Below the pieces are notes generated by a model. That model searched no databases, was not told where the DNA came from, and was given only the letters and a program-made list of their open reading frames with translations. DNA of 64,000 nucleotides, from the NCBI GenBank assembly GCA_029239875.1, contig JARBUD010000002.1:62001-126000 (forward strand), given 5' to 3'. The stretch comes from Xanthobacteraceae bacterium (lineage in GTDB: Bacteria; Pseudomonadota; Alphaproteobacteria; Rhizobiales; Xanthobacteraceae). Shown here one piece after another: positions 1 to 64,000 of the stretch (position 1 is the stretch's first letter; each line of letters opens with the position of its first letter). The position numbers were made by a program, and so were the translations under genes.

Positions 1-1
1 G

Positions 2-268
2 AGCTGGTGGCAGGCGCCGCTGGCCGGCAGCATGTTCGGCTCGGCGCTCGACACCGCGCTGTTCTTCTCGCTCGCCTTCGCCGGCGACGAGGCGATGTCC
101 TTCCCCGTCACCTATGCCTTGACCGGCATCACCGTGCCGCTCTGGGTCGGGCTCGCCTTCTTCGATTTCCTGGTGAAGGTCGGCTGCGCGCTCCTGGCGC
201 TGCTGCCCTATGGCGCGCTGATGGGCTGGCTGAAGCCCTGGGGCGGGACGCAGTCGATCGCGCGCTGA
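2..268 (+). CDS. Queuosine precursor transporter, C-terminal part (partial)
   Basis: The reading frame is open from the window edge to a stop at 266-268, so only the last 88 or so residues are present. The segment has two hydrophobic stretches and a GSxLDTALFFSLAF-like signature that I associate with the YhhQ/VUT family of inner-membrane transporters for queuosine precursors (preQ0/preQ1). The protein ends in a short polar tail. The N-terminal half lies outside the window, so length and start cannot be judged. The assignment rests on family resemblance of the C-terminal membrane segments. Confidence 0.75.
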   Translation, partial: SWWQAPLAGSMFGSALDTALFFSLAFAGDEAMSFPVTYALTGITVPLWVGLAFFDFLVKVGCALLALLPYGALMGWLKPWGGTQSIAR

Positions 269-330
269 AGATTTGCGCGCGCTGAAGATTTGCGGGCTGA
301 TTGCCCTCGCGCTCTGAGCGCGCCTCTCTC

Positions 331-1323
331 CTAATCCGGCCCGACGACCGCGAAGCGCAGCAGCAGCGTGCGCTGGAGCGCGGAGAAATTGTCGTCCGAG
401 AGCACGGTGAGGATGAGCTCGCCGGCCGCGTTCCGGTGCAGCGCCAGCGCTTCCATATTGTCGATCGCCATCACCCGGCTCACCGAGATCAGCACCTCGC
501 CGTCGATCAGCGCTCCCGGCCGGATCTCGCTCAGCGGGAAGCGGCGGATGCGCATGGCGACGCCGCGAAAGATGTCGAAGCGGCGCTCCAGCAGGTAGAC
601 CATGCCGTCATCGGCGAGCGCCGCGTCGGTGGCGGAGAACTCGTCGGTGCGGCGGACGGCAAAGCGCCCCGTGGCCGCCGGCTTCTTCAGCGGACCGAAC
701 AGGAAGCCCGGCAGGATCGCCGGATCGTCCGGGCTCTCCTCGGCGATGACGATCAGCGGCGCCGGCTTTCCGTCCGGCGGGGCGAGCATCGCCTCCAGGC
801 TCTCATTGTTGCCGAGCTTCGCCAGCTCCGGGTCGGAGAGCAGGAGACGACCGGTCGCGTTCAGCGGGTCGGCGCCGGGGAAGAGCCAGACCTCCTGCTT
901 GCGCTCGATGCCGGCGAGGATGCCGGCCCTGGTGCGCACGAGGGATTCGACGTCGGCCCGTCCCCGCCGCGCCAGCGTGCCGCCGCCGGCGACCCGCATC
1001 GGCGCGAGGCGCGCCTCCGCGATGCCGGTCGGCCGGTCGCCCTCGCTGACGATGCGCCCCGACAGCCAGGAGCCGCGGTCGCTCGCCGCGATGAAATGGC
1101 CGTCGGGATCGAGCAGCAGGCTTGAGAGGCCGCCGAACCCTTCGGCCGGCGAGGACAGCACCAGCCCGCCGCGGAACTCCAGCGGCCCGAAACGGGTAAG
1201 GCCGGTGACGTCGAAGCGCTCAACCGGCGTTGCCGTGATCTCGATCGGCACGGCCTGCGCCGGGGCGGGCGAGGGCGCCAGAAGCGGCAGAAGCAGCGCA
1301 AGGGCGGCGAGCGAGCCACGCAT
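331..1323 (-). CDS. Exported esterase-like phytase-family protein
   Basis: A 330-residue protein that begins with a clear Sec signal peptide: a hydrophobic core at residues 4-16 followed by an AQA-type cleavage site near residue 23. The mature part has the pattern of the esterase-like activity of phytase family (PF13449), a beta-propeller-like domain. Typical features are GGLSSLLLDPDG, AASDRGSW and a late ERRFD segment. Substrate is unknown; members are named for weak phosphatase/esterase activity. The gene sits 14 bp upstream of a cytochrome b561 gene on the same strand? No: the b561 gene (1338-1811) precedes it in the direction of transcription, so the two are probably co-transcribed. Function in the periplasm is inferred from the signal peptide. 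Confidence 0.85.
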   Translation of the reverse strand: MRGSLAALALLLPLLAPSPAPAQAVPIEITATPVERFDVTGLTRFGPLEFRGGLVLSSPAEGFGGLSSLLLDPDGHFIAASDRGSWLSGRIVSEGDRPTGIAEARLAPMRVAGGGTLARRGRADVESLVRTRAGILAGIERKQEVWLFPGADPLNATGRLLLSDPELAKLGNNESLEAMLAPPDGKPAPLIVIAEESPDDPAILPGFLFGPLKKPAATGRFAVRRTDEFSATDAALADDGMVYLLERRFDIFRGVAMRIRRFPLSEIRPGALIDGEVLISVSRVMAIDNMEALALHRNAAGELILTVLSDDNFSALQRTLLLRFAVVGPD

Positions 1324-1337
1324 TCCCGTCCCCTCGT

Positions 1338-1811
1338 TCAGCGCCGGGCCGGCAGCATGCGCAGCACCAGCCCGTCCCGCCGCACGAACTGGTGCCAGAG
1401 CGCCGCCGCCACATGCAGCGCGACGAGGCCGGCGAGGACGAAGGCGAGGACGACATGCACCCGCCCGGTGCCGAGCTGCTTGCCCAGCGCCGTGACGGTG
1501 ACCGCGCCGAGGATCGGCTGCACGAGGATGGCGAGATAGAGTAGACCGTGGGTGGCGTGGGCGGCAATGGCAAGCGGGCGCGACATGTCGGGCAAGGGCG
1601 GCGCCTTGTGGGTCAGCCGCCAGGAGATGCGCAGCACCGCCAGCGCCAGCACGGTATAGCCGCAGAACAGGTGGAGACGGAAGAGATAGAACCGCCCCTC
1701 CGAGCCGCGCTCGAAGAAGCCCCAGCTCCAGCCGGTGGCGAACTGCACCAGCACCAGCGCCGCCACCAGCCAGTGCAGGGTGCGGGCGACGCGGTCATAT
1801 CTCTCGGTCAT
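1338..1811 (-). CDS. Cytochrome b561 family membrane protein
   Basis: A 157-residue di-heme cytochrome b561 of the bacterial (YodB/CybB) type, expected to pass electrons between the quinone pool and periplasmic partners. Four membrane helices are visible. The putative heme histidines are in RTLHW (helix 1), RLHLFCGY (helix 2), AHATHGLLY (helix 3) and ALHVAAALWHQF (helix 4). I chose the ATG at 1811 because the protein then starts MTERYDRVARTLHW, the usual family N-terminus; the open frame upstream is low-complexity and unlikely to be coding. It is followed after 14 bp by the exported phytase-like gene. It is one of three b561 genes in the window. Confidence 0.88.
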   Translation of the reverse strand: MTERYDRVARTLHWLVAALVLVQFATGWSWGFFERGSEGRFYLFRLHLFCGYTVLALAVLRISWRLTHKAPPLPDMSRPLAIAAHATHGLLYLAILVQPILGAVTVTALGKQLGTGRVHVVLAFVLAGLVALHVAAALWHQFVRRDGLVLRMLPARR

Positions 1812-1935
1812 AAGCGGGGAGGTTCCTCGAATCGGGTCCGTAACGAATCCCCGCATATTGCGGCGCGAATCATTTCCGTGCCATGTCATCGGCAGCGGAT
1901 TTGATCGGGAGCATCCATTGGCACAGGGGCAATCC

Positions 1936-2676
1936 ATGGATCGCCTGTCCCGCCGGCCGGCGCAGCCGGATGCCCGTGCCAGCAAACCCGAAGCTCTGAA
2001 GGCCGCCTCTCCCGGCAAGCACGGCGCCGCCGCGCGTCAGACGCGGCCGAAGACCGCCAACCGCCTCAAGCGCATCGAAGCCAAGCGCGGCGCCATACTC
2101 GACGCGGCGCTCACCCTGTTCTCGCGCTACGGCCTTCACGGCACCACGGTGGAGCAGATCGCCCGCACTGCCGCCGTCTCCAAGACCAATCTGTTCTACT
2201 ATTTCGCCTCGAAGGAAGACGTCTATGTCGGCGTGCTGAGCCGGCTGCTCGACCAGTGGCTGGAGCCGCTGCGCGACTTGCAGCTCGACACCGACCCGAT
2301 CGAGGGCATCGGCGAATATATACGCCGCAAGGTGCTGTTCTCGCGCACCCACCCCGAGGCCTCCCGCCTGTTCTGCCTGGAGATGGTGCAGGGCGCGCCG
2401 CTGCTGCGCCGCGAGCTCGAGACCTCGCTGAAGGAGCTGGTGGACGCCAAGGCCGAGGTGATCCGCGCCTGGACCGCTGCCGGCAAGCTCGGCCCGATCG
2501 ACCCCCATCACCTGATCTTCGCGATCTGGGCGACGACGCAGCACTACGCCGATTTCGCCTCGCAGGTCGACGCGCTGCTGAACACGGGACTGGACGAGGA
2601 CCGCTTTGTCGAAGAGGCTACGCTGAACGTCCAGCGGATCATTCTCGACGGGCTGCGCGTGCGCAAGGACGACTGA
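1936..2676 (+). CDS. TetR-family regulator, RutR-like
   Basis: A 246-residue TetR/AcrR regulator. The helix-turn-helix lies around residues 69-90 (GLHGTTVEQIA...VSKTNLFYYF). The ligand domain closely follows E. coli RutR: the segments SRLFCLEM, GAPLL, PIDPHHLIFAIWATTQHYADF and NVQRII are near-identical to my memory of RutR. RutR senses uracil/thymine and controls pyrimidine catabolism. The start at 1936 is preceded by an AGGGG ribosome-binding site at 1925-1929. Compared with RutR (about 212 aa) there is a basic N-terminal extension of about 40 residues. No rut or pyrimidine-degradation genes are nearby, so ligand and targets are inference. It is divergent from the b561 gene. Confidence 0.85.
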   Translation: MDRLSRRPAQPDARASKPEALKAASPGKHGAAARQTRPKTANRLKRIEAKRGAILDAALTLFSRYGLHGTTVEQIARTAAVSKTNLFYYFASKEDVYVGVLSRLLDQWLEPLRDLQLDTDPIEGIGEYIRRKVLFSRTHPEASRLFCLEMVQGAPLLRRELETSLKELVDAKAEVIRAWTAAGKLGPIDPHHLIFAIWATTQHYADFASQVDALLNTGLDEDRFVEEATLNVQRIILDGLRVRKDD

Positions 2677-2745
2677 ACAGGCGGCGCATGGGTGTCGGCG
2701 CCTGCGACGCGCCCGTCACCGGTCTCGATGAAGGAAGTGCATGTC

Positions 2746-3393
2746 ATGAAGCGCCGCGCGCTACTCCTGTCCGCCGCCGGCCTGTGGCTGGCCGCTATGC
2801 TGTCGGCTGCCCCTTTGGCGGCGGCGACGTCGGACAGCCGCCCCGCGGACAAGACCCTCGACGTCGAGGCGCTGCTCAACGACCCGAACGCGCCGACCGC
2901 CGGCAACCCGAAGGGCGACGTCACCATCGTCGCCTTCTTCGACTATAATTGCGGCTATTGCCGCAAGGCCGCGCCGGAGCTGGAGCGGCTGGTGAAGGAG
3001 GACGGCAATATCCGCCTCGTCTACAAGGACTGGCCGATCCTGTCGGAATCCTCCGTCGTGGCGGCGCAGCTCGCTTTGGCGGCGAAGTACCAGGGCAAGT
3101 ACGAGGCGGCACACAAGAAGCTGATGACCCTGCCGGGACGCGCCTCTACCGAGCGCATGAGCGCGGCGCTGGGCGATGCCGGCGTCGACCGGGCCAAGCT
3201 CGCCAAGGACCTGAAGACGCATGCCCGCGAGATTGGCGCGCTGCTGACGCGCAACAACGAGCAGGCCGAGGCGCTGGAGCTGCCGGGCACGCCGGTCTAT
3301 CTCGTCGGCCCCTACAAGGTGGCGGCCGCGCTCGACTATGACGGCTTCAAGCAGGTGGTGAAGGACGCCCGCGCCCGCGCCGCCGCGCAGTAA
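2746..3393 (+). CDS. DsbA-family periplasmic thioredoxin-like protein
   Basis: A 215-residue exported thiol-disulfide protein. A signal peptide covers about residues 1-27 (basic MKRR, hydrophobic core, AAA cleavage). The thioredoxin domain carries the active site CGYC within FFDYNCGYCRKA and the cis-proline motif GTPV near the C-terminus. The helical insertion between them is typical of the DsbA/BdbD/ScsC group. It probably acts as a disulfide oxidase or isomerase in the periplasm. The ATG at 2746 follows a GAAGGAAG Shine-Dalgarno at 2730-2737. No partner (DsbB, ScsB) is encoded nearby. The call is firm at family level; the exact partner is unknown. Confidence 0.88.
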   Translation: MKRRALLLSAAGLWLAAMLSAAPLAAATSDSRPADKTLDVEALLNDPNAPTAGNPKGDVTIVAFFDYNCGYCRKAAPELERLVKEDGNIRLVYKDWPILSESSVVAAQLALAAKYQGKYEAAHKKLMTLPGRASTERMSAALGDAGVDRAKLAKDLKTHAREIGALLTRNNEQAEALELPGTPVYLVGPYKVAAALDYDGFKQVVKDARARAAAQ

Positions 3394-3422
3394 GGGCTCT
3401 GCTTCCCTCACTCTCTTTCCTC

Positions 3423-3563
3423 CCTCATCCCCGGGCTTGACCCGGGGATCCAGGGGACGGTTGCGCCCGGTCACTGGGTGGCAGGAACTCGGGCTTGCCC
3501 GAGTTCCTTGCTGGGAGACCGAAGTCGGCAAATGCCGACTTCGGGTCAAGCCCGGCCATGAGG
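3423..3563. repeat. Dispersed palindromic repeat, type B
   Basis: The element opens with CCTCATCCCCGGGCTTGACC and closes with an inverted copy ending GGGTCAAGCCCGGCCATGAGG at 3543-3563. A second smaller hairpin (ACTCGGGCTTGCCCGAGT) lies inside at about 3487-3504. A close relative occurs at 44129-44213. It fits a REP/BIME-like intergenic element, and it fills the gap after the DsbA-like gene. Confidence 0.75.
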
Positions 3564-3592
3564 ATGTTTTGGGTGGAATCACCCACGAGGGA

Positions 3593-3698
3593 CCTCATCC
3601 TGAAGTGCGAGCGCAGCGAGCCTCGAAGGATGGTCGGCACCGTGCACCCGGACGAGCATCCTTCGAGGCCCGGCTATGCCGGGCACCTCAGGATGAGG
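3593..3698. repeat. Dispersed palindromic repeat, type A
   Basis: The arms CCTCATCCTGAAGTGCGAGC at the left and its imperfect inverted counterpart CACCTCAGGATGAGG at the right flank internal GCCTCGAAGGATG/CATCCTTCGAGGC arms. Related copies lie at 6501-6611 and 51383-51490. It lies immediately after the type B repeat and just downstream of the convergent kinase gene. Confidence 0.75.
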
Positions 3699-3724
3699 GT
3701 GTACTTGGCTATGAGAAATGGGCC

Positions 3725-5278
3725 CTACAACCGCCCCACGGCCCGCGCCAGCACCTCGTCCGGGCTCCCCGAGCTTTCGATCACCGTCCAGTCGAGCGGG
3801 CCGAGATCGCGCCCGGCCTGCCAGTGCACGACATCTGCCGTGGCGTCGGAGGCGTCGCCGCGGCGGGCCTCGACGCGGCGGGCGAGGGCGTCGACCGGCG
3901 CCTCCAGCCACAGCCCGAGGAAATCGACGCCGCAGGCGCGGGCAACTTCGGCGATGGCGGCGCGCTCGTCCGGGCGCTGGTGCACCGCGTCGACCACCAC
4001 GCCATGGCCGGCGGCGAGCACGGCTTCCGCCCGCGCGCGCAGCGTCTCGTAGACCGCCTCGGTCATCTCCATCGAGTAGGCGCCCGAGGGCAGCCGCTCC
4101 AATTCCGGCGTGCCGTGCAGGCGCTTGCGCTCGACGTCCGAGCGCAGATGCACTGCCCCCGGCACCGGGCCGATAAACGGGGCGAGGCGGGCGGCGAGCG
4201 TGCTCTTGCCCGAACCCGACAGCCCGCCCACCGCGACGAGCCGCACAGGACGGGGCCGCAATGCCTCCTCGGCGAAGGCGAGATAATCCTGCGCCTCCTC
4301 CACCGCTGCCGCGCGAGCCGCCCCGGCGCGATGGCCGAGGGCGGCGGCCAGCACCTGCGCCCTTATCGCGGCGCGCAGCGCGATGAACAGCGGCAGCGCC
4401 GCGAGGCCGTCGAAGGGCGGGGCGGCGCCGCAGGCGATGAGGTAGCGGTTGAGCAGCAGATTGGCCTCGAAGGCGAGGCCGCGCGCGCCGATGTCCATCA
4501 AGAGGAAGGCGAGGTCGTAGAGCCGGTCTGTGGTCGCCAGCGCCTCGTCGAACTCCAGCGCGTCGAACAGCACCGGCCGCCCGTCGATCAGCGCGATGTT
4601 GCGCAGATGCAGGTCGCCATGGCAGCGACGCACCTCGCCGGCCTCGGCGCGGCGCGCCAGCAGCGGCTCCAGCCGGTCGAAGGCCTCGGTAAAGGCGGCG
4701 TCGAGCCCGGCCACGCGCTCCGGCGCGAACACCTGCGGGCTCTCGTCCAGCCCGGCGACGACGCCGCGCGCCACCTTGTGCAGGCCGCCGGGCGGCGTGG
4801 CGGCGGCCGAGGCGCGTTCATGCATCCGCGCCACCTGCTCCGCCAACGCGGCGATCAGCGGGGCGGAAAGCCCTTCGCGCGCCGCCACCTTGTCGAGCGT
4901 CGCGGCCTCGTCGAAGCGGCGCATATGCACCGCCCATTCGACGGTCTCGCCCCTTTGCTCGCCCTCGCCGCCGAGATGCAGCGCGCCGCCCCGGCGCACG
5001 ATGGGCACGAGGCCGAGATAGAGCTCCGGCGCGGTGGCGCGGTTGATCTCGATTTCGCGGGCGCAGGCGCGCCGGCGCTTCTCCAGTGTCGAGAAATCCA
5101 TGAAGGAAAAGCGCACCGCGCGCTTGACCTTGTAGACGTCCGCGCCGGCGAGGAAGACCACGGCGCCATGGGTGTCGATGCGTCCCACCGCTTCCTTCAG
5201 CCCATAGGTCGCGGGATCGGCGAGCAGGCGGAACACCGGCTCCTGGTCGGCGACGACGTGGTCGGCACTGATACTCAT
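3725..5278 (-). CDS. Fused aminoglycoside-phosphotransferase-like/P-loop kinase
   Basis: A two-domain cytoplasmic protein of 517 residues. The N-terminal domain (about 1-330) is protein-kinase-like in the APH/choline-kinase style, with the catalytic-loop signature CHGDLHLRN at 219-227 and a following LFDALEFDE metal-binding segment at 237-245. The C-terminal domain has a Walker A motif GGLSGSGKST at 351-360 and resembles the gluconate-kinase-like/zeta-toxin-like P-loop kinases. Such fusions are common in Proteobacteria, but the substrates are not known to me. The ATG at 5278 gives a conventional N-terminus (MSISADHVV); a longer frame reaches 5350 but lacks family character. It is divergent from the threonine aldolase gene. 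Confidence 0.82.
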   Translation of the reverse strand: MSISADHVVADQEPVFRLLADPATYGLKEAVGRIDTHGAVVFLAGADVYKVKRAVRFSFMDFSTLEKRRRACAREIEINRATAPELYLGLVPIVRRGGALHLGGEGEQRGETVEWAVHMRRFDEAATLDKVAAREGLSAPLIAALAEQVARMHERASAAATPPGGLHKVARGVVAGLDESPQVFAPERVAGLDAAFTEAFDRLEPLLARRAEAGEVRRCHGDLHLRNIALIDGRPVLFDALEFDEALATTDRLYDLAFLLMDIGARGLAFEANLLLNRYLIACGAAPPFDGLAALPLFIALRAAIRAQVLAAALGHRAGAARAAAVEEAQDYLAFAEEALRPRPVRLVAVGGLSGSGKSTLAARLAPFIGPVPGAVHLRSDVERKRLHGTPELERLPSGAYSMEMTEAVYETLRARAEAVLAAGHGVVVDAVHQRPDERAAIAEVARACGVDFLGLWLEAPVDALARRVEARRGDASDATADVVHWQAGRDLGPLDWTVIESSGSPDEVLARAVGRL

Positions 5279-5445
5279 CGCGGGCACTCTACAACAGGGG
5301 TTCTGGCCCGCCATACGGCAAGCTGCGCAGCCCGCCATCGGTCGTGTCATCTGCCGTGCGATCGCGGTGGGCGGGCGCGCGGTTTCGCCATAAGCATGGC
5401 GCAGAAGAACCTACCGTGCTCCCGCCCGCCTGATCAGGATTCCCC

Positions 5446-6495
5446 GTGACCGACACTCCCCCGCGCATGCCCGGCTTCGGCAGCGACAATGTCGCCGGCG
5501 TCTCGCCCGCCATCCTCCAGGCCCTCGCCGCCGCCAACGAAGGCCCCGCCCCCTCCTATGGCGCCGACGAGGTCTCCGCCCGCGTCGAGACGCGGCTCTC
5601 GGCGCTGTTCGAGCGCGAGGTGGCGGTGCTGCTGGTCTCCACCGGCACGGCGGCGAACGCGCTGTCGCTCGCCGTGCTCACCCCGCCCTGGGGCGCGGTG
5701 CTCTGCCATGCCGAGAGCCATATCGAGAACGACGAATGCGGCGCGCCGGAATTCTTCACCGCTGGCGCCAAGCTGGTGCATGTGCCGGGCGACAGAGCAC
5801 TGATCGACCCCGAAGCACTGGCCAAGGAAGCCGCCTATGGCCGCGGCGACGTGCACCGCGTGCAGCCGGCCTGCGTCTCCATTACCCAGGCGAGCGAGCT
5901 CGGTACGCTGTATTCGCTCGAGCATGTCCGGGCCATCGGCGCGGTCTGCCGCGAGGCGGGCCTCGGCCTGCACATGGACGGCTCGCGCTTCGCCAATGCG
6001 GTGGCCGCGCTCGGCGCCTCACCGGCCGAGCTGACCTGGAAGGCCGGTGTCGACATCCTCTCCTTCGGCGCCACCAAGAACGGCGCCATGGGAGTCGAGG
6101 CCATCGTGCTGTTCGACAAGGCGAGGGCTGACGAGCTGGCGTTGCGCCGCAAACGTGCGGGGCACCTTTCCTCCAAGATGCGCTTCCTCGCGGCGCAGAT
6201 GGAGGCCTATCTGGCTGATGATCTCTGGCTCGCCAATGCCCGCCATGCCAACGCCATGGCGGCGCGCCTCGCCGCCGGGCTCGCGGCGATCCCCGGCGTC
6301 GAGCCGCAGGGCGAGACGGAGGCGAACATGCTGTTCGTGCGCCTGCCGCAGAACATGATCGACGGGCTGCTGGCGCAGGGCTTCCGCTTCTACACCGGCC
6401 GCTGGGACGAGCGGGTGGCGCGGCTCGTCACCTCCTTCGCCACGACAGAGGGCGACGTCGACCTGCTGCTGGAGGCGGCGGGGAAGTTGGCCTGA
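5446..6495 (+). CDS. ltaE: Low-specificity L-threonine aldolase
   Basis: A 349-residue fold-type I PLP enzyme that cleaves L-threonine and L-allo-threonine to glycine and acetaldehyde. Visible family features are [11 protein letters not shown] at the N-terminus, STGTAANAL (PLP phosphate loop), [23 protein letters not shown] and the Schiff-base lysine K211 in [11 protein letters not shown]. Length matches the family. The start is a GTG at 5446, which places the expected [16 protein letters not shown]-terminus. The gene stands alone between divergent and convergent neighbours and is followed by a palindromic repeat. Confidence 0.9.
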
Positions 6496-6500
6496 GCCGC

Positions 6501-6611
6501 CTGCGTGCTTCGAGGCCGCCCTGCGGGCGGCACCTCAGCATGAGGAAGCTGGTTCTTCCCCGGGGTCCTCATCCTGAGGTGCCCGGCGCAGCCGGGCCTC
6601 GAAGGACGCAG
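6501..6611. repeat. Dispersed palindromic repeat, type A
   Basis: It is bounded by CTGCGTGCTTCGAGG at the left and CCTCGAAGGACGCAG at the right, with two internal hairpins (GCCGCCCTGCGGGCGGC and GCCCGGCGCAGCCGGGC). It carries the CCTCATCCTGAGGTGC core shared with 3593-3698 and 51383-51490. It lies between convergent genes, where such elements can also act as transcription barriers. Confidence 0.75.
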
Positions 6612-6633
6612 GACGGCGCCGTTTGCCTTCAGA

Positions 6634-8019
6634 TCACACCACCGACGACACCGCCTCGGGCGACTGCTCCAGCGCGTGCGCCATGAAGTCGAGCGCGGAG
6701 CGGATCTGCGCCCGGCTGGCCGGCCCGCCGAGGCAGACGCGCACCGCTTCGCTCGCCGGGCCGGCCACGGTGAAGGCGTCGCTCGCCACCACGCCGATGC
6801 CGGTCGATCGCATATGGCCGACGAAGGCCGAGCGGGTCCACGGTTCCGGCAGCTCGATCCAGAGATTGAAGGCGAGCGGATCGGCGCGGAAGGAGCCAGC
6901 CGGCAATATGTCGGTCGCCATCTGCTGGCGCGCCTGCGTCTCCGAACGGATGAAGCGCAGTAGCGTGTCGGCGGTGCCGTCCTCGATCCAGCGCGTCGCC
7001 AGCGCCGTGGTGAGCGGCGAGGCCATCACGTTCGCCGTGCGCAGCGCCGCCGCGAAGGGATAGCCCGAGCGCGCATCCGGCACCACGACATAGGCCGCGC
7101 GCAGCCCGGCGCCGATGCATTTGGCGAGCCCCGCCACATGCCAGGTGAGGTCCGGCGCGATGGCGGCGAGCGGCGGCGGGCCATGCGCGGGGATGAAGCC
7201 ATAGGCGTCGTCCTCGACGATCGGCACGCCGAAGCGCCGGGCGACCTGCGCGATGGCGGTACGCCGCGCCTCGGGGATGGTCAGCGTGGTCGGGTTCTGC
7301 AGCGTCGGGTTGAGGTAGAGCGCCTTGGGCGCGTGCTCGGCGCAGGCCTTGGCGAAGGCGTCGGGATCGATGCCCTCAAAGTCCATCGGCAGGCCGCAGA
7401 GCCTCACCCCGAGCTGCGCCGCCACCGCCCGCGCGCCGGGATAGGTGACGGCCTCGCACAGCACCGTGTCGCCCGCCTTCGCCAGCAGGCCGAGAATGCC
7501 GAGCAGCGCGGGATGGGCGCCCGGCGTGACGAAGACGCGCTCCTGCGCCGGCACCAGCGCCCGCCGCCCCAGCCAGGCGGAGGCGGCGTCCTTGTCGGCC
7601 GGGGTGCCGCCGAAACCCTGGTAGCGCAGCAGCGCCACCAGATCGCGCGCCACCTCGGCAAGGCCGTCCTGCATGCGCTCGATCAGAACTGGGTCGTCCG
7701 GCTCGGGCGGCAGGTTCATCGACAGGTCGACCGTGCCCGGACGCGCCGCGCTGGCGGTGCGGGTCTTCGGCCGCGGCGAGCCGGTGACGAAGGTGCCTTG
7801 CCCGACGCGCGATTCGACGAGGCCGCGCTTCTGCGCCTCGACATAGCCGCGCGCCACGGTGGTGAAGTCGATGTCGAGCCTTGTGGCGAGCTTCCTCTGC
7901 GGCGGCAGCCGGTCGCCGATGGCGAGCCTGCCGGCGCGTATGTCCTCGGCGATCAGGTCGGCGATGGCGAGGTAGCGCGGCTTGTCGGAGCGGGAGAGGT
8001 CGGGAATCCAGTCGGCCAT
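6634..8019 (-). CDS. MocR-type GntR/aminotransferase regulator
   Basis: A 461-residue chimeric regulator. Residues about 10-80 form a GntR winged helix (YLAIADLIAEDIRAGRL, GDRLPPQRKLATRLDI, GLVESRVGQGTFV). The rest is a fold-type I aminotransferase domain with the PLP-binding lysine in GLAKCIGAGLR and the NPTLQNPT and EDDAYGF motifs. MocR proteins sense PLP or amino-acid-related ligands and control adjacent metabolic genes. The divergent neighbour is the nitrogen-starvation cluster, separated by 440 bp, so a regulatory link is possible but not shown. The ligand is unknown. Confidence 0.9.
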   Translation of the reverse strand: MADWIPDLSRSDKPRYLAIADLIAEDIRAGRLAIGDRLPPQRKLATRLDIDFTTVARGYVEAQKRGLVESRVGQGTFVTGSPRPKTRTASAARPGTVDLSMNLPPEPDDPVLIERMQDGLAEVARDLVALLRYQGFGGTPADKDAASAWLGRRALVPAQERVFVTPGAHPALLGILGLLAKAGDTVLCEAVTYPGARAVAAQLGVRLCGLPMDFEGIDPDAFAKACAEHAPKALYLNPTLQNPTTLTIPEARRTAIAQVARRFGVPIVEDDAYGFIPAHGPPPLAAIAPDLTWHVAGLAKCIGAGLRAAYVVVPDARSGYPFAAALRTANVMASPLTTALATRWIEDGTADTLLRFIRSETQARQQMATDILPAGSFRADPLAFNLWIELPEPWTRSAFVGHMRSTGIGVVASDAFTVAGPASEAVRVCLGGPASRAQIRSALDFMAHALEQSPEAVSSVV

Positions 8020-8038
8020 CGTGCTCTTCTTTAACTGT

Positions 8039-8133
8039 CGTCATCCCGGAATTGCCGCAGGCAATATCCGGGATCGTTCTCCGTCCTGCGAGCGATCCCG
8101 GCTCTACGGCTTCGCCTTCGGCCGGGATGACGA
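8039..8133. repeat. Palindromic repeat, type C
   Basis: It begins CGTCATCCCGG and ends CCGGGATGACG, giving an 11-base terminal inverted repeat. Inside are nested hairpins such as ATTGCCGCAGGCAAT and GCTTCGCCTTCGGC. It is a different sequence type from the other repeats in the window. It lies between the MocR start and the nit promoter region. Confidence 0.7.
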
Positions 8134-8172
8134 CATCACGTCTAGCACAGCATAATTGACTGGAAAATGTTG

Positions 8173-8194
8173 CAGAGGTTGTCGGGCACCTCTG
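8173..8194. promoter_or_regulatory. Inverted repeat upstream of sigma-54 promoter
   Basis: The arms CAGAGGT (8173-8179) and ACCTCTG (8188-8194) are a perfect 7-base inverted repeat with an 8-base spacer. It lies about 200 bp upstream of the sigma-54 promoter at 8388, a usual distance for an enhancer-binding protein site. It does not match the NtrC consensus well. Assignment as an activator site is inference. Confidence 0.35.
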
Positions 8195-8387
8195 GTCCAC
8201 AATTTGCTGCGTAAGTGAAGCTACCTACGACGTGCCGGCTAATGCGCATGAAGCGGGCATCTTCCCGCCGTTTCGTTAGGCTTACGCATCATTTTTCAAC
8301 AGCTCTAGACTCGGCCATTCTCTCAAATTGAATGTATTATTGTATGTAAATTGACTGTTCTGATGATTCTTTTAGCAATCTGTCAAT

Positions 8388-8403
8388 TGGCACATTGATT
8401 GCA
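8388..8403 (+). promoter_or_regulatory. Sigma-54 (RpoN) promoter of the Nit1C cluster
   Basis: The sequence TGGCACATTGATTGCA matches the sigma-54 consensus TGGCAC-N5-TTGCA at every conserved base. GG is at 8389-8390 and GC at 8401-8402, 12 bases apart, as required for the -24/-12 elements. It lies in an AT-rich stretch and would start RNA near 8414, about 45 bases upstream of the first cluster gene. This fits nitrogen-starvation control. Sigma-54 promoters need an enhancer-binding activator, and none is encoded next to the cluster here. Confidence 0.85.
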
Positions 8404-8460
8404 AATCCCTCTGGCGTGAGGCCGGCGCATCGCCGGTCCCGTCCAGTCAAGGAGAGCGAC

Positions 8461-8943
8461 ATGGCCACCATCACCGTGCCGGCCCACCAGAAGGGCGACG
8501 TGCTCGTCGATTACGAGGACAAGAAGTTCGAGGACGTCAAAGCCGCCCCCGGCGAGAAGGCGCTGGTCACCTTCCACACCGTCGCCTTCGAGGGTTCGAT
8601 CGGCCTGGTGAACCTGCTTCAGGCCTCGCGCCTGATCCAGAAGGGCTTCGAGACCTCCGTCCTGCTCTACGGGCCCGGCGTCACGCTCGGCGTGCAGCGC
8701 GGCTTCCCCAAGATCGGCGACGAGGCCTTCCCCGGCCATCTCAACTTCAACGGCCGCATCGAGAAGATCATGAACGACGGCGGCAAGGTCTATGCCTGCC
8801 GCTTCGCCCTGCAGGCGCTCTACGGCCATGGCGAGGGCGCGCTGATCCCCGGCGTCATCCCGATCTCGCCGCTCGACGTGCTCGACATCGTGCTCGTCCA
8901 CCGCCGCGACAACGCCTTCATGCTCCACACCTGGACGCTTTGA
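8461..8943 (+). CDS. nitB: MSMEG_0572/Sll0783 family nitrogen-starvation protein (NitB)
   Basis: A 160-residue soluble protein of the MSMEG_0572/Sll0783 family, the conserved first gene of Nit1C clusters. Sll0783 of Synechocystis is induced by nitrogen starvation; the molecular function is unknown. Recognised by [39 protein letters not shown] and [16 protein letters not shown]. The fold is probably DsrE-like (my inference from the alternating pattern). The start at 8461 follows an AGGAGAG ribosome-binding site at 8450-8456. It is the first gene after the sigma-54 promoter and lies 32 bp before the nitrilase. Confidence 0.9.
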
Positions 8944-8975
8944 CGGGCGCGGCGCACCGCATCGAGGAGGCCGGA

Positions 8976-10046
8976 ATGTCTCAAGCGACTTTGGCCGAGA
9001 AGCGTATCGTGAGGGTGGGCGCGGTGCAGATCGCGCCCGACCTCGACAGCCTGGAGGGCACGCTCACCCGCGTGCTCGCCGCGCTGGACGAGGCGGCGGG
9101 GAAGGGCGCGCGGCTCATAGTCTTCCCCGAGACCTTCGTGCCCTGGTACCCCTATTTCTCCTTCGTGCTTCCCCCGGTGCTCACCGGCGCGGAGCATCTG
9201 CGGCTCTACGAGAACGCGGTCGTCGTACCCGGCCCGGTGACGGAGGCCGTGGGCGCCGCCGCCCGCCGCCTCGGCGTGGTGGTCGCGCTCGGGGTGAACG
9301 AGCGCGACCACGGCTCGCTCTACAACACCCAGCTCGTCTTCGACGCCGACGGCACGCTCCTGCTCAGGCGCCGCAAGATCACCCCGACCTTCCACGAGCG
9401 GATGATCTGGGGGCAGGGCGACGGCGCCGGCCTCAAGGCGGTCGACACCGCCGTCGGCCGGGTCGGCGCGCTGGCCTGCTGGGAGCACTACAATCCCCTC
9501 GCCCGCTACGCCCTGATGGCGCAGCACGAGGAGATCCACGTCGCCCAGTTCCCCGGCTCGCTGGTGGGACCGATCTTCGCCGAGCAGATAGAGGTGACGA
9601 TCCGCCACCACGCGCTGGAATCCGGCTGCTTCGTGGTCAATTCCACCGGCTGGCTGACGGACGAGCAGATCGCCCGCATCTCGCCGGACGAGAAGCTGCG
9701 CAAGGCGCTGACCGGCGGCTGCATGACGGCGATCATCTCGCCCGAAGGCAGCCATGTGGTGCCCCCGCTCACCTCCGGCGAAGGCATCCTGATCGCCGAT
9801 CTCGACATGGGCCTCATCACCAAGCGCAAGCGGATGATGGATTCGGTCGGTCACTACGCCCGGCCCGAACTGCTCAGCCTCAACCTCGACAACCGGCCGG
9901 CTGCAACGATGCAGCAGGCTGCTCCCTTCCCAGCGAACCATGGGAGTGCGTCCGATGAAGCCGATGGACCTGGCGAGCGAGCTTCAGCCGCTGCCGACGG
10001 AGCATCTGATCAACGAGTTGCAGTCCTACGGGGTGCGGCTCGTTGA
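8976..10046 (+). CDS. nitC: Nitrilase, Nit6803/NitC type
   Basis: A 356-residue nitrilase (nitrile + 2 H2O to carboxylic acid + ammonia). The catalytic triad is visible: E52 in FPETFVPW, K134 in RRRKITPT and C168 in LACWEHYNP, one residue offset from Synechocystis Nit6803 (E53, K135, C169 as I recall). NitC in the Nit1C cluster of Pseudomonas fluorescens is required for growth on cyanide as nitrogen source. The start at 8976 has a GAGGAGG site at 8964-8970. The last 92 bases (9955-10046) also encode the start of the next gene in another frame. The C-terminal tail past LNLDNRP is low in conservation. Confidence 0.93.
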
Positions 10047-11091
10047 TCCGAAGGCCGGCGCGGATAGCCGCCGCGGCGGTGCCGGCCCTTCCGATCACAA
10101 GGCGCTCACCCTGGACGGCATGACGGTGATGGTGCCGGTGCACACCGCGCCGGCCTTCGAGAGCCCGTACCTCGTCGAGAAGCCCGACGCCTATGGCAAG
10201 AGCCGCATCAGCCGCGACGGGCTGGTGATCGGCGAGGTGTCGTTCCCCCTGCAGCCGAAATTCTACGGGCTCTCCACCGCCGACGGCATCCCCTATTCGA
10301 AGATCGCCGTGCTGCACGGACGCGACGTGCTGGCGACGACGGTGCTGCAGAGCTGCATCCGCTACCAGAGCCGCACCAAGACCTGCCAGTTCTGCGCCAT
10401 CGGCCAATCGCTGGCGGCGGGACGGACCATCGAGCGCAAGACCCCCGCACAGCTTGCCGAGGTCGCCAAGGCCGCCGTGGAGCTCGACGACGTCAGGCAC
10501 ATGGTGATGACCACCGGCACGCCGCCCGGGAAGGATCGCGGCGCGGCGATCCTCACCGAGAGCGCGGCAGCGGTGAAGGCGGCGGTGGACCTGCCCATCC
10601 AGGTGCAGTGCGAGCCGCCGGACGACGATGCGTGGTTCGCGCGCATGCATGAGGCCGGGGCGGATGCGCTCGGCATGCATCTGGAAGCCTGCACCGAGGA
10701 GGTGCGCGCGCGCATCATGCCCGGCAAGGCGCAGGTGTCGGTGGAGCGCTATTTCCAGGCCTTCGAGGCCGCCGTCCCGGTGTTCGGGCGCGGGCAGGTC
10801 TCGACCTACATCCTCGCCGGCCTCGGCGACAGCCGGGAGGACATCCTTGCCGTCTGCGACCGGCTGACCCGCATCGGCGTCTATCCTTTCGTCGTGCCCT
10901 TCGTGCCGATCTCCGGCACGCCGCTGGAAAGCCACCCCACGCCCTCGCCCGCCTTCATGAACGCCATTCTCGGCCCGCTCTCGGGGATGATGATCGCGCG
11001 CGGGCTGAAATCCATCGAGGTGAAGGCCGGCTGCGCCAAATGCGGCGCCTGCTCGGCGCTCTCCACCTATGAAAGAAGGGCCTGCTCATGA
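9955..11091 (+). CDS. nitD: MSMEG_0568 family radical SAM protein (NitD)
   Basis: A 378-residue radical SAM protein. The SAM-cluster cysteines are C134, C144 and C147 (CX9CX2C), not the usual CX3CX2C. A second cysteine group, C360, C363 and C366 (CxxCxxC), sits at the extreme C-terminus and could hold an auxiliary iron-sulfur cluster. Other family features are [31 protein letters not shown] and [13 protein letters not shown]. The reaction is unknown; in Nit1C clusters it follows the nitrilase. The ATG at 9955 has a GGGAG site at 9943-9947 and overlaps the nitrilase gene by 92 bp; an ATG at 9940 is the alternative. It overlaps nitE by ATGA. Confidence 0.9.
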
Positions 11092-11645
11092 TCTTCGAGC
11101 CCTTCCGCCCGTTTCTTCCCAACGATTTCCAGGTGAAGTTCGCCACCGCGACATGGGAGAAGCGTTGTGCGGCGGCGCTGCGCCGGCAGGTGTTCTGCGA
11201 GGAACAGGGTCTGTTCGACGGCGACGACCGCGACGCCATCGACGAGGCCGCCATCCCCATCGTCGCCGTCTCCATGCTCGGGCTGCTCGCGGACGACGTG
11301 GTCGGCACGGTGCGCATCCACGAGGCCGAGCCCGGCGTGTGGTGGGGCTCGCGCCTCGCCGTGGCGGCGGATTACCGGAAAGTGGGCGCCCTCGGCGCGG
11401 CGCTGATCAAGCTCGCCGTCTCCTCCGCCCATGCGCGCGGCTGCACGCGATTCCTCGCCCATGTGCAGGCGCAGAACGGGCTGCTGTTCCGCCGGCTGCA
11501 CTGGTCGATCGTCGAGGAGAAGGAGCTGCACGGGCGCCCGCATTATCTGATGCAGGCGGACCTCGCTTATTACCCGCCGATCATGGATGCCGAGACCGGC
11601 TTCCGCGCGTTTCCACGCAATACTTTGCCCCGGAAGGCGGCCTGA
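11088..11645 (+). CDS. nitE: MSMEG_0567/Sll0786 family N-acetyltransferase (NitE)
   Basis: A 185-residue GNAT-fold acetyltransferase. The acetyl-CoA region is VGTVRIHE...LAVAADYRKVGALGAALIKLAVSSA, and the C-terminal FLAHVQAQNGLLFRRLHW segment is typical of the Nit1C member. The family's substrate is unknown; acylation of an amine formed downstream of the nitrilase is a guess. The gene overlaps nitD by four bases (ATGA at 11088-11091), so translation is coupled. It ends one base before the AIR-synthase-like gene. Confidence 0.9.
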   Translation: MIFEPFRPFLPNDFQVKFATATWEKRCAAALRRQVFCEEQGLFDGDDRDAIDEAAIPIVAVSMLGLLADDVVGTVRIHEAEPGVWWGSRLAVAADYRKVGALGAALIKLAVSSAHARGCTRFLAHVQAQNGLLFRRLHWSIVEEKELHGRPHYLMQADLAYYPPIMDAETGFRAFPRNTLPRKAA

Positions 11646-11646
11646 G

Positions 11647-12645
11647 ATGGGTCCGCTCTCCGCCACCGCTTTCGCGACCGTCGTGGAAAAGCTGCGCGCT
11701 TCCAAAGGCATGGCGGCCAAGGCCGATATCGGCGTGGCGGCAGCGCGGCTGGGACTTGGCGGCGCGAGTGCGGTGCCCGTGGGCGACGACTGCGCGGCGA
11801 TCCCGGACGGCGACGGCTTCCTGCTGCTCGCCATCGAAGGCTTCATGAACGAGTTCGTCGCCGGCGACCCGTGGTTCGCCGGCTGGTGCGGGGTGATGGT
11901 CAACCTCTCCGACATCGCCGCCATGGGCGGGCGGCCGGTCGCCGTGGTCGATGCGGTGTGGGCGTCGGGCGAGGACGGCGCCGCCCCGGTGCTGGAAGGA
12001 TTGCGCGCCGCCTCGCAGCGCTTCGGCGTGCCGCTGGTCGGCGGCCACACCAATCTCAAGACCGACCGCGGCCAGCTTTCCGTCGCCGTGCTCGGCCGGG
12101 CGAAGCGCCTGCTCACCTCCTTCGACGCCCGCCCCGGCGAGACGCTGATCACCGCCATCGATTTGCGCGGGCGCTACCGCGAACCCTTCTCCAACTGGGA
12201 GGCCGCGACCGAGGCTCCGGCCGCGCGCCTGCGCGGCGACCTCGAACTGCTCCCCCTCATCGCCGAGGCCGGTCTCTCCCGCGCGGCCAAGGACATCAGC
12301 CAGGGCGGGATCGTCGGCACGGCCGCCATGCTGGCGGAATGCTCCGGCGTCGGCATCGAGATCGACCTCGCCCGCGTTCCGACGCCCGAAGGCATCGACT
12401 TCGCCCGTTGGCTGATGAGCTTCCCGAGCTATGGCTATCTGCTCTCCGCCGCGCCTAATGATGTGCCGGCTATTTTCTCGCTGTTCGAAGCCCGCGGCAT
12501 CGCCGCCGGCGCTATCGGCAAGGTGACGACCGACCGTTGCGTTACCGTCACCAGCGGCGCCGCGCGGGAAGTGATCTGGGATTTCGCGCAGCGCCCGCTG
12601 CTCGGCTGCGGTCCCTCCTTCGCGCGGAAGGAGAACGCCGCATGA
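11647..12645 (+). CDS. nitF: Sll0787 family AIR synthase-like protein (NitF)
   Basis: A 332-residue member of the PurM/SelD/ThiL-type ATP-dependent synthase fold. It has GDDCAAI (metal/ATP loop), MVNLSDIAAMGGRPVAVVDAVWA, LVGGHTNLK and AKDISQGGIVGTAAML. This is not purine biosynthesis itself: the family is a Nit1C paralogue known as the Sll0787 AIR-synthase-like family. It probably activates a carbonyl or amide oxygen with ATP (inference from the fold). The ATG at 11647 comes one base after the nitE stop, and the gene overlaps the following glycosyltransferase by ATGA. Confidence 0.88.
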   Translation: MGPLSATAFATVVEKLRASKGMAAKADIGVAAARLGLGGASAVPVGDDCAAIPDGDGFLLLAIEGFMNEFVAGDPWFAGWCGVMVNLSDIAAMGGRPVAVVDAVWASGEDGAAPVLEGLRAASQRFGVPLVGGHTNLKTDRGQLSVAVLGRAKRLLTSFDARPGETLITAIDLRGRYREPFSNWEAATEAPAARLRGDLELLPLIAEAGLSRAAKDISQGGIVGTAAMLAECSGVGIEIDLARVPTPEGIDFARWLMSFPSYGYLLSAAPNDVPAIFSLFEARGIAAGAIGKVTTDRCVTVTSGAAREVIWDFAQRPLLGCGPSFARKENAA

Positions 12646-13799
12646 GCCGGTCGCTGCGCATCGCCATCCTCGCCCACTCCACCAATCCGCGCGGCGGCGT
12701 GGTGCATGCGCTGGAGCTCGGCGACGCGCTCACCCGGCTCGGCCACGAAGCGGTGGTGCATGCGCCGGATGCGAAGGGCACCGGCTTCTTCCGCCCGAGC
12801 CTGTGCGAAACCTTGAGCGTGCCCGCTTCCCCCGTGGGTGCGGACGTCACCGAGATGGTGCGCATCCGCGCGGCCGATTATGTCCGGCATTTCGAGCATG
12901 CGGCGAACCGGCGCTTCGACGTCTTCCACGCGCAGGACGGCATTTCCGGCAATGCGCTGGCGACGCTGAAGCAGCGCGGGCTGATCCCCCGCTTCGCCCG
13001 CACCGTCCACCATGTCGACGCCTTCCGCGATCCTGAGCTTCTCGCGCTCCAGCGCCGCGCCATCGTCGAGGCCGACCGGCATTTCGTCGTCAGCCGCCTG
13101 TGGCAGGACCTGCTCGCCGAGATGTTCGCGCTGGAAGCGACCGTCGTCGGCAACGGCGTCGATACCACCCGCTTCTCGCCGGTCGCGGACGGGCGCGAAG
13201 AGGCGCTCGAAGCCCGCCTCGGCCTCGGCGAGGGTCCGGTCGTGCTCAGCGTCGGCGGGGTGGAGGAGCGCAAGAACACGCTGGGCATCCTCGAGGCCTT
13301 CATCCAGCTTCGCGCGCTGCATCCCAAGGCGCAGCTGGTCATCGCCGGCGGCGCCTCGGTGCTCGACCATCACCTCTATCAGGAGGCGTTCACCGCGACG
13401 CTCGCCGCCTCCGGCCTGCCGGCCGACGCGGTCATCCGCACCGGCGCAGTGCCGCAGGACGACATGCCCTCGCTCTACCGCCTCGCCGACGTGCTCGCCT
13501 TCGCCTCGGTGAAGGAGGGCTTCGGCCTCGTCGCGCTCGAAGCCATGGCGTCCGGCACGCCCGTCGTGGTCTCCCGCATCGCCCCCTTCACCGAGCATAT
13601 CGGCGAGGACGAGGCGGTGTGGTGCGATCCGCTCAATCCGGCCACCATCGCCAATGCGCTCGCCGCGGCGCTCTCGCCCGAACTGCGCGAGCGCCTCGCC
13701 GAGATCGGCCCCCGCGCGGCCGCCCGCCATGACTGGGCCGCCACCGCCCGTCGTCATTTAGTCGTCTATCAATCTCTCGCGGAGCCCGCCCATGCCTGA
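12642..13799 (+). CDS. MSMEG_0565 family glycosyltransferase
   Basis: A 385-residue GT4-type glycosyltransferase. The N-terminal half begins ILAHSTNPRGGVVHALELGDAL, an acceptor-domain GGV loop. The C-terminal half holds the donor site: SVGGVEERKNTLGILEAF, and EGFGLVALEAMASGTPVVVS (the EX7E motif). MSMEG_0565-type glycosyltransferases occur inside the Nit1C cluster in many bacteria but not in all, which suggests the pathway product is glycosylated in these hosts. It overlaps nitF by four bases and nitG by eight, so it is part of the coupled unit. Confidence 0.88.
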   Translation: MSRSLRIAILAHSTNPRGGVVHALELGDALTRLGHEAVVHAPDAKGTGFFRPSLCETLSVPASPVGADVTEMVRIRAADYVRHFEHAANRRFDVFHAQDGISGNALATLKQRGLIPRFARTVHHVDAFRDPELLALQRRAIVEADRHFVVSRLWQDLLAEMFALEATVVGNGVDTTRFSPVADGREEALEARLGLGEGPVVLSVGGVEERKNTLGILEAFIQLRALHPKAQLVIAGGASVLDHHLYQEAFTATLAASGLPADAVIRTGAVPQDDMPSLYRLADVLAFASVKEGFGLVALEAMASGTPVVVSRIAPFTEHIGEDEAVWCDPLNPATIANALAAALSPELRERLAEIGPRAAARHDWAATARRHLVVYQSLAEPAHA

Positions 13800-14079
13800 G
13801 ATGCGCTTCACCATTCGCTGGCCGGACGGGCGGGCCGAGAGCTGCTACTCGCCCTCGCTGGTCATCAAGGAGTTCTTCGCTCCCGGCGAGAGCTACGACC
13901 TCGCCGACTTCGTCGAGAAGAGCCGCGAGGCGCTGAACATCGCCAGCGCCCGCGTCGAGGCGCGCTACGGCTTTCCCTGCTCGCGCGCCATGGGCCAGCT
14001 CGCCCGCATCGAGGCAGGCGCCCGCGCCTATTCCACCCATCCCGAGCCCCGCGTGGCCGTCGAAGCCTTCGACGAGTGA
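13792..14079 (+). CDS. nitG: MSMEG_0570 family nitrogen-starvation protein (NitG)
   Basis: A 95-residue protein of the MSMEG_0570 family, a small conserved Nit1C component of unknown function. Recognised by MRFTIRWPDGRAESCYSPS, FFAPGESYDLADFVEKSR and YGFPCSRAMGQL. Two cysteines (in ESCYS and FPCSR) are present; their role is unknown. The start overlaps the glycosyltransferase stop by eight bases, and the gene ends 12 bp before the flavin oxidoreductase. Size and position match the family. Confidence 0.88.
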   Translation: MPEMRFTIRWPDGRAESCYSPSLVIKEFFAPGESYDLADFVEKSREALNIASARVEARYGFPCSRAMGQLARIEAGARAYSTHPEPRVAVEAFDE

Positions 14080-14091
14080 GGAGGAACCCGC

Positions 14092-15348
14092 ATGAACGAG
14101 AATCGCATCCAGCATTATCCGGTGGTGATCGTCGGCGGCGGTCAGGCCGGCCTCTCCACCTCCTATCACCTGCGTGAGCAGGGCATCGACCATCTCGTCT
14201 TCGAGAAGCACAAGGCGATGCATGCGTGGGCGACCCAGCGCTGGGACAATTTCTGCCTGGTCACGCCGAACTGGCAATGCGCCCTGCCGGGCCATCCCTA
14301 TAAGGGCGACGATCCCCACGGCTTCATGGTGAAGCACGAGATCCTCGACTACCTCAAAGGCTTCCGCGCCGTCGTCGACCCGCCGATCCGCGAGGGCGTC
14401 AGCGTGCGCCGCGTCACCCCACGCAGCGAGGGCGGCTTCCTCGTTTCCACCACCTCCGGCGAGGTCAGCGCCGACAATGTGGTGGTCGCTTCCGGCGGCT
14501 ATCACGAGCCGATCGTGCCGCGCATGGCCGAGCGGCTGCCCGGCCATATCGCGCAGATCCACTCGGCCGAGTACCGTAACGCCGACCAGCTGCCGGACGG
14601 CGCCGTGCTGGTGGTCGGCTCCGGCCAGTCCGGCGCGCAGATCGCCGAGGATCTGCACCTCGCCGGCCGCAAGGTGGTGCTGGCGGTCGGCAACGCGCCG
14701 CGCTGCGCCCGCTTCTATCGCGGCCGCGACGTCGTCACCTGGCTCGCCGACATGGGCTATTACGACATGCCGGTCGAGCAGCACCCCCTGCGCGAGGGCG
14801 TGCGCGACAACACCAACCATTACGTCACCGGCCGCGACGGCGGGCGCGACATCGACCTGCGCAAGTTCGCCGCCGAGGGCATGGAGCTCTACGGCGTGCT
14901 GCGCGACTATGACGGGGCGAGCCTCGTCTTCGACACGAACCTCGCCAGCGCGCTCGAGGACGCCGACAGGACCTATAACGGCATCAACGCCGCCATCGAC
15001 AAGTACATCGCCGAGAACGGCATCGAGGCGCCCCCGCCCTCGGTCTACGAGCCGGTCTGGACGCCCGCGGCCGAGCGTCCGACGCTCGACCTCGCCGCCT
15101 CCGGCATCGGCGCCATCGTCTGGTGCATCGGCTTCAAGCCGGATTTCCGCTGGCTCGACGCGCCCGTCTTCAACGGCGCCGGCCATCCCCAGCACCGGCG
15201 CGGCATCACCGCGCGCGAGGGCATCTATTTCATCGGCCTGCCCTGGCTGCACACCTGGGGCTCCGGCCGCTTCGGCGCGGTCGGCCGCGATGCCGAGCAC
15301 ATCGTCGCCCACATCGCCGCCCGCTCGCTGAAGGAAAGCGCCGCATGA
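14092..15348 (+). CDS. nitH: MSMEG_0569 family flavin-dependent oxidoreductase (NitH)
   Basis: A 418-residue flavin monooxygenase-like protein. The FAD Rossmann motif is VVIVGGGQAGLS at residues 11-22, and the NADPH Rossmann motif is VLVVGSGQSGAQIAEDL in the middle. C-terminal family features are WCIGFKPDFRWLD and FIGLPWLHTWGSGRFGAVG. It resembles class B flavoprotein monooxygenases (FMO/BVMO-like), and in Nit1C it is the oxidative step of an unknown pathway. A GAGGAGG site at 14077-14083 precedes the ATG at 14092. It overlaps the LnmK-like gene by ATGA. Confidence 0.9.
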   Translation: MNENRIQHYPVVIVGGGQAGLSTSYHLREQGIDHLVFEKHKAMHAWATQRWDNFCLVTPNWQCALPGHPYKGDDPHGFMVKHEILDYLKGFRAVVDPPIREGVSVRRVTPRSEGGFLVSTTSGEVSADNVVVASGGYHEPIVPRMAERLPGHIAQIHSAEYRNADQLPDGAVLVVGSGQSGAQIAEDLHLAGRKVVLAVGNAPRCARFYRGRDVVTWLADMGYYDMPVEQHPLREGVRDNTNHYVTGRDGGRDIDLRKFAAEGMELYGVLRDYDGASLVFDTNLASALEDADRTYNGINAAIDKYIAENGIEAPPPSVYEPVWTPAAERPTLDLAASGIGAIVWCIGFKPDFRWLDAPVFNGAGHPQHRRGITAREGIYFIGLPWLHTWGSGRFGAVGRDAEHIVAHIAARSLKESAA

Positions 15349-16211
15349 ACGTCGTCGTTTCCCCCGAGGCGCTGCTGGCCGAGGCCGCCCCGACGATAGC
15401 TGAGAGCGTGCGGCTGGGCATGCCGCAGCTCTCATTGAGCGGTCTGTCCGAGAGCTGGCTGCTGAAGGATCTCGGCCACCGCCACTGGATGCTGCTGGCG
15501 CGCCTCGCCGGCCGGCCCGTGCCGGATTTCCGCGACGTGGACGGCGCGCCGGTCTATGCCGCCTTCTGCGCGCTGTCGGTGAAGGACGCCGATTTCGCCG
15601 CGCTCGGCGAGAACGACCGGCTGACCATCGTCTCCGACATATCCCGCGTCTCGCGCACGCAGTCGGCGAGCCGCCACCGGCTCAGCGTGGCGGGGAAGCC
15701 GGTCGGCGAGGTCGAGCTGGTCTCCGCCTTCGTGCGGCGGGCCAATGGTGGGGGCAACCATAGCGTGGCGCGCGTCGCGCTCGACGCCTTCCCGCCCCCG
15801 GCGACGCCGCGAATGGGCGGCCTCGCCGCGCTCGCCGCCGATCTGCGCGCCGGGCGACGCGCGCGCCATTTCGGCTTCGATCTCCACGCCGCCGAGATCC
15901 GAACCTCCGCCGCCTTCGAGATCGACCCCTGCCCGGCGCAGGACTTCAACGGCGCAGGCTTCCTCTATTTCTCCAGCTTCGTCGGCTTTATCGACCGGGC
16001 CGAGTGGCATTTCGATGGCCGCCGCGCCGCCCGTGCCGTGACGCTGGCGCGCGACGTGTTCTTCCACGGCAATATCGACCCCGGCGAGCGGCTGCGGGTG
16101 CGCTGGCTGGCGGCGCGGCGCGGCGAGGGACGGCTCGTGCATCGCTGCCTGCTGGAGCGCGCCGGCGACGGCGCACGCCTCGCCGAAGCCTTCACGCTGC
16201 GCGCGGTGTGA
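15345..16211 (+). CDS. LnmK-like (Pnap_2097-type) protein closing the nit cluster
   Basis: A 288-residue protein with two similar hot-dog-like halves, as in LnmK acyltransferase/decarboxylase of leinamycin biosynthesis. The segments GMPQLSLSGLSESWLLKDLGHRHWMLLA and FNGAGFLYFSSFVGFIDRAEW are the recognisable parts. I recall it as the Pnap_2097 biosynthetic protein family, but that is memory, not a search. It starts inside the nitH stop (ATGA), so it belongs to the same transcript. An acyl-CoA or acyl-carrier substrate would fit the family. It is the ninth and last gene of the unit; 163 bp then separate it from the tRNA. Confidence 0.65.
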   Translation: MNVVVSPEALLAEAAPTIAESVRLGMPQLSLSGLSESWLLKDLGHRHWMLLARLAGRPVPDFRDVDGAPVYAAFCALSVKDADFAALGENDRLTIVSDISRVSRTQSASRHRLSVAGKPVGEVELVSAFVRRANGGGNHSVARVALDAFPPPATPRMGGLAALAADLRAGRRARHFGFDLHAAEIRTSAAFEIDPCPAQDFNGAGFLYFSSFVGFIDRAEWHFDGRRAARAVTLARDVFFHGNIDPGERLRVRWLAARRGEGRLVHRCLLERAGDGARLAEAFTLRAV

Positions 16212-16374
16212 GGGCGACGGCCGCCGCCGGACGCCTGTCATGACGCTGTGAGACGTGCGTGAGATGAGCGTGAGATTCCTGTCGAATGCCCGTTGCATTC
16301 GCCGCGCTCATGGGGCATAGAGACGGCCCGTTCGGGGTCGCGGCGTCAGCCGGCCGGCCCCAGGACCGGAGCGA

Positions 16375-16449
16375 GCGGGTGTAGCTCAGGGGTAGAGCAC
16401 AACCTTGCCAAGGTTGGGGTCGTGGGTTCGAATCCCATCGCCCGCTCCA
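16375..16449 (+). tRNA. tRNA-Gly (GCC)
   Basis: The cloverleaf is complete. The acceptor arms 16375-16381 and 16439-16445 pair over seven positions with one G-U. The D arm is GCTC/GAGC. The anticodon stem CAACC/GGTTG holds the loop TTGCCAA with anticodon GCC at 16407-16409. The T arm is GTGGG/CCCAT with the TTCGAAT loop. The discriminator is T, and CCA (16447-16449) is encoded. Flanks of about 160 bp upstream and 225 bp downstream hold no gene I can support. Confidence 0.97.
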
Positions 16450-16676
16450 GTTTCTCTCGATAAAATTGAATATTCGGCAGGCGCCCTTCGGGGCGCTTTC
16501 TGCTTGGGTTGGCCGACGGACATCGTGTTCGTCCGCGGAGGGGCGCCGCCGCGCGGGAACGGGGATCGCCGGCCGTCGCGGCGGCCATGCCGATCCTGTC
16601 GTAACTGCCAAGCCGTGACCGCCGGGCGGGCGCTCCTCGGGCAGCCCCCAACAGCGGAAATGAAAAGCCCGGGGCT

Positions 16677-17135
16677 TCAGAGCCTTGCCCGCGCGCTGCG
16701 TGGCGTCGCCAGCAGAAGGCTCGTCTCGCTGTTGTTGACGCCGGGGATCAGGCGGATCCGGCGCAGCACCGCGTCGAGGTCGGCCAGGGTCGCGGTGCCC
16801 AGTTCCACGATCAGGTCCCAGCGGCCATTGGTCGTATGGGTCGCCGAGACCTCGGGCAGGCCGCCGAGAACCCGGATCACCCTGTCGGTCTCGCGCCCTT
16901 CGATGCCGATCATCATGATGCCGCGCACAGGCTGGTCGACCGCATCCGCACGCAGGACGACCGTGTAGCCGACGATCCGGCCGCTGCGCTCCAGCCGGTC
17001 GAGACGGGCGCGCGCCGTGGCACGGGAGACGCCGAGGTCGCCGGCCAGCTCCGAAATGCTGCGCCTCGCGTCATGGCGGAGCAGGGTGATCAATCGCTCG
17101 TCCAGTTCGTCCAATCGGTCTTCCAATTCGCTCAA
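16677..17135 (-). CDS. Lrp/AsnC-family regulator
   Basis: A 152-residue Lrp/AsnC protein. An N-terminal winged HTH lies at about residues 10-60 (LDERLITLLRHDARRSISELAGDLGVSRATARARL), followed by a RAM ligand-sensing domain (GRWDLIVELGTATLADLDAVLRRI and PGVNNSETSLLL). It is divergent from the arginase-ornithine cyclodeaminase pair across 109 bp, so it is the likely arginine- or ornithine-responsive activator of that pair. The start is uncertain: no ATG is in frame, and the TTG at 17135 (SELEDRLDELDERL) or a TTG shortly inside are the options. Confidence 0.88.
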   Translation of the reverse strand: MSELEDRLDELDERLITLLRHDARRSISELAGDLGVSRATARARLDRLERSGRIVGYTVVLRADAVDQPVRGIMMIGIEGRETDRVIRVLGGLPEVSATHTTNGRWDLIVELGTATLADLDAVLRRIRLIPGVNNSETSLLLATPRSARARL

Positions 17136-17244
17136 TATATGGTGCCGGAATGATAAATCGAGCCGCCCGATTTGCCAAATCTGCGCGTGGGAAACGCCGC
17201 CGCAATCCGCTCTTATTGGTCCCGAACCGATCTTGGAGGGCCGG

Positions 17245-18162
17245 ATGCATTGCAGGATTCTCGGGGCACCTGTTCAGGACGGCGCCGGGCGCAAGGGGTG
17301 CGAGATGGGACCGAGTGCGCTGCGTGTCGCCGGACTGGTGGAGGCGTTGCGTGAGCTGGGTCACACCGTGGACGATCTCGGCACGCCGGCGTCGACGCCG
17401 GCGCCTGTCTCTCATCCCAATCCCCACCTGAAATCCCTGCCGGAGATCGCGGGATGGACGGCCGCGCTTGCCGAGGCGGCCTATCGCGCGAGCAATGCCG
17501 CCGTTCCCATTTTCCTCGGCGGCGACCACAGCATATCCGCCGGTACGCTAGCCGGCGTGGCGCGCCGCGCGGCGGAATCCCGGCGGCCGCTCTTCGTGCT
17601 TTGGCTGGATGCGCACACGGATTTCCATACGCTCGACAGTTCGACGAGCGGCAATCTGCACGGCGTGCCGCTCGCTTATGCCACCGGCCAGCCGGGCTTC
17701 GAGGGCTGTTTCCCGCCGCTTGCCGCCAAGGTGGAGCCGACCCACGTCTGCGCCTTCGGGGTTCGTAGCATCGATCCGGCGGAACGGATCGCCGTCGACG
17801 AGGCGGGCGTGACCCTGCACGACATGCGCGCCATAGACGAGCACGGCGTCGGCCCGCTGCTGCGCGATTTCCTCGGGCGGGTGAGCGCGGAGAACGGTCT
17901 GCTGCACGTCAGCCTCGACGTCGACTTCCTCGACCCCTCCATCGCCCCCGCGGTCGGCACCACCGTCCCCGGCGGCGCGACGTTCCGGGAGGCACACCTG
18001 GTCATGGAGATGCTGCACGACAGCGGCCGCGTCTCCAGCCTCGATCTGGTCGAGCTCAATCCCTTTCTCGACGAGCGCGGGCGTACCGCGATCCTCATGG
18101 TCGACCTCGTCGCCAGCCTCATGGGCCGGCGCATCATGGACCGGCCGACGCGGAGCTACTGA
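17245..18162 (+). CDS. rocF: Arginase
   Basis: A 305-residue arginase (L-arginine + H2O to L-ornithine + urea). Manganese-ligand motifs are GGDHS at 92-96, DAHTD at 122-126 and DVDFLDP at 225-231; the substrate loop SGNLHG is at 135-140. Length matches bacterial arginases. The ATG at 17245 follows a GGAGGG site at 17234-17239. It is followed after one base by ornithine cyclodeaminase, giving arginine to ornithine to proline. Regulation by the divergent Lrp protein is likely. Confidence 0.93.
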   Translation: MHCRILGAPVQDGAGRKGCEMGPSALRVAGLVEALRELGHTVDDLGTPASTPAPVSHPNPHLKSLPEIAGWTAALAEAAYRASNAAVPIFLGGDHSISAGTLAGVARRAAESRRPLFVLWLDAHTDFHTLDSSTSGNLHGVPLAYATGQPGFEGCFPPLAAKVEPTHVCAFGVRSIDPAERIAVDEAGVTLHDMRAIDEHGVGPLLRDFLGRVSAENGLLHVSLDVDFLDPSIAPAVGTTVPGGATFREAHLVMEMLHDSGRVSSLDLVELNPFLDERGRTAILMVDLVASLMGRRIMDRPTRSY

Positions 18163-18163
18163 G

Positions 18164-19222
18164 ATGGAAAACCGCGCCCTGAACGTCGTCCCCTTCGTCA
18201 GCGTCGACCACATGATGACGCTGGTGCTGCATGTCGGCATGGAACGCTTCCTGGTCGAGCTCGCCGAGTACATCGAAGAAGATTTCCGCCGCTGGCCCGT
18301 CTTCGACAAGACGCCGCGCGTCGCGTCGCACAGCAGCAACGGCGTGATCGAGCTGATGCCGACCAGCGACGGCGAGCTCTACGGCTTCAAATATGTCAAC
18401 GGCCATCCGCTCAACACGCGCAGCGGCCGCCAGACCGTGACCGCCTTCGGCGTGCTTGCCGATGTCGGCAGCGGCTACCCGATGCTGCTCACGGAAATGA
18501 CCATTTTGACCGCCCTGCGCACCGCTGCCATGTCGGCGCTCGCCGCCATGCATCTGGCCCCCGCGGGAGCCAGATGCATGGCGATCATCGGCAATGGTGC
18601 GCAGTCCGAATTCCAGGCGATGGCGTTCAAGGCTCTGCTCGGCATCGACAGGCTCAGGCTGTTCGACATCGACGCATCGGCCTCGCGCAGATGCGCCGCA
18701 AACCTCGGCGCCTATGGCTTCGACATCGCGATCTGCCGCTCGCCCCAGGAAGCCATCGAAGGAGCGCAGGTGATCACCACCGTCACGGCGGACAAGCAGC
18801 ACGCCACGATCCTGACCGACAACATGGTCGGGGCGGGCGTCCACATCAACGCCGTCGGCGGCGACTGTCCCGGCAAGACGGAACTGCACCGCGACATCCT
18901 CATGCGCGCCGAGATTTTCGTGGAGTATCCGCCGCAGACGCGTATCGAGGGCGAGATCCAGCAGCTGGCGGCCGACCACCCGGTCACGGAGCTGTGGCAG
19001 GTCATTTCCGGTCTGACGGCCGGGCGCCGGGACGAACGGCAGATCACCGTATTCGACTCGGTCGGCTTTGCGATCGAGGATTTCTCGGCTCTGCGCTATG
19101 TGCGGGACAAGATCCGCTCGACCGACTTCTATGACAGGCTCGATCTGCTGGCAGACCCCGACGAGCCGCGCGACCTGTTCGGCATGCTGCTGAGGCATGC
19201 CGCCAAGCACTCGGCCGCCTAG
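18164..19222 (+). CDS. ocd: Ornithine cyclodeaminase
   Basis: A 352-residue ornithine cyclodeaminase/mu-crystallin enzyme that converts L-ornithine to L-proline and ammonia using NAD. Family features are MPTSDGELYGFKYVNGHPLNT (substrate-binding region), the Rossmann loop MAIIGNGAQSEFQ, and INAVGGDCPGKTELH with the catalytic aspartate. Length is typical of the true OCD rather than the shorter alanine-dehydrogenase-like branch. It is translationally coupled to arginase (gap of one base). It ends six bases from the convergent opgH gene. Confidence 0.92.
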   Translation: MENRALNVVPFVSVDHMMTLVLHVGMERFLVELAEYIEEDFRRWPVFDKTPRVASHSSNGVIELMPTSDGELYGFKYVNGHPLNTRSGRQTVTAFGVLADVGSGYPMLLTEMTILTALRTAAMSALAAMHLAPAGARCMAIIGNGAQSEFQAMAFKALLGIDRLRLFDIDASASRRCAANLGAYGFDIAICRSPQEAIEGAQVITTVTADKQHATILTDNMVGAGVHINAVGGDCPGKTELHRDILMRAEIFVEYPPQTRIEGEIQQLAADHPVTELWQVISGLTAGRRDERQITVFDSVGFAIEDFSALRYVRDKIRSTDFYDRLDLLADPDEPRDLFGMLLRHAAKHSAA

Positions 19223-19228
19223 CCGCAG

Positions 19229-21004
19229 TCAGGCCCGGCCGGCCTCTTCCGGCGTGGCGCACAGGCCGCGGCGGACCAGCCATCGTCCCAGCGCCGGCTG
19301 CGAGGTCAGCACGGCGAAGGGCACCGCGCCGAGCAGGCCGACCAGCACCGGCAGGGCCCAGATCATGGCGCCGGGCGCGAAGGCATGGAGGATGCCGCCG
19401 AGCAGCAGCCCGAAGAGGAATTGCGGCCACAGCCCGCCAAGCGCGGTGCGCCAGGACAGGCGCTCGGCGTCGCGCGCCTGCGCCTCCCAGGTCACCGTCC
19501 GCCCAAAGGTGAGGCCGACCATGAAGATGGCGATCCGCAACGCCACCACCGGTCCCAGCAGCATGGAGAACAGGAGTTCCATCAGCGCGCCGCCGAGCAG
19601 CCGGCCCGTGCCGCCATAGCGCCGGCGCTCCCCGGGGCGCAGCAGCACGTCCATGAGGCCGGCAATCTTCGGCGCGAGGCTCATGAGGAAGGTGATCGCG
19701 AACAGCGTCAGCCCGAGCCCGGCGGGAAACGCCGCGCCGGTGCGCTCGACGTCGAAGACCTTGAGCGCGGCGAGGATCATGAAGGCGATCCAGGCGCAGG
19801 CGCCGACATACATCAGGATCGCCCAGGCGATCTGGAAGCGGCTCATCGGCAACAGGCCGGGCATAAAGAGCAGCCGCCAATACTGCATGTTGCCCTGGCA
19901 CCAGCGCAGGTCGCGCCGGGTGAACTCGGTCAGATGCGGCGGGTTCTCCTCGAAGCTCTCGGTCTCCTCCGGCAGCACGCGCACCTCGTAGCCGCCGCGG
20001 CGCATCAGCACCGCCTCGATCTGGTCGTGCGAGAGCACGGGACCCGAGAGCGGGCCGTCGCCGGGAAGTGTCGGCAGCGCGCAATGCGCCTTGAAGGGCG
20101 CGATGCGGATCAGCGCGTTGTGCCCCCAATAGGGACCGCAATCGCCCGCCCACCAGGAAGCGCCCATCGTGTAGGAGCGCATGCCGTGCCGCATGCCGAA
20201 CTGGAAGATGCGCGCGAAGGGCGACCGTGAGGGCATGCCGACGACGAGGCTCTGCAATATGCCGAGCATCGCGTTCGCCTGCATGATCCGCACCATGCGC
20301 AGGATCGTGGCCGCGCCGAGAAGGCTGTCGGCGTCGAGCACCAGCATCAGGTCGTGATCGTCGCCGTTCGTCTCGACGAAGTCGCGGATATTGCCGGCCT
20401 TGAAGCCGGCATTGTCGCTGCGGCGGCGATAGTTGAGGCGCGGTTCGGGCCCGGCTTCCGCGCGCCATGCCCGGAAGAGCTCTTCCTCGGCGGCGGCGAT
20501 GTCGTCGCGGTCGGTGTCGGAGAGGACGAACCAGGCGAAGTGCGCGCCGGCGCCGCTGCGCTCGACATCCTCGCGCATCGACCGCAGGCGGGCGAAGGCG
20601 CGCCCGGGGTCCTCGTTGCGCAGCGCCATGACCACGGCGACGCGGGTGGTGACCGGCGCATCGTCGGACGCCTTTCCCGCATAGGGATAGACCGATTGCC
20701 GCGCGTCGCCGGGCCCGTGCAGCAGCCACAGGCCGATCAGCGCGTTCCAGAAGCCGAGGATGGTCCAGGGCGTCGAGAGCCCGAACGCCAGGAGCAGCAG
20801 CCCGTCCAGGAAGCTGAAGCCATTATAGGCGAGGAGATGGGCGAACAGCCCGACGAGGCCGGCATAGGTCGCCGCATTCAGCGCCAGCACCAGCGCGCGC
20901 CGGCGGCGCAGCGCCGCCAGCGGCTGCACGCCGGTCGGCACGCAGGCTTCGCGCACTTCGGCGGCGGCGGAGAAGAGGCCGTCGACCTTCTCGTCGAGAC
21001 TCAT
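19229..21004 (-). CDS. opgH: Glucans biosynthesis glucosyltransferase MdoH/OpgH
   Basis: A 591-residue inner-membrane glucosyltransferase for osmoregulated periplasmic glucans. Two N-terminal helices precede a GT2 cytoplasmic domain with SDTDRDD, the DADS metal site in LVLDADSLLG, and the RRDLRWCQGN acceptor/processivity motif. At least five C-terminal helices follow. It is shorter than E. coli OpgH, as usual in alphaproteobacteria. The ATG at 21004 (MSLDEKVDGLF) has a GGGGAG upstream; a GTG at 21055 would add 17 residues. No opgG is adjacent in the window. Confidence 0.88.
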   Translation of the reverse strand: MSLDEKVDGLFSAAAEVREACVPTGVQPLAALRRRRALVLALNAATYAGLVGLFAHLLAYNGFSFLDGLLLLAFGLSTPWTILGFWNALIGLWLLHGPGDARQSVYPYAGKASDDAPVTTRVAVVMALRNEDPGRAFARLRSMREDVERSGAGAHFAWFVLSDTDRDDIAAAEEELFRAWRAEAGPEPRLNYRRRSDNAGFKAGNIRDFVETNGDDHDLMLVLDADSLLGAATILRMVRIMQANAMLGILQSLVVGMPSRSPFARIFQFGMRHGMRSYTMGASWWAGDCGPYWGHNALIRIAPFKAHCALPTLPGDGPLSGPVLSHDQIEAVLMRRGGYEVRVLPEETESFEENPPHLTEFTRRDLRWCQGNMQYWRLLFMPGLLPMSRFQIAWAILMYVGACAWIAFMILAALKVFDVERTGAAFPAGLGLTLFAITFLMSLAPKIAGLMDVLLRPGERRRYGGTGRLLGGALMELLFSMLLGPVVALRIAIFMVGLTFGRTVTWEAQARDAERLSWRTALGGLWPQFLFGLLLGGILHAFAPGAMIWALPVLVGLLGAVPFAVLTSQPALGRWLVRRGLCATPEEAGRA

Positions 21005-21173
21005 GCCGTCGACACACTCCCCATGAGGGCTGCCCCAAGAGGGCTGGCTCTTCACATATCCCGGACGCCGCCTCGCCCTTATCTTGTACGCCGCCTCGTC
21101 TTCGGCGCTTCACGGTTTTTTGGACCAAAGCGCGGGCGGCGGCTGTTAAGAAGGTCGTGAAGGCGGGCAGGAA

Positions 21174-22172
21174 ATGCAGTCAGCAATGCCGAAACCGGGT
21201 CACGGCACCGCGCGGCAGCTCTGGTGCGTGGGGCCGGGACGCTACGAGGTGAGGCAGGCCGCGCTCGGCGACATACCGGCCGACGGGCTGACCCTGCGCA
21301 CGATCGTCTCCGGCGTCAGCCGCGGCACGGAACGCCTCGTCTTTGAGGGCGCGGTGCCCGTGAGCGAGCATCAGAGGATGCGCGCGCCGTTCCAGCGGGG
21401 CGAGTTCCCGTTTCCCGTGCAGTATGGCTACCAGAGCGTCGGCCGCGTCGAGGCGGGGCCTGCGGAATGGCTCGGCCGCCTCGTCTTTGCCCTCCATCCG
21501 CACCAGGATGTCTATGCCCTGCCCGCCGCGTCGGTGACGCCGGTACCGGCGGGCATCCCGCCGGAGCGGGCGGTGCTGGCGGCCAATATGGAGACCGCCC
21601 TCAACGCGATGTGGGATGCCGCGGCCGGCCCCGGCGACCGCATCACCATCGTCGGCGGCGGCGTGGTCGGCCTGCTGCTCACCGCGCTCGCGGCCGCGCT
21701 GCCCGGCGCCGAGGTGACGCTGGTCGATATCAGGCCGGAGCGGGCGGCGCTGGCCGAAAGCTTCGGCGCCGCCTTCGCCTTGCCGGACACGGTGCGCGAC
21801 GATGCCGACATCGTCTTCCACGCCAGCGCCAGCGAAGCCGGGCTGAGGACGGCGCTGGCGGCTGGCGGCTTCGAGGCGCGGATCGTCGAGCTGAGCTGGT
21901 ATGGCGACCATGCGCCGTCCGTCCCCTTGGGCGAAGCCTTCCACAGCCGCCGCCTGCAGCTGATCGGCTCGCAGGTCGGCGCGGTGTCGCCCGTGCGCCG
22001 GCCGCGCTGGCCGCATGCCCGCCGGCTCGCCAAGGCGCTCGACCTGCTCCACGATGCGCGCCTCGACCGGCTGGTCACGCATGTCGTCCCGTTCGACGAG
22101 GCGCCGTCGCGCCTGCCGTCCCTGCTGGCCGGCGGAGAGGACGCGCTGGCGATCCTGCTCGATTACCGATGA
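21174..22172 (+). CDS. MDR-family dehydrogenase lacking the zinc ligands
   Basis: A 332-residue medium-chain dehydrogenase/reductase. The Rossmann motif ITIVGGGVVGLLL is intact. The positions that bind catalytic zinc in alcohol dehydrogenases are changed: the CGxCGSD region reads SGVSRGTER, and the GHE region reads YGYQS. This SGxSxGTE signature recalls the BchC-like branch. Substrate is unknown. It is the first of four same-strand genes with a PTPS-fold protein, a glycosyltransferase and a methyltransferase. It is divergent from opgH with a gap of about 170 bp. The ATG at 21174 is one of two close starts (also 21186). Confidence 0.82.
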   Translation: MQSAMPKPGHGTARQLWCVGPGRYEVRQAALGDIPADGLTLRTIVSGVSRGTERLVFEGAVPVSEHQRMRAPFQRGEFPFPVQYGYQSVGRVEAGPAEWLGRLVFALHPHQDVYALPAASVTPVPAGIPPERAVLAANMETALNAMWDAAAGPGDRITIVGGGVVGLLLTALAAALPGAEVTLVDIRPERAALAESFGAAFALPDTVRDDADIVFHASASEAGLRTALAAGGFEARIVELSWYGDHAPSVPLGEAFHSRRLQLIGSQVGAVSPVRRPRWPHARRLAKALDLLHDARLDRLVTHVVPFDEAPSRLPSLLAGGEDALAILLDYR

Positions 22173-22181
22173 GGAAACAGC

Positions 22182-22583
22182 ATGTACTGCGTCGAGGTCC
22201 GCGACCGGATCATGATCGCCCACTCCCTGCCCGACCCGTTCTTCGGACCGGCGCAGGGCCTGCACGGCGCGACCTTCGTGGTCGACGTCGCCTTCTTCCG
22301 TGAGAGCCTGACGGCTAAGAACGTCGTCGTCGACATCGGCGCCGCGCTCGACGTCCTGAAGGAAACGCTGAAGCCGCTCGCCTACCAGAACCTCGACACG
22401 CTGCCGGAATTCGCCGGCACGCTCACCACCACCGAGTTCCTGGCGAAGCACATCTTCGATGCCATGGCCGCCGCCGCGCGAAGCGGTGCGCTGGGCGAGG
22501 ATGCCGACGGCCTCGCCAGGATCCGGGTGACGCTGCACGAGACCGATCTTGCACGTGCCAGCTATGAAGGCGGGCTGCGGTGA
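22182..22583 (+). CDS. 6-pyruvoyl-tetrahydropterin synthase/QueD-fold protein, atypical active site
   Basis: A 133-residue T-fold protein of the QueD/PTPS family. Two zinc-type histidines remain, H14 (IAHSLP) and H28 (GLHGAT). By alignment from memory to E. coli QueD (C27, H31, H33, D70, H71, E110), the catalytic cysteine is A24, the third zinc ligand is A30 and the Asp-His pair is A67-Y68; only the glutamate (E120, LHET) is kept. Normal QueD/PTPS chemistry is therefore unlikely, and it may bind a pterin or catalyse a different step. It lies nine bases after the MDR gene and ten before the glycosyltransferase. Confidence 0.85.
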   Translation: MYCVEVRDRIMIAHSLPDPFFGPAQGLHGATFVVDVAFFRESLTAKNVVVDIGAALDVLKETLKPLAYQNLDTLPEFAGTLTTTEFLAKHIFDAMAAAARSGALGEDADGLARIRVTLHETDLARASYEGGLR

Positions 22584-22593
22584 GGACCATCGC

Positions 22594-23640
22594 GTGACCG
22601 GCTTCGCCTTCGCCATTCCCGGCGACATCGACCTTCCCACCGGCGGCTATGGCTATGACCGGCGCATCATCACGGAGGGCCGCCGCGCCGGCTGCGACGT
22701 GACGCATGTCGCCCTGCCCGGCGGATTTCCCTTTCCGACCCCACAGGAGCTGGCCGAGAGCGAGGCGCGGCTGAAGGCGGCTCCGGGGGGGCAGGTGCTG
22801 TTCATCGACGGGCTCGCCTTCAGCGCCTTGCCGGCGGAACTGCTGCGCGGCCTCGACCGCCCGCTCGTCGCCCTCGTCCATCACCCGCTGGCGCTGGAAG
22901 AGGGGCTCGACGAGGCGCAGAAGGCCCGCTTCGCCGCCAGCGAGCGCGCCGCCCTTGCGCTCGCCTCGGCGGTCATCGCCACCAGCCCCTCGACCGCCCG
23001 CCTGCTGGAGCACGACTATGGCGTCGAGCCCGGCCGGCTCGTCGTCGCCCTGCCCGGCACCGATCCGCGCCCGCGCGCCCGCGGCACCGGCACGCCGGTG
23101 CGCCTGCTCAGCATCGGCACGGTCATCCCGCGCAAGGCGCATGGCGTGCTCGTCGAGGCGCTGGCCGCGCTGGCCTCGTTCGACTGGACCTGCCGCATCG
23201 TCGGGGCGACCGATCGCGACGCCGAGGAGACGCGGCGGCTGCGCCGGGCCATCGCGGCGCACGGGCTCGGCGACCGCGTCACGCTGACCGGTGCGCTTCT
23301 GGGCGAGGCGCTGGAGCGCGAGTTCGACGCCGCCGACATCTTCGTCACGGCCTCGCTGTTCGAGGGCTACGGCATGGCGCTGACCGAGGCGCTGGCGCAC
23401 GGGCTCCCCGTCGTGGCGACACGCGGCGGCGCAATCCCCGACACGGTGCCCACGTCCGCTTCCGTGCTGGTCGCGCCGAGCGACGTGGCCGGCCTCACTG
23501 ATGGCCTCGGCTCGCTGCTGCGCGATCCCGACCGCCGGAAGGCCCTGGCGCAGAACGCCTGGGACTATGCGGCATCGCTCCCCGACTGGCCCTCGACCGC
23601 GGCAACCATCGCGGCGGTGCTGCGGGACGTGGCGCGATGA
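22594..23640 (+). CDS. GT4-type glycosyltransferase of the pterin-like cluster
   Basis: A 348-residue glycosyltransferase. The N-terminal domain starts FAFAIPGDIDLPTGGYGYDRRII (acceptor-side GG loop). The C-terminal donor domain has LLSIGTVIPRKAHGVLVEAL and FVTASLFEGYGMALTEALAHGLPVVAT (EX7E). Start is the GTG at 22594 with GGTGAGGA upstream; frames further upstream overlap the QueD-like gene. It overlaps the methyltransferase by four bases (ATGA at 23637). The nucleotide sugar and acceptor are not evident; the neighbours suggest a small heterocyclic acceptor. Confidence 0.85.
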   Translation: MTGFAFAIPGDIDLPTGGYGYDRRIITEGRRAGCDVTHVALPGGFPFPTPQELAESEARLKAAPGGQVLFIDGLAFSALPAELLRGLDRPLVALVHHPLALEEGLDEAQKARFAASERAALALASAVIATSPSTARLLEHDYGVEPGRLVVALPGTDPRPRARGTGTPVRLLSIGTVIPRKAHGVLVEALAALASFDWTCRIVGATDRDAEETRRLRRAIAAHGLGDRVTLTGALLGEALEREFDAADIFVTASLFEGYGMALTEALAHGLPVVATRGGAIPDTVPTSASVLVAPSDVAGLTDGLGSLLRDPDRRKALAQNAWDYAASLPDWPSTAATIAAVLRDVAR

Positions 23641-24473
23641 GCGGCTTCGATGCCGGCTGGCTCGCCCTGCGCGAGCCCGCCGACCACGCCTCCCGACACG
23701 CCGGGCTGACCGCGAAGGTGCGCGAGCATTTCGCCGGACGGGAGTCGCTCGTCGTGGTCGATCTTGGCTGCGGGACGGGCTCGAACCTGCGGGCGCTGGC
23801 GCCCTCGCTGCCGCCCCGCCAGCACTGGCACCTGATCGACGGCGATCCCGCCTTGCTGGCGGCGGCGCGGCAGCGCCTCAGCGACTGGGCCGACGACGCC
23901 AGCCCAACCGCCGCCGGCATCGAGCTGCACAAGGACGGAAGCCGGATCGAGGTCGGCTTCGAATGCGCTGATCTTACGACCCGCGACCTCGACTTCGCCG
24001 ATCTCGGCGCCGGGCTCATCACGGCCTCGGCGCTGTTCGACCTCGTCTCGCAGGACTGGCTGGAGCGGCTGGTTGCCTGCTCGGCGCGGCGGCGCGTGCC
24101 GCTCTATTCCGTGCTGAACTATGACGGCACCGCCCGCTGGCAGCCGGAGAACCCGCTCGATGCCCGCGTGGTCGCCGCCTTCAACCGCCACCAGCGCATG
24201 GACAAGGGCTTCGGGCCGGCGCTGGGGCCCGCCGCCGGCGAGACCTTCGCGCGATTGCTGTCGCTGCACGGCTATTCCGCCGCCTCGGGCGACAGTCCGT
24301 GGGAGCTCCGGGAGCAGGACGCTGCGCTGATCGCCCGCCTCGCGGAAGGCTTCGCCCGCGCCGCCAGCGAGATCGAGCCGGAGGCGCGCGACGCCTATGC
24401 GCGATGGGCGGCGGATCGCGCCGCGGCGGTACGGCTGACGATCGGCCATCGCGACGTCTTCGCCGCGAAGTAA
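23637..24473 (+). CDS. Class I SAM-dependent methyltransferase
   Basis: A 278-residue Rossmann methyltransferase. Motif I is VVDLGCGTGSNLRAL near residue 40, followed by the acidic LIDGDPALLAAA. The C-terminal region (RWAADRAAAVRLTIGHRDVFAAK) has no further domain. The gene is translationally coupled to the glycosyltransferase and ends the plus-strand part of the cluster, 19 bases from the convergent cytochrome b561. The substrate is unknown; methylation of the glycosylated product is inference from the coupling. Confidence 0.85.
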   Translation: MSGFDAGWLALREPADHASRHAGLTAKVREHFAGRESLVVVDLGCGTGSNLRALAPSLPPRQHWHLIDGDPALLAAARQRLSDWADDASPTAAGIELHKDGSRIEVGFECADLTTRDLDFADLGAGLITASALFDLVSQDWLERLVACSARRRVPLYSVLNYDGTARWQPENPLDARVVAAFNRHQRMDKGFGPALGPAAGETFARLLSLHGYSAASGDSPWELREQDAALIARLAEGFARAASEIEPEARDAYARWAADRAAAVRLTIGHRDVFAAK

Positions 24474-24492
24474 CCGGGCCGCCCCGGGCGCT

Positions 24493-25068
24493 TCAGCCCG
24501 GCGGCCACATGCGCCGCATCACCCCGTCATGCTTGATGAAGCGATGGCGCAGCGCCGCCGCGATATGGAGGAGCGCCAGGGCTGCCAGCAGCAGCGCGAG
24601 CAGGCCGTGGACGCCGAGAATCCGGTTGGCGAGCGGCTCGTTCGGGGGAAGAATCGCCGGCAGGCTGAACAGCCCGAAGATGTCGAGAGCGGGATAGGCG
24701 GAGACGCCGGCCCAGCCGAGCACGGGAACGACCAGCAGCAGCACATAGAGCGCGTAATGGACGATGCGCGAGACGATGCGCTCGAACGGCGTGAGCGTCG
24801 CCACCGGCGGCGGCGCGCCGCGTCCGAGCCTCACCAGCACGCGCAGCACGATCAGCCAGAGCACGGTGAAGCCGAGCAGCTTGTGCAGGCTGTAGAGCGA
24901 ACCCGTCGTCGCGTCGAAATTCGTCGCCTGGCCGCGGGCGACCATGTAGAGCCCGAGCGGAAGCTGGCAGATCACGAAGGCCGCCACGATCCAGTGCAGC
25001 CTCCGCGCGGCAAGGCTGTAGCGGACGGGCTCGGCGGCGCTCGCACCACCCTCGTCAGGGAACGGCAT
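24493..25068 (-). CDS. Cytochrome b561 family membrane protein
   Basis: A 191-residue di-heme b561 with four helices. Candidate heme histidines are in RRLHWIVAAF, SLHKLLGF, IVHYALYV and LLHIAAALRHRF. The ATG at 25068 has a GGGGGGA site directly upstream and overlaps the RibD-like gene by 14 bases, so the two are coupled. The pairing of a b561 with a reductase gene suggests, but does not prove, that they work in one redox pathway. The N-terminal 20 residues are acidic and cytoplasmic. Confidence 0.87.
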   Translation of the reverse strand: MPFPDEGGASAAEPVRYSLAARRLHWIVAAFVICQLPLGLYMVARGQATNFDATTGSLYSLHKLLGFTVLWLIVLRVLVRLGRGAPPPVATLTPFERIVSRIVHYALYVLLLVVPVLGWAGVSAYPALDIFGLFSLPAILPPNEPLANRILGVHGLLALLLAALALLHIAAALRHRFIKHDGVMRRMWPPG

Positions 25069-25855
25069 CACTCCCCCCTTCGGCCACGCTGCGCAGATCG
25101 CAATCATAGAGAATATTGCCGTCGTCGAGCAGATAGGTCCGCGCGCGCGGACGCAGCGCGTCGTCGAGCTCGTCGATCGGCCTGAGCGCGAGCCCCGGCC
25201 GCCCCGATCCCAGGATGATCGGCGAGAGGCAGATGTGCAGGCGGTCGACCAGCCCGGCATCGATGAAGCGCGAAACCGTCGAGGCGCCGCCCTCGACCAG
25301 GATGGTCCGGTGGCCGCGTGCCGCCAGGGCGGCGATCAGCCGGGCTGGATTGAAGATGTCGGGGTCGTGGTCGGTGCCGATGCGTTCGACCTCGTCCGGC
25401 CATCCCTGCGCATTCTCCGAGAACACGATGCGCCGGCAACCATCCTCGCGCAGCCATCGCGACTGGCGCGACGACCGGCCGCTCGGGTCGATGACGGCGC
25501 GCGCCGGGCTGCGGCCCGGCACCCGCCGCGTGGTGAGAAGGGGATCGTCGGCCAGCACGGTGCCGACGCCGACGAGCACCACATCGGCGATGGCGCGCAG
25601 CCGGTGCAGGTGATCGAGGCCGCAGCAGCCGTTGATGTCGCGGGACTTTCCCGTCGGCGTCGCGATCCGCCCGTCGAGCGACTGGCCGAGCTGCGCGATC
25701 ACGAACGGCGAATTCAGATGCCGACGGATCGGCTCATAGAGCGCGGCCAGCGGATCGAGCGGCGTTTCGCGACGATTCAAGACAGGCTCCCCTGCGTGGC
25801 GGTTGGGCGAATGCGGCGCGTCGATCAGATCGGTCCTTCCCGGCAGGGCATCCAT
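25055..25855 (-). CDS. RibD C-terminal-type reductase
   Basis: A 266-residue stand-alone RibD reductase domain, in the riboflavin pyrimidine reductase/DHFR-like fold. Features are FVIAQLGQSLDGRIAT, DVVLVGVGTVLADDPLLTTR (NADPH and substrate) and TILVEGGASTVSRFIDAGLVDRL. No deaminase domain (HAE, PCxxC) is present. It faces the QueD-like cluster convergently and may reduce a GTP-derived pyrimidine or pterin intermediate there (inference). The ATG at 25855 was chosen; an upstream ATG at 25888 would add 11 residues. It overlaps the b561 gene by 14 bases. Confidence 0.85.
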   Translation of the reverse strand: MDALPGRTDLIDAPHSPNRHAGEPVLNRRETPLDPLAALYEPIRRHLNSPFVIAQLGQSLDGRIATPTGKSRDINGCCGLDHLHRLRAIADVVLVGVGTVLADDPLLTTRRVPGRSPARAVIDPSGRSSRQSRWLREDGCRRIVFSENAQGWPDEVERIGTDHDPDIFNPARLIAALAARGHRTILVEGGASTVSRFIDAGLVDRLHICLSPIILGSGRPGLALRPIDELDDALRPRARTYLLDDGNILYDCDLRSVAEGGSDAVP

Positions 25856-25974
25856 GAAACATAGGCGTGAACCAGCCGAATGTTGCAATCATGGAGGGCT
25901 CAAATGACGAGTAGCGCCGCGCCGCGGTCACGCGCCCGATCGCGACCACATCGACGCACATAGAGAGGCGACGC

Positions 25975-26436
25975 ATGAAGTCGAGCGCCGGCATCCTGAT
26001 GTACCGCTTGCGCGATGGCGACATCGAGGTCCTGCTGGTCCATCCCGGCGGTCCCTTCTGGAGCCGGAAGGACGCGGGCGCCTGGTCGATCCCCAAGGGC
26101 CTGCCCGAGCCCGGCGAGGAGCCGGAGGCCGCGGCCCGGCGGGAATTCGCCGAGGAACTCGGCCGGCCGGCCGAGGGAACGCTCCACCCTCTCGGCAGCA
26201 TCCGGCAGGCCGGCGGGAAGGTCGTGACGGCCTTCGCCCTCGAAGGTGACCTCGATCCCGCCCGCATAGAGGGCGGCGGTCTGGTCACGCTCGAATGGCC
26301 GCGCGGCAGCGGGCGGGTGCTCCGCTATCCGGAGGTCGACCGCGCCAGCTGGTTCCCGCTGCGGCAAGCGCGGGTGAAGCTGCTGGCGAGCCAATGCCCG
26401 CTCCTCGACCGGCTGGAGACGCTGCTCGCGCGGTGA
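25975..26436 (+). CDS. Nudix hydrolase
   Basis: A 153-residue Nudix protein. The box GX5EX7REUXEEXGU is present as GLPEPGEEPEAAARREFAEELG at about residues 42-63, here split for reading: GLPEPGEEP then EAAARREFAEELG. The N-terminus SSAGILMYR and C-terminal EVDRASWFPLRQARVKLL match the family of about 150 residues often annotated NUDIX/bis(5-nucleosyl)-tetraphosphatase-like. Substrate unknown. It is convergent with NAD synthetase (gap of six bases), and the two may share a terminator region. Confidence 0.88.
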   Translation: MKSSAGILMYRLRDGDIEVLLVHPGGPFWSRKDAGAWSIPKGLPEPGEEPEAAARREFAEELGRPAEGTLHPLGSIRQAGGKVVTAFALEGDLDPARIEGGGLVTLEWPRGSGRVLRYPEVDRASWFPLRQARVKLLASQCPLLDRLETLLAR

Positions 26437-26442
26437 GACGCG

Positions 26443-28428
26443 TCAGTCCTCCGGCGGCAAGGCGGCGTCGAGCTCCTCCAGCCAGGCGCGGGCGCTGGCA
26501 TCCGATGGCGCGCGCCAGTCGCCGCGCGGCGACAGCGAGCCGCCGGAGGTGATCTTCGGGCCGTTCGGCAGGGTCGAGCGCTTGAACTGGTTGGCGAAGA
26601 AGCGCCCGTCGGGGATGTTCGCCGGCCAGCTTCCGCGCGCGGCATCGCCCCAGGCCTGCTCCGCCAGGAACGCGATGCGCGAGGGCCGGTAGCCGTGGCG
26701 GGTGAGGTAGAACAGGTTGAAGTCCTGCAGCGCATAGGGGCCGACGATCTGCTGCGTCGACTGGATGACCGCGCCGGGCTCCGCCGGCACCAGCTCGGGC
26801 GAGATTTCGGTGGCGAGCACCGCGTTCAGCACCTCGACCGTCTCCGCCGAGACGTCGCCGGAGGCGGCGACGAAGCGGATCAGGTGCTGGATCAGCGTCT
26901 TCGGCACGGAGGCGTTGACGTTGTAGTGGGACATGTGGTCGCCGACGCCATAGGTGCACCAGCCGAGCCCGAGCTCGGAGAGGTCGCCGGTGCCGACCAC
27001 CAGCCCGCCCTTCTGGTTGGCGAGGCGGAACAGATAGTCGGTGCGCAGCCCCGCCTGCACGTTCTCGAAGGTGACGTCGTAGACCGGCTCGCCGCGCCCG
27101 AAGGGATGGCCGAGATCGGCCAGCATCTGCCGCGCCGCCGGGCGGATGTCGATCTCGCCGCCGGTGACGCCGAGCGCGGCGATCAGCGCCAGCGCATTGG
27201 CCTTGGTGGCGTCGGAGGTGGCGAAGCCCGGCAGCGTATAGGCGAGCACGTCGGTGCGCGGGCGGCCGAGCAGGTCCATGGCGCGGGCGGTGACGATCAG
27301 CGCCTGCGTCGAATCGAGGCCGCCGGAGACGCCGATCACCGCGTGCGCGATGCCCGTGGCGGCGAGCCGCTGCGCCAGGCCCTGGACCTGGATGTTGTAG
27401 GCCTCGTAGCAGTCCTCGGCGAGCCGCGCCGGGTCCGCCGGCACATAGGGGAAGCGCTCGATCACCCGCTCCAGGGCGATGCTCGCCTGCGGGCGGTCGA
27501 GGCCGAACTCGACCAGGCGGAAGCCCTCCACCCCCTCCGCCCGCACGCAGTCGCCGAAGGTGCCGGTGCGCATGCGCTCCTGGCGCAGCCGTTCGAGGTC
27601 GATGTCGGCGGCGGTCAAAGTCGGCTCGGTGGGGAAGCGCTCGCTTTCCGCCAACAGGTCGCCATTCTCGAAGATGGCGGTCTGGCCGTCCCAGGCGAGG
27701 TCGGTCGTCGATTCCCCCGGCCCCGCCGCCGAATAGGCATAGGCGGCGATGCAGCGTGCCGACTGGCTGGCGCAGAGCAGCCGGCGGTGGCGCGCCTTGC
27801 CGATGGTGATGTTGCTGGCTGAGAGGTTCAGCAGCAGCTCGGCGCCGGCCATCGCCGCCCGTGTCGAGGGCGGCAGCGGCACCCAGATGTCCTCGCAGAT
27901 CTCGACATGGAAGGTGAAGGGCACGTCTCCCTGCGAGCGGAAGAGGAGGTCAGTGCCGAACGGCACCTCCTGCCCGGCGATCGTCACCGTGCCACCGCCC
28001 TCACTGAGGCCCGGCGTGAAATGCCGACGCTCGTAGAATTCGCGGTAGTTCGGCAGGTAGCTCTTGGGGACGGCGCCTAGGATCGCCCCGCGATGGATGA
28101 CGAAGGCGGTGTTGAAGAGCTGCCCCTCGCGGCGCAGCGGCGCCCCGACCACGAGCACCGGATAGAGCTCGCGCGAGGCCGCCGCGATCTCGGCGAGCGC
28201 GGTCTCGACGCGGTCGAGCAGCGCGTCCTGGAACAGCAGATCGTCGATGGCGTAGGAGGAAAGCCCGAGCTCGGGGAACAGCATCACGCCGACATGGCGT
28301 GCATGACCCTGCGCCGCGAGGTCGAGATGCGCAGCCGCCGCGAAGGCCGGATCGGCGACCCGGCCCTGCGGCACGCAGGAGGCGACGCGCAGGAAGCCGT
28401 GGCTGTACATGCAGTCGAAACCGGCCAT
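26443..28428 (-). CDS. nadE: Glutamine-dependent NAD(+) synthetase
   Basis: A 661-residue two-domain enzyme making NAD from deamido-NAD, ATP and glutamine. The N-terminal nitrilase-type glutaminase domain has the triad E53 (FPELGLSSY), K122 ([15 protein letters not shown]) and C178 (VEICEDIW). The C-terminal synthetase has the P-loop SGGLDST at 368-374. Length and residue numbers agree with the Mycobacterium-type NadE. The ATG at 28428 has GCGGGGGTGG upstream; a further frame upstream to 28461 is possible. It catalyses the last step of NAD biosynthesis. Confidence 0.93.
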
Positions 28429-28686
28429 TCCACCCCCGCGCGCAGACGCGGCACCCATCATCGGCCGCCGGTCGATCTTGGCCCGTCGGCGTGCCGATGG
28501 CCAGAGCGGCGGCCCGTCTCCGACCTCACCCGATAACGCATGTGTGCGAATGAAGGGCTCGGGGTCGTGTCCCCATGTGGTAAGCTCAATCCATCGCCGG
28601 TGACGTCAACAGCACCCCGGCGGCTGGGAGATGATCGGGGATCGGACCCGACGTGCTTTCGCTCAATCCAAGCGGAGCGCAAGCCT

Positions 28687-28958
28687 ATGCCCCAGGAAGG
28701 CGCCGAAGGCCTCGACCTGTCCGCACTCGACAGCGCGCTGGCCGACACCGTGTATTCGCCGGAAGAGGTGGCGCTGCTGGAACGCGTCCTCGAGGACGTG
28801 TGCCGGCGGGCGCGCACCGACGTGGCGATCAATCACGGCCTGCGGACATTGCTGGCCGCCGCCATCCTCGAAGGCGCGCTGCTGGGCTATCGCGATCACG
28901 ATCGACTGGCCGCCTTCGCGCTGCGGGTGCTGCCGCCCTTCCGCGAACGCGGCCCCGT

Positions 28959-28962
<4 letters not shown>
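28687..28962 (+). CDS. Small hypothetical protein
   Basis: A 91-residue soluble protein that I do not recognise. It is acidic at the N-terminus and probably all-helical (VALLERVLEDVCRRARTDVAINHGLRTLLAAAILEGALLGYRDHDRL, split as segments around residues 25-75). Codon use matches its neighbours, and a GGAG site at 28673-28676 precedes the ATG at 28687. It ends in the same CTAG that closes the convergent ABC ATPase gene (four-base overlap). It stands alone after 258 bp without other genes. Confidence 0.6.
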
Positions 28963-30020
<1,058 letters not shown>

Positions 30021-30053
30021 TTCGGCCTCCGATTTTCTTCTGGTGCGGGACGG

Positions 30054-30863
30054 CTACTTGACCGCGCCGGCGCTCAATCCGTGGATGAGCTGACGTTGCA
30101 GGAAGAGGAAGAGCATCGCCGGCGGGATGACCGAGATGATGGCGCCGGCGGCGATCTTGCCCCATTCCACGCCGAAGTCGGACAGGTAGAAATAGAGGCC
30201 GACCGAGACGAGGCGCATGTCCTGCTGGGCCGCGAGGCTCACGGCGATGATGAACTCGTTCCAGACATAGACGAAGACGATCAGCCCGGCCGCCACCAGC
30301 CCCGGCGCCAGCTGCGGCAGCACGATGCGGAAGAAGGCTCCCGCCCGGCTGCAGCCGTCGACCAGCGCGGCCTCCTCCAGCTCCGGCGGGATCGAGTTCA
30401 TGAAGGAGCGGATGAGCCAGAGCGTCCCCGGCAGCTGCCAGGCGGTGAACACGATCACCAGGATCGAATAGGTGTTGAGCAGCTGGAGCTTGGCCGCCAT
30501 CGCATAGAGCGGCACCAGCACGGCGATGACGGGCGTCATCGACGCCAGCAGCAGGACGATCATGATCGTCTCGCGGCCGCGGAAGCGGTAGCGCGAGGCG
30601 GCATAGGCCCCGAGCGTCGCGCAGGTCAGGGTGCAGAACACCGTGAACAGCGCGACGACGGTGGTGTTGATGAAGTACTGCGCCATCATGCTCTCGAACA
30701 GCACGGAGGCGTAGTTCTTCAGCGAGTAGACGCCCGATCCCGACGCGATGCCCTGGTTCGGATCCAGCGACAGCAGGAAGAGCCAGGCCAGCGGCGCCAC
30801 GGCGCCGAGCGAGGTCAGGAAGATGACGACATAGGCCCACCAGGGTGCCTTATCTCTGAACAT
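30054..30863 (-). CDS. ABC transporter permease (MalG/UgpE type)
   Basis: A 269-residue permease with six helices. The EAA loop that contacts the ATPase is EEAALVDGCSRAGAFFRIVLPQLAPG. It overlaps the upstream permease gene by 14 bases and lies 33 bases before the ATPase. It forms the inner-membrane pore with the other permease. Confidence 0.9.
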   Translation of the reverse strand: MFRDKAPWWAYVVIFLTSLGAVAPLAWLFLLSLDPNQGIASGSGVYSLKNYASVLFESMMAQYFINTTVVALFTVFCTLTCATLGAYAASRYRFRGRETIMIVLLLASMTPVIAVLVPLYAMAAKLQLLNTYSILVIVFTAWQLPGTLWLIRSFMNSIPPELEEAALVDGCSRAGAFFRIVLPQLAPGLVAAGLIVFVYVWNEFIIAVSLAAQQDMRLVSVGLYFYLSDFGVEWGKIAAGAIISVIPPAMLFLFLQRQLIHGLSAGAVK

Positions 30864-31728
30864 CGGCGCCCCCCTTGATGGCGAACTTGCGGATATAGAC
30901 CAGCGCCAGGACGAGGTTCAGGCAGAACACGACCACGCCCGTCGCGGCGGAATAGCCGAAGTGATAATTGGTGAACGCCTCGCGCCAGACGCGCAGCGAC
31001 AGAAGATAGGTCGCCTCGTTCGGCCCGCCGCTCGTCATGATGAACGGGATGGTGACGAGGGTGAGATATTCGAAGGTCAGCAGGATCAGCACGACCAGCG
31101 CGGTCTGCCCGGCCATGGGCAGCGAGATGTAGCGCAGCTCCTGCCAGCGGGTCGCCCCGTCGATCCGCGCCGCCTCGTACATCTCCGAGGGGATCGACTG
31201 CAGCGCCGCCAGCATCAGCACCAGCGCGAAGGGATAGGAGCGCCAGACATTGGCGACGACCATGGAGGCCATGGCCCCCACCTCGTCGCCGAGCGGCGCG
31301 AAGCTCATGCCGAACATGACCTGCGCCAGATGCGCCAGCGGGCCGAAATTGGAATCGAGCATCGCCTGCCAGAGCAGCGCCGTCACCACCTGCGAGACCA
31401 GCCAGGGAACCATCACGATGGTGCGCAGCAGCCCGCGGCTGCGCAGCGGCGCCTCCAGCAGCAGCGCGAGGAAGATGGCGAGCGACAGCGCCAATATGTC
31501 GGAGGCGATGACGAAGATCGCCGTCGCCATGAAGGAGCGCATGCCGCTGGCGTTGAACAGCGACAGGAAATTGGCGCCCCCGTTGAAGGCGCCGATCTGG
31601 AAGTAGTTGGTGCCGTGGAACGCGATCCAGAACAGGTTGACGATCGGATAGAGCGTGATGGCGAAGATGATGAGGGCTGCGGGCGTGAGCAGCAGATAGG
31701 GGCTCGCGCGCGAGACGATGGTGTTCAC
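30850..31728 (-). CDS. ABC transporter permease (MalF/UgpA type)
   Basis: A 292-residue permease with six helices and the EAA loop YEAARIDGATRWQELRYISLPM. The start is a GTG at 31728 with AGGAG five bases upstream, giving MNTIVSRASPYLLLTPAAL; the long open frame further upstream overlaps the binding-protein gene and is not coding. A stem-loop in the gap to the binding-protein gene may lower expression of this and later genes. Confidence 0.88.
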   Translation of the reverse strand: MNTIVSRASPYLLLTPAALIIFAITLYPIVNLFWIAFHGTNYFQIGAFNGGANFLSLFNASGMRSFMATAIFVIASDILALSLAIFLALLLEAPLRSRGLLRTIVMVPWLVSQVVTALLWQAMLDSNFGPLAHLAQVMFGMSFAPLGDEVGAMASMVVANVWRSYPFALVLMLAALQSIPSEMYEAARIDGATRWQELRYISLPMAGQTALVVLILLTFEYLTLVTIPFIMTSGGPNEATYLLSLRVWREAFTNYHFGYSAATGVVVFCLNLVLALVYIRKFAIKGGADVQR

Positions 31729-31771
31729 GACGACTCCTGTTTGGATTGGCTGGCGACCGGCGCCAGGTTTC

Positions 31772-31800
31772 GTGGGCGGCGCGGCCTCGGCACCGCCCAC
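31772..31800 (-). promoter_or_regulatory. Intercistronic stem-loop after the binding-protein gene
   Basis: The arms GTGGGCGG (31772-31779) and CCGCCCAC (31793-31800) form a perfect 8-bp stem with a 13-base loop in the 95-bp gap between the binding protein and the first permease. No U-run follows. In malE-malF-type operons such structures stabilise the upstream mRNA or weaken read-through so the binding protein exceeds the permeases; that role is inferred here. Confidence 0.5.
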
Positions 31801-31823
31801 GATCGACCGGGATGGAAACGAGG

Positions 31824-33131
31824 TCAGGCCTTGCGCGCCTGGTCCCAATCCGCGGCGACGCGCTCCAGCGCCTGCTTGATCGGCGTTCCCGTCATCATCT
31901 GCTGGGCGGCGAGGGCCAGCCGGGTCTGCAGGAAGTCGGTCTTCTTCGGGAATTTGAAGAAGTGCGGGTTGTCCGCCATGTAGTCCATCGCGAACTTCAG
32001 GTCCGCGGCCTCGTGCGTGGCGAACCAGGGGTCGGCGACCACCGATTTGCGGGCCGGGAGTTCCTTTGCCGTCTTCGCGTTGATGAGCTGGGCTTCCTTC
32101 GAGATCATGCTCTCGATGAAGAGGCCGGCGGCCTCCTGCTCGCGGCAGCTCTTGGTCATCATGATGAACTTGCCGGCCGCGAAGGCGGGACAGGGGCCGG
32201 TCGGCCCCGGATGCCGCGCCAGGCCGAGGTCCTCGCCGAGCGCGCTGCGCGCGGAGGCGACGATGTTGCTGGTGAGGATGGTCGAGAGCGCCTTGCGCCC
32301 CTTCATCGCGTCCAGGACGTTGTCGCGGGTGAGCGCCGAGATGTTGTCCGGCGTCAGCTTGTGGACCTTCACCATGTCGAGGATCCACTGGAACGGCTTC
32401 ATGCCGTTCTCGTTCAGGAATCCCACTTCGCCGGTGTCGGTGACGTATTCAGCGCCGCAGGCCCAGAAGGAGGGGATGAGCCAGTCGGTGAACTCGATGG
32501 CGTTGCCCTGCTGGCTGAGGCCGGTGAGGAAGCCGGGCTTGCCCTGCTTCTTCGCCAGCGGCGTCAGGAAGGACTGGAGCCCGTCCCAGGTGCCGGGAAT
32601 CTCGCCCTCGACCTCGGTCTTCAGGTACCAGAACTCGTTGTTGAGCAGCGAATTCCAGTAATAGGCCATCTTCTGCCCGTCATAGACGGTGTTGTCCCAG
32701 GGAAGGATGAAGTCGTCCTTCTCGGCCTGCGTCCATTTCTTGCCGACGACATCGTCGAGCGGGGCGGCGGTGCCCGCCCCGACCTGGTCGGGAAGGTTGG
32801 TGGTGGAGAGCTGGGCGAGGTCCGGCCCGCTGCCGGACATGACGGCCTGGATCACCTGCTGGCCCATGACCTGCCAGGGAACCGGCTGCACTTCCACCGT
32901 GATCTCGGGATGCGACTTGGTGAACAGCTCGATCATGGCCGTTTCGGCCTTCGAGCGGGCATTGTTGGACTTGGGGTCGAGCGGACTCCAATATGTCAGC
33001 TTGACCTGCTTCGCCAGCGCGGGCCGGGGGAAGCTGCTCGCGGCGGCCAGCGAGGCGAGACCGAGGGCGCTTCCGCCAAGGAAGGTGCGGCGGTCGAGGC
33101 GGGGCGCATTCCCCTTTATCGGCTTCGTCAT
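31824..33131 (-). CDS. ABC transporter solute-binding protein, Tat-exported
   Basis: A 435-residue family 1 extracellular binding protein. The N-terminus has a twin-arginine signal (RRTFLGGSALGLASLAA) ending near ALA at residue 40. The mature part has LTYWSPLDPKSNNARSKAE and VEVQPVPWQVMGQQVIQAV, as in the MalE/UgpB cluster. The ATG at 33131 has an AGGAGG site at 33141-33146. It is the first gene of the importer operon, preceded by a palindrome that matches one upstream of the FAD oxidoreductase. Ligand unknown. Confidence 0.9.
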   Translation of the reverse strand: MTKPIKGNAPRLDRRTFLGGSALGLASLAAASSFPRPALAKQVKLTYWSPLDPKSNNARSKAETAMIELFTKSHPEITVEVQPVPWQVMGQQVIQAVMSGSGPDLAQLSTTNLPDQVGAGTAAPLDDVVGKKWTQAEKDDFILPWDNTVYDGQKMAYYWNSLLNNEFWYLKTEVEGEIPGTWDGLQSFLTPLAKKQGKPGFLTGLSQQGNAIEFTDWLIPSFWACGAEYVTDTGEVGFLNENGMKPFQWILDMVKVHKLTPDNISALTRDNVLDAMKGRKALSTILTSNIVASARSALGEDLGLARHPGPTGPCPAFAAGKFIMMTKSCREQEAAGLFIESMISKEAQLINAKTAKELPARKSVVADPWFATHEAADLKFAMDYMADNPHFFKFPKKTDFLQTRLALAAQQMMTGTPIKQALERVAADWDQARKA

Positions 33132-33180
33132 CGGGTGTTTCCTCCTGTGCGACTTGTTGGCGTGTCGCTGATTGTGCTTC

Positions 33181-33205
33181 ACATATGAAGCATTGTTTTA
33201 TAAAT
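33181..33205. promoter_or_regulatory. Candidate IclR operator, importer/iclR intergenic
   Basis: A 9-7-9 inverted repeat: left half ACATATGAA (33181-33189), spacer GCATTGT, right half TTTATAAAT (33197-33205). Compared with the perfect site at 35557-35581 the left arm has one mismatch and the right arm two, with identical spacing. It lies between the divergent importer and IclR genes, so it could control both. Confidence 0.65.
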
Positions 33206-33261
33206 GATGCGCTAGATTGATGATCGTCGTCAATCCTCAACGGCGACAAAGGCAGGCTTCC

Positions 33262-34083
33262 ATGGACCTCGAAGACGATCGCGACGACGACGAGCAGTCG
33301 CGCTACATAGTGCCCGGCCTCCGGCGCGGGCTTGCCGTGCTTCGCCTCTTCACGCGGGACCGCGCCGTGGTCTCGGTCCCCGAGATCTCGCGCGAACTCA
33401 GGATTTCACGCGCGACCGCCTTCCGCCTCGTCTACACGCTCGAAGCGGACGGCTATCTCCAGCGCACGCCGCATTCCCACGCCTTCAAGCTCGGCGTGAA
33501 CGTGCTGTCGCTCGGCTTCGAATATCTCGGCTCGCAGGACCTGCTCGACATCGCCCGGCCGATCCTGGAGAACCTGCGCGACGTCACCGACGCCTCGGCG
33601 CATATGGGCCTGCGTGACGGCACGCAGGTCGTCTACGTGCTCAAGGCGGCCTCGCAGCATCGCCTGCGCAGCAACGTCTCGGTGGGAACGCGGCTTGCGC
33701 TGCACGCCACCTCGATCGGCCAGGCGCTGCTGCTCGACGCCCCCCGCGACGAGCTCGACCGGCTCTTCGAGGGGTTCGAGATGCTGCAATATTCCGACCA
33801 GACGCCGGCGACGGTCCAGCAGCTGGTCGACAAGCTCGACGAGCACCGCCCCCGCGGCTACGTCGCCTACCGGTCCGCCTACGCCAAGGGCATAGACAGC
33901 GTCGCCGCTCCCGTGCGCGACGCCCGCGGGAACATCGTGGCCGGCATCAACGTGTCCGATCATGAATCCCTCCCGATCATGCAGGAGCAGCACGGGCGCC
34001 TGAAGGATCTGGTCATGGAAGCCGCCGCCGGCATCTCGATGCAGCTCGGCTACCGGCCTCCCACGCGCCGGCAGCACGGATGA
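33262..34083 (+). CDS. IclR-family transcriptional regulator
   Basis: A 273-residue IclR regulator. The winged HTH is at about residues 15-75 (GLRRGLAVLRLFTRDRAVVSVPEISRELRISRATAFRLV, as consecutive segments). The effector domain has YVLKAASQHRLRSNVSVGTRLALHATSIGQALL, RGYVAYRSAYAKGIDSVAAPV and AGINVSDHE. It is divergent from the ABC importer and convergent with the FAD oxidoreductase. Two matched palindromes in front of those transcription units make it their likely repressor. The ATG at 33262 follows GGCAGG; an ATG at 33217 is possible. Confidence 0.88.
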   Translation: MDLEDDRDDDEQSRYIVPGLRRGLAVLRLFTRDRAVVSVPEISRELRISRATAFRLVYTLEADGYLQRTPHSHAFKLGVNVLSLGFEYLGSQDLLDIARPILENLRDVTDASAHMGLRDGTQVVYVLKAASQHRLRSNVSVGTRLALHATSIGQALLLDAPRDELDRLFEGFEMLQYSDQTPATVQQLVDKLDEHRPRGYVAYRSAYAKGIDSVAAPVRDARGNIVAGINVSDHESLPIMQEQHGRLKDLVMEAAAGISMQLGYRPPTRRQHG

Positions 34084-34124
34084 GCGGGAATGGCGGCCGA
34101 TGCCGGGCATGGCCGCCCTTCTCC

Positions 34125-35516
34125 TCAGTTGATCTGGTTGCCATGTATGGGCATGCCGAGCTCGCGCAGGATCTCCTGCACCCTGGGCACGGAGACGTCG
34201 CGCACGCGCACCCCTTCCTCGACGGCGACCGCCGCCGCGATGCCGGCCGCCTGGCCGGTGGCCATGCAGGCGGGCATGTTGCGCGAGCGGGCATGGGCGC
34301 CGTGGTCGGCGGAGATGCAGCGGCCGGCGACGAGAAGCTGCTCGACGCCCTTCGGCACCAGGCAGCGATAGGGGATCTCGTAGGGCCGCATGCCGCGGAA
34401 ATCGACGTCGGCGCCCTTGGGATCGTGGATGTCGAGCGCGGAAGCGTCGGCCGCGATGCTGTCCTCGAAATAGGGTCCGTCGATCACGTCGTGCTCGGTG
34501 AGCATGTATTCGCCGACGACGTGGCGGGTCTCGCGCACGCCGAGGACCGGCGAGATCTGCGCGATCTTGGCGTTCTCGAAGCCGGGGATGCGCTCCTTCA
34601 GGAACCGCGCATAGGCATCGACCTGCCGGTAGCATTCCAGGATCGCCCCGGAGAATTCCTTCGGCGAGAAGATGTCGACGCCCAGCACCCGCGTCGCGTT
34701 CACATAGAGCTGCCCGTCCGCCGTCTTCAGCGTGATGTTCTCGCGCTGGAGCTTGATGCCGGTGTCCTGCTGGAACTTGCGCAGCGAACCGTTGAAGCCG
34801 GTGAGCCACAGCCCGTAGGCGAGATCCTCGTCCTTATCCGGGATCGCCCGCGCCGGCACGTCGTCGGTGTGGCGGGCCCATTCGGCCAGGCGCTTGATGT
34901 CGACATGCGCCATGGTGAAGTACATGGAGACCGGCTGCATCGTCGTCGCCGCGTCGCCGGCGCCCATGACGAAGGGCACGTCCGCCTTGGCGGCCATGTC
35001 GCCGTCGGCCGAGCAGTCGATCAGCACCTTGCAGCCGATGAACTGGCGGCCGCTCTTGCTCTCGACGATCACGCCCTTCACCGCGCCGTCCTCGACGACG
35101 GGCATCGACACGAAGGTCTCGAACAGGATCTGCACGCCGGCATCGGCGCAGAGCCGGGTCAGCAGCATCTTCATGATCTCGGGATCGCAGGGCGAGGCGA
35201 TCTTCACGCCGCCCGACTTCGACACCGCCATGTAGTCCTCGCCGGCGCCGCCCACCGAGCGCGCGAGGTTCCAGATCTCCAGCGGCAGGCCGCCCACCAG
35301 CGCGCCGGACGGCTTGGTGTTGAGGCCGAGGGTGAGATTGCCGCCGAGCGAGCCGAACCTCTCGATCATCACCACGCTCTTGCCGCGCCGCGCGGCGGCG
35401 ATGGCGGCGAGCGGGCCGGTGGTGCCGCCGCCGACCACGACGATGTCCGCCTCCATCAGGACGGGCGTCTCGCGTGCGGGTTCGGTGATGACCTTGTCGA
35501 GGACAGGGGCGTTCAT
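34125..35516 (-). CDS. FAD-dependent oxidoreductase (PF12831 type)
   Basis: A 463-residue flavoprotein. The FAD motif IVVVGGGTTGPLAAIAAARRG (read as GGGTTG) is at residues 25-45. Family features are FGSLGGNLTLGLN, VLIDCSADGDMAAKA, VLGVRETRHVVGEYML and a C-terminal LLVAGRCISADHGAHARSRNMPACMATGQAAG. The family includes oxidases and dehydrogenases of sugars or related substrates; substrate unknown. The promoter carries the perfect palindrome 35557-35581, so it is probably co-regulated with the ABC importer. Such pairs suggest uptake then oxidation of one compound. Confidence 0.88.
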   Translation of the reverse strand: MNAPVLDKVITEPARETPVLMEADIVVVGGGTTGPLAAIAAARRGKSVVMIERFGSLGGNLTLGLNTKPSGALVGGLPLEIWNLARSVGGAGEDYMAVSKSGGVKIASPCDPEIMKMLLTRLCADAGVQILFETFVSMPVVEDGAVKGVIVESKSGRQFIGCKVLIDCSADGDMAAKADVPFVMGAGDAATTMQPVSMYFTMAHVDIKRLAEWARHTDDVPARAIPDKDEDLAYGLWLTGFNGSLRKFQQDTGIKLQRENITLKTADGQLYVNATRVLGVDIFSPKEFSGAILECYRQVDAYARFLKERIPGFENAKIAQISPVLGVRETRHVVGEYMLTEHDVIDGPYFEDSIAADASALDIHDPKGADVDFRGMRPYEIPYRCLVPKGVEQLLVAGRCISADHGAHARSRNMPACMATGQAAGIAAAVAVEEGVRVRDVSVPRVQEILRELGMPIHGNQIN

Positions 35517-35556
35517 GCGTCGCGTCTCCCAGTGCCCGCTTCGATGAGCGTGCTTT

Positions 35557-35581
35557 ATATATGAAACAATAGTTCATATAT
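35557..35581. promoter_or_regulatory. Candidate IclR operator upstream of FAD oxidoreductase
   Basis: The arms ATATATGAA (35557-35565) and TTCATATAT (35573-35581) form a perfect 9-base inverted repeat with a 7-base spacer. The geometry matches the site at 33181-33205 in front of the importer and iclR. It lies 41 bases upstream of the oxidoreductase ATG, overlapping the likely promoter. Confidence 0.7.
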
Positions 35582-35652
35582 GGTTCATGAAAATACCGGG
35601 ATGGTCAAGCGCGGCGTGAAACGCTCGGGCCTCGTCATGCGTGGAAGGGGGT

Positions 35653-35677
35653 GCGGGAGCGGCCGGACCGCTCCCGC
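35653..35677 (-). terminator. Stem-loop downstream of ppk2
   Basis: The arms GCGGGAGCGG and CCGCTCCCGC pair perfectly over 10 bp with a 5-base loop. It lies 20 bp after the ppk2 stop on the same strand. There is no clear U-run, so it is a possible, not certain, terminator. Confidence 0.45.
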
Positions 35678-35697
35678 CAAGGTCGGTGGCGCTGGCG

Positions 35698-36618
35698 TCA
35701 GTAGCGCTGGGGCACGTAGAGCTCGGCCGGCAAGGTGCGGCGCTCGTAATTGGGGTCGAACACGCGCTCCGGCAGCGTGATCTCCTCGTGCGGCACCTCC
35801 TCATAGGGCACCACCGACAGCAGGTGCGAGATCAGGTTCAGGCGCGCGCGCTTCTTGTCGTTGCCTTCCACGATGTGCCAGGGCGCCTCGGGGATGCTGG
35901 TGCGCTCGAACATCGCCTCCTTGGCCTTGGTGTACTGCTCCCAGCGCACGCGGGACTGCAGGTCCATGGGCGAGAGCTTCCACTGCTTGATCGGATCGTG
36001 GATGCGCATGAGGAAGCGCAGCTGCTGCTCCTCGTCGGTGATGGAGAACCAGTACTTCACCAGCAGGATGCCGGAGCGCACCAGCATGCGCTCGAACTCC
36101 GGCACGTCGCGGAAGAAGTCCTCGACCTGCCCCTCGTTGGCGAAGCCCATCACCCGCTCGACGCCGGCGCGGTTGTACCAGGAGCGGTCGAACAGCACGA
36201 TCTCGCCCGCCGCCGGCAGATGCGGCACGTAGCGCTGGAAGTACCACTGGGTCTTCTCGCGGTCGGAAGGCGCGGGCAGCGCCACCACCCGGCAGGTGCG
36301 CGGATTGACGCGCTGGGCGATGCGCTTGATGGCGCCGCCCTTGCCGGCGCTGTCGCGGCCCTCGAACAGCACGACCAGCTTCAGGCCCTTGTAGCGCACC
36401 CAGTCCTGCAGCTTCACCAGCTCGCCCTGCAGGCGCAGCAGCTCGTTGAAATAGGTGTGGCGGTCGATGGTGCTCTTGGTGCGCTCGGCAAGCAGCGCGC
36501 GCAGCTCGGGCGGGACGCGCGCGTCGTCGACCTCCTGCTCGAGCTCCTCGTCCATGTCGTCTTCGAGCTCGATGTCGAGCCAGCCGCGGGTTTCGGTTTC
36601 GTCTTCCGGATTCGCCAT
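35698..36618 (-). CDS. ppk2: Polyphosphate kinase 2
   Basis: A 306-residue PPK2 enzyme transferring phosphate between polyphosphate and nucleotides. Walker A is GRDSAGKGG at 87-95, the DRSWYNR Walker B motif is at 144-150, and KYWFSITDEEQQLRF follows. Residues 1-40 are an acidic tail before the domain. Class I (nucleoside-diphosphate kinases) is the likely class from the single complete domain. The ATG at 36618 has an AGGAGG site at 36625-36630; a frame reaching 36933 overlaps the divergent gene and is not coding. It is divergent from the DUF3182 gene. Confidence 0.92.
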   Translation of the reverse strand: MANPEDETETRGWLDIELEDDMDEELEQEVDDARVPPELRALLAERTKSTIDRHTYFNELLRLQGELVKLQDWVRYKGLKLVVLFEGRDSAGKGGAIKRIAQRVNPRTCRVVALPAPSDREKTQWYFQRYVPHLPAAGEIVLFDRSWYNRAGVERVMGFANEGQVEDFFRDVPEFERMLVRSGILLVKYWFSITDEEQQLRFLMRIHDPIKQWKLSPMDLQSRVRWEQYTKAKEAMFERTSIPEAPWHIVEGNDKKRARLNLISHLLSVVPYEEVPHEEITLPERVFDPNYERRTLPAELYVPQRY

Positions 36619-36760
36619 CTTCAGCCTCCTGCGATGCTGCGAGGTAAGGGGAAGCTTATTGCGCTTTGGTGACAGCGGCGGATGCCGGCGCCCTCCATAG
36701 GGGAACTCCCCGCCCGCCCGGACGGTTAGCCTGCCGAGAGGATCGGCCAGGGAGGGCGGC

Positions 36761-37915
36761 ATGCCGCACCGCATATCGGCGAACGAGACGGGAATTCCCG
36801 GCGCGGCCGCGGCGATGCCGGCGCCCGTGGTGCTGCTGCCGCAGGGCGGCGACCCGGCCGGGCACAGGCTGCGCACCACCGCCGCGCTGGCCGAGCGCAT
36901 CGCCCGGCTGCGCGGCAGCCTGTTCCTCGGCATCCACGAGGCGCCGATCCCCGGCGCGCGCTACTACGCGGTGCCGACAGCCACGCTGATCGGCGGCGGG
37001 GAGGCGGCGCTCTTCGGCATCGAGAACGAGTTCGACCTGTTCGGCGGTCTCGTGCCCTATCCCGTGCAGGCCGGCAAGGCGATCACCCACGGGCTCGTCG
37101 ACGAGAAGGCGCACGCGCCGGCCGGCTATTCGCCCGGCTTCGCGAGCGCCGTGCGGCACGTGGTCCTGGACGGCTTCTCGGCCTTCGACGTGAGAAGCGC
37201 GCACGCGGCCGGCCGCCGGCTCGTCGAGGCCGGGCCGGTGCGGCTGAAGCCGGCCTGGGCCGATGGGGGTCTTCAGCAGGAGGCGATCACCGACCTTTCC
37301 ACGCTCGACGCCGCGCTCGACCGGCTCGACCAGGAGCGGCTCGACCGCTGCGGGCTGGTGCTGGAGCAGGACCTCACGGAGAACGTCGTCTACAGCATCG
37401 GCCGGGTGCGGATCGGCGGCAGGGTGCTGTCCTATTACGGCTTCCAGACCGCCACGACCGACAATTCCGGCCGCGCCGCCTATGGCGGTTCGACCCTCAC
37501 CGTCGTGCCCGGCGAGCTCGACGGGCTGCTGGCGCTGCCGCTCGACGAGGGCACGCGCGAAGCGGTCCGCTGCGCCCTCGCCTATGACGGCGCGGCGCTC
37601 GCGCACTTCCCCGGGCTGATCGCCTCGCGGCGCAATTACGACGTCATCTGCGGCGAGGATGCCGCCGGCATGCGCAAGACCGGCGTGCTCGAGCAGTCCT
37701 GGCGCATCGGCGGCGCCAGCGGCGCGGAGATCGCCGCCTTCGAGGCCTTCGCCGAGGACCCGACGCTCACCGGCGTGCGCGCCGCCTGCGTCGAGGTCTA
37801 TGGCGCCCGGCCGGAGCCGCCGGCGGACGGCTTCGTCTATTTCACCGGCGACGACCCCGAGGTCGGCCCGCTCACCAAATATGCGAGGATCGAGGCCCGC
37901 TATCGTGCATTGTGA
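36761..37915 (+). CDS. DUF3182 family protein
   Basis: A 384-residue protein of the DUF3182 family (PF11379). It has the look of an ATP-grasp-like enzyme: RLVEAGPVRLKPAWADGG, LVLEQDLTENVVYSIGRVRIGG and the late VFVYF/GDDPE region. Function is unknown. It overlaps the following hydrolase gene by 11 bases, so the two are coupled. The ATG at 36761 has GGGAGGG upstream. It is divergent from ppk2. Confidence 0.85.
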   Translation: MPHRISANETGIPGAAAAMPAPVVLLPQGGDPAGHRLRTTAALAERIARLRGSLFLGIHEAPIPGARYYAVPTATLIGGGEAALFGIENEFDLFGGLVPYPVQAGKAITHGLVDEKAHAPAGYSPGFASAVRHVVLDGFSAFDVRSAHAAGRRLVEAGPVRLKPAWADGGLQQEAITDLSTLDAALDRLDQERLDRCGLVLEQDLTENVVYSIGRVRIGGRVLSYYGFQTATTDNSGRAAYGGSTLTVVPGELDGLLALPLDEGTREAVRCALAYDGAALAHFPGLIASRRNYDVICGEDAAGMRKTGVLEQSWRIGGASGAEIAAFEAFAEDPTLTGVRAACVEVYGARPEPPADGFVYFTGDDPEVGPLTKYARIEARYRAL

Positions 37916-38633
37916 ATCCATCTGCATCGGTGTCGACGACGACCACGTAGACGGCACCTTCGCCGTCCCGCGCACCGGGGTTCCCGGCATCCTCTTCCTT
38001 CACGGCTGGACCGGCAGCCAGCAGAGCGACCTCAAGCGGGCGCGCGAGATCGCGACGCTCGGCTGCGTCTGCCTGACCTTCGACCTGCGCGGCCACGCCG
38101 CCACCGAGGCGATGCGCATGCAGGTGACGCCGCGCCAGAACCTGCACGACGCCGTGGCCGCCTATGACGCGCTGGCGAACCACCCCATGGTCGACAAGTC
38201 GGCCATGGCCATCGTCGGCTCCAGCTACGGCGCCTATCTCGCCACCATCCTCACCTCGTTCCGCCCGGTGCGCTGGCTGTCGCTGCGCGTACCCGCGCTC
38301 TACCGCGACGAGCACTGGGTGCTGGCCAAGGGCCAGCTCGACCGCATGGACCTGACCAGCTACCGCAACTCCGAGATCAGCCCGGAGGACAACCGGGCGC
38401 TCGCCGCCTGCGCCCGCTTCCAGGGCGACGTGCTGGCGGTCGAATCCGAGTTCGACGACCTCGTGCCGCACACCACCATCGCCAACTACGTCGCCGCCTT
38501 CCGCCAGGCGCATTCGCTGACCTACCGCGTCATCGCCGGCGCCGACCATGCGCTCTCGGAGAAGGCCGCGCGCGACGCCTATTCCGCGCTGCTGGTCGGC
38601 TGGATCCGCGAAATGGTGCTCGGCGCCCGCTGA
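37905..38633 (+). CDS. Alpha/beta hydrolase (dienelactone/acyl-esterase-like)
   Basis: A 242-residue alpha/beta hydrolase. The oxyanion region is ILFLHGWTGSQ, the nucleophile elbow is VGSSYGAY, the acid is probably in ESEFDDLVP, and the histidine is in AGADHAL. It starts at a GTG (37905) inside the end of the DUF3182 gene. The pair DUF3182-hydrolase suggests one makes an ester or amide-like bond and the other trims it; this is inference. Confidence 0.85.
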   Translation: MHCESICIGVDDDHVDGTFAVPRTGVPGILFLHGWTGSQQSDLKRAREIATLGCVCLTFDLRGHAATEAMRMQVTPRQNLHDAVAAYDALANHPMVDKSAMAIVGSSYGAYLATILTSFRPVRWLSLRVPALYRDEHWVLAKGQLDRMDLTSYRNSEISPEDNRALAACARFQGDVLAVESEFDDLVPHTTIANYVAAFRQAHSLTYRVIAGADHALSEKAARDAYSALLVGWIREMVLGAR

Positions 38634-38756
38634 AGCCTGCGGCCGCCCTTCCGCCCCGAGAATCGCCCCCGCACTGGCCGTTTTGGCCGGGATGGGCTAT
38701 CCAGCACACCCCGCTCAGGCGGGAAGCGTGGCAGGGCAGGAAGGCGGAGGCAGGAC

Positions 38757-40295
38757 ATGGACGCGGCACAGGCTCCGATCCGCTCCGCTGCAGCCGCGCC
38801 GGCCAAGGCGACCTCGCGCGACTGGCTGGCGCTCTCCGTCATCGCATTGCCCTGCCTGGTCTACGCGATGGACCTGACGGTGCTGAACCTCGCCGTGCCG
38901 CATCTGGCGCTCGATCTGGCGCCCTCGGCCTCGCAGCTGCTCTGGATCATCGACATATACGGCTTCATGGTCGCCGGCACGCTCATGCTGATGGGCACGC
39001 TGGGCGACCGCATCGGCCGGCGCCGGCTGCTGCTGATCGGCGCCGCCGCCTTCGCCGCCGCCTCCATCCTCGCCGCCTTCGCCCGCACCGCGGAGGAGCT
39101 GATCGCCGCCCGCGCCCTGCTCGGCATCGCCGGCGCGACGCTGGCGCCCTCGACGCTGTCGCTGATCCGCAACATCTTCCTCGACGAGCGCGAGCGCACC
39201 TTCGCCATCGGCATCTGGATCGCCTGCTTCTCCTCGGGCGCGGCGCTCGGGCCGCTCGTCGGCGGCGTCATCCTGACCTATTTCTGGTGGGGCGCGGTGT
39301 TCCTCGCGGCGGTGCCGGTGATGATCGGCCTGCTGATCACCGGGCCGATCCTGCTGCCGGAATTCCGCGACGAGAAGGCCGGCCGGCTCGACTTCATCAG
39401 CGCGGTCGAATCCATCGTCGCCGCGCTGGCGCTGATCTACGGCATGAAGCACGTCGCCGAGCACGGGCTGAGCTGGGAGGCGCCGGCAGCCATCGCGCTC
39501 GGCCTCGGCGTCGGCGCGCTGTTCGTCGCACGGCAGAAGCGGCTCGCCGACCCGATGATCGACCTCGCTTTGTTCCGGCATCCCGGCCTCGGCGCCGCGC
39601 TGGGGGTCAACCTGTCGGCGATGCTCGGCGCCATGGGCATCTTCGTCTTCATCTCGCAGTACCTGCAGCTGGTGCTCGGCATGAGCCCGATGCAGGCGGG
39701 ACTATGGACCGCGCCGTCGGGCATCTGCTTCGCGCTGGGCTCGCTGGCGACGCCCTGGCTGGTGCGGCGCTTCCGGCCGGTGAACGTGCTGTCCTGCGGG
39801 CTGGTGCTGGCCGTCCTCGGCTTCACGCTGCTCACGCAGTTGGAGGCCAGCGATCCGCTGCCGGTGCTGATGGGCTCGATCCTCCTGATGTGCCTCGGCC
39901 TGTCGCCGGCCGGCACCATCACCACCGATCTCGTCATGCGCATCGCCCCGGCGGAACGGGCGGGCGCGGCCTCGGCGATCTCCGAGACCAGCTTCGAGTT
40001 CGGCGGCGCGCTCGGCATCGCCGTGCTCGGCAGCCTGGTGGCGGCGAGCTACCGGCTGAGCATGGCGGGCGTCGACATACCCGCCATCGCGCCGGACCTT
40101 CTGGAGCCGGCGCGGCGCACGCTCGACGGCGCGGTAATGGTGGCGGGACGGCTGCCGGCGATGCTGTCCGAGCCGCTGCTCGACGCCGCCCATGCCGCCT
40201 TCACCGACGCGCTCGACCGCGCGGCGCTCGCCTGCGTGCTCACGACGCTGGTCGCGCTGCTGATCGCCCGCACGCGGCTTCGCGTAGCCGGCTAA
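38757..40295 (+). CDS. MFS transporter, DHA2 (14-helix) family
   Basis: A 512-residue drug:H+ antiporter of the QacA/SmvA type. Motif A is LGDRIGRRRLLLIG near residue 85, motif C is GAALGPLVGG, and about 14 helices are visible. It exports hydrophobic cations or antimicrobials in known relatives; substrate unknown here. It ends four bases inside the convergent ICMT-like gene (stop codons overlap at 40292-40295). It is preceded by a GGCGGAGG site. Confidence 0.9.
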   Translation: MDAAQAPIRSAAAAPAKATSRDWLALSVIALPCLVYAMDLTVLNLAVPHLALDLAPSASQLLWIIDIYGFMVAGTLMLMGTLGDRIGRRRLLLIGAAAFAAASILAAFARTAEELIAARALLGIAGATLAPSTLSLIRNIFLDERERTFAIGIWIACFSSGAALGPLVGGVILTYFWWGAVFLAAVPVMIGLLITGPILLPEFRDEKAGRLDFISAVESIVAALALIYGMKHVAEHGLSWEAPAAIALGLGVGALFVARQKRLADPMIDLALFRHPGLGAALGVNLSAMLGAMGIFVFISQYLQLVLGMSPMQAGLWTAPSGICFALGSLATPWLVRRFRPVNVLSCGLVLAVLGFTLLTQLEASDPLPVLMGSILLMCLGLSPAGTITTDLVMRIAPAERAGAASAISETSFEFGGALGIAVLGSLVAASYRLSMAGVDIPAIAPDLLEPARRTLDGAVMVAGRLPAMLSEPLLDAAHAAFTDALDRAALACVLTTLVALLIARTRLRVAG

Positions 40296-40816
40296 GTTAC
40301 CGCGCGCGCCAGAGCCGCGTTCTCCGCACGGATGCGCACGGTCAGCAGCACGGCGTTCGCCAGCGAGAAGGCGAGGGCGTACCAATAGAGGTGGAAGGCC
40401 AGCGGCAGCAGCGCGATCTCGGCGATCACCACGACATAGTTCGGGTGCGAGAGGAAGCGGTAGGGACCGCTCCGCACCAGCGGCGCGCCGGGCAGCACGA
40501 TGATGCGCGTGGTCCAGCGCCCGCCCAGCGTCATGAGGATCCACAGCCGCAGCGGCTGGACGAGGAAATAGGCGGCGAGCGCGATCGTGTCGACCGGCCG
40601 GCCGGGGGCGAGCAGCCATAGCCCGGCGAGCCAGGCGGCGTGCAGCGCGACCATCACCGGATAGTGCCCGGCACCGACCTCGTAGCCGCCGGCGGCGAGG
40701 AGGCGCGACGTGTTCCGCCGCGCCACCACCAGTTCCGAGAGCCGCTGCAGGGTGACCAAGCCGAGCACCGCGAATGCCACCGGTGGCGTCGCAAATGTCA
40801 CCATTTCGGTCACCAT
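40292..40816 (-). CDS. Isoprenylcysteine carboxyl methyltransferase-family protein
   Basis: A 174-residue integral membrane methyltransferase-like protein of the ICMT family, with four or five helices and the C-terminal GPYRFLSHPNYVVVIAEI motif that binds SAM. It lies ten bases downstream of the type III PKS gene on the same strand, as in BpsA-BpsB of Bacillus subtilis, where BpsB methylates alkylpyrones. Here it is therefore the likely methyltransferase of the PKS product. Confidence 0.87.
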   Translation of the reverse strand: MVTEMVTFATPPVAFAVLGLVTLQRLSELVVARRNTSRLLAAGGYEVGAGHYPVMVALHAAWLAGLWLLAPGRPVDTIALAAYFLVQPLRLWILMTLGGRWTTRIIVLPGAPLVRSGPYRFLSHPNYVVVIAEIALLPLAFHLYWYALAFSLANAVLLTVRIRAENAALARAVT

Positions 40817-40826
40817 CGGCGCCGCC

Positions 40827-41954
40827 TCACGCCGCCCGCGCCAGCGAGACGCAGGAGGCGGTGAAGCCCGGTCCCATCGAGACCAGCGTCGCCCGTTCCG
40901 GCAGGCCTTCCTTCAGCACCCGATCGAGGATGAACAGCACGGTCGGCGCGGACATGTTGCCGTAATCGGCCAGCACGCCGCGCTCGTGATCGAGCGAGCC
41001 CTGCGGCAGGCTGAAGGAACGCTCGATCGCCGCGACCACCTTGGTACCGCCGGGATGGCAGACGAAACGCCCGATATCCTCGACACTTAGCCCGATGCGG
41101 CCGAGGATCCCCTCCACCGCCGGGCGCAGATTGGTGGCGGCGAAGCTCGGCACGTCCGGCACCAATATGACGCCGAAGCCGACCGGATCCATGCTCCAGC
41201 CCATGATGCCGAGCGTGTCCGGCCACAGATGCTCGCCGGCGCCCTCGATCACCGCCAGCCCGGTCTCGCCGGCGCGCAGCACGCAGGCCGCCGCGCCGTC
41301 GCCGAACAGGGCGGTGGAAATGAGGCTCGCCTTGTCCGGCCGGTCGAGCCGGAAGGAGAGGGTGGACAGCTCCACCGTGACCATGAGCACGGTGGCGCCC
41401 GGCTGTGCCTCGGCAATCCGCGCCGCGATCGCAAGCCCGGTCACGCCGCCGGCGCAGCCGAGGCCGAACACCGGCACGCGCTCGATGTCCGAGCGGAAGC
41501 CCATCTGCCTGTGCACCACCGCGTCGAGGCTCGGCGTGGCGATGCCGCTGGTGGAGACGAAGACGACGGCGTCGACCTCGTCCGGCCGGACGCCGGCGGC
41601 GTCCAGCGCCTTGTTCGCCACCTCGATGAAAAGGCGTGTTCCTTCCTCGACATAGACCCCGGTGCGCTCCGGCCAGCCCATCGGCTGGAGATACCAGTCG
41701 AGCGGGCGCGCGGCGTAGCGGTGGCGGATGCCGGTGGAGGCGAAGACGCCGGACATGGTCTCCGAGTTGGCGAAGATGTCGGCGAAGATGTGGTGCATGG
41801 TCTCGGCCGCTTCCGCCTGGCTGATGCGGTGCGGCGGCACGGCGGTGGCAAGCGAGAGCAGGCCCGCCGGATGGGGGCGTCCCGCGGCGCCGTGCAGCGC
41901 GGTCCTTATGAAGGAGTGCGGGACGGCGGAGATGGATTCGGTGGTGTTCAGCAT
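40827..41954 (-). CDS. Type III polyketide synthase
   Basis: A 375-residue chalcone/stilbene synthase-like enzyme. The Cys-His-Asn triad is C167 (FGLGCAGGV), H300 (FVCHPGG) and N333 (ADYGNMSAP). Such enzymes extend acyl-CoA starters with malonyl-CoA to alkylpyrones or alkylresorcinols in bacteria. With the adjacent ICMT-like gene the product is probably a methylated alkylpyrone. Ribosome-binding site is weak before the ATG at 41954. Confidence 0.92.
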   Translation of the reverse strand: MLNTTESISAVPHSFIRTALHGAAGRPHPAGLLSLATAVPPHRISQAEAAETMHHIFADIFANSETMSGVFASTGIRHRYAARPLDWYLQPMGWPERTGVYVEEGTRLFIEVANKALDAAGVRPDEVDAVVFVSTSGIATPSLDAVVHRQMGFRSDIERVPVFGLGCAGGVTGLAIAARIAEAQPGATVLMVTVELSTLSFRLDRPDKASLISTALFGDGAAACVLRAGETGLAVIEGAGEHLWPDTLGIMGWSMDPVGFGVILVPDVPSFAATNLRPAVEGILGRIGLSVEDIGRFVCHPGGTKVVAAIERSFSLPQGSLDHERGVLADYGNMSAPTVLFILDRVLKEGLPERATLVSMGPGFTASCVSLARAA

Positions 41955-42360
41955 GATGGTCGTCCAGACGGGGCGCCGCTCAGCAAATGGGCGGGCCGGG
42001 ATGCGTTGAACTCGAGCTGATCGTCCGCCCGGGCCCAGCGGCGATAAATCCTATGGAGATATTCCCGGGCCATATGAGCGTACACGCGGACGAAACCTTC
42101 GTATCCAGGTAGCGATTACCTACCGTCATCTCAGAACACGCGAGCTTCTCCAGATAATAACTTGAGGCGCCACGATATTCGATCACGTCGGCGTCATCGA
42201 CGGGCCGATCCGTGCGACGGCGCGTCATCCGTTCGATCTCGGTATACGCCGCCGCGATCCGCCCGATCATCTTCGCGCCGACCAATGGTCAGCACGATCG
42301 ATGACCGGGCGCCGCCCCGCCGTCCGCCCGGCTCGCCGCAAAGAGAGGGAGTTGGAGCGG
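41955..42360. other. Intergenic stretch with a doubtful short frame
   Basis: About 400 bp between the PKS start and the catalase-like gene. A 101-codon minus-strand frame (42285-41980) begins MVGAKMIGRIAAAYTEIERM and has protein-like codon use for its first 60 codons, then becomes low-complexity. No ribosome-binding site precedes it and I do not recognise it. I do not call it a gene. Confidence 0.4.
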
Positions 42361-43512
42361 ATGAACGATCACGACACTGACGGGCAGAATCCCGGCGCGC
42401 GCTACCGGCTGTGGCCGGTCCGCGGGCGCACCCTTGCCGGGCTGGGCGCCACCGGCCTGATACTGGCGGGCGTCGCCGGCGCCTTCGCCTATACCGGTGG
42501 ATACCTGACGCCGGGCGAACTCACCCAGGCGCGCATCATCGACCGCTTCCAGGCGCTGAACGGCGTGCATCCCGGCTTCCGCCGCAACCATGCCAAGGGC
42601 GTCTGCGCCACCGGCACCTTCGCCAGCAACGGCGCCGGCGCGAAATTCTCGCGCGCGGCGGTGTTCGCGCTGGGCAGCGTGCCGGTCGTCGGCCGCTTCG
42701 CCATGGCGATCGGCAAGCCCTTCATGCCCGACAACGAGACCGAGGTGCGCAGCCTGGCAGTAAGCTTCCGCCCGCCGGGCGGCGAGGAGTGGCGCAGCGG
42801 GATGATCGACATCCCGAACTTCCCCGTCCGCACGCCCGACGCCTTCTACCAGTTCATGCTCGCCTCCTCACCGGATCCGGCGACCGGCAAGCCGGACGCC
42901 GCGCGCTTCCAGGCCTTCCTGGCCGCACATCCCGACAGCGGCCCCGCGCTCGGGTCGATCCGCGCGCGGCCATTCGCCACCGGCTTCGACAATGCGAGCT
43001 ACAACAGCATCAATGCCTTCCGCATGATCAACGCGGCCGGCACCTCGACGCCGGTGCGCTGGGCACTGGCGGCGGTCGATCCCTTCGTGCCCGAGGCCCC
43101 CGATGCGGCCCCGGACAAGAACCCGAACTACCTGTTCGACGCGCTGATCGCCCGGATGGAGCGGGCGCCGCTGCAATACCGGCTCGTCCTCACCATCGGC
43201 CAGCCGGGCGACGCCACCGACGACGCGACAAGACCCTGGCCGGCGGAGCGCGAGCAGGTCGATGTCGGCACCCTCACCCTCGACCACATCGAGGCCGAGG
43301 CGCCCGGCAATTGCCGCGACATCAATTACGACCCGCTGGTGCTGCCCGACGGCATCGCCCCTTCCGACGACCCGCTCCTGAGCGCGCGCTCGGCCACCTA
43401 TTCCACCTCCTTCACCCGCCGGGCCGGCGAAGCGAAGACGCCGAGCCAGGTCCAGATCCCCGACACGCAGGTTCCCGACGCACCGGCGTCGACCACGCAG
43501 AAAGGCAGCTGA
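42361..43512 (+). CDS. Catalase-family protein, SrpA type, membrane-anchored
   Basis: A 383-residue small catalase-related heme protein. A single hydrophobic segment (about 24-45) anchors or exports it. The distal histidine is H77 in RNHAKGVCATGTF, and the proximal heme ligand is Y347 with R343 in RSATYSTS. The catalase core is shortened and lacks the C-terminal domain, as in SrpA-type periplasmic catalases. The cytochrome b561 gene follows after two bases, so this is probably a peroxide/electron-transfer pair in the periplasm. The ATG at 42361 has GGAGTTGGAG upstream. Confidence 0.88.
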   Translation: MNDHDTDGQNPGARYRLWPVRGRTLAGLGATGLILAGVAGAFAYTGGYLTPGELTQARIIDRFQALNGVHPGFRRNHAKGVCATGTFASNGAGAKFSRAAVFALGSVPVVGRFAMAIGKPFMPDNETEVRSLAVSFRPPGGEEWRSGMIDIPNFPVRTPDAFYQFMLASSPDPATGKPDAARFQAFLAAHPDSGPALGSIRARPFATGFDNASYNSINAFRMINAAGTSTPVRWALAAVDPFVPEAPDAAPDKNPNYLFDALIARMERAPLQYRLVLTIGQPGDATDDATRPWPAEREQVDVGTLTLDHIEAEAPGNCRDINYDPLVLPDGIAPSDDPLLSARSATYSTSFTRRAGEAKTPSQVQIPDTQVPDAPASTTQKGS

Positions 43513-43514
43513 CC

Positions 43515-44099
43515 ATGACCGCGCAGCGCTTCCCCGCCTTTTCCCGCCTGCTCCACTGGCTGATGGCGGTGATGATCCTCGCCATGCTGTTCATCGGCAT
43601 CGGCATGGAGAGCTCATTGGCCGACTATCACTGGCTGCTGTCGATCCACCGCCCGCTCGGCATCGCCATACTCGCGCTGGTGGCCGTGCGGCTGGTCAAC
43701 CGGCTGGTCGCCCCGCCCCCGCCGCTCCCGGTCGGCATGCCCTCCTATATGCGCCTCGCCGCGCATGCCTCGCATCTCCTGCTCTATGGGCTGATGTTCG
43801 CCGTGCCGTTGGTCGGCTGGGCGATGCTCTCGGCAGCGCGTTACCCGATCATCCTCTACGGCACGCTGCAGCTGCCGCCGATCCTGCCGCAGAACGACAT
43901 GCTCTACGCCGCGCTGCGCGGCGCCCACACCGTGCTGGCGCTGGCGCTGTTCGCGGTCTTCCTCGTCCATCTCGCCGCCGCCCTCGCCCATGGCTTCGTC
44001 TTCCGCGACGGCGTGTTCGGCAGCATGGCGAGCCTGGGTTCCGGAAATGGCCGGCGTGAGCGCGACGTCGCCACCGCGGCGAGCGATCCGGCGCAATGA
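43515..44099 (+). CDS. Cytochrome b561 family membrane protein
   Basis: A 194-residue di-heme b561 with four helices. Heme histidines are in RLLHWLMAVM, SIHRPLGI, AAHASHLLLYG and FLVHLAAALAHGF. The start at 43515 is two bases after the catalase-like stop. It is the third b561 gene in the window and the most tightly paired with its partner. It probably supplies electrons from quinol to the catalase-like protein, which is inference. Confidence 0.9.
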   Translation: MTAQRFPAFSRLLHWLMAVMILAMLFIGIGMESSLADYHWLLSIHRPLGIAILALVAVRLVNRLVAPPPPLPVGMPSYMRLAAHASHLLLYGLMFAVPLVGWAMLSAARYPIILYGTLQLPPILPQNDMLYAALRGAHTVLALALFAVFLVHLAAALAHGFVFRDGVFGSMASLGSGNGRRERDVATAASDPAQ

Positions 44100-44128
44100 A
44101 CCCGAGGTCCGCTCCACGGGGCGGACCT

Positions 44129-44213
44129 CCTCATCCCCGGGCCTGACCCGGGGACCCAGCCTTTCCGCCTTCGCCCGGTTCCCCGGGAGGCCGGGTCAAG
44201 CCCGGCCATGAGG
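44129..44213. repeat. Dispersed palindromic repeat, type B
   Basis: It runs from CCTCATCCCCGGGCCTGACC to GGGTCAAGCCCGGCCATGAGG, matching the element at 3423-3563 with a shorter centre. It lies after the b561 gene, in the gap to the AraC terminator. Confidence 0.75.
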
Positions 44214-44271
44214 GCGGGGAGGTCGGATATCGGTGGGCAACCGGATCGCGAACCCGCCTGGAGGCGACCAT

Positions 44272-44302
44272 AAAAAGACCCCGGCCTGGGAAGGCCGGGG
44301 TC
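44272..44302 (-). terminator. Rho-independent terminator of the AraC gene
   Basis: On the minus strand the stem GACCCCGGCC/GGCCGGGGTC (10 bp, 6-base loop) is followed by TTTTTA. It lies about 50 bp after the stop of the AraC gene at 44353. It is the clearest intrinsic terminator in the window. Confidence 0.85.
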
Positions 44303-44352
44303 AAGGTGGGCTCAGGGGAGGAGCCCCTCGGGGGAAGGGGAGAAGCGGCCGC

Positions 44353-45228
44353 TCAGTTGCGGACGCGGTTGGCGCAGCGCCACTGATAGGGGGTGTCGCC
44401 GACGAAGCGGCGGAACACGGTGGTGAAGTGCGCCTGGGTCTGGAAGCCGACCGCCAGCGCGATCTCCACCAGCGGGTCGCGGGTCTCGAGCAGCATGGCC
44501 TGGGCCCGCTCGATGCGCCGGCGCAGCAGGTATTCGTGCGGGCGCACGCCGGTGGCGATGCGGAACTGGGCGGCGAAGTGCATGCGGCTCAGGCCGGCCG
44601 CCGTGGCCATGTCGGCCAGGGTGATGCTCTCGCCGAGATTCTCGTCGATATAGGCGGCGACGCGCTTGAACCGCCACTTGGGCAGGCCCGACTTCGGGCG
44701 ACGCGAGGGGGTGGCGGGCTCTTCCACCGGCGCCGGATCGAGGCGGTCGAAGGTCGAGTGTCCCAGCCAGGTCTCCGCCTCCGGGGGGCAGCCCGTCTCG
44801 CCGCCGGCCGGCGCCGGATTGCTCAGCAGGCGAGTGACGATGGCGAGCCGCAGAGCATCGGCATAAAGGCCGCCGAATTCGCGTCCGTCATGCTCGGCCG
44901 CTTCCAGCGCGCGGGACAGCCGGCGGACCACCGGATCGCTGCCGCCGGAAGCTTCGCTGCGGCCGCCGGCGAAGAGGTCGGCGCAGCGGCGGAAGCCGTC
45001 CTCCTCGACTTCGAGGCGGATGGTGTCGCCCGCCTCGGCGGCGGGAGAGGCGGCGTTCGGGGCGCTGATGGCGACGACCACGCCCATGTGGCCCAGCCGC
45101 ACCGAGAAGCCGTCATCGGGCGTGTCGGCCACGAGCGGGGCCGCCACGGCGAGCGGATAGGAAGAGGGAACCTGAGTGCCGCGGCGCGGCGCGAAGCTGG
45201 AGGCGAAAGGCGAAACGTGGATCGACAT
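44353..45228 (-). CDS. AraC-family regulator
   Basis: A 291-residue AraC/XylS regulator. The C-terminal DNA-binding domain (about 185-285) has two HTHs: ESITLADMATAAGLSRMHFAAQF and DPLVEIALAVGFQTQAHFTTVFRR (each given in part), followed by GDTPYQWR. The N-terminal domain is alanine-rich and unassigned. It is divergent from the RND pump across 424 bp, so it is the likely local regulator. The ATG at 45228 was chosen because an upstream frame to 45420 is low-complexity; a GGAG site is present. Confidence 0.87.
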   Translation of the reverse strand: MSIHVSPFASSFAPRRGTQVPSSYPLAVAAPLVADTPDDGFSVRLGHMGVVVAISAPNAASPAAEAGDTIRLEVEEDGFRRCADLFAGGRSEASGGSDPVVRRLSRALEAAEHDGREFGGLYADALRLAIVTRLLSNPAPAGGETGCPPEAETWLGHSTFDRLDPAPVEEPATPSRRPKSGLPKWRFKRVAAYIDENLGESITLADMATAAGLSRMHFAAQFRIATGVRPHEYLLRRRIERAQAMLLETRDPLVEIALAVGFQTQAHFTTVFRRFVGDTPYQWRCANRVRN

Positions 45229-45652
45229 GGCCTGGACTCCGTGGTCCTCGAAAAAAGAGAGCCGCTGGAAACTCCGGCACGCGATGGTCGTCTGTCGCAA
45301 CATGCGCCGGGGAGGAGGGTGGTTCCCGGCAGCTATTCCGTCAGTCGCCCGTATCACTCGGTGCATCCAGACATCGGCTAGCGATGAGGTCAGAGTAACG
45401 AGCGGGCTGTTTGGCACCATTCTACGTGGGTTTGGGCCTACCGATGATTAGTTTGGGGGGCTCATACCTTCGTATGCGCACGTCCAAAGCGGCCATCGCG
45501 GCCACATGGGACGGCGCTCCGGCAAGGGTGGGGCGATCCGGAAAGACCCCCGACCCCGAAAGCGCAACATCGGCGACAACTCCGTAAGGGCCGGCCGGCG
45601 CGGGATTCCCGCCGGTGCCCGTGCCGAACATGCGTTTGTCGGGTGTACACCC
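45229..45652. other. Divergent promoter region of AraC and RND pump
   Basis: A 424-bp stretch without a gene that I can support. It must hold the promoters for the AraC gene and for the RND operon. I found no strong palindrome or consensus promoter in it. Confidence 0.5.
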
Positions 45653-46822
45653 ATGTCCAGAGTCACATCGTCCAAAGCCGCGTCGAAGAGGACATCGGTT
45701 CTCCGTCTCGCCTCCTTCGCGATCCTCGTCGCCACGCTCGGCGGCGCCGGCTATCAGGTCTGGCGCGTCGAGGGTTCCGAGGCCCTCCCTCCGCCGGCGG
45801 CCCCGGCTGTACCGGTCCGGACGGCGCGGGCCGCCCGCGCCGACGTGCCGGTCTATCTCACCGGCATCGGCACGGTTGAGCCCTACAACACCGTGACCGT
45901 GCGTTCGCGCGTGGACGGCGAACTGCAGCAGGTGCTGTTCCAGGAAGGCCAGGACATCCAGAAGGGCGCGCTGCTGGCGGTCATCGACCCGCGCGTATTC
46001 CAGGCGGACCTCGAGCAGGCGAAGGCCAAGCTCGCCCAGGACCAGGCCTCGCTGGAGAACGACAAGCTCAACCTCAGCCGCGACACCAAGCTCGGCAAGG
46101 ATGCCTTCGCCAGCCAGCAGATGATCGACAATGAGAGCAGCACGGTCGACCAGACCAACGCACAGATCGCCCAGGACAAGGCGATGATCGATTCCGCGGC
46201 GACGCAGCTCTCCTACACGCAGATCGCCTCGCCGATCGAGGGCCGCGCCGGGCTGCGCCTCGTCGACCAGGGCAACATCATCCATGCCACCGATCCGGGC
46301 GGGCTGGTGGTGATCAACCAGATCCACCCGATCGCGGTGATCTCCACCCTGCCGCAGCGCGACGTGCCGGCGATCCGCCTGGCGCTCGCCACCGGGACGG
46401 TCGAGGCGCAGGCGGTCTCGCGCGACGACGGCACCGTGCTCGACGTCGGCACGGTCGAACTGATCGACAACCAGATCGACCCGCAGAGCGGCACGCTGAA
46501 GCTGAAATCGGTCTTCCCCAACAAGACCGACAAGCTCTGGCCGGGCCAGTTCGTCGACGTCGAGGTGCGGGTGAAGACGCTGTCCGGCGTGGTCACCGTG
46601 CCCGCGGACGCGATCCAGCGCGGCCCCGACGGCGACTATGTCTTCGTCGTCGGGCCGAACGACATGGTGAGCACCGCGCCGGTCAAGGTCGGGCAGATCT
46701 CCGACGAGGTCGCCGTCGTCGACAGCGGCCTCGATGCCGGGACGCGCGTGGTGACGCGCGGCCAGTACCGTCTCGCGCCCGGCACCAAGGTCGCCGAGCA
46801 GCCGGGGGCGGCGGGAAGCTGA
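45653..46822 (+). CDS. RND efflux periplasmic adaptor subunit
   Basis: A 389-residue membrane-fusion protein of the MdtA/AcrA family. A signal or membrane anchor is at about residues 18-37. The lipoyl halves (YNTVTVRSRVDGELQQVLFQEGQDI and SPIEGRAGLRLVDQGNI) flank a helical hairpin with DLEQAKAKLAQDQASLENDKLN. The beta-barrel part is in QRDVPAIRLALA. It links the inner-membrane pump to an outer-membrane channel. The pump follows after two bases. The start at 45653 has no clear Shine-Dalgarno; an upstream frame is less likely. Confidence 0.9.
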   Translation: MSRVTSSKAASKRTSVLRLASFAILVATLGGAGYQVWRVEGSEALPPPAAPAVPVRTARAARADVPVYLTGIGTVEPYNTVTVRSRVDGELQQVLFQEGQDIQKGALLAVIDPRVFQADLEQAKAKLAQDQASLENDKLNLSRDTKLGKDAFASQQMIDNESSTVDQTNAQIAQDKAMIDSAATQLSYTQIASPIEGRAGLRLVDQGNIIHATDPGGLVVINQIHPIAVISTLPQRDVPAIRLALATGTVEAQAVSRDDGTVLDVGTVELIDNQIDPQSGTLKLKSVFPNKTDKLWPGQFVDVEVRVKTLSGVVTVPADAIQRGPDGDYVFVVGPNDMVSTAPVKVGQISDEVAVVDSGLDAGTRVVTRGQYRLAPGTKVAEQPGAAGS

Positions 46823-46824
46823 TC

Positions 46825-49800
46825 ATGTCCTCATCCCCCGTCCCGCCCGAGGCGCCCGCCGAGGCCCCTGCGGCGGCTCATGTCCCGGCGGCGCCGCGGG
46901 CGTCGCTCTCCTCATGGTTCATCCGCCACCCCATCGGCACCTCGCTGCTGATGGCGGGGCTGCTGGTCCTCGGCGCCGCCTGCTTCCCGCGCCTGCCGGT
47001 GGCGCCACTGCCGGAGGTCGACTTCCCGACGCTGCAGGTCTCGACCCAGCTTCCCGGCGCCAGCCCGGAGATCATCGCCTCCTCGGTGACGCAGCCGCTG
47101 GAGCGGCAGTTCGGCGAGATCCCCGGCCTGACGCAGATGACCTCGGTGTCGACGCTGGGCAATTCGTCGATCACGCTGCAATTCAAGCTCAGCATGGACA
47201 TCAACGCCGCCGCGCAGCTGGTGCAGACGGCGATCAACGCCGCCGGCGGGCAATTGCCCACCAACCTGCCCGCGCCGCCCACCTATCGCGAGGTGAACCC
47301 CTCCGACCCGCCGATCCTGGTGCTGGCGCTGACCTCGCACACGCTGCCGATCACCCAGGTCGACGACTATGCCGAGAACATATTGGAGCAGCACATCAGC
47401 CAGATCGACGGCGTCGGCCAGGTGCTGGTGTTCGGCCAGCAGAAGCCGGCCGTCCGCATCCAGGTCGACCCGTCCAAGGTCGCCAATCTCGGCCTCGGGC
47501 TGGAAGACGTGCGCCAGGCCATCGTCAACCTCACGGTGAACGACCCCAAGGGCATCGTGAACGGGACGCACCGCACCTTCACCATCTACGACAACGACCA
47601 GCTCACCTCCGCCAAGCCCTGGCTCGACGCCATCCTCGCCTTCCGCAACGGCGCGCCGGTGCGGGTGCGCGACATCGGCACGGCGGTCGACGCGCCGGAG
47701 AACGACCAGCTCGCCGCCTGGGCCAACGGCCAGCAGGCGATCATCCTCGCGGTGTTCAAGCTGCCGGGCGCCAACGTCATCTCGACCGTCGACGACATCA
47801 AGGCGCAGCTGCCCGCGCTGCTCGCCACCGCACCCGCCGGCATCGACCTGCAGGTGCTCAGCGACCGCACCACCACCATCCGCGCCTCGGTAATGGATGT
47901 GGAGACGACGCTGGTCATCACCGTGTTCCTGGTGGTGGCGGTGATCTTCGTCTTCCTGCGCAGCCTGTGGGCGACGCTGATCCCGTCCATCGCCGTGCCG
48001 CTCGCCGTCATCGGCACCTTCGCGGCGATGTATGCCTTCGGCTACAGCCTCGACAATCTGTCGCTGATGGGGCTCTCCATCGCCGTCGGCTTCGTGGTCG
48101 ACGACGCCATCGTCATGCTGGAGAACATCGAGCGGCATTTGGAGATGGGCAAGACGCCGCTGCAGGCGGCGCTCGACGGCTCGGCCGAGATCGGCTTCAC
48201 CATCCTGTCGATCAGCCTGTCGCTGGTGGCGGTGTTCATCCCGCTGCTGCTGATGGGCGGGCTGGTCGGCAAGCTGTTCCAGGAATTCGCCGTCACCGTC
48301 ACCATCACCATCGCCGCCTCGGCCTTCGTGTCGCTGACCCTGACGCCGACCATGTGCGCGCTGTTCCTGAAGGCCAAGGTCGAGGAGAAGCACGGGCGGC
48401 TCTACCGCCTCTCCGAGCGCGGCTTCGACGCGCTGCTCGCCGGCTACCGCGTGACCCTCGACATCGCGCTCGACCACCGCCGGATCACGCTGGCGAGCTT
48501 CTTCGCCGCCGTCGTCGCCACCGGCACGCTGTTCTACTACATCCCCAAGGGCTTCTTCCCCTTGCAGGACACCGGCCTGATCGTCGGCATCTCCGAGGCG
48601 GCGCAGGACGTCTCCTTCCCCGACATGGTCAAGCACCAGCTCCAGCTCGGCGAGATCGTCTCCGCCGACCCGGACGTCGCGACCGTCGGCATGGCGGTGG
48701 GCTCGGGCGGCGGGCAGAGCGTGAACAACGGGCGCTTCTTCATCACGCTGAAGCCGCGCGAGGAGCGCAGCGCCTCGGCCTTCCAGATCATCGACCGGCT
48801 GCAGAAGAAGCTCGCCAAGGTGGAGGGCGCGGCGCTGTTCCTGCAGGCGTCGCAGGACCTCAATGTCGGCGGGCGCATCTCGCGCACGCAGTTCCAGTAC
48901 ACGCTGCAGGACGGCGATATCGACGAGCTGAACACGTGGGCGCCGAAGATGCTGGCGAAGCTGAAGACGCTGCCCGAGCTCACCGGCCTCGCCTCCGACC
49001 AGCAGAATGGCGGCGCCACGCTGACGCTGACCATCGACCGCGACCAGGCCTCCCGGCTCGGCATCGCGCCGGCCGACATCGACAACGCGCTCTACGACGC
49101 CTTCGGCCAGCGGCAGGTGACGCAGTACTTCACCCAGCTCAACAGCTACCACGTCATCCTGGAGATCCTGCCGGAGCTGCAGGCTTCGCCGCACGCGCTC
49201 GACGAGATCTATGTGAAGTCGCCGCTCACCGGCGAGCAGGTGCCGCTCAGCGTGCTGACCAAGTGGACCTCCGAGCCGACCAGCTTCCTGTCGATCAACC
49301 ACCAGTCGCAGTTCCCCGCGGTCACGCTGTCCTTCAACCTGGCGCCGGGCGTGGCGCTGGGCGACGCGGTGGCGGCGATCCACAAGGCCGAGGGCGAGAT
49401 CGGCAAGCCGGCGACGATGGTCGGCACCTTCCAGGGCAACGCGCAGGCGTTCCAGGATTCGCTCGCCAGCGAGCCGCTGCTGGTGGCGGCGGCGCTGCTG
49501 GTCATCTACGTGATCCTCGGCGTGCTCTACGAGAGCTACGTCCACCCGATCACCATCCTGTCGACGCTGCCCTCCGCCGGCCTGGGCGCGCTGATCATGC
49601 TGTGGCTGTTCGGCTTCGACTTCTCGATCATCGCCCTGATCGGCGTGATCCTGCTCATCGGCATCGTGAAGAAGAACGGCATCATGATCGTCGACTTCGC
49701 CATCGAGCGCGAGCGCGTCGAGGGCATGTCGCCGCACGACGCCATACGCGAGGCCTGCCTCTTGCGCTTCCGGCCGATCCTGATGACCACCTTCGCCGCG

Positions 49801-49998
49801 CTGCTCGCCGGCGTGCCCTTGATGCTCGGCCACGGCACCGGCTCGGAGCTGCGCCAGCCGCTCGGCTACGCCATCGTCGGCGGGCTCATCGTCAGCCAGC
49901 TGCTCACCCTCTACACCACGCCGGTGATCTATCTCTATCTCGACCGGCTCGGGCGCCGCCGCACGCATTCCGCCCCGGCAACCGAGAGCGTCGCGTGA
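46825..49998 (+). CDS. RND multidrug efflux pump inner-membrane subunit (MdtB/MuxB-like)
   Basis: A 1057-residue HAE-1-type pump with twelve helices in two halves and two large periplasmic loops. Proton-relay residues are in helix 4, VGFVVDDAIVMLENIERH. Other features are GISEAAQDVSFPDMV and the C-terminal half GVILLIGIVKKNGIMIVDFAIERER. Length matches the family. It follows the adaptor by two bases. No outer-membrane channel gene is in this block, so a TolC-like partner must be elsewhere. Confidence 0.93.
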   Translation: MSSSPVPPEAPAEAPAAAHVPAAPRASLSSWFIRHPIGTSLLMAGLLVLGAACFPRLPVAPLPEVDFPTLQVSTQLPGASPEIIASSVTQPLERQFGEIPGLTQMTSVSTLGNSSITLQFKLSMDINAAAQLVQTAINAAGGQLPTNLPAPPTYREVNPSDPPILVLALTSHTLPITQVDDYAENILEQHISQIDGVGQVLVFGQQKPAVRIQVDPSKVANLGLGLEDVRQAIVNLTVNDPKGIVNGTHRTFTIYDNDQLTSAKPWLDAILAFRNGAPVRVRDIGTAVDAPENDQLAAWANGQQAIILAVFKLPGANVISTVDDIKAQLPALLATAPAGIDLQVLSDRTTTIRASVMDVETTLVITVFLVVAVIFVFLRSLWATLIPSIAVPLAVIGTFAAMYAFGYSLDNLSLMGLSIAVGFVVDDAIVMLENIERHLEMGKTPLQAALDGSAEIGFTILSISLSLVAVFIPLLLMGGLVGKLFQEFAVTVTITIAASAFVSLTLTPTMCALFLKAKVEEKHGRLYRLSERGFDALLAGYRVTLDIALDHRRITLASFFAAVVATGTLFYYIPKGFFPLQDTGLIVGISEAAQDVSFPDMVKHQLQLGEIVSADPDVATVGMAVGSGGGQSVNNGRFFITLKPREERSASAFQIIDRLQKKLAKVEGAALFLQASQDLNVGGRISRTQFQYTLQDGDIDELNTWAPKMLAKLKTLPELTGLASDQQNGGATLTLTIDRDQASRLGIAPADIDNALYDAFGQRQVTQYFTQLNSYHVILEILPELQASPHALDEIYVKSPLTGEQVPLSVLTKWTSEPTSFLSINHQSQFPAVTLSFNLAPGVALGDAVAAIHKAEGEIGKPATMVGTFQGNAQAFQDSLASEPLLVAAALLVIYVILGVLYESYVHPITILSTLPSAGLGALIMLWLFGFDFSIIALIGVILLIGIVKKNGIMIVDFAIERERVEGMSPHDAIREACLLRFRPILMTTFAALLAGVPLMLGHGTGSELRQPLGYAIVGGLIVSQLLTLYTTPVIYLYLDRLGRRRTHSAPATESVA

Positions 49999-50096
49999 GC
50001 CGGTGCGATTGCGAAAGCGGCGTGGAGAAAGGGAATATTCGCTGACCCACCCAGGCGCATGGTCGGGCATAACCCGCCACCGGAGTGGAGGCGAAG

Positions 50097-51341
50097 ATGA
50101 ACATCGCCACGAATCCCAAGCAGCTCGATGCCCGGCCCCTGAAGACGCCGGCCGTGCCCCCGCTCGCGCCGCCTCTCGCCCAGCCTCCCGCTGGAGCCGG
50201 CGCGCCGGCCGAACCCGCCGCCCCCACGCGGTCGCCCTGGCGCAAGCGTGCGCTAGAAGGGCTCGCCGTCGTCGCGCTGCTCGCAGCCGCCTCCTATGCC
50301 GGCTACGAATACTGGACGCTCTGGCAATATGAGGTGACGACGGACGACGCCTATGTGCAGGCGGACATCGTGCCGATCGCGCCGCAGGTCTCCGGCTATC
50401 TCGCCACGGTGAACGTCACCGACAACCAGCCGGTCCGCGAGGGCGACGTGCTCGCCGTCATCGACCAGCGCGACTACAAGGCCGCGGTCGACCAGGCGCA
50501 GGCCGACGTCGCCCAGGCCAAGGCGACGATCGACAGCCAGGTGGCGCAGCTCGACGAGCAGCAGGCGGTGATCGCCGAAGCCAGGGCGCAGATCGATTCC
50601 GACCAGGCCGCGCTCACCTTCGCCAAGCAGAACGACGAGCGCTTCACCAAGCTGGCCAAGGACGGCTACGGCCCGGTCGAGACCGCGCAGCAGACCGCCT
50701 CGCAGATCGCGCAGGCGCAGGCGACGCTCGCCCACGACACCGCCGCGCTCGACGCCGCAACGAAGCAGGTCGCCATCCTGAACGCGCAGCTGGCGCAGGC
50801 CAAGGCGACGCTCGGCCACAACGAGGCGGCCCTCGACACCGCCAGGCTCAACCTCGGCTACACCGTGCTGAAGGCCCCGGTCGACGGCGTCGTCGGCGCC
50901 CGCACGCTGCGGGTCGGCCAGTTCGTCGAGCCGGGCAACCAGCTCCTCGCCGTGGTGCCGCTGCAGGCGACCTACATCATCGCCAACTACAAGGAGACGC
51001 AGCTCACCGATGTGAGGGCCGGCCAGCCGGTCTCGATCTCGGTCGACACCTTCCCGGGCGTCGCCATACGCGGCTTCGTGCGCAGCCTCGCCCCCGCGAG
51101 CGGGCAGGAATTCGCCCTGCTGCCGCCCGACAACGCCACCGGCAACTTCACCAAGATCGTGCAGCGCATCCCGGTGCGCGTGGACCTCGACCCGACCGAT
51201 CCGCTCGCCGGGCTGATCCGGCCGGGCATGTCGGTGGAGACGACGATCCGCACCGACGAGCAGGTCCCGGCGCAGGACGTGCCCGCCCGCATCCTGCCCG
51301 CGCTCCAGGCCGCCGAGCCGCCGGCCGCGGCGGGGAAGTGA
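50097..51341 (+). CDS. HlyD/EmrA-type efflux adaptor
   Basis: A 414-residue membrane-fusion protein. A proline/alanine-rich cytoplasmic tail of about 45 residues precedes one helix at about 51-72 (LEGLAVVALLAAASYAGYEYW). The lipoyl motifs TTDDAYVQADIVPIAPQVSGYL and APVDGVVGARTLRVGQFV bracket a long alanine/glutamine-rich coiled coil. It pairs with the DHA2 pump downstream. The ATG at 50097 has a GGAG at 50086-50089. A palindromic repeat separates it from the pump gene. Confidence 0.92.
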   Translation: MNIATNPKQLDARPLKTPAVPPLAPPLAQPPAGAGAPAEPAAPTRSPWRKRALEGLAVVALLAAASYAGYEYWTLWQYEVTTDDAYVQADIVPIAPQVSGYLATVNVTDNQPVREGDVLAVIDQRDYKAAVDQAQADVAQAKATIDSQVAQLDEQQAVIAEARAQIDSDQAALTFAKQNDERFTKLAKDGYGPVETAQQTASQIAQAQATLAHDTAALDAATKQVAILNAQLAQAKATLGHNEAALDTARLNLGYTVLKAPVDGVVGARTLRVGQFVEPGNQLLAVVPLQATYIIANYKETQLTDVRAGQPVSISVDTFPGVAIRGFVRSLAPASGQEFALLPPDNATGNFTKIVQRIPVRVDLDPTDPLAGLIRPGMSVETTIRTDEQVPAQDVPARILPALQAAEPPAAAGK

Positions 51342-51382
51342 GCGGGGACAAGGGCCGATCCGCACCGCCCCGTAGGGAATGC

Positions 51383-51490
51383 CCTCATCCTGAGGTGCGA
51401 GCGGAGCGAGCCTCGAAGGATGCTCGTTGCAGCGCACCGGGATGAACATCCTTCGAGGCCCGGCGAAACGCCGGGCACCTCAGGATGAGG
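51383..51490. repeat. Dispersed palindromic repeat, type A
   Basis: It runs from CCTCATCCTGAGGTGCGAGC to CACCTCAGGATGAGG with internal arms GCCTCGAAGGATG and CATCCTTCGAGGC. It sits inside the operon between the adaptor and pump genes, unlike the other copies that lie at gene ends. Confidence 0.75.
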
Positions 51491-51535
51491 GCGCTGGGAA
51501 CAGTCGACGAAAACCCGCTCCAAGGGAGCACCGCC

Positions 51536-53098
51536 ATGGACGCCACCGCCACCTTCTCCGCCGCCGCGCCGGCCCGGCCGCAGGGCGCCAGCCTGCGCAC
51601 CTGGGTCGCGGTGTTCGGCTGCCTGCTCGGCGCGCTGATCGCGGTGCTGGACATCCAGATCACCAATTCCTCGCTGCCGCAGATCGAGGGCGGCATCGGC
51701 ACCGGCGCCGACAACGGCACCTGGATCTCCACCGCCTACCTCATCGGCGAGATCATCATGATCCCGCTCACCGACTACTTCACCCGTATGTTCGGCCTGC
51801 GCCGCTTCATCTTGGGCTCGACCGTCCTGTTCCTGGTCTTTTCGATGGGCTGCGCCTTCGCCACCAGCCTCAACCAGATGATCGTGACGCGCGGCTTCCA
51901 GGGCTTCTTCGGCGGCTGCCTCATCCCGCTCGCCTTCACCGTGGTGCTGACCCGGCTGCCGCCGCATCAGCGGCCGGTCGGCCTCGCCGCCTTCGCGCTG
52001 ACCGCCACCTTCGGCCCGGCCATCGGCCCGACCATCGGCGGCTATCTCACCGAGCAATATGGCTGGCCCTACGTGTTCTTCGTGAACATCATCCCCGGCG
52101 CCGTCATGCTGAGCCTGCTCTATCCGACGCTGGAGAAGAGCGCGATGCGGCTCGAATTGCTGCGCGAGGGCGACTGGTGGGGCATCGGCTTCATGATCGT
52201 CGGGCTCGCCTGCCTGCAAACCGTGCTCGACGAGGGCAACAAGGACGACTGGTTCGGCTCGCCGCTGATCGTGCGGCTATCCATCGTCGCCGCGGTCTGC
52301 CTCACCATCTTCCTGATCATCCAGCTCCGGGTGGAGAAGCCCACCATCCAGCTGCGCCTGCTGAAGCGGCGCAACTTCGCCCTCGGCATCGTCGCCAACA
52401 CCGTCGTCGGCTTCGCCCTGTTCGGCTCGGTCTATGTGCTGCCGACCTATCTCGACGAGGTGCAGGGCTACAATTCCGAGCAGATCGGCACGGTGCTGGC
52501 CTGGGTCGGGCTGCCGCAGCTCCTCATCATCCCCTTCGTGCCGTTCCTGATGAAGCGGATCGAGCCGCGGCTCCTCGTCATCATCGGCCTCGCCATCTTC
52601 GCCACCAGCTGCTTCATGAACACGCATCTGAGCTTCAACGACGGCGGCGACCAGCTGATGGTGACCAACATCGTGCGCGCCCTCGGCCAGGCCGTCATCC
52701 TCTCGCCGCTCGCCAACATCACCATGGCCGGGATGCCGCCGGAGCTCTCCGGCCAGGCCTCCGGCCTGTTCAACATGATGCGCAGCCTAGGCGGCGCCAT
52801 CGGCACGGCGATCCTCGCCACCATCATCACCAAGCGCGAGCAGTTCCACTCCAACATCATCGGCCAGTCGGTAACACCCTATGGCGACACCGTCCGCAAC
52901 TTCCTCACCGAGCAGCAGCACTATTTCATGCAGCGCGGCATGGCCGACGCCGGCGCGGCCTATCACCAGGCCGAGATCCTGCTGGGCAATCTGGTGGCGC
53001 AGCAGTCGCTGATCATGGGATTCTCCGATACCTTCGCCGTGCTCGGCGGGGTGCTGCTGGTCGCCGCCGTGGCGGTCGCCTTCACCCGGCGCGTCTGA
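51536..53098 (+). CDS. MFS multidrug pump, DHA2/EmrB type
   Basis: A 520-residue 14-helix proton antiporter. Motif D1/C features are [18 protein letters not shown] at the first helix, [14 protein letters not shown] (motif A) and [13 protein letters not shown] (motif C). It forms a tripartite pump with the EmrA-type adaptor upstream. The ATG at 51536 has an AGGGAG site 8-13 bases upstream. About 145 bp of sequence without a clear feature separate it from the histidine kinase. Confidence 0.93.
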
Positions 53099-53244
53099 TC
53101 GCCCGCCGTGCGAATCGGCAAGCCGGCCGGGCCCCTGGAAAGACCTCGGGTTCCCCAGCCGGCAGCTTCGCGCTACGTCACGCGCTTGCTTAGAGTATGG
53201 CCGTCCGGAATAAGAAGGACGGATTGCACAGGCGGGCGAGGACG

Positions 53245-54699
53245 ATGTTCATTTCAAGAGGCGTCACCTTGGACGATACCCCGTCGAGCCGCTGGTTCAT
53301 GCCGGTCATTGCCGCCGCACTCGCCGCCGCGATCTTCATCATCGACACCTTCTCCGCGCTCGATATGGCGATCGCCGTGCTCTACGTCGTCGTGGTGCTT
53401 CTCTCCGCCAATTATTCCGACCGCAAGGGGCTGCTCGCCATCGCCGGGCTGTGCGTGGGGCTGACCCTGCTCAGCTTCCTCATCATGCACGGCGACGATT
53501 ACGACCTGTCCTCGACCATGCGGGCGCTGGTCAGCATCGCCGCGGTCACCGTCACCACGCTGCTGTGCCTGGAGAACCAGGCCGCCACCCAGTCGCTGCG
53601 CGCCCAGGCGGACCTGCTCGACCTCACCCATGACGGCATCTTCGTGCGCGACGTCGCCGACACCGTCCAGTACTGGAGCAAGGGCGCCGAGGAGCTCTAT
53701 GGCTGGACCAGCGAGCAGGCGGTCGGGCAGAAGGCGGCCGAGCTGCTGAAAACCGAGTTCCCCGCACCCCTCGCCGACATAAGGGCCGAGCTGTTCCGCA
53801 CCGGCCGCTGGGAGGGCGAGCTCGGCCATACCAAGCAGGACGGTACCAAGGTCGTCGTGATGAGCCGCTGGTCGCTGCAGCGCGACGAGCGCGGGCGCCC
53901 GCTCGCCGCCATGGAGACCAACAGCGACATCACCGAGCACAAGCGCGCCGAGGTCACGCTGCACCAGACCCAGGCCGAGCTCGCCCATGTCACCCGCGTC
54001 GCCACCATGGGCGAGCTGACCGCCTCGATCGCCCACGAGATCAACCAGCCCCTCGCCGCCGTCGTCACCAATGGCGAGGCCGGGCTGCGCTGGCTGGGCC
54101 GCCCCGAGCCGGACATCGCCGAGGTCAAGGCCTCGGTGGAACGGATGATCGCCAATGGCAGACGGGCGAGCGAGGTGGTGGCGCGGCTGCGTGCCCTGGC
54201 GCGCCGTGGCGAGCCGGTGCAGGCCCCCGTCGACGTCAACGAGATGATCGACGAGGTGCTGCCGCTGGTGGAACGCGAGCGCAGCGAGCGCGGGGTGACG
54301 CTCGAGCTGGCGCTGGCGCAGCAGCTGCCGGTCGTGCTCGGCGACCGCGTGCAGCTGCAGCAGGTGGCGCTCAACCTGGCGCTCAACGCCATCCAGGCCA
54401 TGGCCGGCATGAACGAGCGGCGCCGCCGGCTGTGGATCGTCACGCGGCCGGGCGCCTGCGAGCAGGGCGACGCCGTGCTGATCGAGGTCCGCGACAACGG
54501 GCCGGGCGTCGACGACGACAGTCTCGCCAAGCTGTTCAACGCCTTCTACACCACCAAGAAGGACGGCATGGGCATGGGCTTGTCCATCTCGCGCTCGATC
54601 ATCGAGGCGCATGGCGGCAAGATCACCGCCGCGCTCCATGCCGAGGGCGGCATGCTGTTCACCGTCATGCTCCCCGTGCCCAAGGAAAGACTGCCGTGA
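53245..54699 (+). CDS. Membrane sensor histidine kinase with PAS domain (FixL-like)
   Basis: A 484-residue sensor kinase. Four N-terminal helices lie at about 19-110, then a PAS domain (about 125-235), HisKA with phosphorylated H264 in [14 protein letters not shown], and the HATPase_c with [30 protein letters not shown] and [15 protein letters not shown]. The HEINQPL box and short transmitter are typical of the FixL group. The ATG at 53245 has GAGG before it; an ATG at 53197 would add 16 residues. It overlaps its response regulator by GTGA. Confidence 0.92.
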
Positions 54700-55352
54700 A
54701 CCAACGCCCGCAGCCCCGTTCCCCCGCGCCGCCGAGCGATCCCCTCGTCATCGTGGTCGACGACGATCCCGCCCTGCGCGAGGCGCTCTCCAGCCTGTTC
54801 CGCTCGGTCGGCCTGCAGGTCGAGCTCTTCGCCTCGGCGGCCGAGCTGCTGGCGGCCAAGCTGCCGGAGGTGCCGCGCTGCCTCGTCCTCGACATCAGGC
54901 TGCCGGGGGTGAGCGGGCTCGATTTCCAGGCGCAGCTGGCGCGCTCGGACATCGAGATGCCCACCATCTTCATGACCGGCCACGGCGATATCCCGATGAC
55001 CGTGCGGGCGATGAAGGCCGGCGCCGTCGACTTCCTCACCAAGCCGTTCCGCGACCAGGACATGCTCGACGCGGTGGCGTCGGCGATCCGGCTCGACCGC
55101 GAGCGGCGCGAGGCGCGCAAGGCGGTCTCCGGCGTGCAGAACCTCTACGAGACGCTCACCCCGCGCGAGAAGCAGGTCATGGAGCTGGTGACCTCCGGGC
55201 TGATGAACAAGCAGGTGGCGGCGGAGGTGGGGCTGAGCGAGATCACGGTGAAGATCCACCGCGGCCACGTGATGCGGAAAATGGGCGCCCATTCACTCGC
55301 AGAGCTGGTGCGCATGGCCGAAACGTTGGGTCTGTCCAGTGCCAAAAGATAA
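54696..55352 (+). CDS. FixJ/NarL-type response regulator
   Basis: A 218-residue response regulator. The receiver domain carries the acidic pocket VVDDDP, the phosphorylation site D66 in [12 protein letters not shown] and the K in FLTKPF. The LuxR-type HTH is at about 150-205 ([28 protein letters not shown], in two parts). The start is a GTG at 54696 overlapping the kinase stop, so translation is coupled. It probably responds to the kinase and controls the efflux genes upstream or a remote target; that is inference. Confidence 0.92.
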
Positions 55353-55458
55353 TTCGGCAAACGTGTGTATAATTCGAAGTTGGGGATAAGCAGGGCTATA
55401 TCATGGGTAACCCGGCCATCGAGACGGCGCCGGAAACTCCATATCGAGGTGTCCTGAC

Positions 55459-55845
55459 GTGTCCTCCCCCCCGATGATCACGATCATCGACGACGACGAA
55501 TCCGTCCGCATCGCCACCGAAAGCCTGGTGCGGTCGCTCGGTTTCTCGGCCCGCACCTTCGCGTCCGCCGAGGATTTCCTCAATTCGGCTCTGGTCGGGG
55601 AGACCGCCTGCGTCATCACCGACGTGCAGATGCCCGGCATGAGCGGCGTCGAGCTGCAAAGCCATCTGCGCTCGAAGGGCGATGCCACGCCGCTGATCTT
55701 CATCACCGCCTTTCCCGAAGAGCGCATCCGCCGTCAGGTCGACGCCGCCGGCGCGGTCGGCTTCCTCGCCAAGCCGTTCGACGGCCATGCCATGGTCGAA
55801 TGCATCGACCGGGCGCTCGGTGAGCGCGACACCGCGGACGCCTGA
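55459..55845 (+). CDS. Single-domain response regulator (receiver only)
   Basis: A 128-residue stand-alone receiver. The acidic pair is IIDDDE, the phosphorylation site is D55 in VITDVQMPGMSG, and K in GFLAKPF is present. No output domain follows. It lies 106 bp after the FixJ-like gene, so it may act as a phosphate sink or second partner of the same kinase. The start is the GTG at 55459; a later ATG at 55474 is also possible. Confidence 0.9.
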   Translation: MSSPPMITIIDDDESVRIATESLVRSLGFSARTFASAEDFLNSALVGETACVITDVQMPGMSGVELQSHLRSKGDATPLIFITAFPEERIRRQVDAAGAVGFLAKPFDGHAMVECIDRALGERDTADA

Positions 55846-55872
55846 GCCGCCATCAAGCGAGCCATCCCGCGG

Positions 55873-56460
55873 ATGGATGACCTTCCCGCCGACAAGGCAC
55901 ACCGTCGCGCCGACATGCCCGAGAACGGCCGGACTGTCGGCCCGAGTGCCGGCTCTCGCCGGCGATATCCGCTCCTGAGAGCGCTCGGCACGGCATTCGC
56001 CTGGGTCTTCCGCCTCCTCTGCGCCGTCATCATCCTGCTCGACGAGCTGGTGCGACCGATCTATCGCCCGCTCATTGCAAGGCTGGCCGCGCTCGGCCTC
56101 ATGCAGGCCTTCGAGCGCTGGATCGGCAGGCTGCCGGCGCTCGCCGTGCTGATCCTGCTGCTGGTGCCCTATGCGATCGTCGAGCCGCTGAAATTCGTCG
56201 GCCTCGTCTGGGCCGCCGACGGCTGGCCGAAGCGCGGCACTCTGCTGTTCCTCCTCGCGCATCTCGTCAGCTTCGTGCTGATCGAGCGCATCTTCACCGC
56301 CGGCCGGCCCCAGCTCATGACCATCCGCTGGATGGCCTGGGTGATCGACACCGCGAACGCGGTGCGCGGCCGGATCGTCGTCGCGCTGCAGCTGGAGGCC
56401 TTGAAGCGCCGGCTCCGCCGCCTCATCCGCCGCCTGCGCGCGCAGCTGCGCGGGCTCTAG
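55873..56460 (+). CDS. Hypothetical membrane protein
   Basis: A 195-residue protein with hydrophobic segments at about 40-60, 88-105 and 125-142, and a strongly basic C-terminal tail (arginine-rich from about residue 170). I do not recognise the family. The tail could bind acidic lipid or nucleic acid. The start could be 55873 or 55915 (MPENG). It is followed 21 bp later by the convergent lipase gene. Confidence 0.65.
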   Translation: MDDLPADKAHRRADMPENGRTVGPSAGSRRRYPLLRALGTAFAWVFRLLCAVIILLDELVRPIYRPLIARLAALGLMQAFERWIGRLPALAVLILLLVPYAIVEPLKFVGLVWAADGWPKRGTLLFLLAHLVSFVLIERIFTAGRPQLMTIRWMAWVIDTANAVRGRIVVALQLEALKRRLRRLIRRLRAQLRGL

Positions 56461-56481
56461 AGCCCTTTCCGTTCGGATGCC

Positions 56482-57732
56482 CTAGCGCGAACGTTCCCTC
56501 GCCGCGACCGTTGCGCAATCGGTGGTCGGCCGCGCGCCGGAGAGCCTGGCAGCGAGCCAGTCCGCCGCCGCACCGGCACTGGCGGTCGCCGCGTCGCCAT
56601 GCGAGGCGAAGGGAACCTCCCGATAGTCGAGCTTGACCCCGTCGCGACAGAGCTGGCGGGCGAAGTCACGCGTCGCCGCCGGCGCCACCAGCGCGTCGCC
56701 GTCGCCCTGGGCGAGGAAGACCGGCACGCCGCGCCGCGGCTGCGCCGAGTTCATGGCGATCACGCGATTCCAGTCGGCGCGGTGCTCGGCGCCGGGCTGC
56801 AGGAAGCCGGTCTGGCCGTAGCTCAGCGCGGCGAGGCCGAGCGCCAGCCGCTCGGGCAGGCCGATGCTGCACAGCGTGGCGATGCGCTCCACCGTCGGCA
56901 CCGCAGCGGGCCGCACGACCTCGCCCAGCGGCAGGCCATAGGAACGGCTCCACGACCAGGCGGCGAACGAGGCGATGACATCCCCGGCCGGCGTGCCGAT
57001 GTCCGACGCCAGCAGGCGTCGCAGCTGGGTCGGCGCCGACACCGCGGCGACGCCCTCCAGCCGCAGCTCCGGCGCGTAGCTGCGGGCGACCTGCCCGGCG
57101 AACAGCGAGGCCTGCCCGCCTTCCGAGAAGCCCCAGGTGGCGTAGCGGCTGCCGGCGTGCAGGCCGGGCAGGGCACGGGCGGCGCGCACCGCGTCGATCA
57201 TCGCATGCGCCGCGCTGCGGCCGTCGAGATAGGGATGGACGCTGCCCTCGCCGAGGCCCTGATAATCGGTCGCCACCACGACATAGCCATCCGCGAGCAG
57301 CTGCTGCAGGCCGCTGATCGAATGGAAATCGTGCTGCGGCGTCAGCGAGGGCGCGCAGCCGGGCGCGATGCCCGTGGTGCCGTGGCCCCAGGAGACCACA
57401 GGCCGCGGCGCGCGGCCCTGTTCCGGTCCGGCGGCGATGACGCCGGAGACGGCGACCGGCCCGCCGGCATCGCTGCGCGAGCGGTAGATGATGCGGTAGG
57501 CGACGCTGGCGCCGGGCGGCGGCGCCACCGGCTCGGCGCGGATGAGCGTGCCGGCGCGGCCGGGCAGCTCGGCCGGGGCGACGGAATAGAAGCCGTCCTG
57601 GCCGGGGGCGGCCCGATGGGCGCCGGCTTCATAGGGATCGCCCGGATTGCTCGCCTGCGCGAGGACCGGCGAAAGCGACAGCACCATCGCGGCGACGCAG
57701 GCCGACCGCACACCCTTCCAACACGTCATCAT
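56482..57732 (-). CDS. Secretory lipase/prolyl-oligopeptidase-like hydrolase
   Basis: A 416-residue exported alpha/beta hydrolase. The signal peptide (about 1-27) ends in ALAQA-like sequence. The nucleophile is the serine in WGFSEGGQ. Other features are WGHGTTGIAPGCAPS, the TDYQGLG segment and VFLAQGDGDALVAP with the acid. These fit the secretory lipase (LIP, PF03583) family. The ATG pair at 57732/57729 follows CGAGGGC. Substrate unknown; likely an extracytoplasmic esterase. Confidence 0.85.
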   Translation of the reverse strand: MMTCWKGVRSACVAAMVLSLSPVLAQASNPGDPYEAGAHRAAPGQDGFYSVAPAELPGRAGTLIRAEPVAPPPGASVAYRIIYRSRSDAGGPVAVSGVIAAGPEQGRAPRPVVSWGHGTTGIAPGCAPSLTPQHDFHSISGLQQLLADGYVVVATDYQGLGEGSVHPYLDGRSAAHAMIDAVRAARALPGLHAGSRYATWGFSEGGQASLFAGQVARSYAPELRLEGVAAVSAPTQLRRLLASDIGTPAGDVIASFAAWSWSRSYGLPLGEVVRPAAVPTVERIATLCSIGLPERLALGLAALSYGQTGFLQPGAEHRADWNRVIAMNSAQPRRGVPVFLAQGDGDALVAPAATRDFARQLCRDGVKLDYREVPFASHGDAATASAGAAADWLAARLSGARPTTDCATVAARERSR

Positions 57733-58013
57733 CGGGCCCTCGGCTCGCGCCCGGCGCTCGCCGGGACAGGCGCCGCCGGATCGGCAGCGGCCCGATTTGA
57801 GAAGCAAGGCAAGGTCGGGTCTTTCGAAAGTGCGCCAGCTCTGTCGGCGCCGCCCGGCAGGTCCCCTTGGGGCACCTATGCCAAGATATGACGATGCCAG
57901 CCGAACTTATGACGGAGCTAAGCCCAGGCATGATGTTGGCGGCCGGAGCCCGTCCCTATTCTTCTCGACACGACTGGACGCCCCCCACGGTCCAGCGATC
58001 AAGGAGAACCACG

Positions 58014-58217
58014 ATGAACAAGTTCCTCGCCCTCGCCATCCTGTCCACCACCGTCGCCCTGGGCGCCGCCTCGGCCGAGGCCGCCACCTATTCCTACGGC
58101 CCCGCCCGGCAGACGGTCATCGTCGAAGGCCGCAACGCCGCCGATTTCTTCGCCGCCCGCAACGGCGCCGCGGCGATCAACCAGCAGTCCGAGCTCAACG
58201 CTCGCCAGACCCGCTGA
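58014..58217 (+). CDS. Small exported peptide
   Basis: A 67-residue precursor. Residues 1-23 are a Sec signal (basic MNK, hydrophobic core, AEA cleavage), leaving a mature peptide of about 44 residues with YSYGPARQTVIVEGRNAADFF. It has an AAGGAGAA site at 58001-58008 and is followed by two hairpins, the second a good terminator. No family is known to me. It is a single-gene unit. Confidence 0.75.
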   Translation: MNKFLALAILSTTVALGAASAEAATYSYGPARQTVIVEGRNAADFFAARNGAAAINQQSELNARQTR

Positions 58218-58257
58218 ACCGAGCCACGATCGCCACGCCTTCGGGCGTGGCATTGAT

Positions 58258-58292
58258 CGGCCCGATCGCAGGATCGGGCCGATTGTGTTTTC
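58258..58292 (+). terminator. Intrinsic terminator after the small exported peptide gene
   Basis: A 10-bp perfect stem CGGCCCGATC/GATCGGGCCG with a GCAG loop is followed by ATTGTGTTTTC. A second hairpin (GCCACGCC/GGCGTGGC, TTCG loop) lies just upstream at 58232-58251. It ends the small-peptide transcript and lies at the end of the convergent AraC gene, so it may serve both. Confidence 0.75.
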
Positions 58293-59286
58293 AGGGAGCT
58301 GCCCCCGCATCGGCCCGCAGCGCGCCCGGCGCCCGGCCGGTGACGCGCTTGAAGGCGCGGCTGAAGGCGGCCTGCGAGCCGTAGCCGAGCCGATGCGCGG
58401 CGACCTCGATCGGCACGTGGTCGCGCCCGATCCATTGCACGGCGAGCCGCATGCGCAGCTCGGTGAGGTAGCGCAGCGGCGTCATGCCGGTCACTTCGAG
58501 GAAGCGCTCGGCGAACACCGAGCGCGACGAGCCCATCTCGGCGGCGAGCTCCGCCACCGTCCAGTCGCGCCCGGGATCGCGATGCACCGCGGCGATCACC
58601 CGGCCGAGGCGCGGGTCGCGCAGCGCCGAGATCCAGCCGCTGGCCTCGCCGCAGCCGCATTCCACCCAGGCGCGGACGATGAAGGCGGAGACGACGTCGG
58701 CGAGCCGCGCGAGAATGCCGGCAAAGCCCGCCCGGTCGCCGCGCGTCTCGCGCTCCATCGCCTCCAGCATCGGCAGGATCTCGGGATAGCGGCCCAGCAG
58801 CGTGCCGGCGAACATCAGCTCCGGCATCAGCGCGATGAGCGGGTTCATGCCGCCGAGGTCGAATTCCATGCAGCCGCTGAACACCAGCACCCGGCTGGTC
58901 GGGCAGCTCTCGCCGGCGCAGGCGCTGATGGCGCTGACGCTCGGGCAGAGCGGCGCGGCGGCATAGGCGGCGACGTCGCGGCACGGCAGTTCCGGCTGCG
59001 AGACCAGGTCGTGCAGGCCGCCGCGCGGCAGCAGCACCGCATCCCCGGTCGCCATCTCGTGCACCGTCCCGTCCTCGCGGCGCAGGAACACCGGACCCTG
59101 CGCGACGAAATGGAACTGCGCGCGTCCCTGAGCCAGGCCGAAGCGCAGCCCGAAGGGCGGCGACAGCTCGATGCGGCGATAGTCGATGCCGGCGAGGCGC
59201 ATGCCCATCAGGAGCTCGCTCACCAGCTCGGCGGCCGGCCGCACCCCGTTGCCATTTCCGCTATTGCCGGACGAATGATCAATCAT
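58291..59286 (-). CDS. AraC-family regulator with cupin domain
   Basis: A 331-residue AraC regulator. The N-terminal AraC-binding cupin domain (about 25-120) has ATGDAVLLPRGGLHDL. The DNA-binding region (about 225-325) has DWTVAELAAEMGSSRSVFAERF and PIEVAAHRLGYGSQAAFSRAFKR, then GRAPGALR. It is divergent from an MFS exporter across 82 bp and is its likely regulator. The ATG at 59286 was chosen; upstream frame is low-complexity. Confidence 0.88.
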   Translation of the reverse strand: MIDHSSGNSGNGNGVRPAAELVSELLMGMRLAGIDYRRIELSPPFGLRFGLAQGRAQFHFVAQGPVFLRREDGTVHEMATGDAVLLPRGGLHDLVSQPELPCRDVAAYAAAPLCPSVSAISACAGESCPTSRVLVFSGCMEFDLGGMNPLIALMPELMFAGTLLGRYPEILPMLEAMERETRGDRAGFAGILARLADVVSAFIVRAWVECGCGEASGWISALRDPRLGRVIAAVHRDPGRDWTVAELAAEMGSSRSVFAERFLEVTGMTPLRYLTELRMRLAVQWIGRDHVPIEVAAHRLGYGSQAAFSRAFKRVTGRAPGALRADAGAAP

Positions 59287-59368
59287 CTCGGAGTTGATTT
59301 CATGGATCGTCCGGCGAATCCAGCCTATCTCCTGCTGCAACGCACAACGCTTCTCCGAAAGGCACCCC

Positions 59369-60649
59369 ATGAGCGAAACCTTGCAGTGGCAGGAGGGAGC
59401 GCCCGACGCGGCCGCGCTCCCCGGCCCCGCGCCCGCCGTCGACGCGACGGCGGCACCCTCCGCCTTCGATGCGGCGGGACCCGCCGAGACCACCATCGCG
59501 CCGGCCTGGGCCGCCGTGTTCTCGCTAACACTGGGCGTGTTCGGCCTGGTGACGGCGGAATTCCTGCCCGCCAGCCTGCTCACGCCGATGGCGGCCGATC
59601 TCGGCATTTCCGAGGGCGCCGCCGGCCAGGCGGTCACCGCCACCGCCGCGGTGGCGCTGGTGGCGAGCCTCCTCGTCTCAGCCGCGACCCGCCGCCTGGA
59701 CCGGCGCATCGTACTGCTCGCCTTCACCCTGCTGCTGATCGTCTCCAACCTGCTGGTCGCCTTCGCGCCGGACCTCGCCTCGCTGATCGTCGGGCGCGTG
59801 CTGCTCGGCGCGGCGCTGGGCGGCTTCTGGGCGATGTCGGCGGCGCTCGCCATGCGCCTCGTGCCGGAAGCGCTGGTGCCGCGGGCGCTGTCGATCATGT
59901 TCAGCGGCGTCTCCGCCGCCACCATCTTCGCCGCGCCGGTCGGCTCCTATGTCGGCGACCTGCTCGGCTGGCGCGCCGTGTTCCTGATCGCCGCGGGGCT
60001 CGCGGTCGCCACGCTGGCCTTCCAGCTCGCCACCCTGCCGAAGATGCCGCCGGCCGGCACGGCGGGGCTGCGCACCCTCGTCGAGGTGCTGCGCCGGCCG
60101 CGCATCGGCATCGGCCTGTTCTCGGCGCTGCTGGTCTTCGCCGGGCACTTCGCCTTCTTCACCTATATCCGGCCCTTCCTGGAGACGGTGACGGGGGTGG
60201 GCATCAGCGCGGTGTCCGGCATATTGCTCGGCTTCGGCGTCGCCAATTTCGCCGGCACGCTGCTCGCCGGGCCGGTGCTGGAGCGCAGCCTGCGCCTCGC
60301 CCTCGTCTCCATGCCGCTGCTGATGGGCGCTCTCGGCCTCGGCCTGGCGACGCTGCAGAGCACGCCGCTGGCGGATTCGCTGATGGTGGCGGTCTGGGGC
60401 CTCGCCTTCGGCGCGGTGCCGGTCGCCTGGTCGACCTGGCTCACCCGAACCGTGCCCGACCAGGCCGAGACCGCCGGCGGCCTCCTGGTGGCGGCGATGC
60501 AGCTCGCCATCTCCATCGGCGCGGCCGGCGGCGGCGTCATCTTCGACGCCAGCGGCGCACAGGCGGTGTTCGCGGCCGCCAGCGCGGTGCTGCTGGTCGC
60601 GGCGCTGATCATCCTCGTCGGCGTGCGCTCGCGCCCGACGCCGGCCTGA
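59369..60649 (+). CDS. MFS transporter, DHA1-like
   Basis: A 426-residue MFS exporter with twelve helices after an alanine/proline-rich N-terminal tail of about 45 residues. Segments include LGVFGLVTAEFLPASLLTPMAADLGIS, RRLDRRIVLLAF (motif A) and GGFWAMSAALAMRLVP. The divergent AraC gene suggests inducible export. Substrate unknown. The ATG at 59369 follows GAAAGG. Confidence 0.9.
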   Translation: MSETLQWQEGAPDAAALPGPAPAVDATAAPSAFDAAGPAETTIAPAWAAVFSLTLGVFGLVTAEFLPASLLTPMAADLGISEGAAGQAVTATAAVALVASLLVSAATRRLDRRIVLLAFTLLLIVSNLLVAFAPDLASLIVGRVLLGAALGGFWAMSAALAMRLVPEALVPRALSIMFSGVSAATIFAAPVGSYVGDLLGWRAVFLIAAGLAVATLAFQLATLPKMPPAGTAGLRTLVEVLRRPRIGIGLFSALLVFAGHFAFFTYIRPFLETVTGVGISAVSGILLGFGVANFAGTLLAGPVLERSLRLALVSMPLLMGALGLGLATLQSTPLADSLMVAVWGLAFGAVPVAWSTWLTRTVPDQAETAGGLLVAAMQLAISIGAAGGGVIFDASGAQAVFAAASAVLLVAALIILVGVRSRPTPA

Positions 60650-60670
60650 CGAAATAAGGCGGGCGGCGCT

Positions 60671-61279
60671 TCACCGCGCCGTCCGCGCGTCCTCTGCGAG
60701 GGCTGCGCGCACCAGCACCCGCGCCGCGGCGCCCGCCGATTCCATGTAGCTGGCGTCGCGGTTGAGCAGCACGACGGCGAAGGAGCCGTCGATCAGCAGC
60801 ACGATCTGCCGCGCCAGCTCCCGCGCCCCGCCCGCGCCCGCCTCCTCGAACAGCGCGCTCAGCCAGTCCTCCACCCGCTTCTTGTGCAGGCGGCCGGCGA
60901 GGATGGCGGGATGCCCGGGCAGGTTGACCAGCTCGACCGAGGTGCGCAGGAAGCCGCAGCCCTTCCAGCGCGAATGGGTGGCCGCACGGGCGAGGTCGAC
61001 GAACAGCGCCTCGATGCGCGCGGCGACGTCGCCCTCGCTCGCCGCATAATGGCGCTTGAACCAGGCGAGGTTCGGCTGGTCGCGCATCTCCAGATAGGCG
61101 GCGATCAGGTCGTCCTTGCTGCGGAAATGATAATAGAGCGTGCGCTTGGTGACGCCGGCCTTGGCCGCCACCGCGTCGACGCTGACGGCGCGGATGCCTT
61201 CGCCGTGGAACAGCTTCCCGGCCGCCTGGAGGATGCGCTCGCGCGTCGGCGCGGGAACGGCGGGGGACGTCGGCTGCAT
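60671..61279 (-). CDS. TetR-family regulator
   Basis: A 202-residue TetR protein. The HTH is at about 25-50 (RAVSVDAVAAKAGVTKRTLYYHF). The ligand domain has GCGFLRTSVELVNLPGHPA, the pattern of the TetR_C_33/AcrR-like set. The ATG at 61279 was chosen; a longer frame to 61315 overlaps the palindrome at 61287-61312, which looks like its operator. It is divergent from the alpha/beta hydrolase gene. Confidence 0.9.
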   Translation of the reverse strand: MQPTSPAVPAPTRERILQAAGKLFHGEGIRAVSVDAVAAKAGVTKRTLYYHFRSKDDLIAAYLEMRDQPNLAWFKRHYAASEGDVAARIEALFVDLARAATHSRWKGCGFLRTSVELVNLPGHPAILAGRLHKKRVEDWLSALFEEAGAGGARELARQIVLLIDGSFAVVLLNRDASYMESAGAAARVLVRAALAEDARTAR

Positions 61280-61286
61280 GCGACTA

Positions 61287-61312
61287 ATGTATACCGGGTA
61301 GTGAATATACAT
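61287..61312. promoter_or_regulatory. Candidate TetR operator
   Basis: The arms ATGTATA (61287-61293) and TATACAT (61306-61312) form a perfect 7-base inverted repeat with a 12-base spacer. It lies between the divergent TetR and hydrolase genes, seven bases upstream of the chosen TetR start. Its AT-rich arms stand out in GC-rich DNA. Binding by the adjacent TetR protein is inferred. Confidence 0.65.
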
Positions 61313-61358
61313 CAACGCGGCCGCTCTCTAGCGTTTCCTGCCGACGGGAGGGGACGCC

Positions 61359-62306
61359 ATGCTCGACATCGAGCCGCAAGCCGTTGACATCGCTTGCCGC
61401 GACGGGGTGGTGCTGGGCGGGCATTTCTGGCCCGGCCGCCGGCACGGCGACGCCGGCGCGGTCGTCGTCAACCCCGCCACCGGGGTGCTGGCGCGCTACT
61501 ATCACCGCTATGCCCGCTTCCTCGCCGGCCACGGCTTCGACGTGCTCACCTTCGACTATCGCGGCATCGGCGCCTCGCGGCCGGCGAGCCTGCGCGGCTG
61601 CCGCTATCGCTGGCGCGACTGGGGCGAGAAGGACGTCGACGCGGCGCTCGGCTTCATGACGCGGCAGGCGCGCTCGGGACCGCTCATGGTGGTCGGCCAC
61701 AGCATCGGCGGCTTCCTGCCGGGAATGGCCGAGAACGGCCGGCTGGTCGCGCGGATGCTCACCGTCGGCGCGCAATATGCCTGGTGGCCGGACTATGCGC
61801 CCCGCCGCCGGCTGCCGCTGCTGCTCAAATGGCATGTCGCCATGCCCGCCGCGACCGCCTTCTGCGGCTATTTCCCCGGCAGGCGGCTCGGCTGGCTGGA
61901 GGACCTGCCGGCCGGCGTCGCGCATGAATGGAGCTTCCGCGGCCCACGCTTCGAGACCAGCCATCCGCGCGCCGAGCGCCGCGACGTGCTGTTCCGCATG
62001 GCGAGCGTGCGGGCGGCGATCCTCGCCGTCTCGGTCGACGACGACGAGTTCGGCACCATCCCGGCGGTGCGCCGGGGGCTGCGCTACTACGCCAATGCCG
62101 GCCGCACGCTGGTGCGGATCGCCCCGGCCGACTATGGCCGCGACGCCATCGGCCATTTCCAGCTGTTCCACGACAGCCACGCCGCCGGCTTCTGGATCGA
62201 CACGCTGATCTGGCTGCGCGACGGCCGCAATCCCTGGCCGCGGCAGGTGGTGGAAGCCGACGGGGCCGCGGGCCGCGGGAGCTCGCACGGGTATCCGACC
62301 GCTTGA
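61359..62306 (+). CDS. Alpha/beta hydrolase
   Basis: A 315-residue alpha/beta hydrolase. The N-terminal LTFDYRGIGAS segment is followed by the nucleophile elbow GHSIGG; the acid is probably D of VSVDDDEFGT and the histidine in GHFQLFHD. Substrate is unknown; the size and lid region suggest a lipase or thioesterase-like member. It is probably controlled by the divergent TetR. 113 bp without a gene follow to the GT2 gene. Confidence 0.85.
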   Translation: MLDIEPQAVDIACRDGVVLGGHFWPGRRHGDAGAVVVNPATGVLARYYHRYARFLAGHGFDVLTFDYRGIGASRPASLRGCRYRWRDWGEKDVDAALGFMTRQARSGPLMVVGHSIGGFLPGMAENGRLVARMLTVGAQYAWWPDYAPRRRLPLLLKWHVAMPAATAFCGYFPGRRLGWLEDLPAGVAHEWSFRGPRFETSHPRAERRDVLFRMASVRAAILAVSVDDDEFGTIPAVRRGLRYYANAGRTLVRIAPADYGRDAIGHFQLFHDSHAAGFWIDTLIWLRDGRNPWPRQVVEADGAAGRGSSHGYPTA

Positions 62307-62419
62307 GCACCCCGCCCCACCTTGCGCACGAAACCGTGAAGCCGGGTATTCCTACGGCGCCGCCGTTTGTTTATGGATGGTTCCTCAAGGGACACTCCAC
62401 CGGGGGCCGCGCACCGTTC

Positions 62420-63355
62420 ATGAAGCTCATCATCCAGATCCCCTGCTACAATGAGGCGGAGACGCTCGCCATCGCCCTGGCCGAGCTGCCGCGGCAGGTC
62501 GAGGGCTTCGACGTCGTCGAATGGCTGGTGATCGACGACGGCAGCAGCGACGACACCGCCGCCATCGCCCGCGCCAACGGCGTCGACCACGTCGTGCGCC
62601 ACAGCGTCAATCTCGGCCTCGCCCGCGGCTTCATGACCGGGCTCGACGCCTGCCTGCGCCGCGGCGCCGACGTCATCGTCAATACCGACGCCGACAACCA
62701 GTACAACGCCGCCGACATCCCCGCCCTCGTCGCGCCGGTGCTGGAAGGGCGGGCGGAAATCGTCGTCGGCGCACGGCCCATCGCCACCATCGAGCACTTC
62801 TCGCCGGTCAAGAAGCTCTTGCAGAAGCTCGGCAGCTGGGTCGTCCGGGTGGCGAGCAAGACCGACATCCCCGACGCGCCGAGCGGCTTCCGCGCCATCT
62901 CGCGCGACGCGGCGCAGCAGCTCATCGTCTTCAACAACTACACCTACACGCTGGAGACCATCATCCAGGCCGGCCAGCGCGGCATCCCGATCATGTCCGT
63001 GCCGATCCGCGTGAACGGCGACCTGCGCCCCTCGCGGCTGGTCAAGAGCATCCCGTCCTATCTGCGCCGCTCGATCGCGACGATCATCCGCATCTTCGTC
63101 ATCTACCGGCCGTTCCGCTTCTTCGGCACCATCGGCGCGGTGCTCTTCGCCCTCGGCACCTTGATCGGCCTGCGCTACCTGTGGTTCTTCCTGGAAGGCA
63201 GCGGCGAAGGCCACGTGCAGTCGCTCATCCTCGGCAGCATCCTGCTCGGCATGGGCTTCCAGACCATCCTCATCGCCTTCGTCGCCGACCTCCTCGCCGC
63301 CAATCGCCGGCTGATGGAGGAGGTGCGGTACAAGATGAATCGCGGCAACCGCTAG
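62420..63355 (+). CDS. Glycosyltransferase family 2
   Basis: A 311-residue GT2 membrane-associated enzyme. Features are IIQIPCYNEAETLAIAL, VIDDGSSDDT, VNTDADNQY (DxD-type metal site) and PSGFRAISRDAA. Two C-terminal helices lie at about 230-290. It resembles DPM1/ArnC-like enzymes that use polyprenyl phosphate, but the acceptor is not known. The ATG at 62420 was chosen; a longer frame overlaps the hydrolase gene. It is followed by two methyltransferase genes. Confidence 0.88.
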   Translation: MKLIIQIPCYNEAETLAIALAELPRQVEGFDVVEWLVIDDGSSDDTAAIARANGVDHVVRHSVNLGLARGFMTGLDACLRRGADVIVNTDADNQYNAADIPALVAPVLEGRAEIVVGARPIATIEHFSPVKKLLQKLGSWVVRVASKTDIPDAPSGFRAISRDAAQQLIVFNNYTYTLETIIQAGQRGIPIMSVPIRVNGDLRPSRLVKSIPSYLRRSIATIIRIFVIYRPFRFFGTIGAVLFALGTLIGLRYLWFFLEGSGEGHVQSLILGSILLGMGFQTILIAFVADLLAANRRLMEEVRYKMNRGNR

Positions 63356-63371
63356 AGAAAGAGCGACAGCC

Positions 63372-63941
63372 ATGGCCGATCAGGGTTCGGAAGGGCTTCT
63401 ATCGCCTTTCCTGCGTAACCAGCGCTTTGAAGCCGCCAAGCCGTATCTGCGGGGACGGGTGCTCGATATCGGCTGCGGAGCCGGCGGCCTCGCCCGGTAT
63501 GTCGAACCTCACGCCTATTTCGGGACGGACGTGGACGAAGCTTCGCTCGCTCTGGCAAGGGCCAATCATCCCGGCCATCGCTTCAGCCCGACAATGCCGG
63601 ATGAAGGCGAGCGGTTCGATACGGTCGTCGCGCTGGCCGTCATCGAGCATGTACCGAGCCCGGCGGAGTTCCTGCGCAGCCTCGCCAAATATCTCAGCGC
63701 CTCGAAGGATGCGCGGATCATCTGCACCACGCCCCATCCCGCAGTCGATTTCATTCACGGGCTGGGATCGCGCATCGGCCTGTTCAGCCGCTCCGCCAAT
63801 GACGAGCACGAAGATCTACTGGACCGCGCGGCACTGGACCGCGCCTCGACGCAAGCCGGATTGAAGCTGGTGGAGTACAAGCGTTTCCTGTTCGGCGCGA
63901 ACCAGATCGCCGCCATCAGCGGGGGAGGTGAGGCGGCGTGA
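63372..63941 (+). CDS. Class I SAM-dependent methyltransferase
   Basis: A 189-residue methyltransferase. Motif I is VLDIGCGAGGLARYV, followed by GTDVDEASLALA and ALAVIEHVPSPAEFLRSL. It lies 16 bases after the GT2 gene and overlaps the next methyltransferase by GTGA. It is probably part of a surface-polysaccharide or lipid-sugar operon, inferred from its neighbours. Substrate unknown. Confidence 0.87.
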   Translation: MADQGSEGLLSPFLRNQRFEAAKPYLRGRVLDIGCGAGGLARYVEPHAYFGTDVDEASLALARANHPGHRFSPTMPDEGERFDTVVALAVIEHVPSPAEFLRSLAKYLSASKDARIICTTPHPAVDFIHGLGSRIGLFSRSANDEHEDLLDRAALDRASTQAGLKLVEYKRFLFGANQIAAISGGGEAA

Positions 63942-64000
63942 AAGTCTCTGGCGGCTTGAAAGAGCAGGATATTACGGTCGGGAATACCTACGACAAGTAC
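63938..64000 (+). CDS. Methyltransferase, 5' end only (partial)
   Basis: The reading frame starts at a GTG (63938) overlapping the previous stop and runs off the window after 21 codons. A GGGGGAGG site precedes it. The segment VGNTYDKY at the edge is a typical start of a class I SAM methyltransferase that recognises sugar or lipid substrates. Identity beyond that cannot be judged. Confidence 0.55.
   Translation, partial: MKVSGGLKEQDITVGNTYDKY

Follow-up and report, generated by a model that had tools for sequence, protein, structure and literature searches.

A conserved gene cluster around PTPS-IV

We describe a gene cluster built around PTPS-IV, a QueD-like protein, that is tightly conserved and probably horizontally mobile. 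Its copies lie on both chromosomes and plasmids, in bacteria that are only distantly related, and it probably uses GTP to build a molecule bearing sugar and methyl groups. The cluster was found in a stretch of 64,000 nucleotides from a Xanthobacteraceae bacterium, hereafter the window. Frame checks and Pfam profiles confirmed the six genes of the original prediction, all with open reading frames and correct coordinates, as well as their layout, with four genes in tandem facing two others. The four genes on the + strand encode an MDR-superfamily dehydrogenase (21174-22172; ADH_zinc_N, PF00107, 35.4 bits with a cut-off of 31.8), the PTPS-IV protein (COG0720; 22182-22583; PTPS, PF01242, 72.3 bits, cut-off 22.4), a GT4-family glycosyltransferase with a GTG start (22594-23640; Glycos_transf_1, 91.1 bits, cut-off 26.4) and a class I SAM-dependent methyltransferase (23637-24473; Methyltransf_25, PF13649, 36.5 bits, cut-off 27). 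Gaps of 9 and 10 bases separate the PTPS-IV gene from the MDR and GT4 genes, respectively, and the GT4 stop overlaps the methyltransferase gene by 4 bases. The two genes on the - strand, which overlap each other, encode a prokaryotic cytochrome b561 (24493-25068; Ni_hydr_CYTB, PF01292, 101 bits, cut-off 30.1) and a single-domain RibD_C-type reductase (25055-25855; RibD_C, PF01872, 129.1 bits, cut-off 24.1). The boundary drawn around these six genes was too narrow, since the conserved neighbourhood also takes in the divergent gene at 19229-21055 (- strand), whose product scores as an OpgH/MdoH-type membrane glucosyltransferase (NCBIfam equivalog NF003963, 999.2 bits, cut-off 884).

Regarding the individual partners, the MDR protein was modelled with a pLDDT of 92.8 and its closest folds are alcohol and polyol dehydrogenases, with 14-22% identity among the 50 matches listed. 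In plasmid records it is labelled a zinc-binding alcohol dehydrogenase. BchC membership was rejected (equivalog score of 41.2 bits, cut-off 291.25). The methyltransferase model (pLDDT 95.9) has a generic methyltransferase fold. Similarity searches with the GT4 protein and the methyltransferase returned no match pointing to a pteridine acceptor; the best GT4 matches (E 1.2e-18) are other glycosyltransferases, and 5ze7, a UDP-glucose:tetrahydrobiopterin glucosyltransferase, matched weakly (E 3.6e-4).

PTPS-IV and the RibD-like reductase differ from QueD and the riboflavin RibD

The PTPS-IV protein of the window carries the FGPAQ signature at residues 21-25. The motif is exact in 16 of 17 aligned sequences, the other (locus L185) having FGSAQ. 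In this alignment His14, His28, Asp51 and Glu120 are retained, while HGH has become HGA and the catalytic His has become Tyr in all 17 sequences. The protein had been called a degenerate QueD homologue; its active site is indeed altered, but the changed residues are fixed across the aligned sequences, which speaks against decay. Judged by its sequence, then, it is a conserved subfamily and not merely a decayed QueD. The retained glutamate is putatively the one that anchors pterins. The only solved relative at E <= 0.001 in a single-sequence search was SCO6650 of Streptomyces coelicolor (3d7j, E 3.9e-38), an entry titled 'uncharacterized protein'. As to the known families, QueD/PTPS-I shares the Pfam PTPS family with PTPS-IV, but its CxxxHGH motif is missing here (HGA for HGH) and the equivalog score was 29.7 bits against a cut-off of 89.25. 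PTPS-II (biopterin, CxxxxxHGH) and PTPS-III (folate, ExxHGH) were rejected as well, HGH being absent. Plasmid records name PTPS-IV proteins 6-carboxytetrahydropterin synthase, that is, as queuosine genes.

The RibD-like protein has RibD_C as its sole Pfam match and no deaminase domain. It aligns along its full length with DARPP reductases, its best solved relative being 6p8c, which bears that name (E 5.1e-26); 2azn matches too. Membership in the riboflavin RibD family was rejected, because only the reductase domain is present and the TIGR00326 score was 92.4 bits with a cut-off of 156.35; against TIGR01508 it scored 87.3 bits (cut-off 186.45). Elsewhere the window's genome has a separate RibD_C match, within a frame of 440 residues, which is as long as a full RibD. 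Taken together, those defining enzyme features of the queuosine, folate, riboflavin and biopterin pathways that we checked were absent, which supports the claim that the cluster fits none of them.

The genes recur as a unit in distant bacteria

To measure conservation we profiled 138 loci: the window, 80 relatives, 40 further loci and 17 plasmid loci (17 of 20 plasmid records were examined). The 80 relatives were the best 80 of 552 and therefore lean towards close kin. Loci with less than 6 kb on one side or without a GT4 match were left out, leaving 103; among those set aside, L158, L185, L186 and L191 keep PTPS-IV in a different or partial neighbourhood. In these 103 loci, drawn in part from the best 80 of 552 relatives, the methyltransferase lay near PTPS-IV in 101, the MDR dehydrogenase in 99, RibD in 69 (none found in the other 34), b561 in 65 and RibA (GTP cyclohydrolase II, GCH II) in 49 (absent from 54). 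Another 17 later loci were counted separately from the 103, and in seven of them the methyltransferase was not recognised. At ordinary QueD/PTPS control loci the partner families were found in 0 of 11, with six of the 11 truncated on one flank because the contig ends there. Gene-distance matrices for the five core families over 80 loci correlated with r of 0.67-0.84, values that shared ancestry alone could give, and since the loci share descent the p-values reported here overstate independence.

The PTPS-like gene was present in 34 of 61 related genomes, the window's own included, and in 30 of these 34 a RibD_C match lay within about 4 kb of it (the exceptions are G001, G032, G055 and G060). 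Two of the 34 also carry an ordinary PTPS gene. In wider samples, 36 of 289 genomes from the class and 22 of 349 from the phylum gave strong PTPS-IV matches, and the unit is present in eight genomes outside the class. Plasmids of Streptomyces and Microbacterium (Actinomycetota) and of the gammaproteobacterium Thiodictyon bear the unit; two Streptomyces plasmids have PTPS-IV without the cluster. Among viral contigs there were eight pattern matches, none of them a relative. The original prediction was to be abandoned if the genes were associated at random in other genomes, and what we found is a unit that recurs in distant bacteria and on plasmids.

The cluster is linked to GTP cyclohydrolase II and not to GCH I

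The search for a linked GTP cyclohydrolase, proposed along with the original prediction, found one in many relatives, of type II and not of type I. RibA is not beside the PTPS-IV copy of the window; 16 of the 34 PTPS-IV genomes have it at most 5 kb from their copy. Strong GCH II matches occurred in 17 of these 34 genomes vs 3 of the 27 without PTPS-IV (p 0.002, a significance inflated by kinship). The HSxC..CxC zinc motif is kept in all 59 RibA proteins from the loci. None of the 34 genomes has GCH I linked to PTPS-IV, the two being on different contigs or separated by at least about 131 kb, and FolE2 was found in 0 of 61.

Some loci also contain creatininase-family genes. BrbF, a creatininase relative, deformylates the precursor of the DARPP intermediate (PMC9478397). 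The one creatininase-type protein that we scored, from locus L190 (the plasmid cluster of S. globisporus), reached 34.4 bits for ArfB (cut-off 180) and 125 for MftE (cut-off 172), and an ArfB/BrbF-type deformylase was rejected because the ArfB score is far under its cut-off. Reported work on S. coelicolor led us to expect that loci with a creatininase gene would have a GCH II changed at the tyrosine before QEGR. This tyrosine is kept in L160, L161 and L178 (by pattern) and in L190 (by eye), so the idea of an altered GCH II at creatininase loci is unsupported at the four loci covered (L147 and L181 excluded).

Alternative membrane enzymes accompany the cluster

The OpgH-type gene stands beside the cluster in 68 of the 103 loci (a sample with the same lean towards close kin). 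In some loci it is replaced by a CDP-alcohol phosphatidyltransferase, and the two were never both nearby (0 of 103, p 8e-9, inflated by kinship); neither was found in 20 of 103. Two genomes of 1.4 and 1.6 Mb (94 and 96% complete) keep the core genes and lack OpgH, the CDP-alcohol transferase and b561; hence the membrane step is not universal.

A proposed pathway and its alternatives

What the sequences show is which genes are present, how far they are conserved, which residues have changed, that the linked cyclohydrolase is GCH II and not GCH I, and that the membrane enzymes alternate; from this we infer all the chemical steps of a pathway and its product. In this best explanation, to which we give close to an even chance, a mobile PTPS-IV cluster would turn GTP into a ribityl-diaminopyrimidine that PTPS-IV and the MDR enzyme remodel before glycosylation, methylation and a membrane step. 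GCH II, supplied by RibA within the cluster in many relatives and probably by a RibBA-like protein in the window's genome, would open the GTP ring to give 2,5-diamino-6-ribosylamino-pyrimidinone phosphate (DARPP). Without deaminating this compound, the single-domain RibD reductase would reduce its ribose to the ribityl form, so that the 2-amino, guanine- or pterin-like ring would be kept. PTPS-IV may bind this ring through its retained glutamate and, with a zinc ligand, the catalytic Cys and the catalytic His all lost, would catalyse some other step on the ring or side chain. The MDR enzyme would oxidise or reduce the polyol side chain, and GT4 and the methyltransferase would decorate the ring compound. 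In most loci the OpgH-type enzyme or the CDP-alcohol phosphatidyltransferase, often with b561, would place the product in or at the envelope. A bolder version, which we regard as speculative and of low probability, is a new class of envelope-anchored, GTP-derived ribityl-pyrimidine or pterin conjugate, in which GCH II and the lone RibD supply a precursor to PTPS-IV with its broken zinc site, the OpgH or CDP-alcohol enzyme attaches it to a glycan or lipid, and b561 makes it a membrane redox group, spread by plasmids between proteobacteria and actinomycetes.

Other explanations were weighed against this one. One could argue that the cluster is a branch of riboflavin metabolism yielding a modified flavin, a deazaflavin or a back-up supply of riboflavin, the early intermediates coming from RibA and RibD. 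The RibA, RibD and creatininase families are all used in riboflavin synthesis, and a passage of PMC5041015 asserts, as unpublished, a role of PTPS-IV in archaeal F420 synthesis; nevertheless, the RibD-like protein without a deaminase domain, the full-size RibD frame elsewhere in the genome, and a listing of recurrent neighbour families (as distinct from a profile search) in which neither RibH nor RibE was recognised make this branch unlikely. Rather unlikely, too, is an assembly pathway for envelope glycan or lipid in which the PTPS-like, RibD-like and MDR proteins have been taken over to act on sugars or polyols of an unrelated kind. The OpgH, CDP-alcohol transferase, flippase-like, FkbM and b561 neighbours and the likeness of the MDR model to alcohol and polyol dehydrogenases would agree with it, but it would leave aside the full-length match to DARPP reductases, the recurrence of GCH II genes with their zinc motif and the putative pterin-anchoring glutamate.

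We consider quite improbable a pteridine glycoside pathway of the cyanopterin or limipterin type, starting from GCH I and dihydroneopterin triphosphate. The co-occurrence of a PTPS family protein, a reductase, a glycosyltransferase and a methyltransferase, with the weak match to 5ze7, recalls such a route; however, GCH I is not linked in any of the 34 genomes, FolE2 was found in none of the 61, the PTPS zinc and catalytic residues are changed, the GT4 protein is far closer to other glycosyltransferases, and RibD and RibA would have no role. That the genes are chance neighbours with no common pathway is scarcely credible: the mixed families of the window itself, and nothing else, favour it, against conservation over 103 loci, plasmid copies in Actinomycetota and a gammaproteobacterium, and 0 of 11 control loci with the partners.

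Relation to known systems

The window protein belongs to the PTPS-IV subfamily of COG0720, delimited in a section of PMC5445326 as AGeNNT cluster-node 62 with 561 sequences. That 2017 account reports PF00925 and RibD_C (PF01872) as neighbours, matching the RibD_C gene of the window and RibA at related loci, as does the FGPAQ signature. The label it gives PF00925 is GTP cyclohydrolase I/FolE2; in Pfam this model is GTP_cyclohydro2. Section 19 of that paper names those two neighbours only; within it the MDR, GT4, methyltransferase, OpgH, CDP-alcohol transferase and b561 genes and the plasmid copies go unmentioned. Near the gene for SCO6650, five locus tags away, SCO6655 is listed as a GTP cyclohydrolase II in PMC2853524. 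The cluster shares the GCH II, RibD_C and creatininase families with riboflavin RibA, RibD and BrbF/ArfB, and differs in having a RibD without deaminase joined to PTPS-IV, GT4, methyltransferase and MDR genes; in the window's genome this reductase comes in addition to a full-size RibD. Chlorobium CtPGT (PMC5683033) and cyanobacterial BGluT (5ze7) likewise combine a glycosyltransferase with pterin-type chemistry; unlike them, the cluster has no linked GCH I, an altered PTPS active site and a GT4 protein only weakly like BGluT.

Hence, the description of the system as undescribed was partly wrong, as PTPS-IV with GCH II and RibD neighbours has been known since 2017 and the 3d7j structure is solved; for the product or pathway, and for the gene combinations of the cluster, our literature searches found no match. 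PTPS-IV is a named subfamily within a well-studied enzyme family, and its gene is common in the sampled genomes. Its tie to GCH II and a riboflavin-type reductase, and not to GCH I, predicts the class of substrate and opens its function to direct tests. The persistence of the core genes in genomes of 1.4 and 1.6 Mb suggests that the product is useful to the host.

A conserved gene cluster around a QueD-like protein

All six genes of the original prediction were found at 21174..25855 of the window, and all are intact. On the plus strand, the genes for an MDR dehydrogenase, a QueD-like protein (22182..22583), a GT4 glycosyltransferase and a methyltransferase (MT) follow one another in this order, with 9 and 10 bases between genes and then a 4-base overlap, and the genes for b561 and the RibD_C protein are oriented against them. 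Immediately left of the MDR run lies a divergent gene whose product is an OpgH/MdoH-type glucosyltransferase (19229-21055; 999.2 bits in NCBIfam against a cut-off of 884). The RibD-like gene is followed on its right by a Nudix gene and NadE. Since NadE was matched in one (26% identity) and Nudix in none of the 80 loci of named relatives (the best 80 of 552), we place both outside the unit. Left of OpgH (17017-19222) we noticed an ordinary-looking tandem of an arginase-like gene, recognised by eye, and one for ornithine cyclodeaminase.

The QueD-like protein is the single PTPS protein of its 5.07-Mb genome, and sequence comparison gives Ancylobacter as its closest named relatives. It matches the Pfam PTPS profile with 72 bits and failed the QueD equivalog (29.7 vs 89.25 bits). 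It reads FGPAQ, which an excerpt of PMC5445326 gives as the signature of PTPS-IV, a subfamily of COG0720. In an alignment with structurally solved QueD and PTPS proteins, its HGH is changed to HGA and the Asp-His pair to a varying residue plus Tyr. Partly on the basis of general PTPS enzymology, we take Glu120 to be the pterin anchor and the replaced positions to be those of the catalytic zinc, Cys and His residues. His14, His28, Ala30, Asp51, Tyr68, Asp72, Thr84, Glu85 and Glu120 are invariant in an alignment of 17 PTPS-IV sequences, whose sources are alphaproteobacteria, Thiodictyon, Streptomyces, Arthrobacter and Microbacterium. The active site is therefore conserved and altered rather than decayed, and the protein is not the ‘degenerate’ homologue that had been proposed. 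In a single-sequence search, its sole solved relative was SCO6650 of S. coelicolor (3d7j, entitled ‘uncharacterized protein’). An excerpt of PMC2853524 lists GTP cyclohydrolase II for SCO6655, and their numbering suggests that both genes are linked in S. coelicolor too. Plasmid records give PTPS-IV a queuosine GO term and the name 6-carboxytetrahydropterin synthase, despite the absence of the QueD motif.

The cluster is kept as a unit

PTPS-IV was found in 34 of 61 relatives. MDR, PTPS-IV and GT4 stand together in unchanged order in all 30 loci retrieved from relatives, with MT next in 29; the remaining one (L029) has a RibD-like gene at that place. We profiled 138 loci (the window, the best 80 of 552 from named relatives, 40 further stretches and 17 from plasmids) and counted the 103 with GT4 and 6 kb available on both sides. 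Within 6.5 kb, we detected MT in 101, MDR in 99, RibD in 69, OpgH in 68, b561 in 65, RibA (GCH II) in 49, FkbM in 44 and a CDP-alcohol phosphatidyltransferase in 15. Creatininase reached the strict threshold in 5, with two Streptomyces ones under it at about 120 bits. A separate count of an additional 17 loci, of which 8 lie in genomes outside the class, gave MDR in 17, GT4 and RibD in 16 each, MT in 10, CDP-alcohol transferase in 9, RibA in 8, OpgH nearby in 5 and creatininase in 3. As a control, we took the 11 ordinary PTPS loci present in these 61 genomes, and none of the partner families appeared there; at 6 of the 11, a contig end truncates one flank. The genes thus co-occur as a unit. 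The original observation is borne out, and a shared pathway is well supported.

Two further proteins recur among the 121 clustered loci: one of about 362 residues (L055:5151-6236 and 46 other loci), mostly left of OpgH and without a Pfam match in the one copy examined, and a roughly 788-residue membrane protein (L090:14775-17138 and 29 other loci), usually after RibA and weakly like PMT_2/YfhO.

The linked cyclohydrolase is GCH II

A linked GTP cyclohydrolase had been suggested as a check. Scoring GCH II as PF00925 with at least 160 bits, we found it no more than 5 kb from PTPS-IV in 16 of the 34 genomes with that gene, and anywhere in 17 of these 34 vs 3 of the 27 others (Fisher p 0.002, uncorrected for relatedness). 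GCH I is encoded in all 61 genomes and linked to PTPS-IV in 0 of 34, lying on another contig or some 131 kb off or more; FolE2 was found in 0 of 61. The zinc motif is kept in 59/59 RibA proteins from the loci, as is the Tyr before QEGRG in the 50/50 whose motif pattern was read. A strong GCH II gene is missing from the window genome, whose only PF00925 match (102 bits, a 442-residue frame on another contig) is probably RibBA. This genome has three further RibD_C matches, one within a 440-residue frame elsewhere, so the window reductase is an extra copy.

Spread of PTPS-IV and its cluster

Strong PTPS-IV matches, own genome included, were obtained for 36 of 289 genomes in the class, the weakest with E 1.1e-40, and for 22 of 349 in the phylum, with E below 1e-50. 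We found 20 plasmid records with PTPS-IV and analysed 17; hosts include Streptomyces fungicidicus, S. globisporus, Microbacterium, Thiodictyon (a gammaproteobacterium), Palleronia, rhizobia and Methylosinus. The S. globisporus locus L190 unites CDP-alcohol transferase, MDR, PTPS-IV, GT4, MT, RibD, creatininase and RibA. Its RibD match falls at a place that in S. fungicidicus (L181:11605-12645) has no profile match and no listed gene, the gene table being incomplete. An Arthrobacter plasmid has MDR, PTPS-IV and GT4 only, and two Streptomyces plasmids (L185:9001-9426, L186:9001-9399) carry PTPS-IV in a second context, with the cluster absent and MEKHLA-domain, cupin and MBL-fold genes nearby; PTPS-IV is therefore not always tied to the cluster. 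At the rhizobial plasmid loci L188, L193 and L195, a flippase-like LPG_synthase_TM gene and an annotated sulfatase adjoin the CDP-alcohol transferase.

Among the genomes with strong matches, two alphaproteobacterial ones of only 1.6 and 1.4 Mb (G221 and G319; loci L160 and L161) keep MDR, PTPS-IV, GT4, MT, RibD, RibA and creatininase; OpgH, CDP-alcohol transferase and b561 were not found in either. ENA collections contain near relatives of their PTPS-IV protein, one of which has a Tara record.

A proposed pathway and its membrane step

Excerpts of PMC5445326 already report PF00925 (there termed GTP cyclohydrolase I/FolE2) and RibD_C around PTPS-IV, so the system is only partly ‘undescribed’. 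For the full cluster and its product, we found no description in the literature searched; the original SCO6650/SCO6655 papers may hold earlier suggestions. An excerpt of PMC5041015 places PTPS-IV in archaeal F420 synthesis, stated as unpublished; a riboflavin-type intermediate would fit such a role, but the present gene set would not.

From the observed gene content, conservation, residue changes and linkage, we infer the following chemical steps. RibA would convert GTP to 2,5-diamino-6-ribosylamino-pyrimidinone phosphate (DARPP), and the RibD-like protein, which in the window has no deaminase and is nearest to 6p8c, would give the ribityl form. PTPS-IV may then perform a new step on the 2-amino ring of this product. 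MDR, whose predicted model is nearest to alcohol and polyol dehydrogenases, would act in redox at the polyol chain, and glycosylation, methylation and then a membrane step could follow; comparisons of GT4 and MT gave no pointer to substrate. According to an excerpt of PMC9478397, the creatininase-family member BrbF deformylates a formylated DARPP precursor, and by analogy the creatininase of some loci might be a deformylase, a role to be qualified because the L190 protein is far under the ArfB cut-off (34.4 vs 180 bits) and nearer MftE (125 vs 172).

Regarding the membrane step, OpgH and the CDP-alcohol transferase alternate: within 6.5 kb, 68 of the 103 loci have OpgH, 15 the transferase, 20 neither and none both (Fisher p 8e-9), and among 47 more diverse loci the values are 17, 15, 15 and none (p 2.4e-4), both p-values being inflated by relatedness. 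Two of the additional 17 loci combine a transferase-bearing cluster with an OpgH gene at a distance of 10 kb. The alternation would represent two routes to a late membrane step, missing in some lineages.
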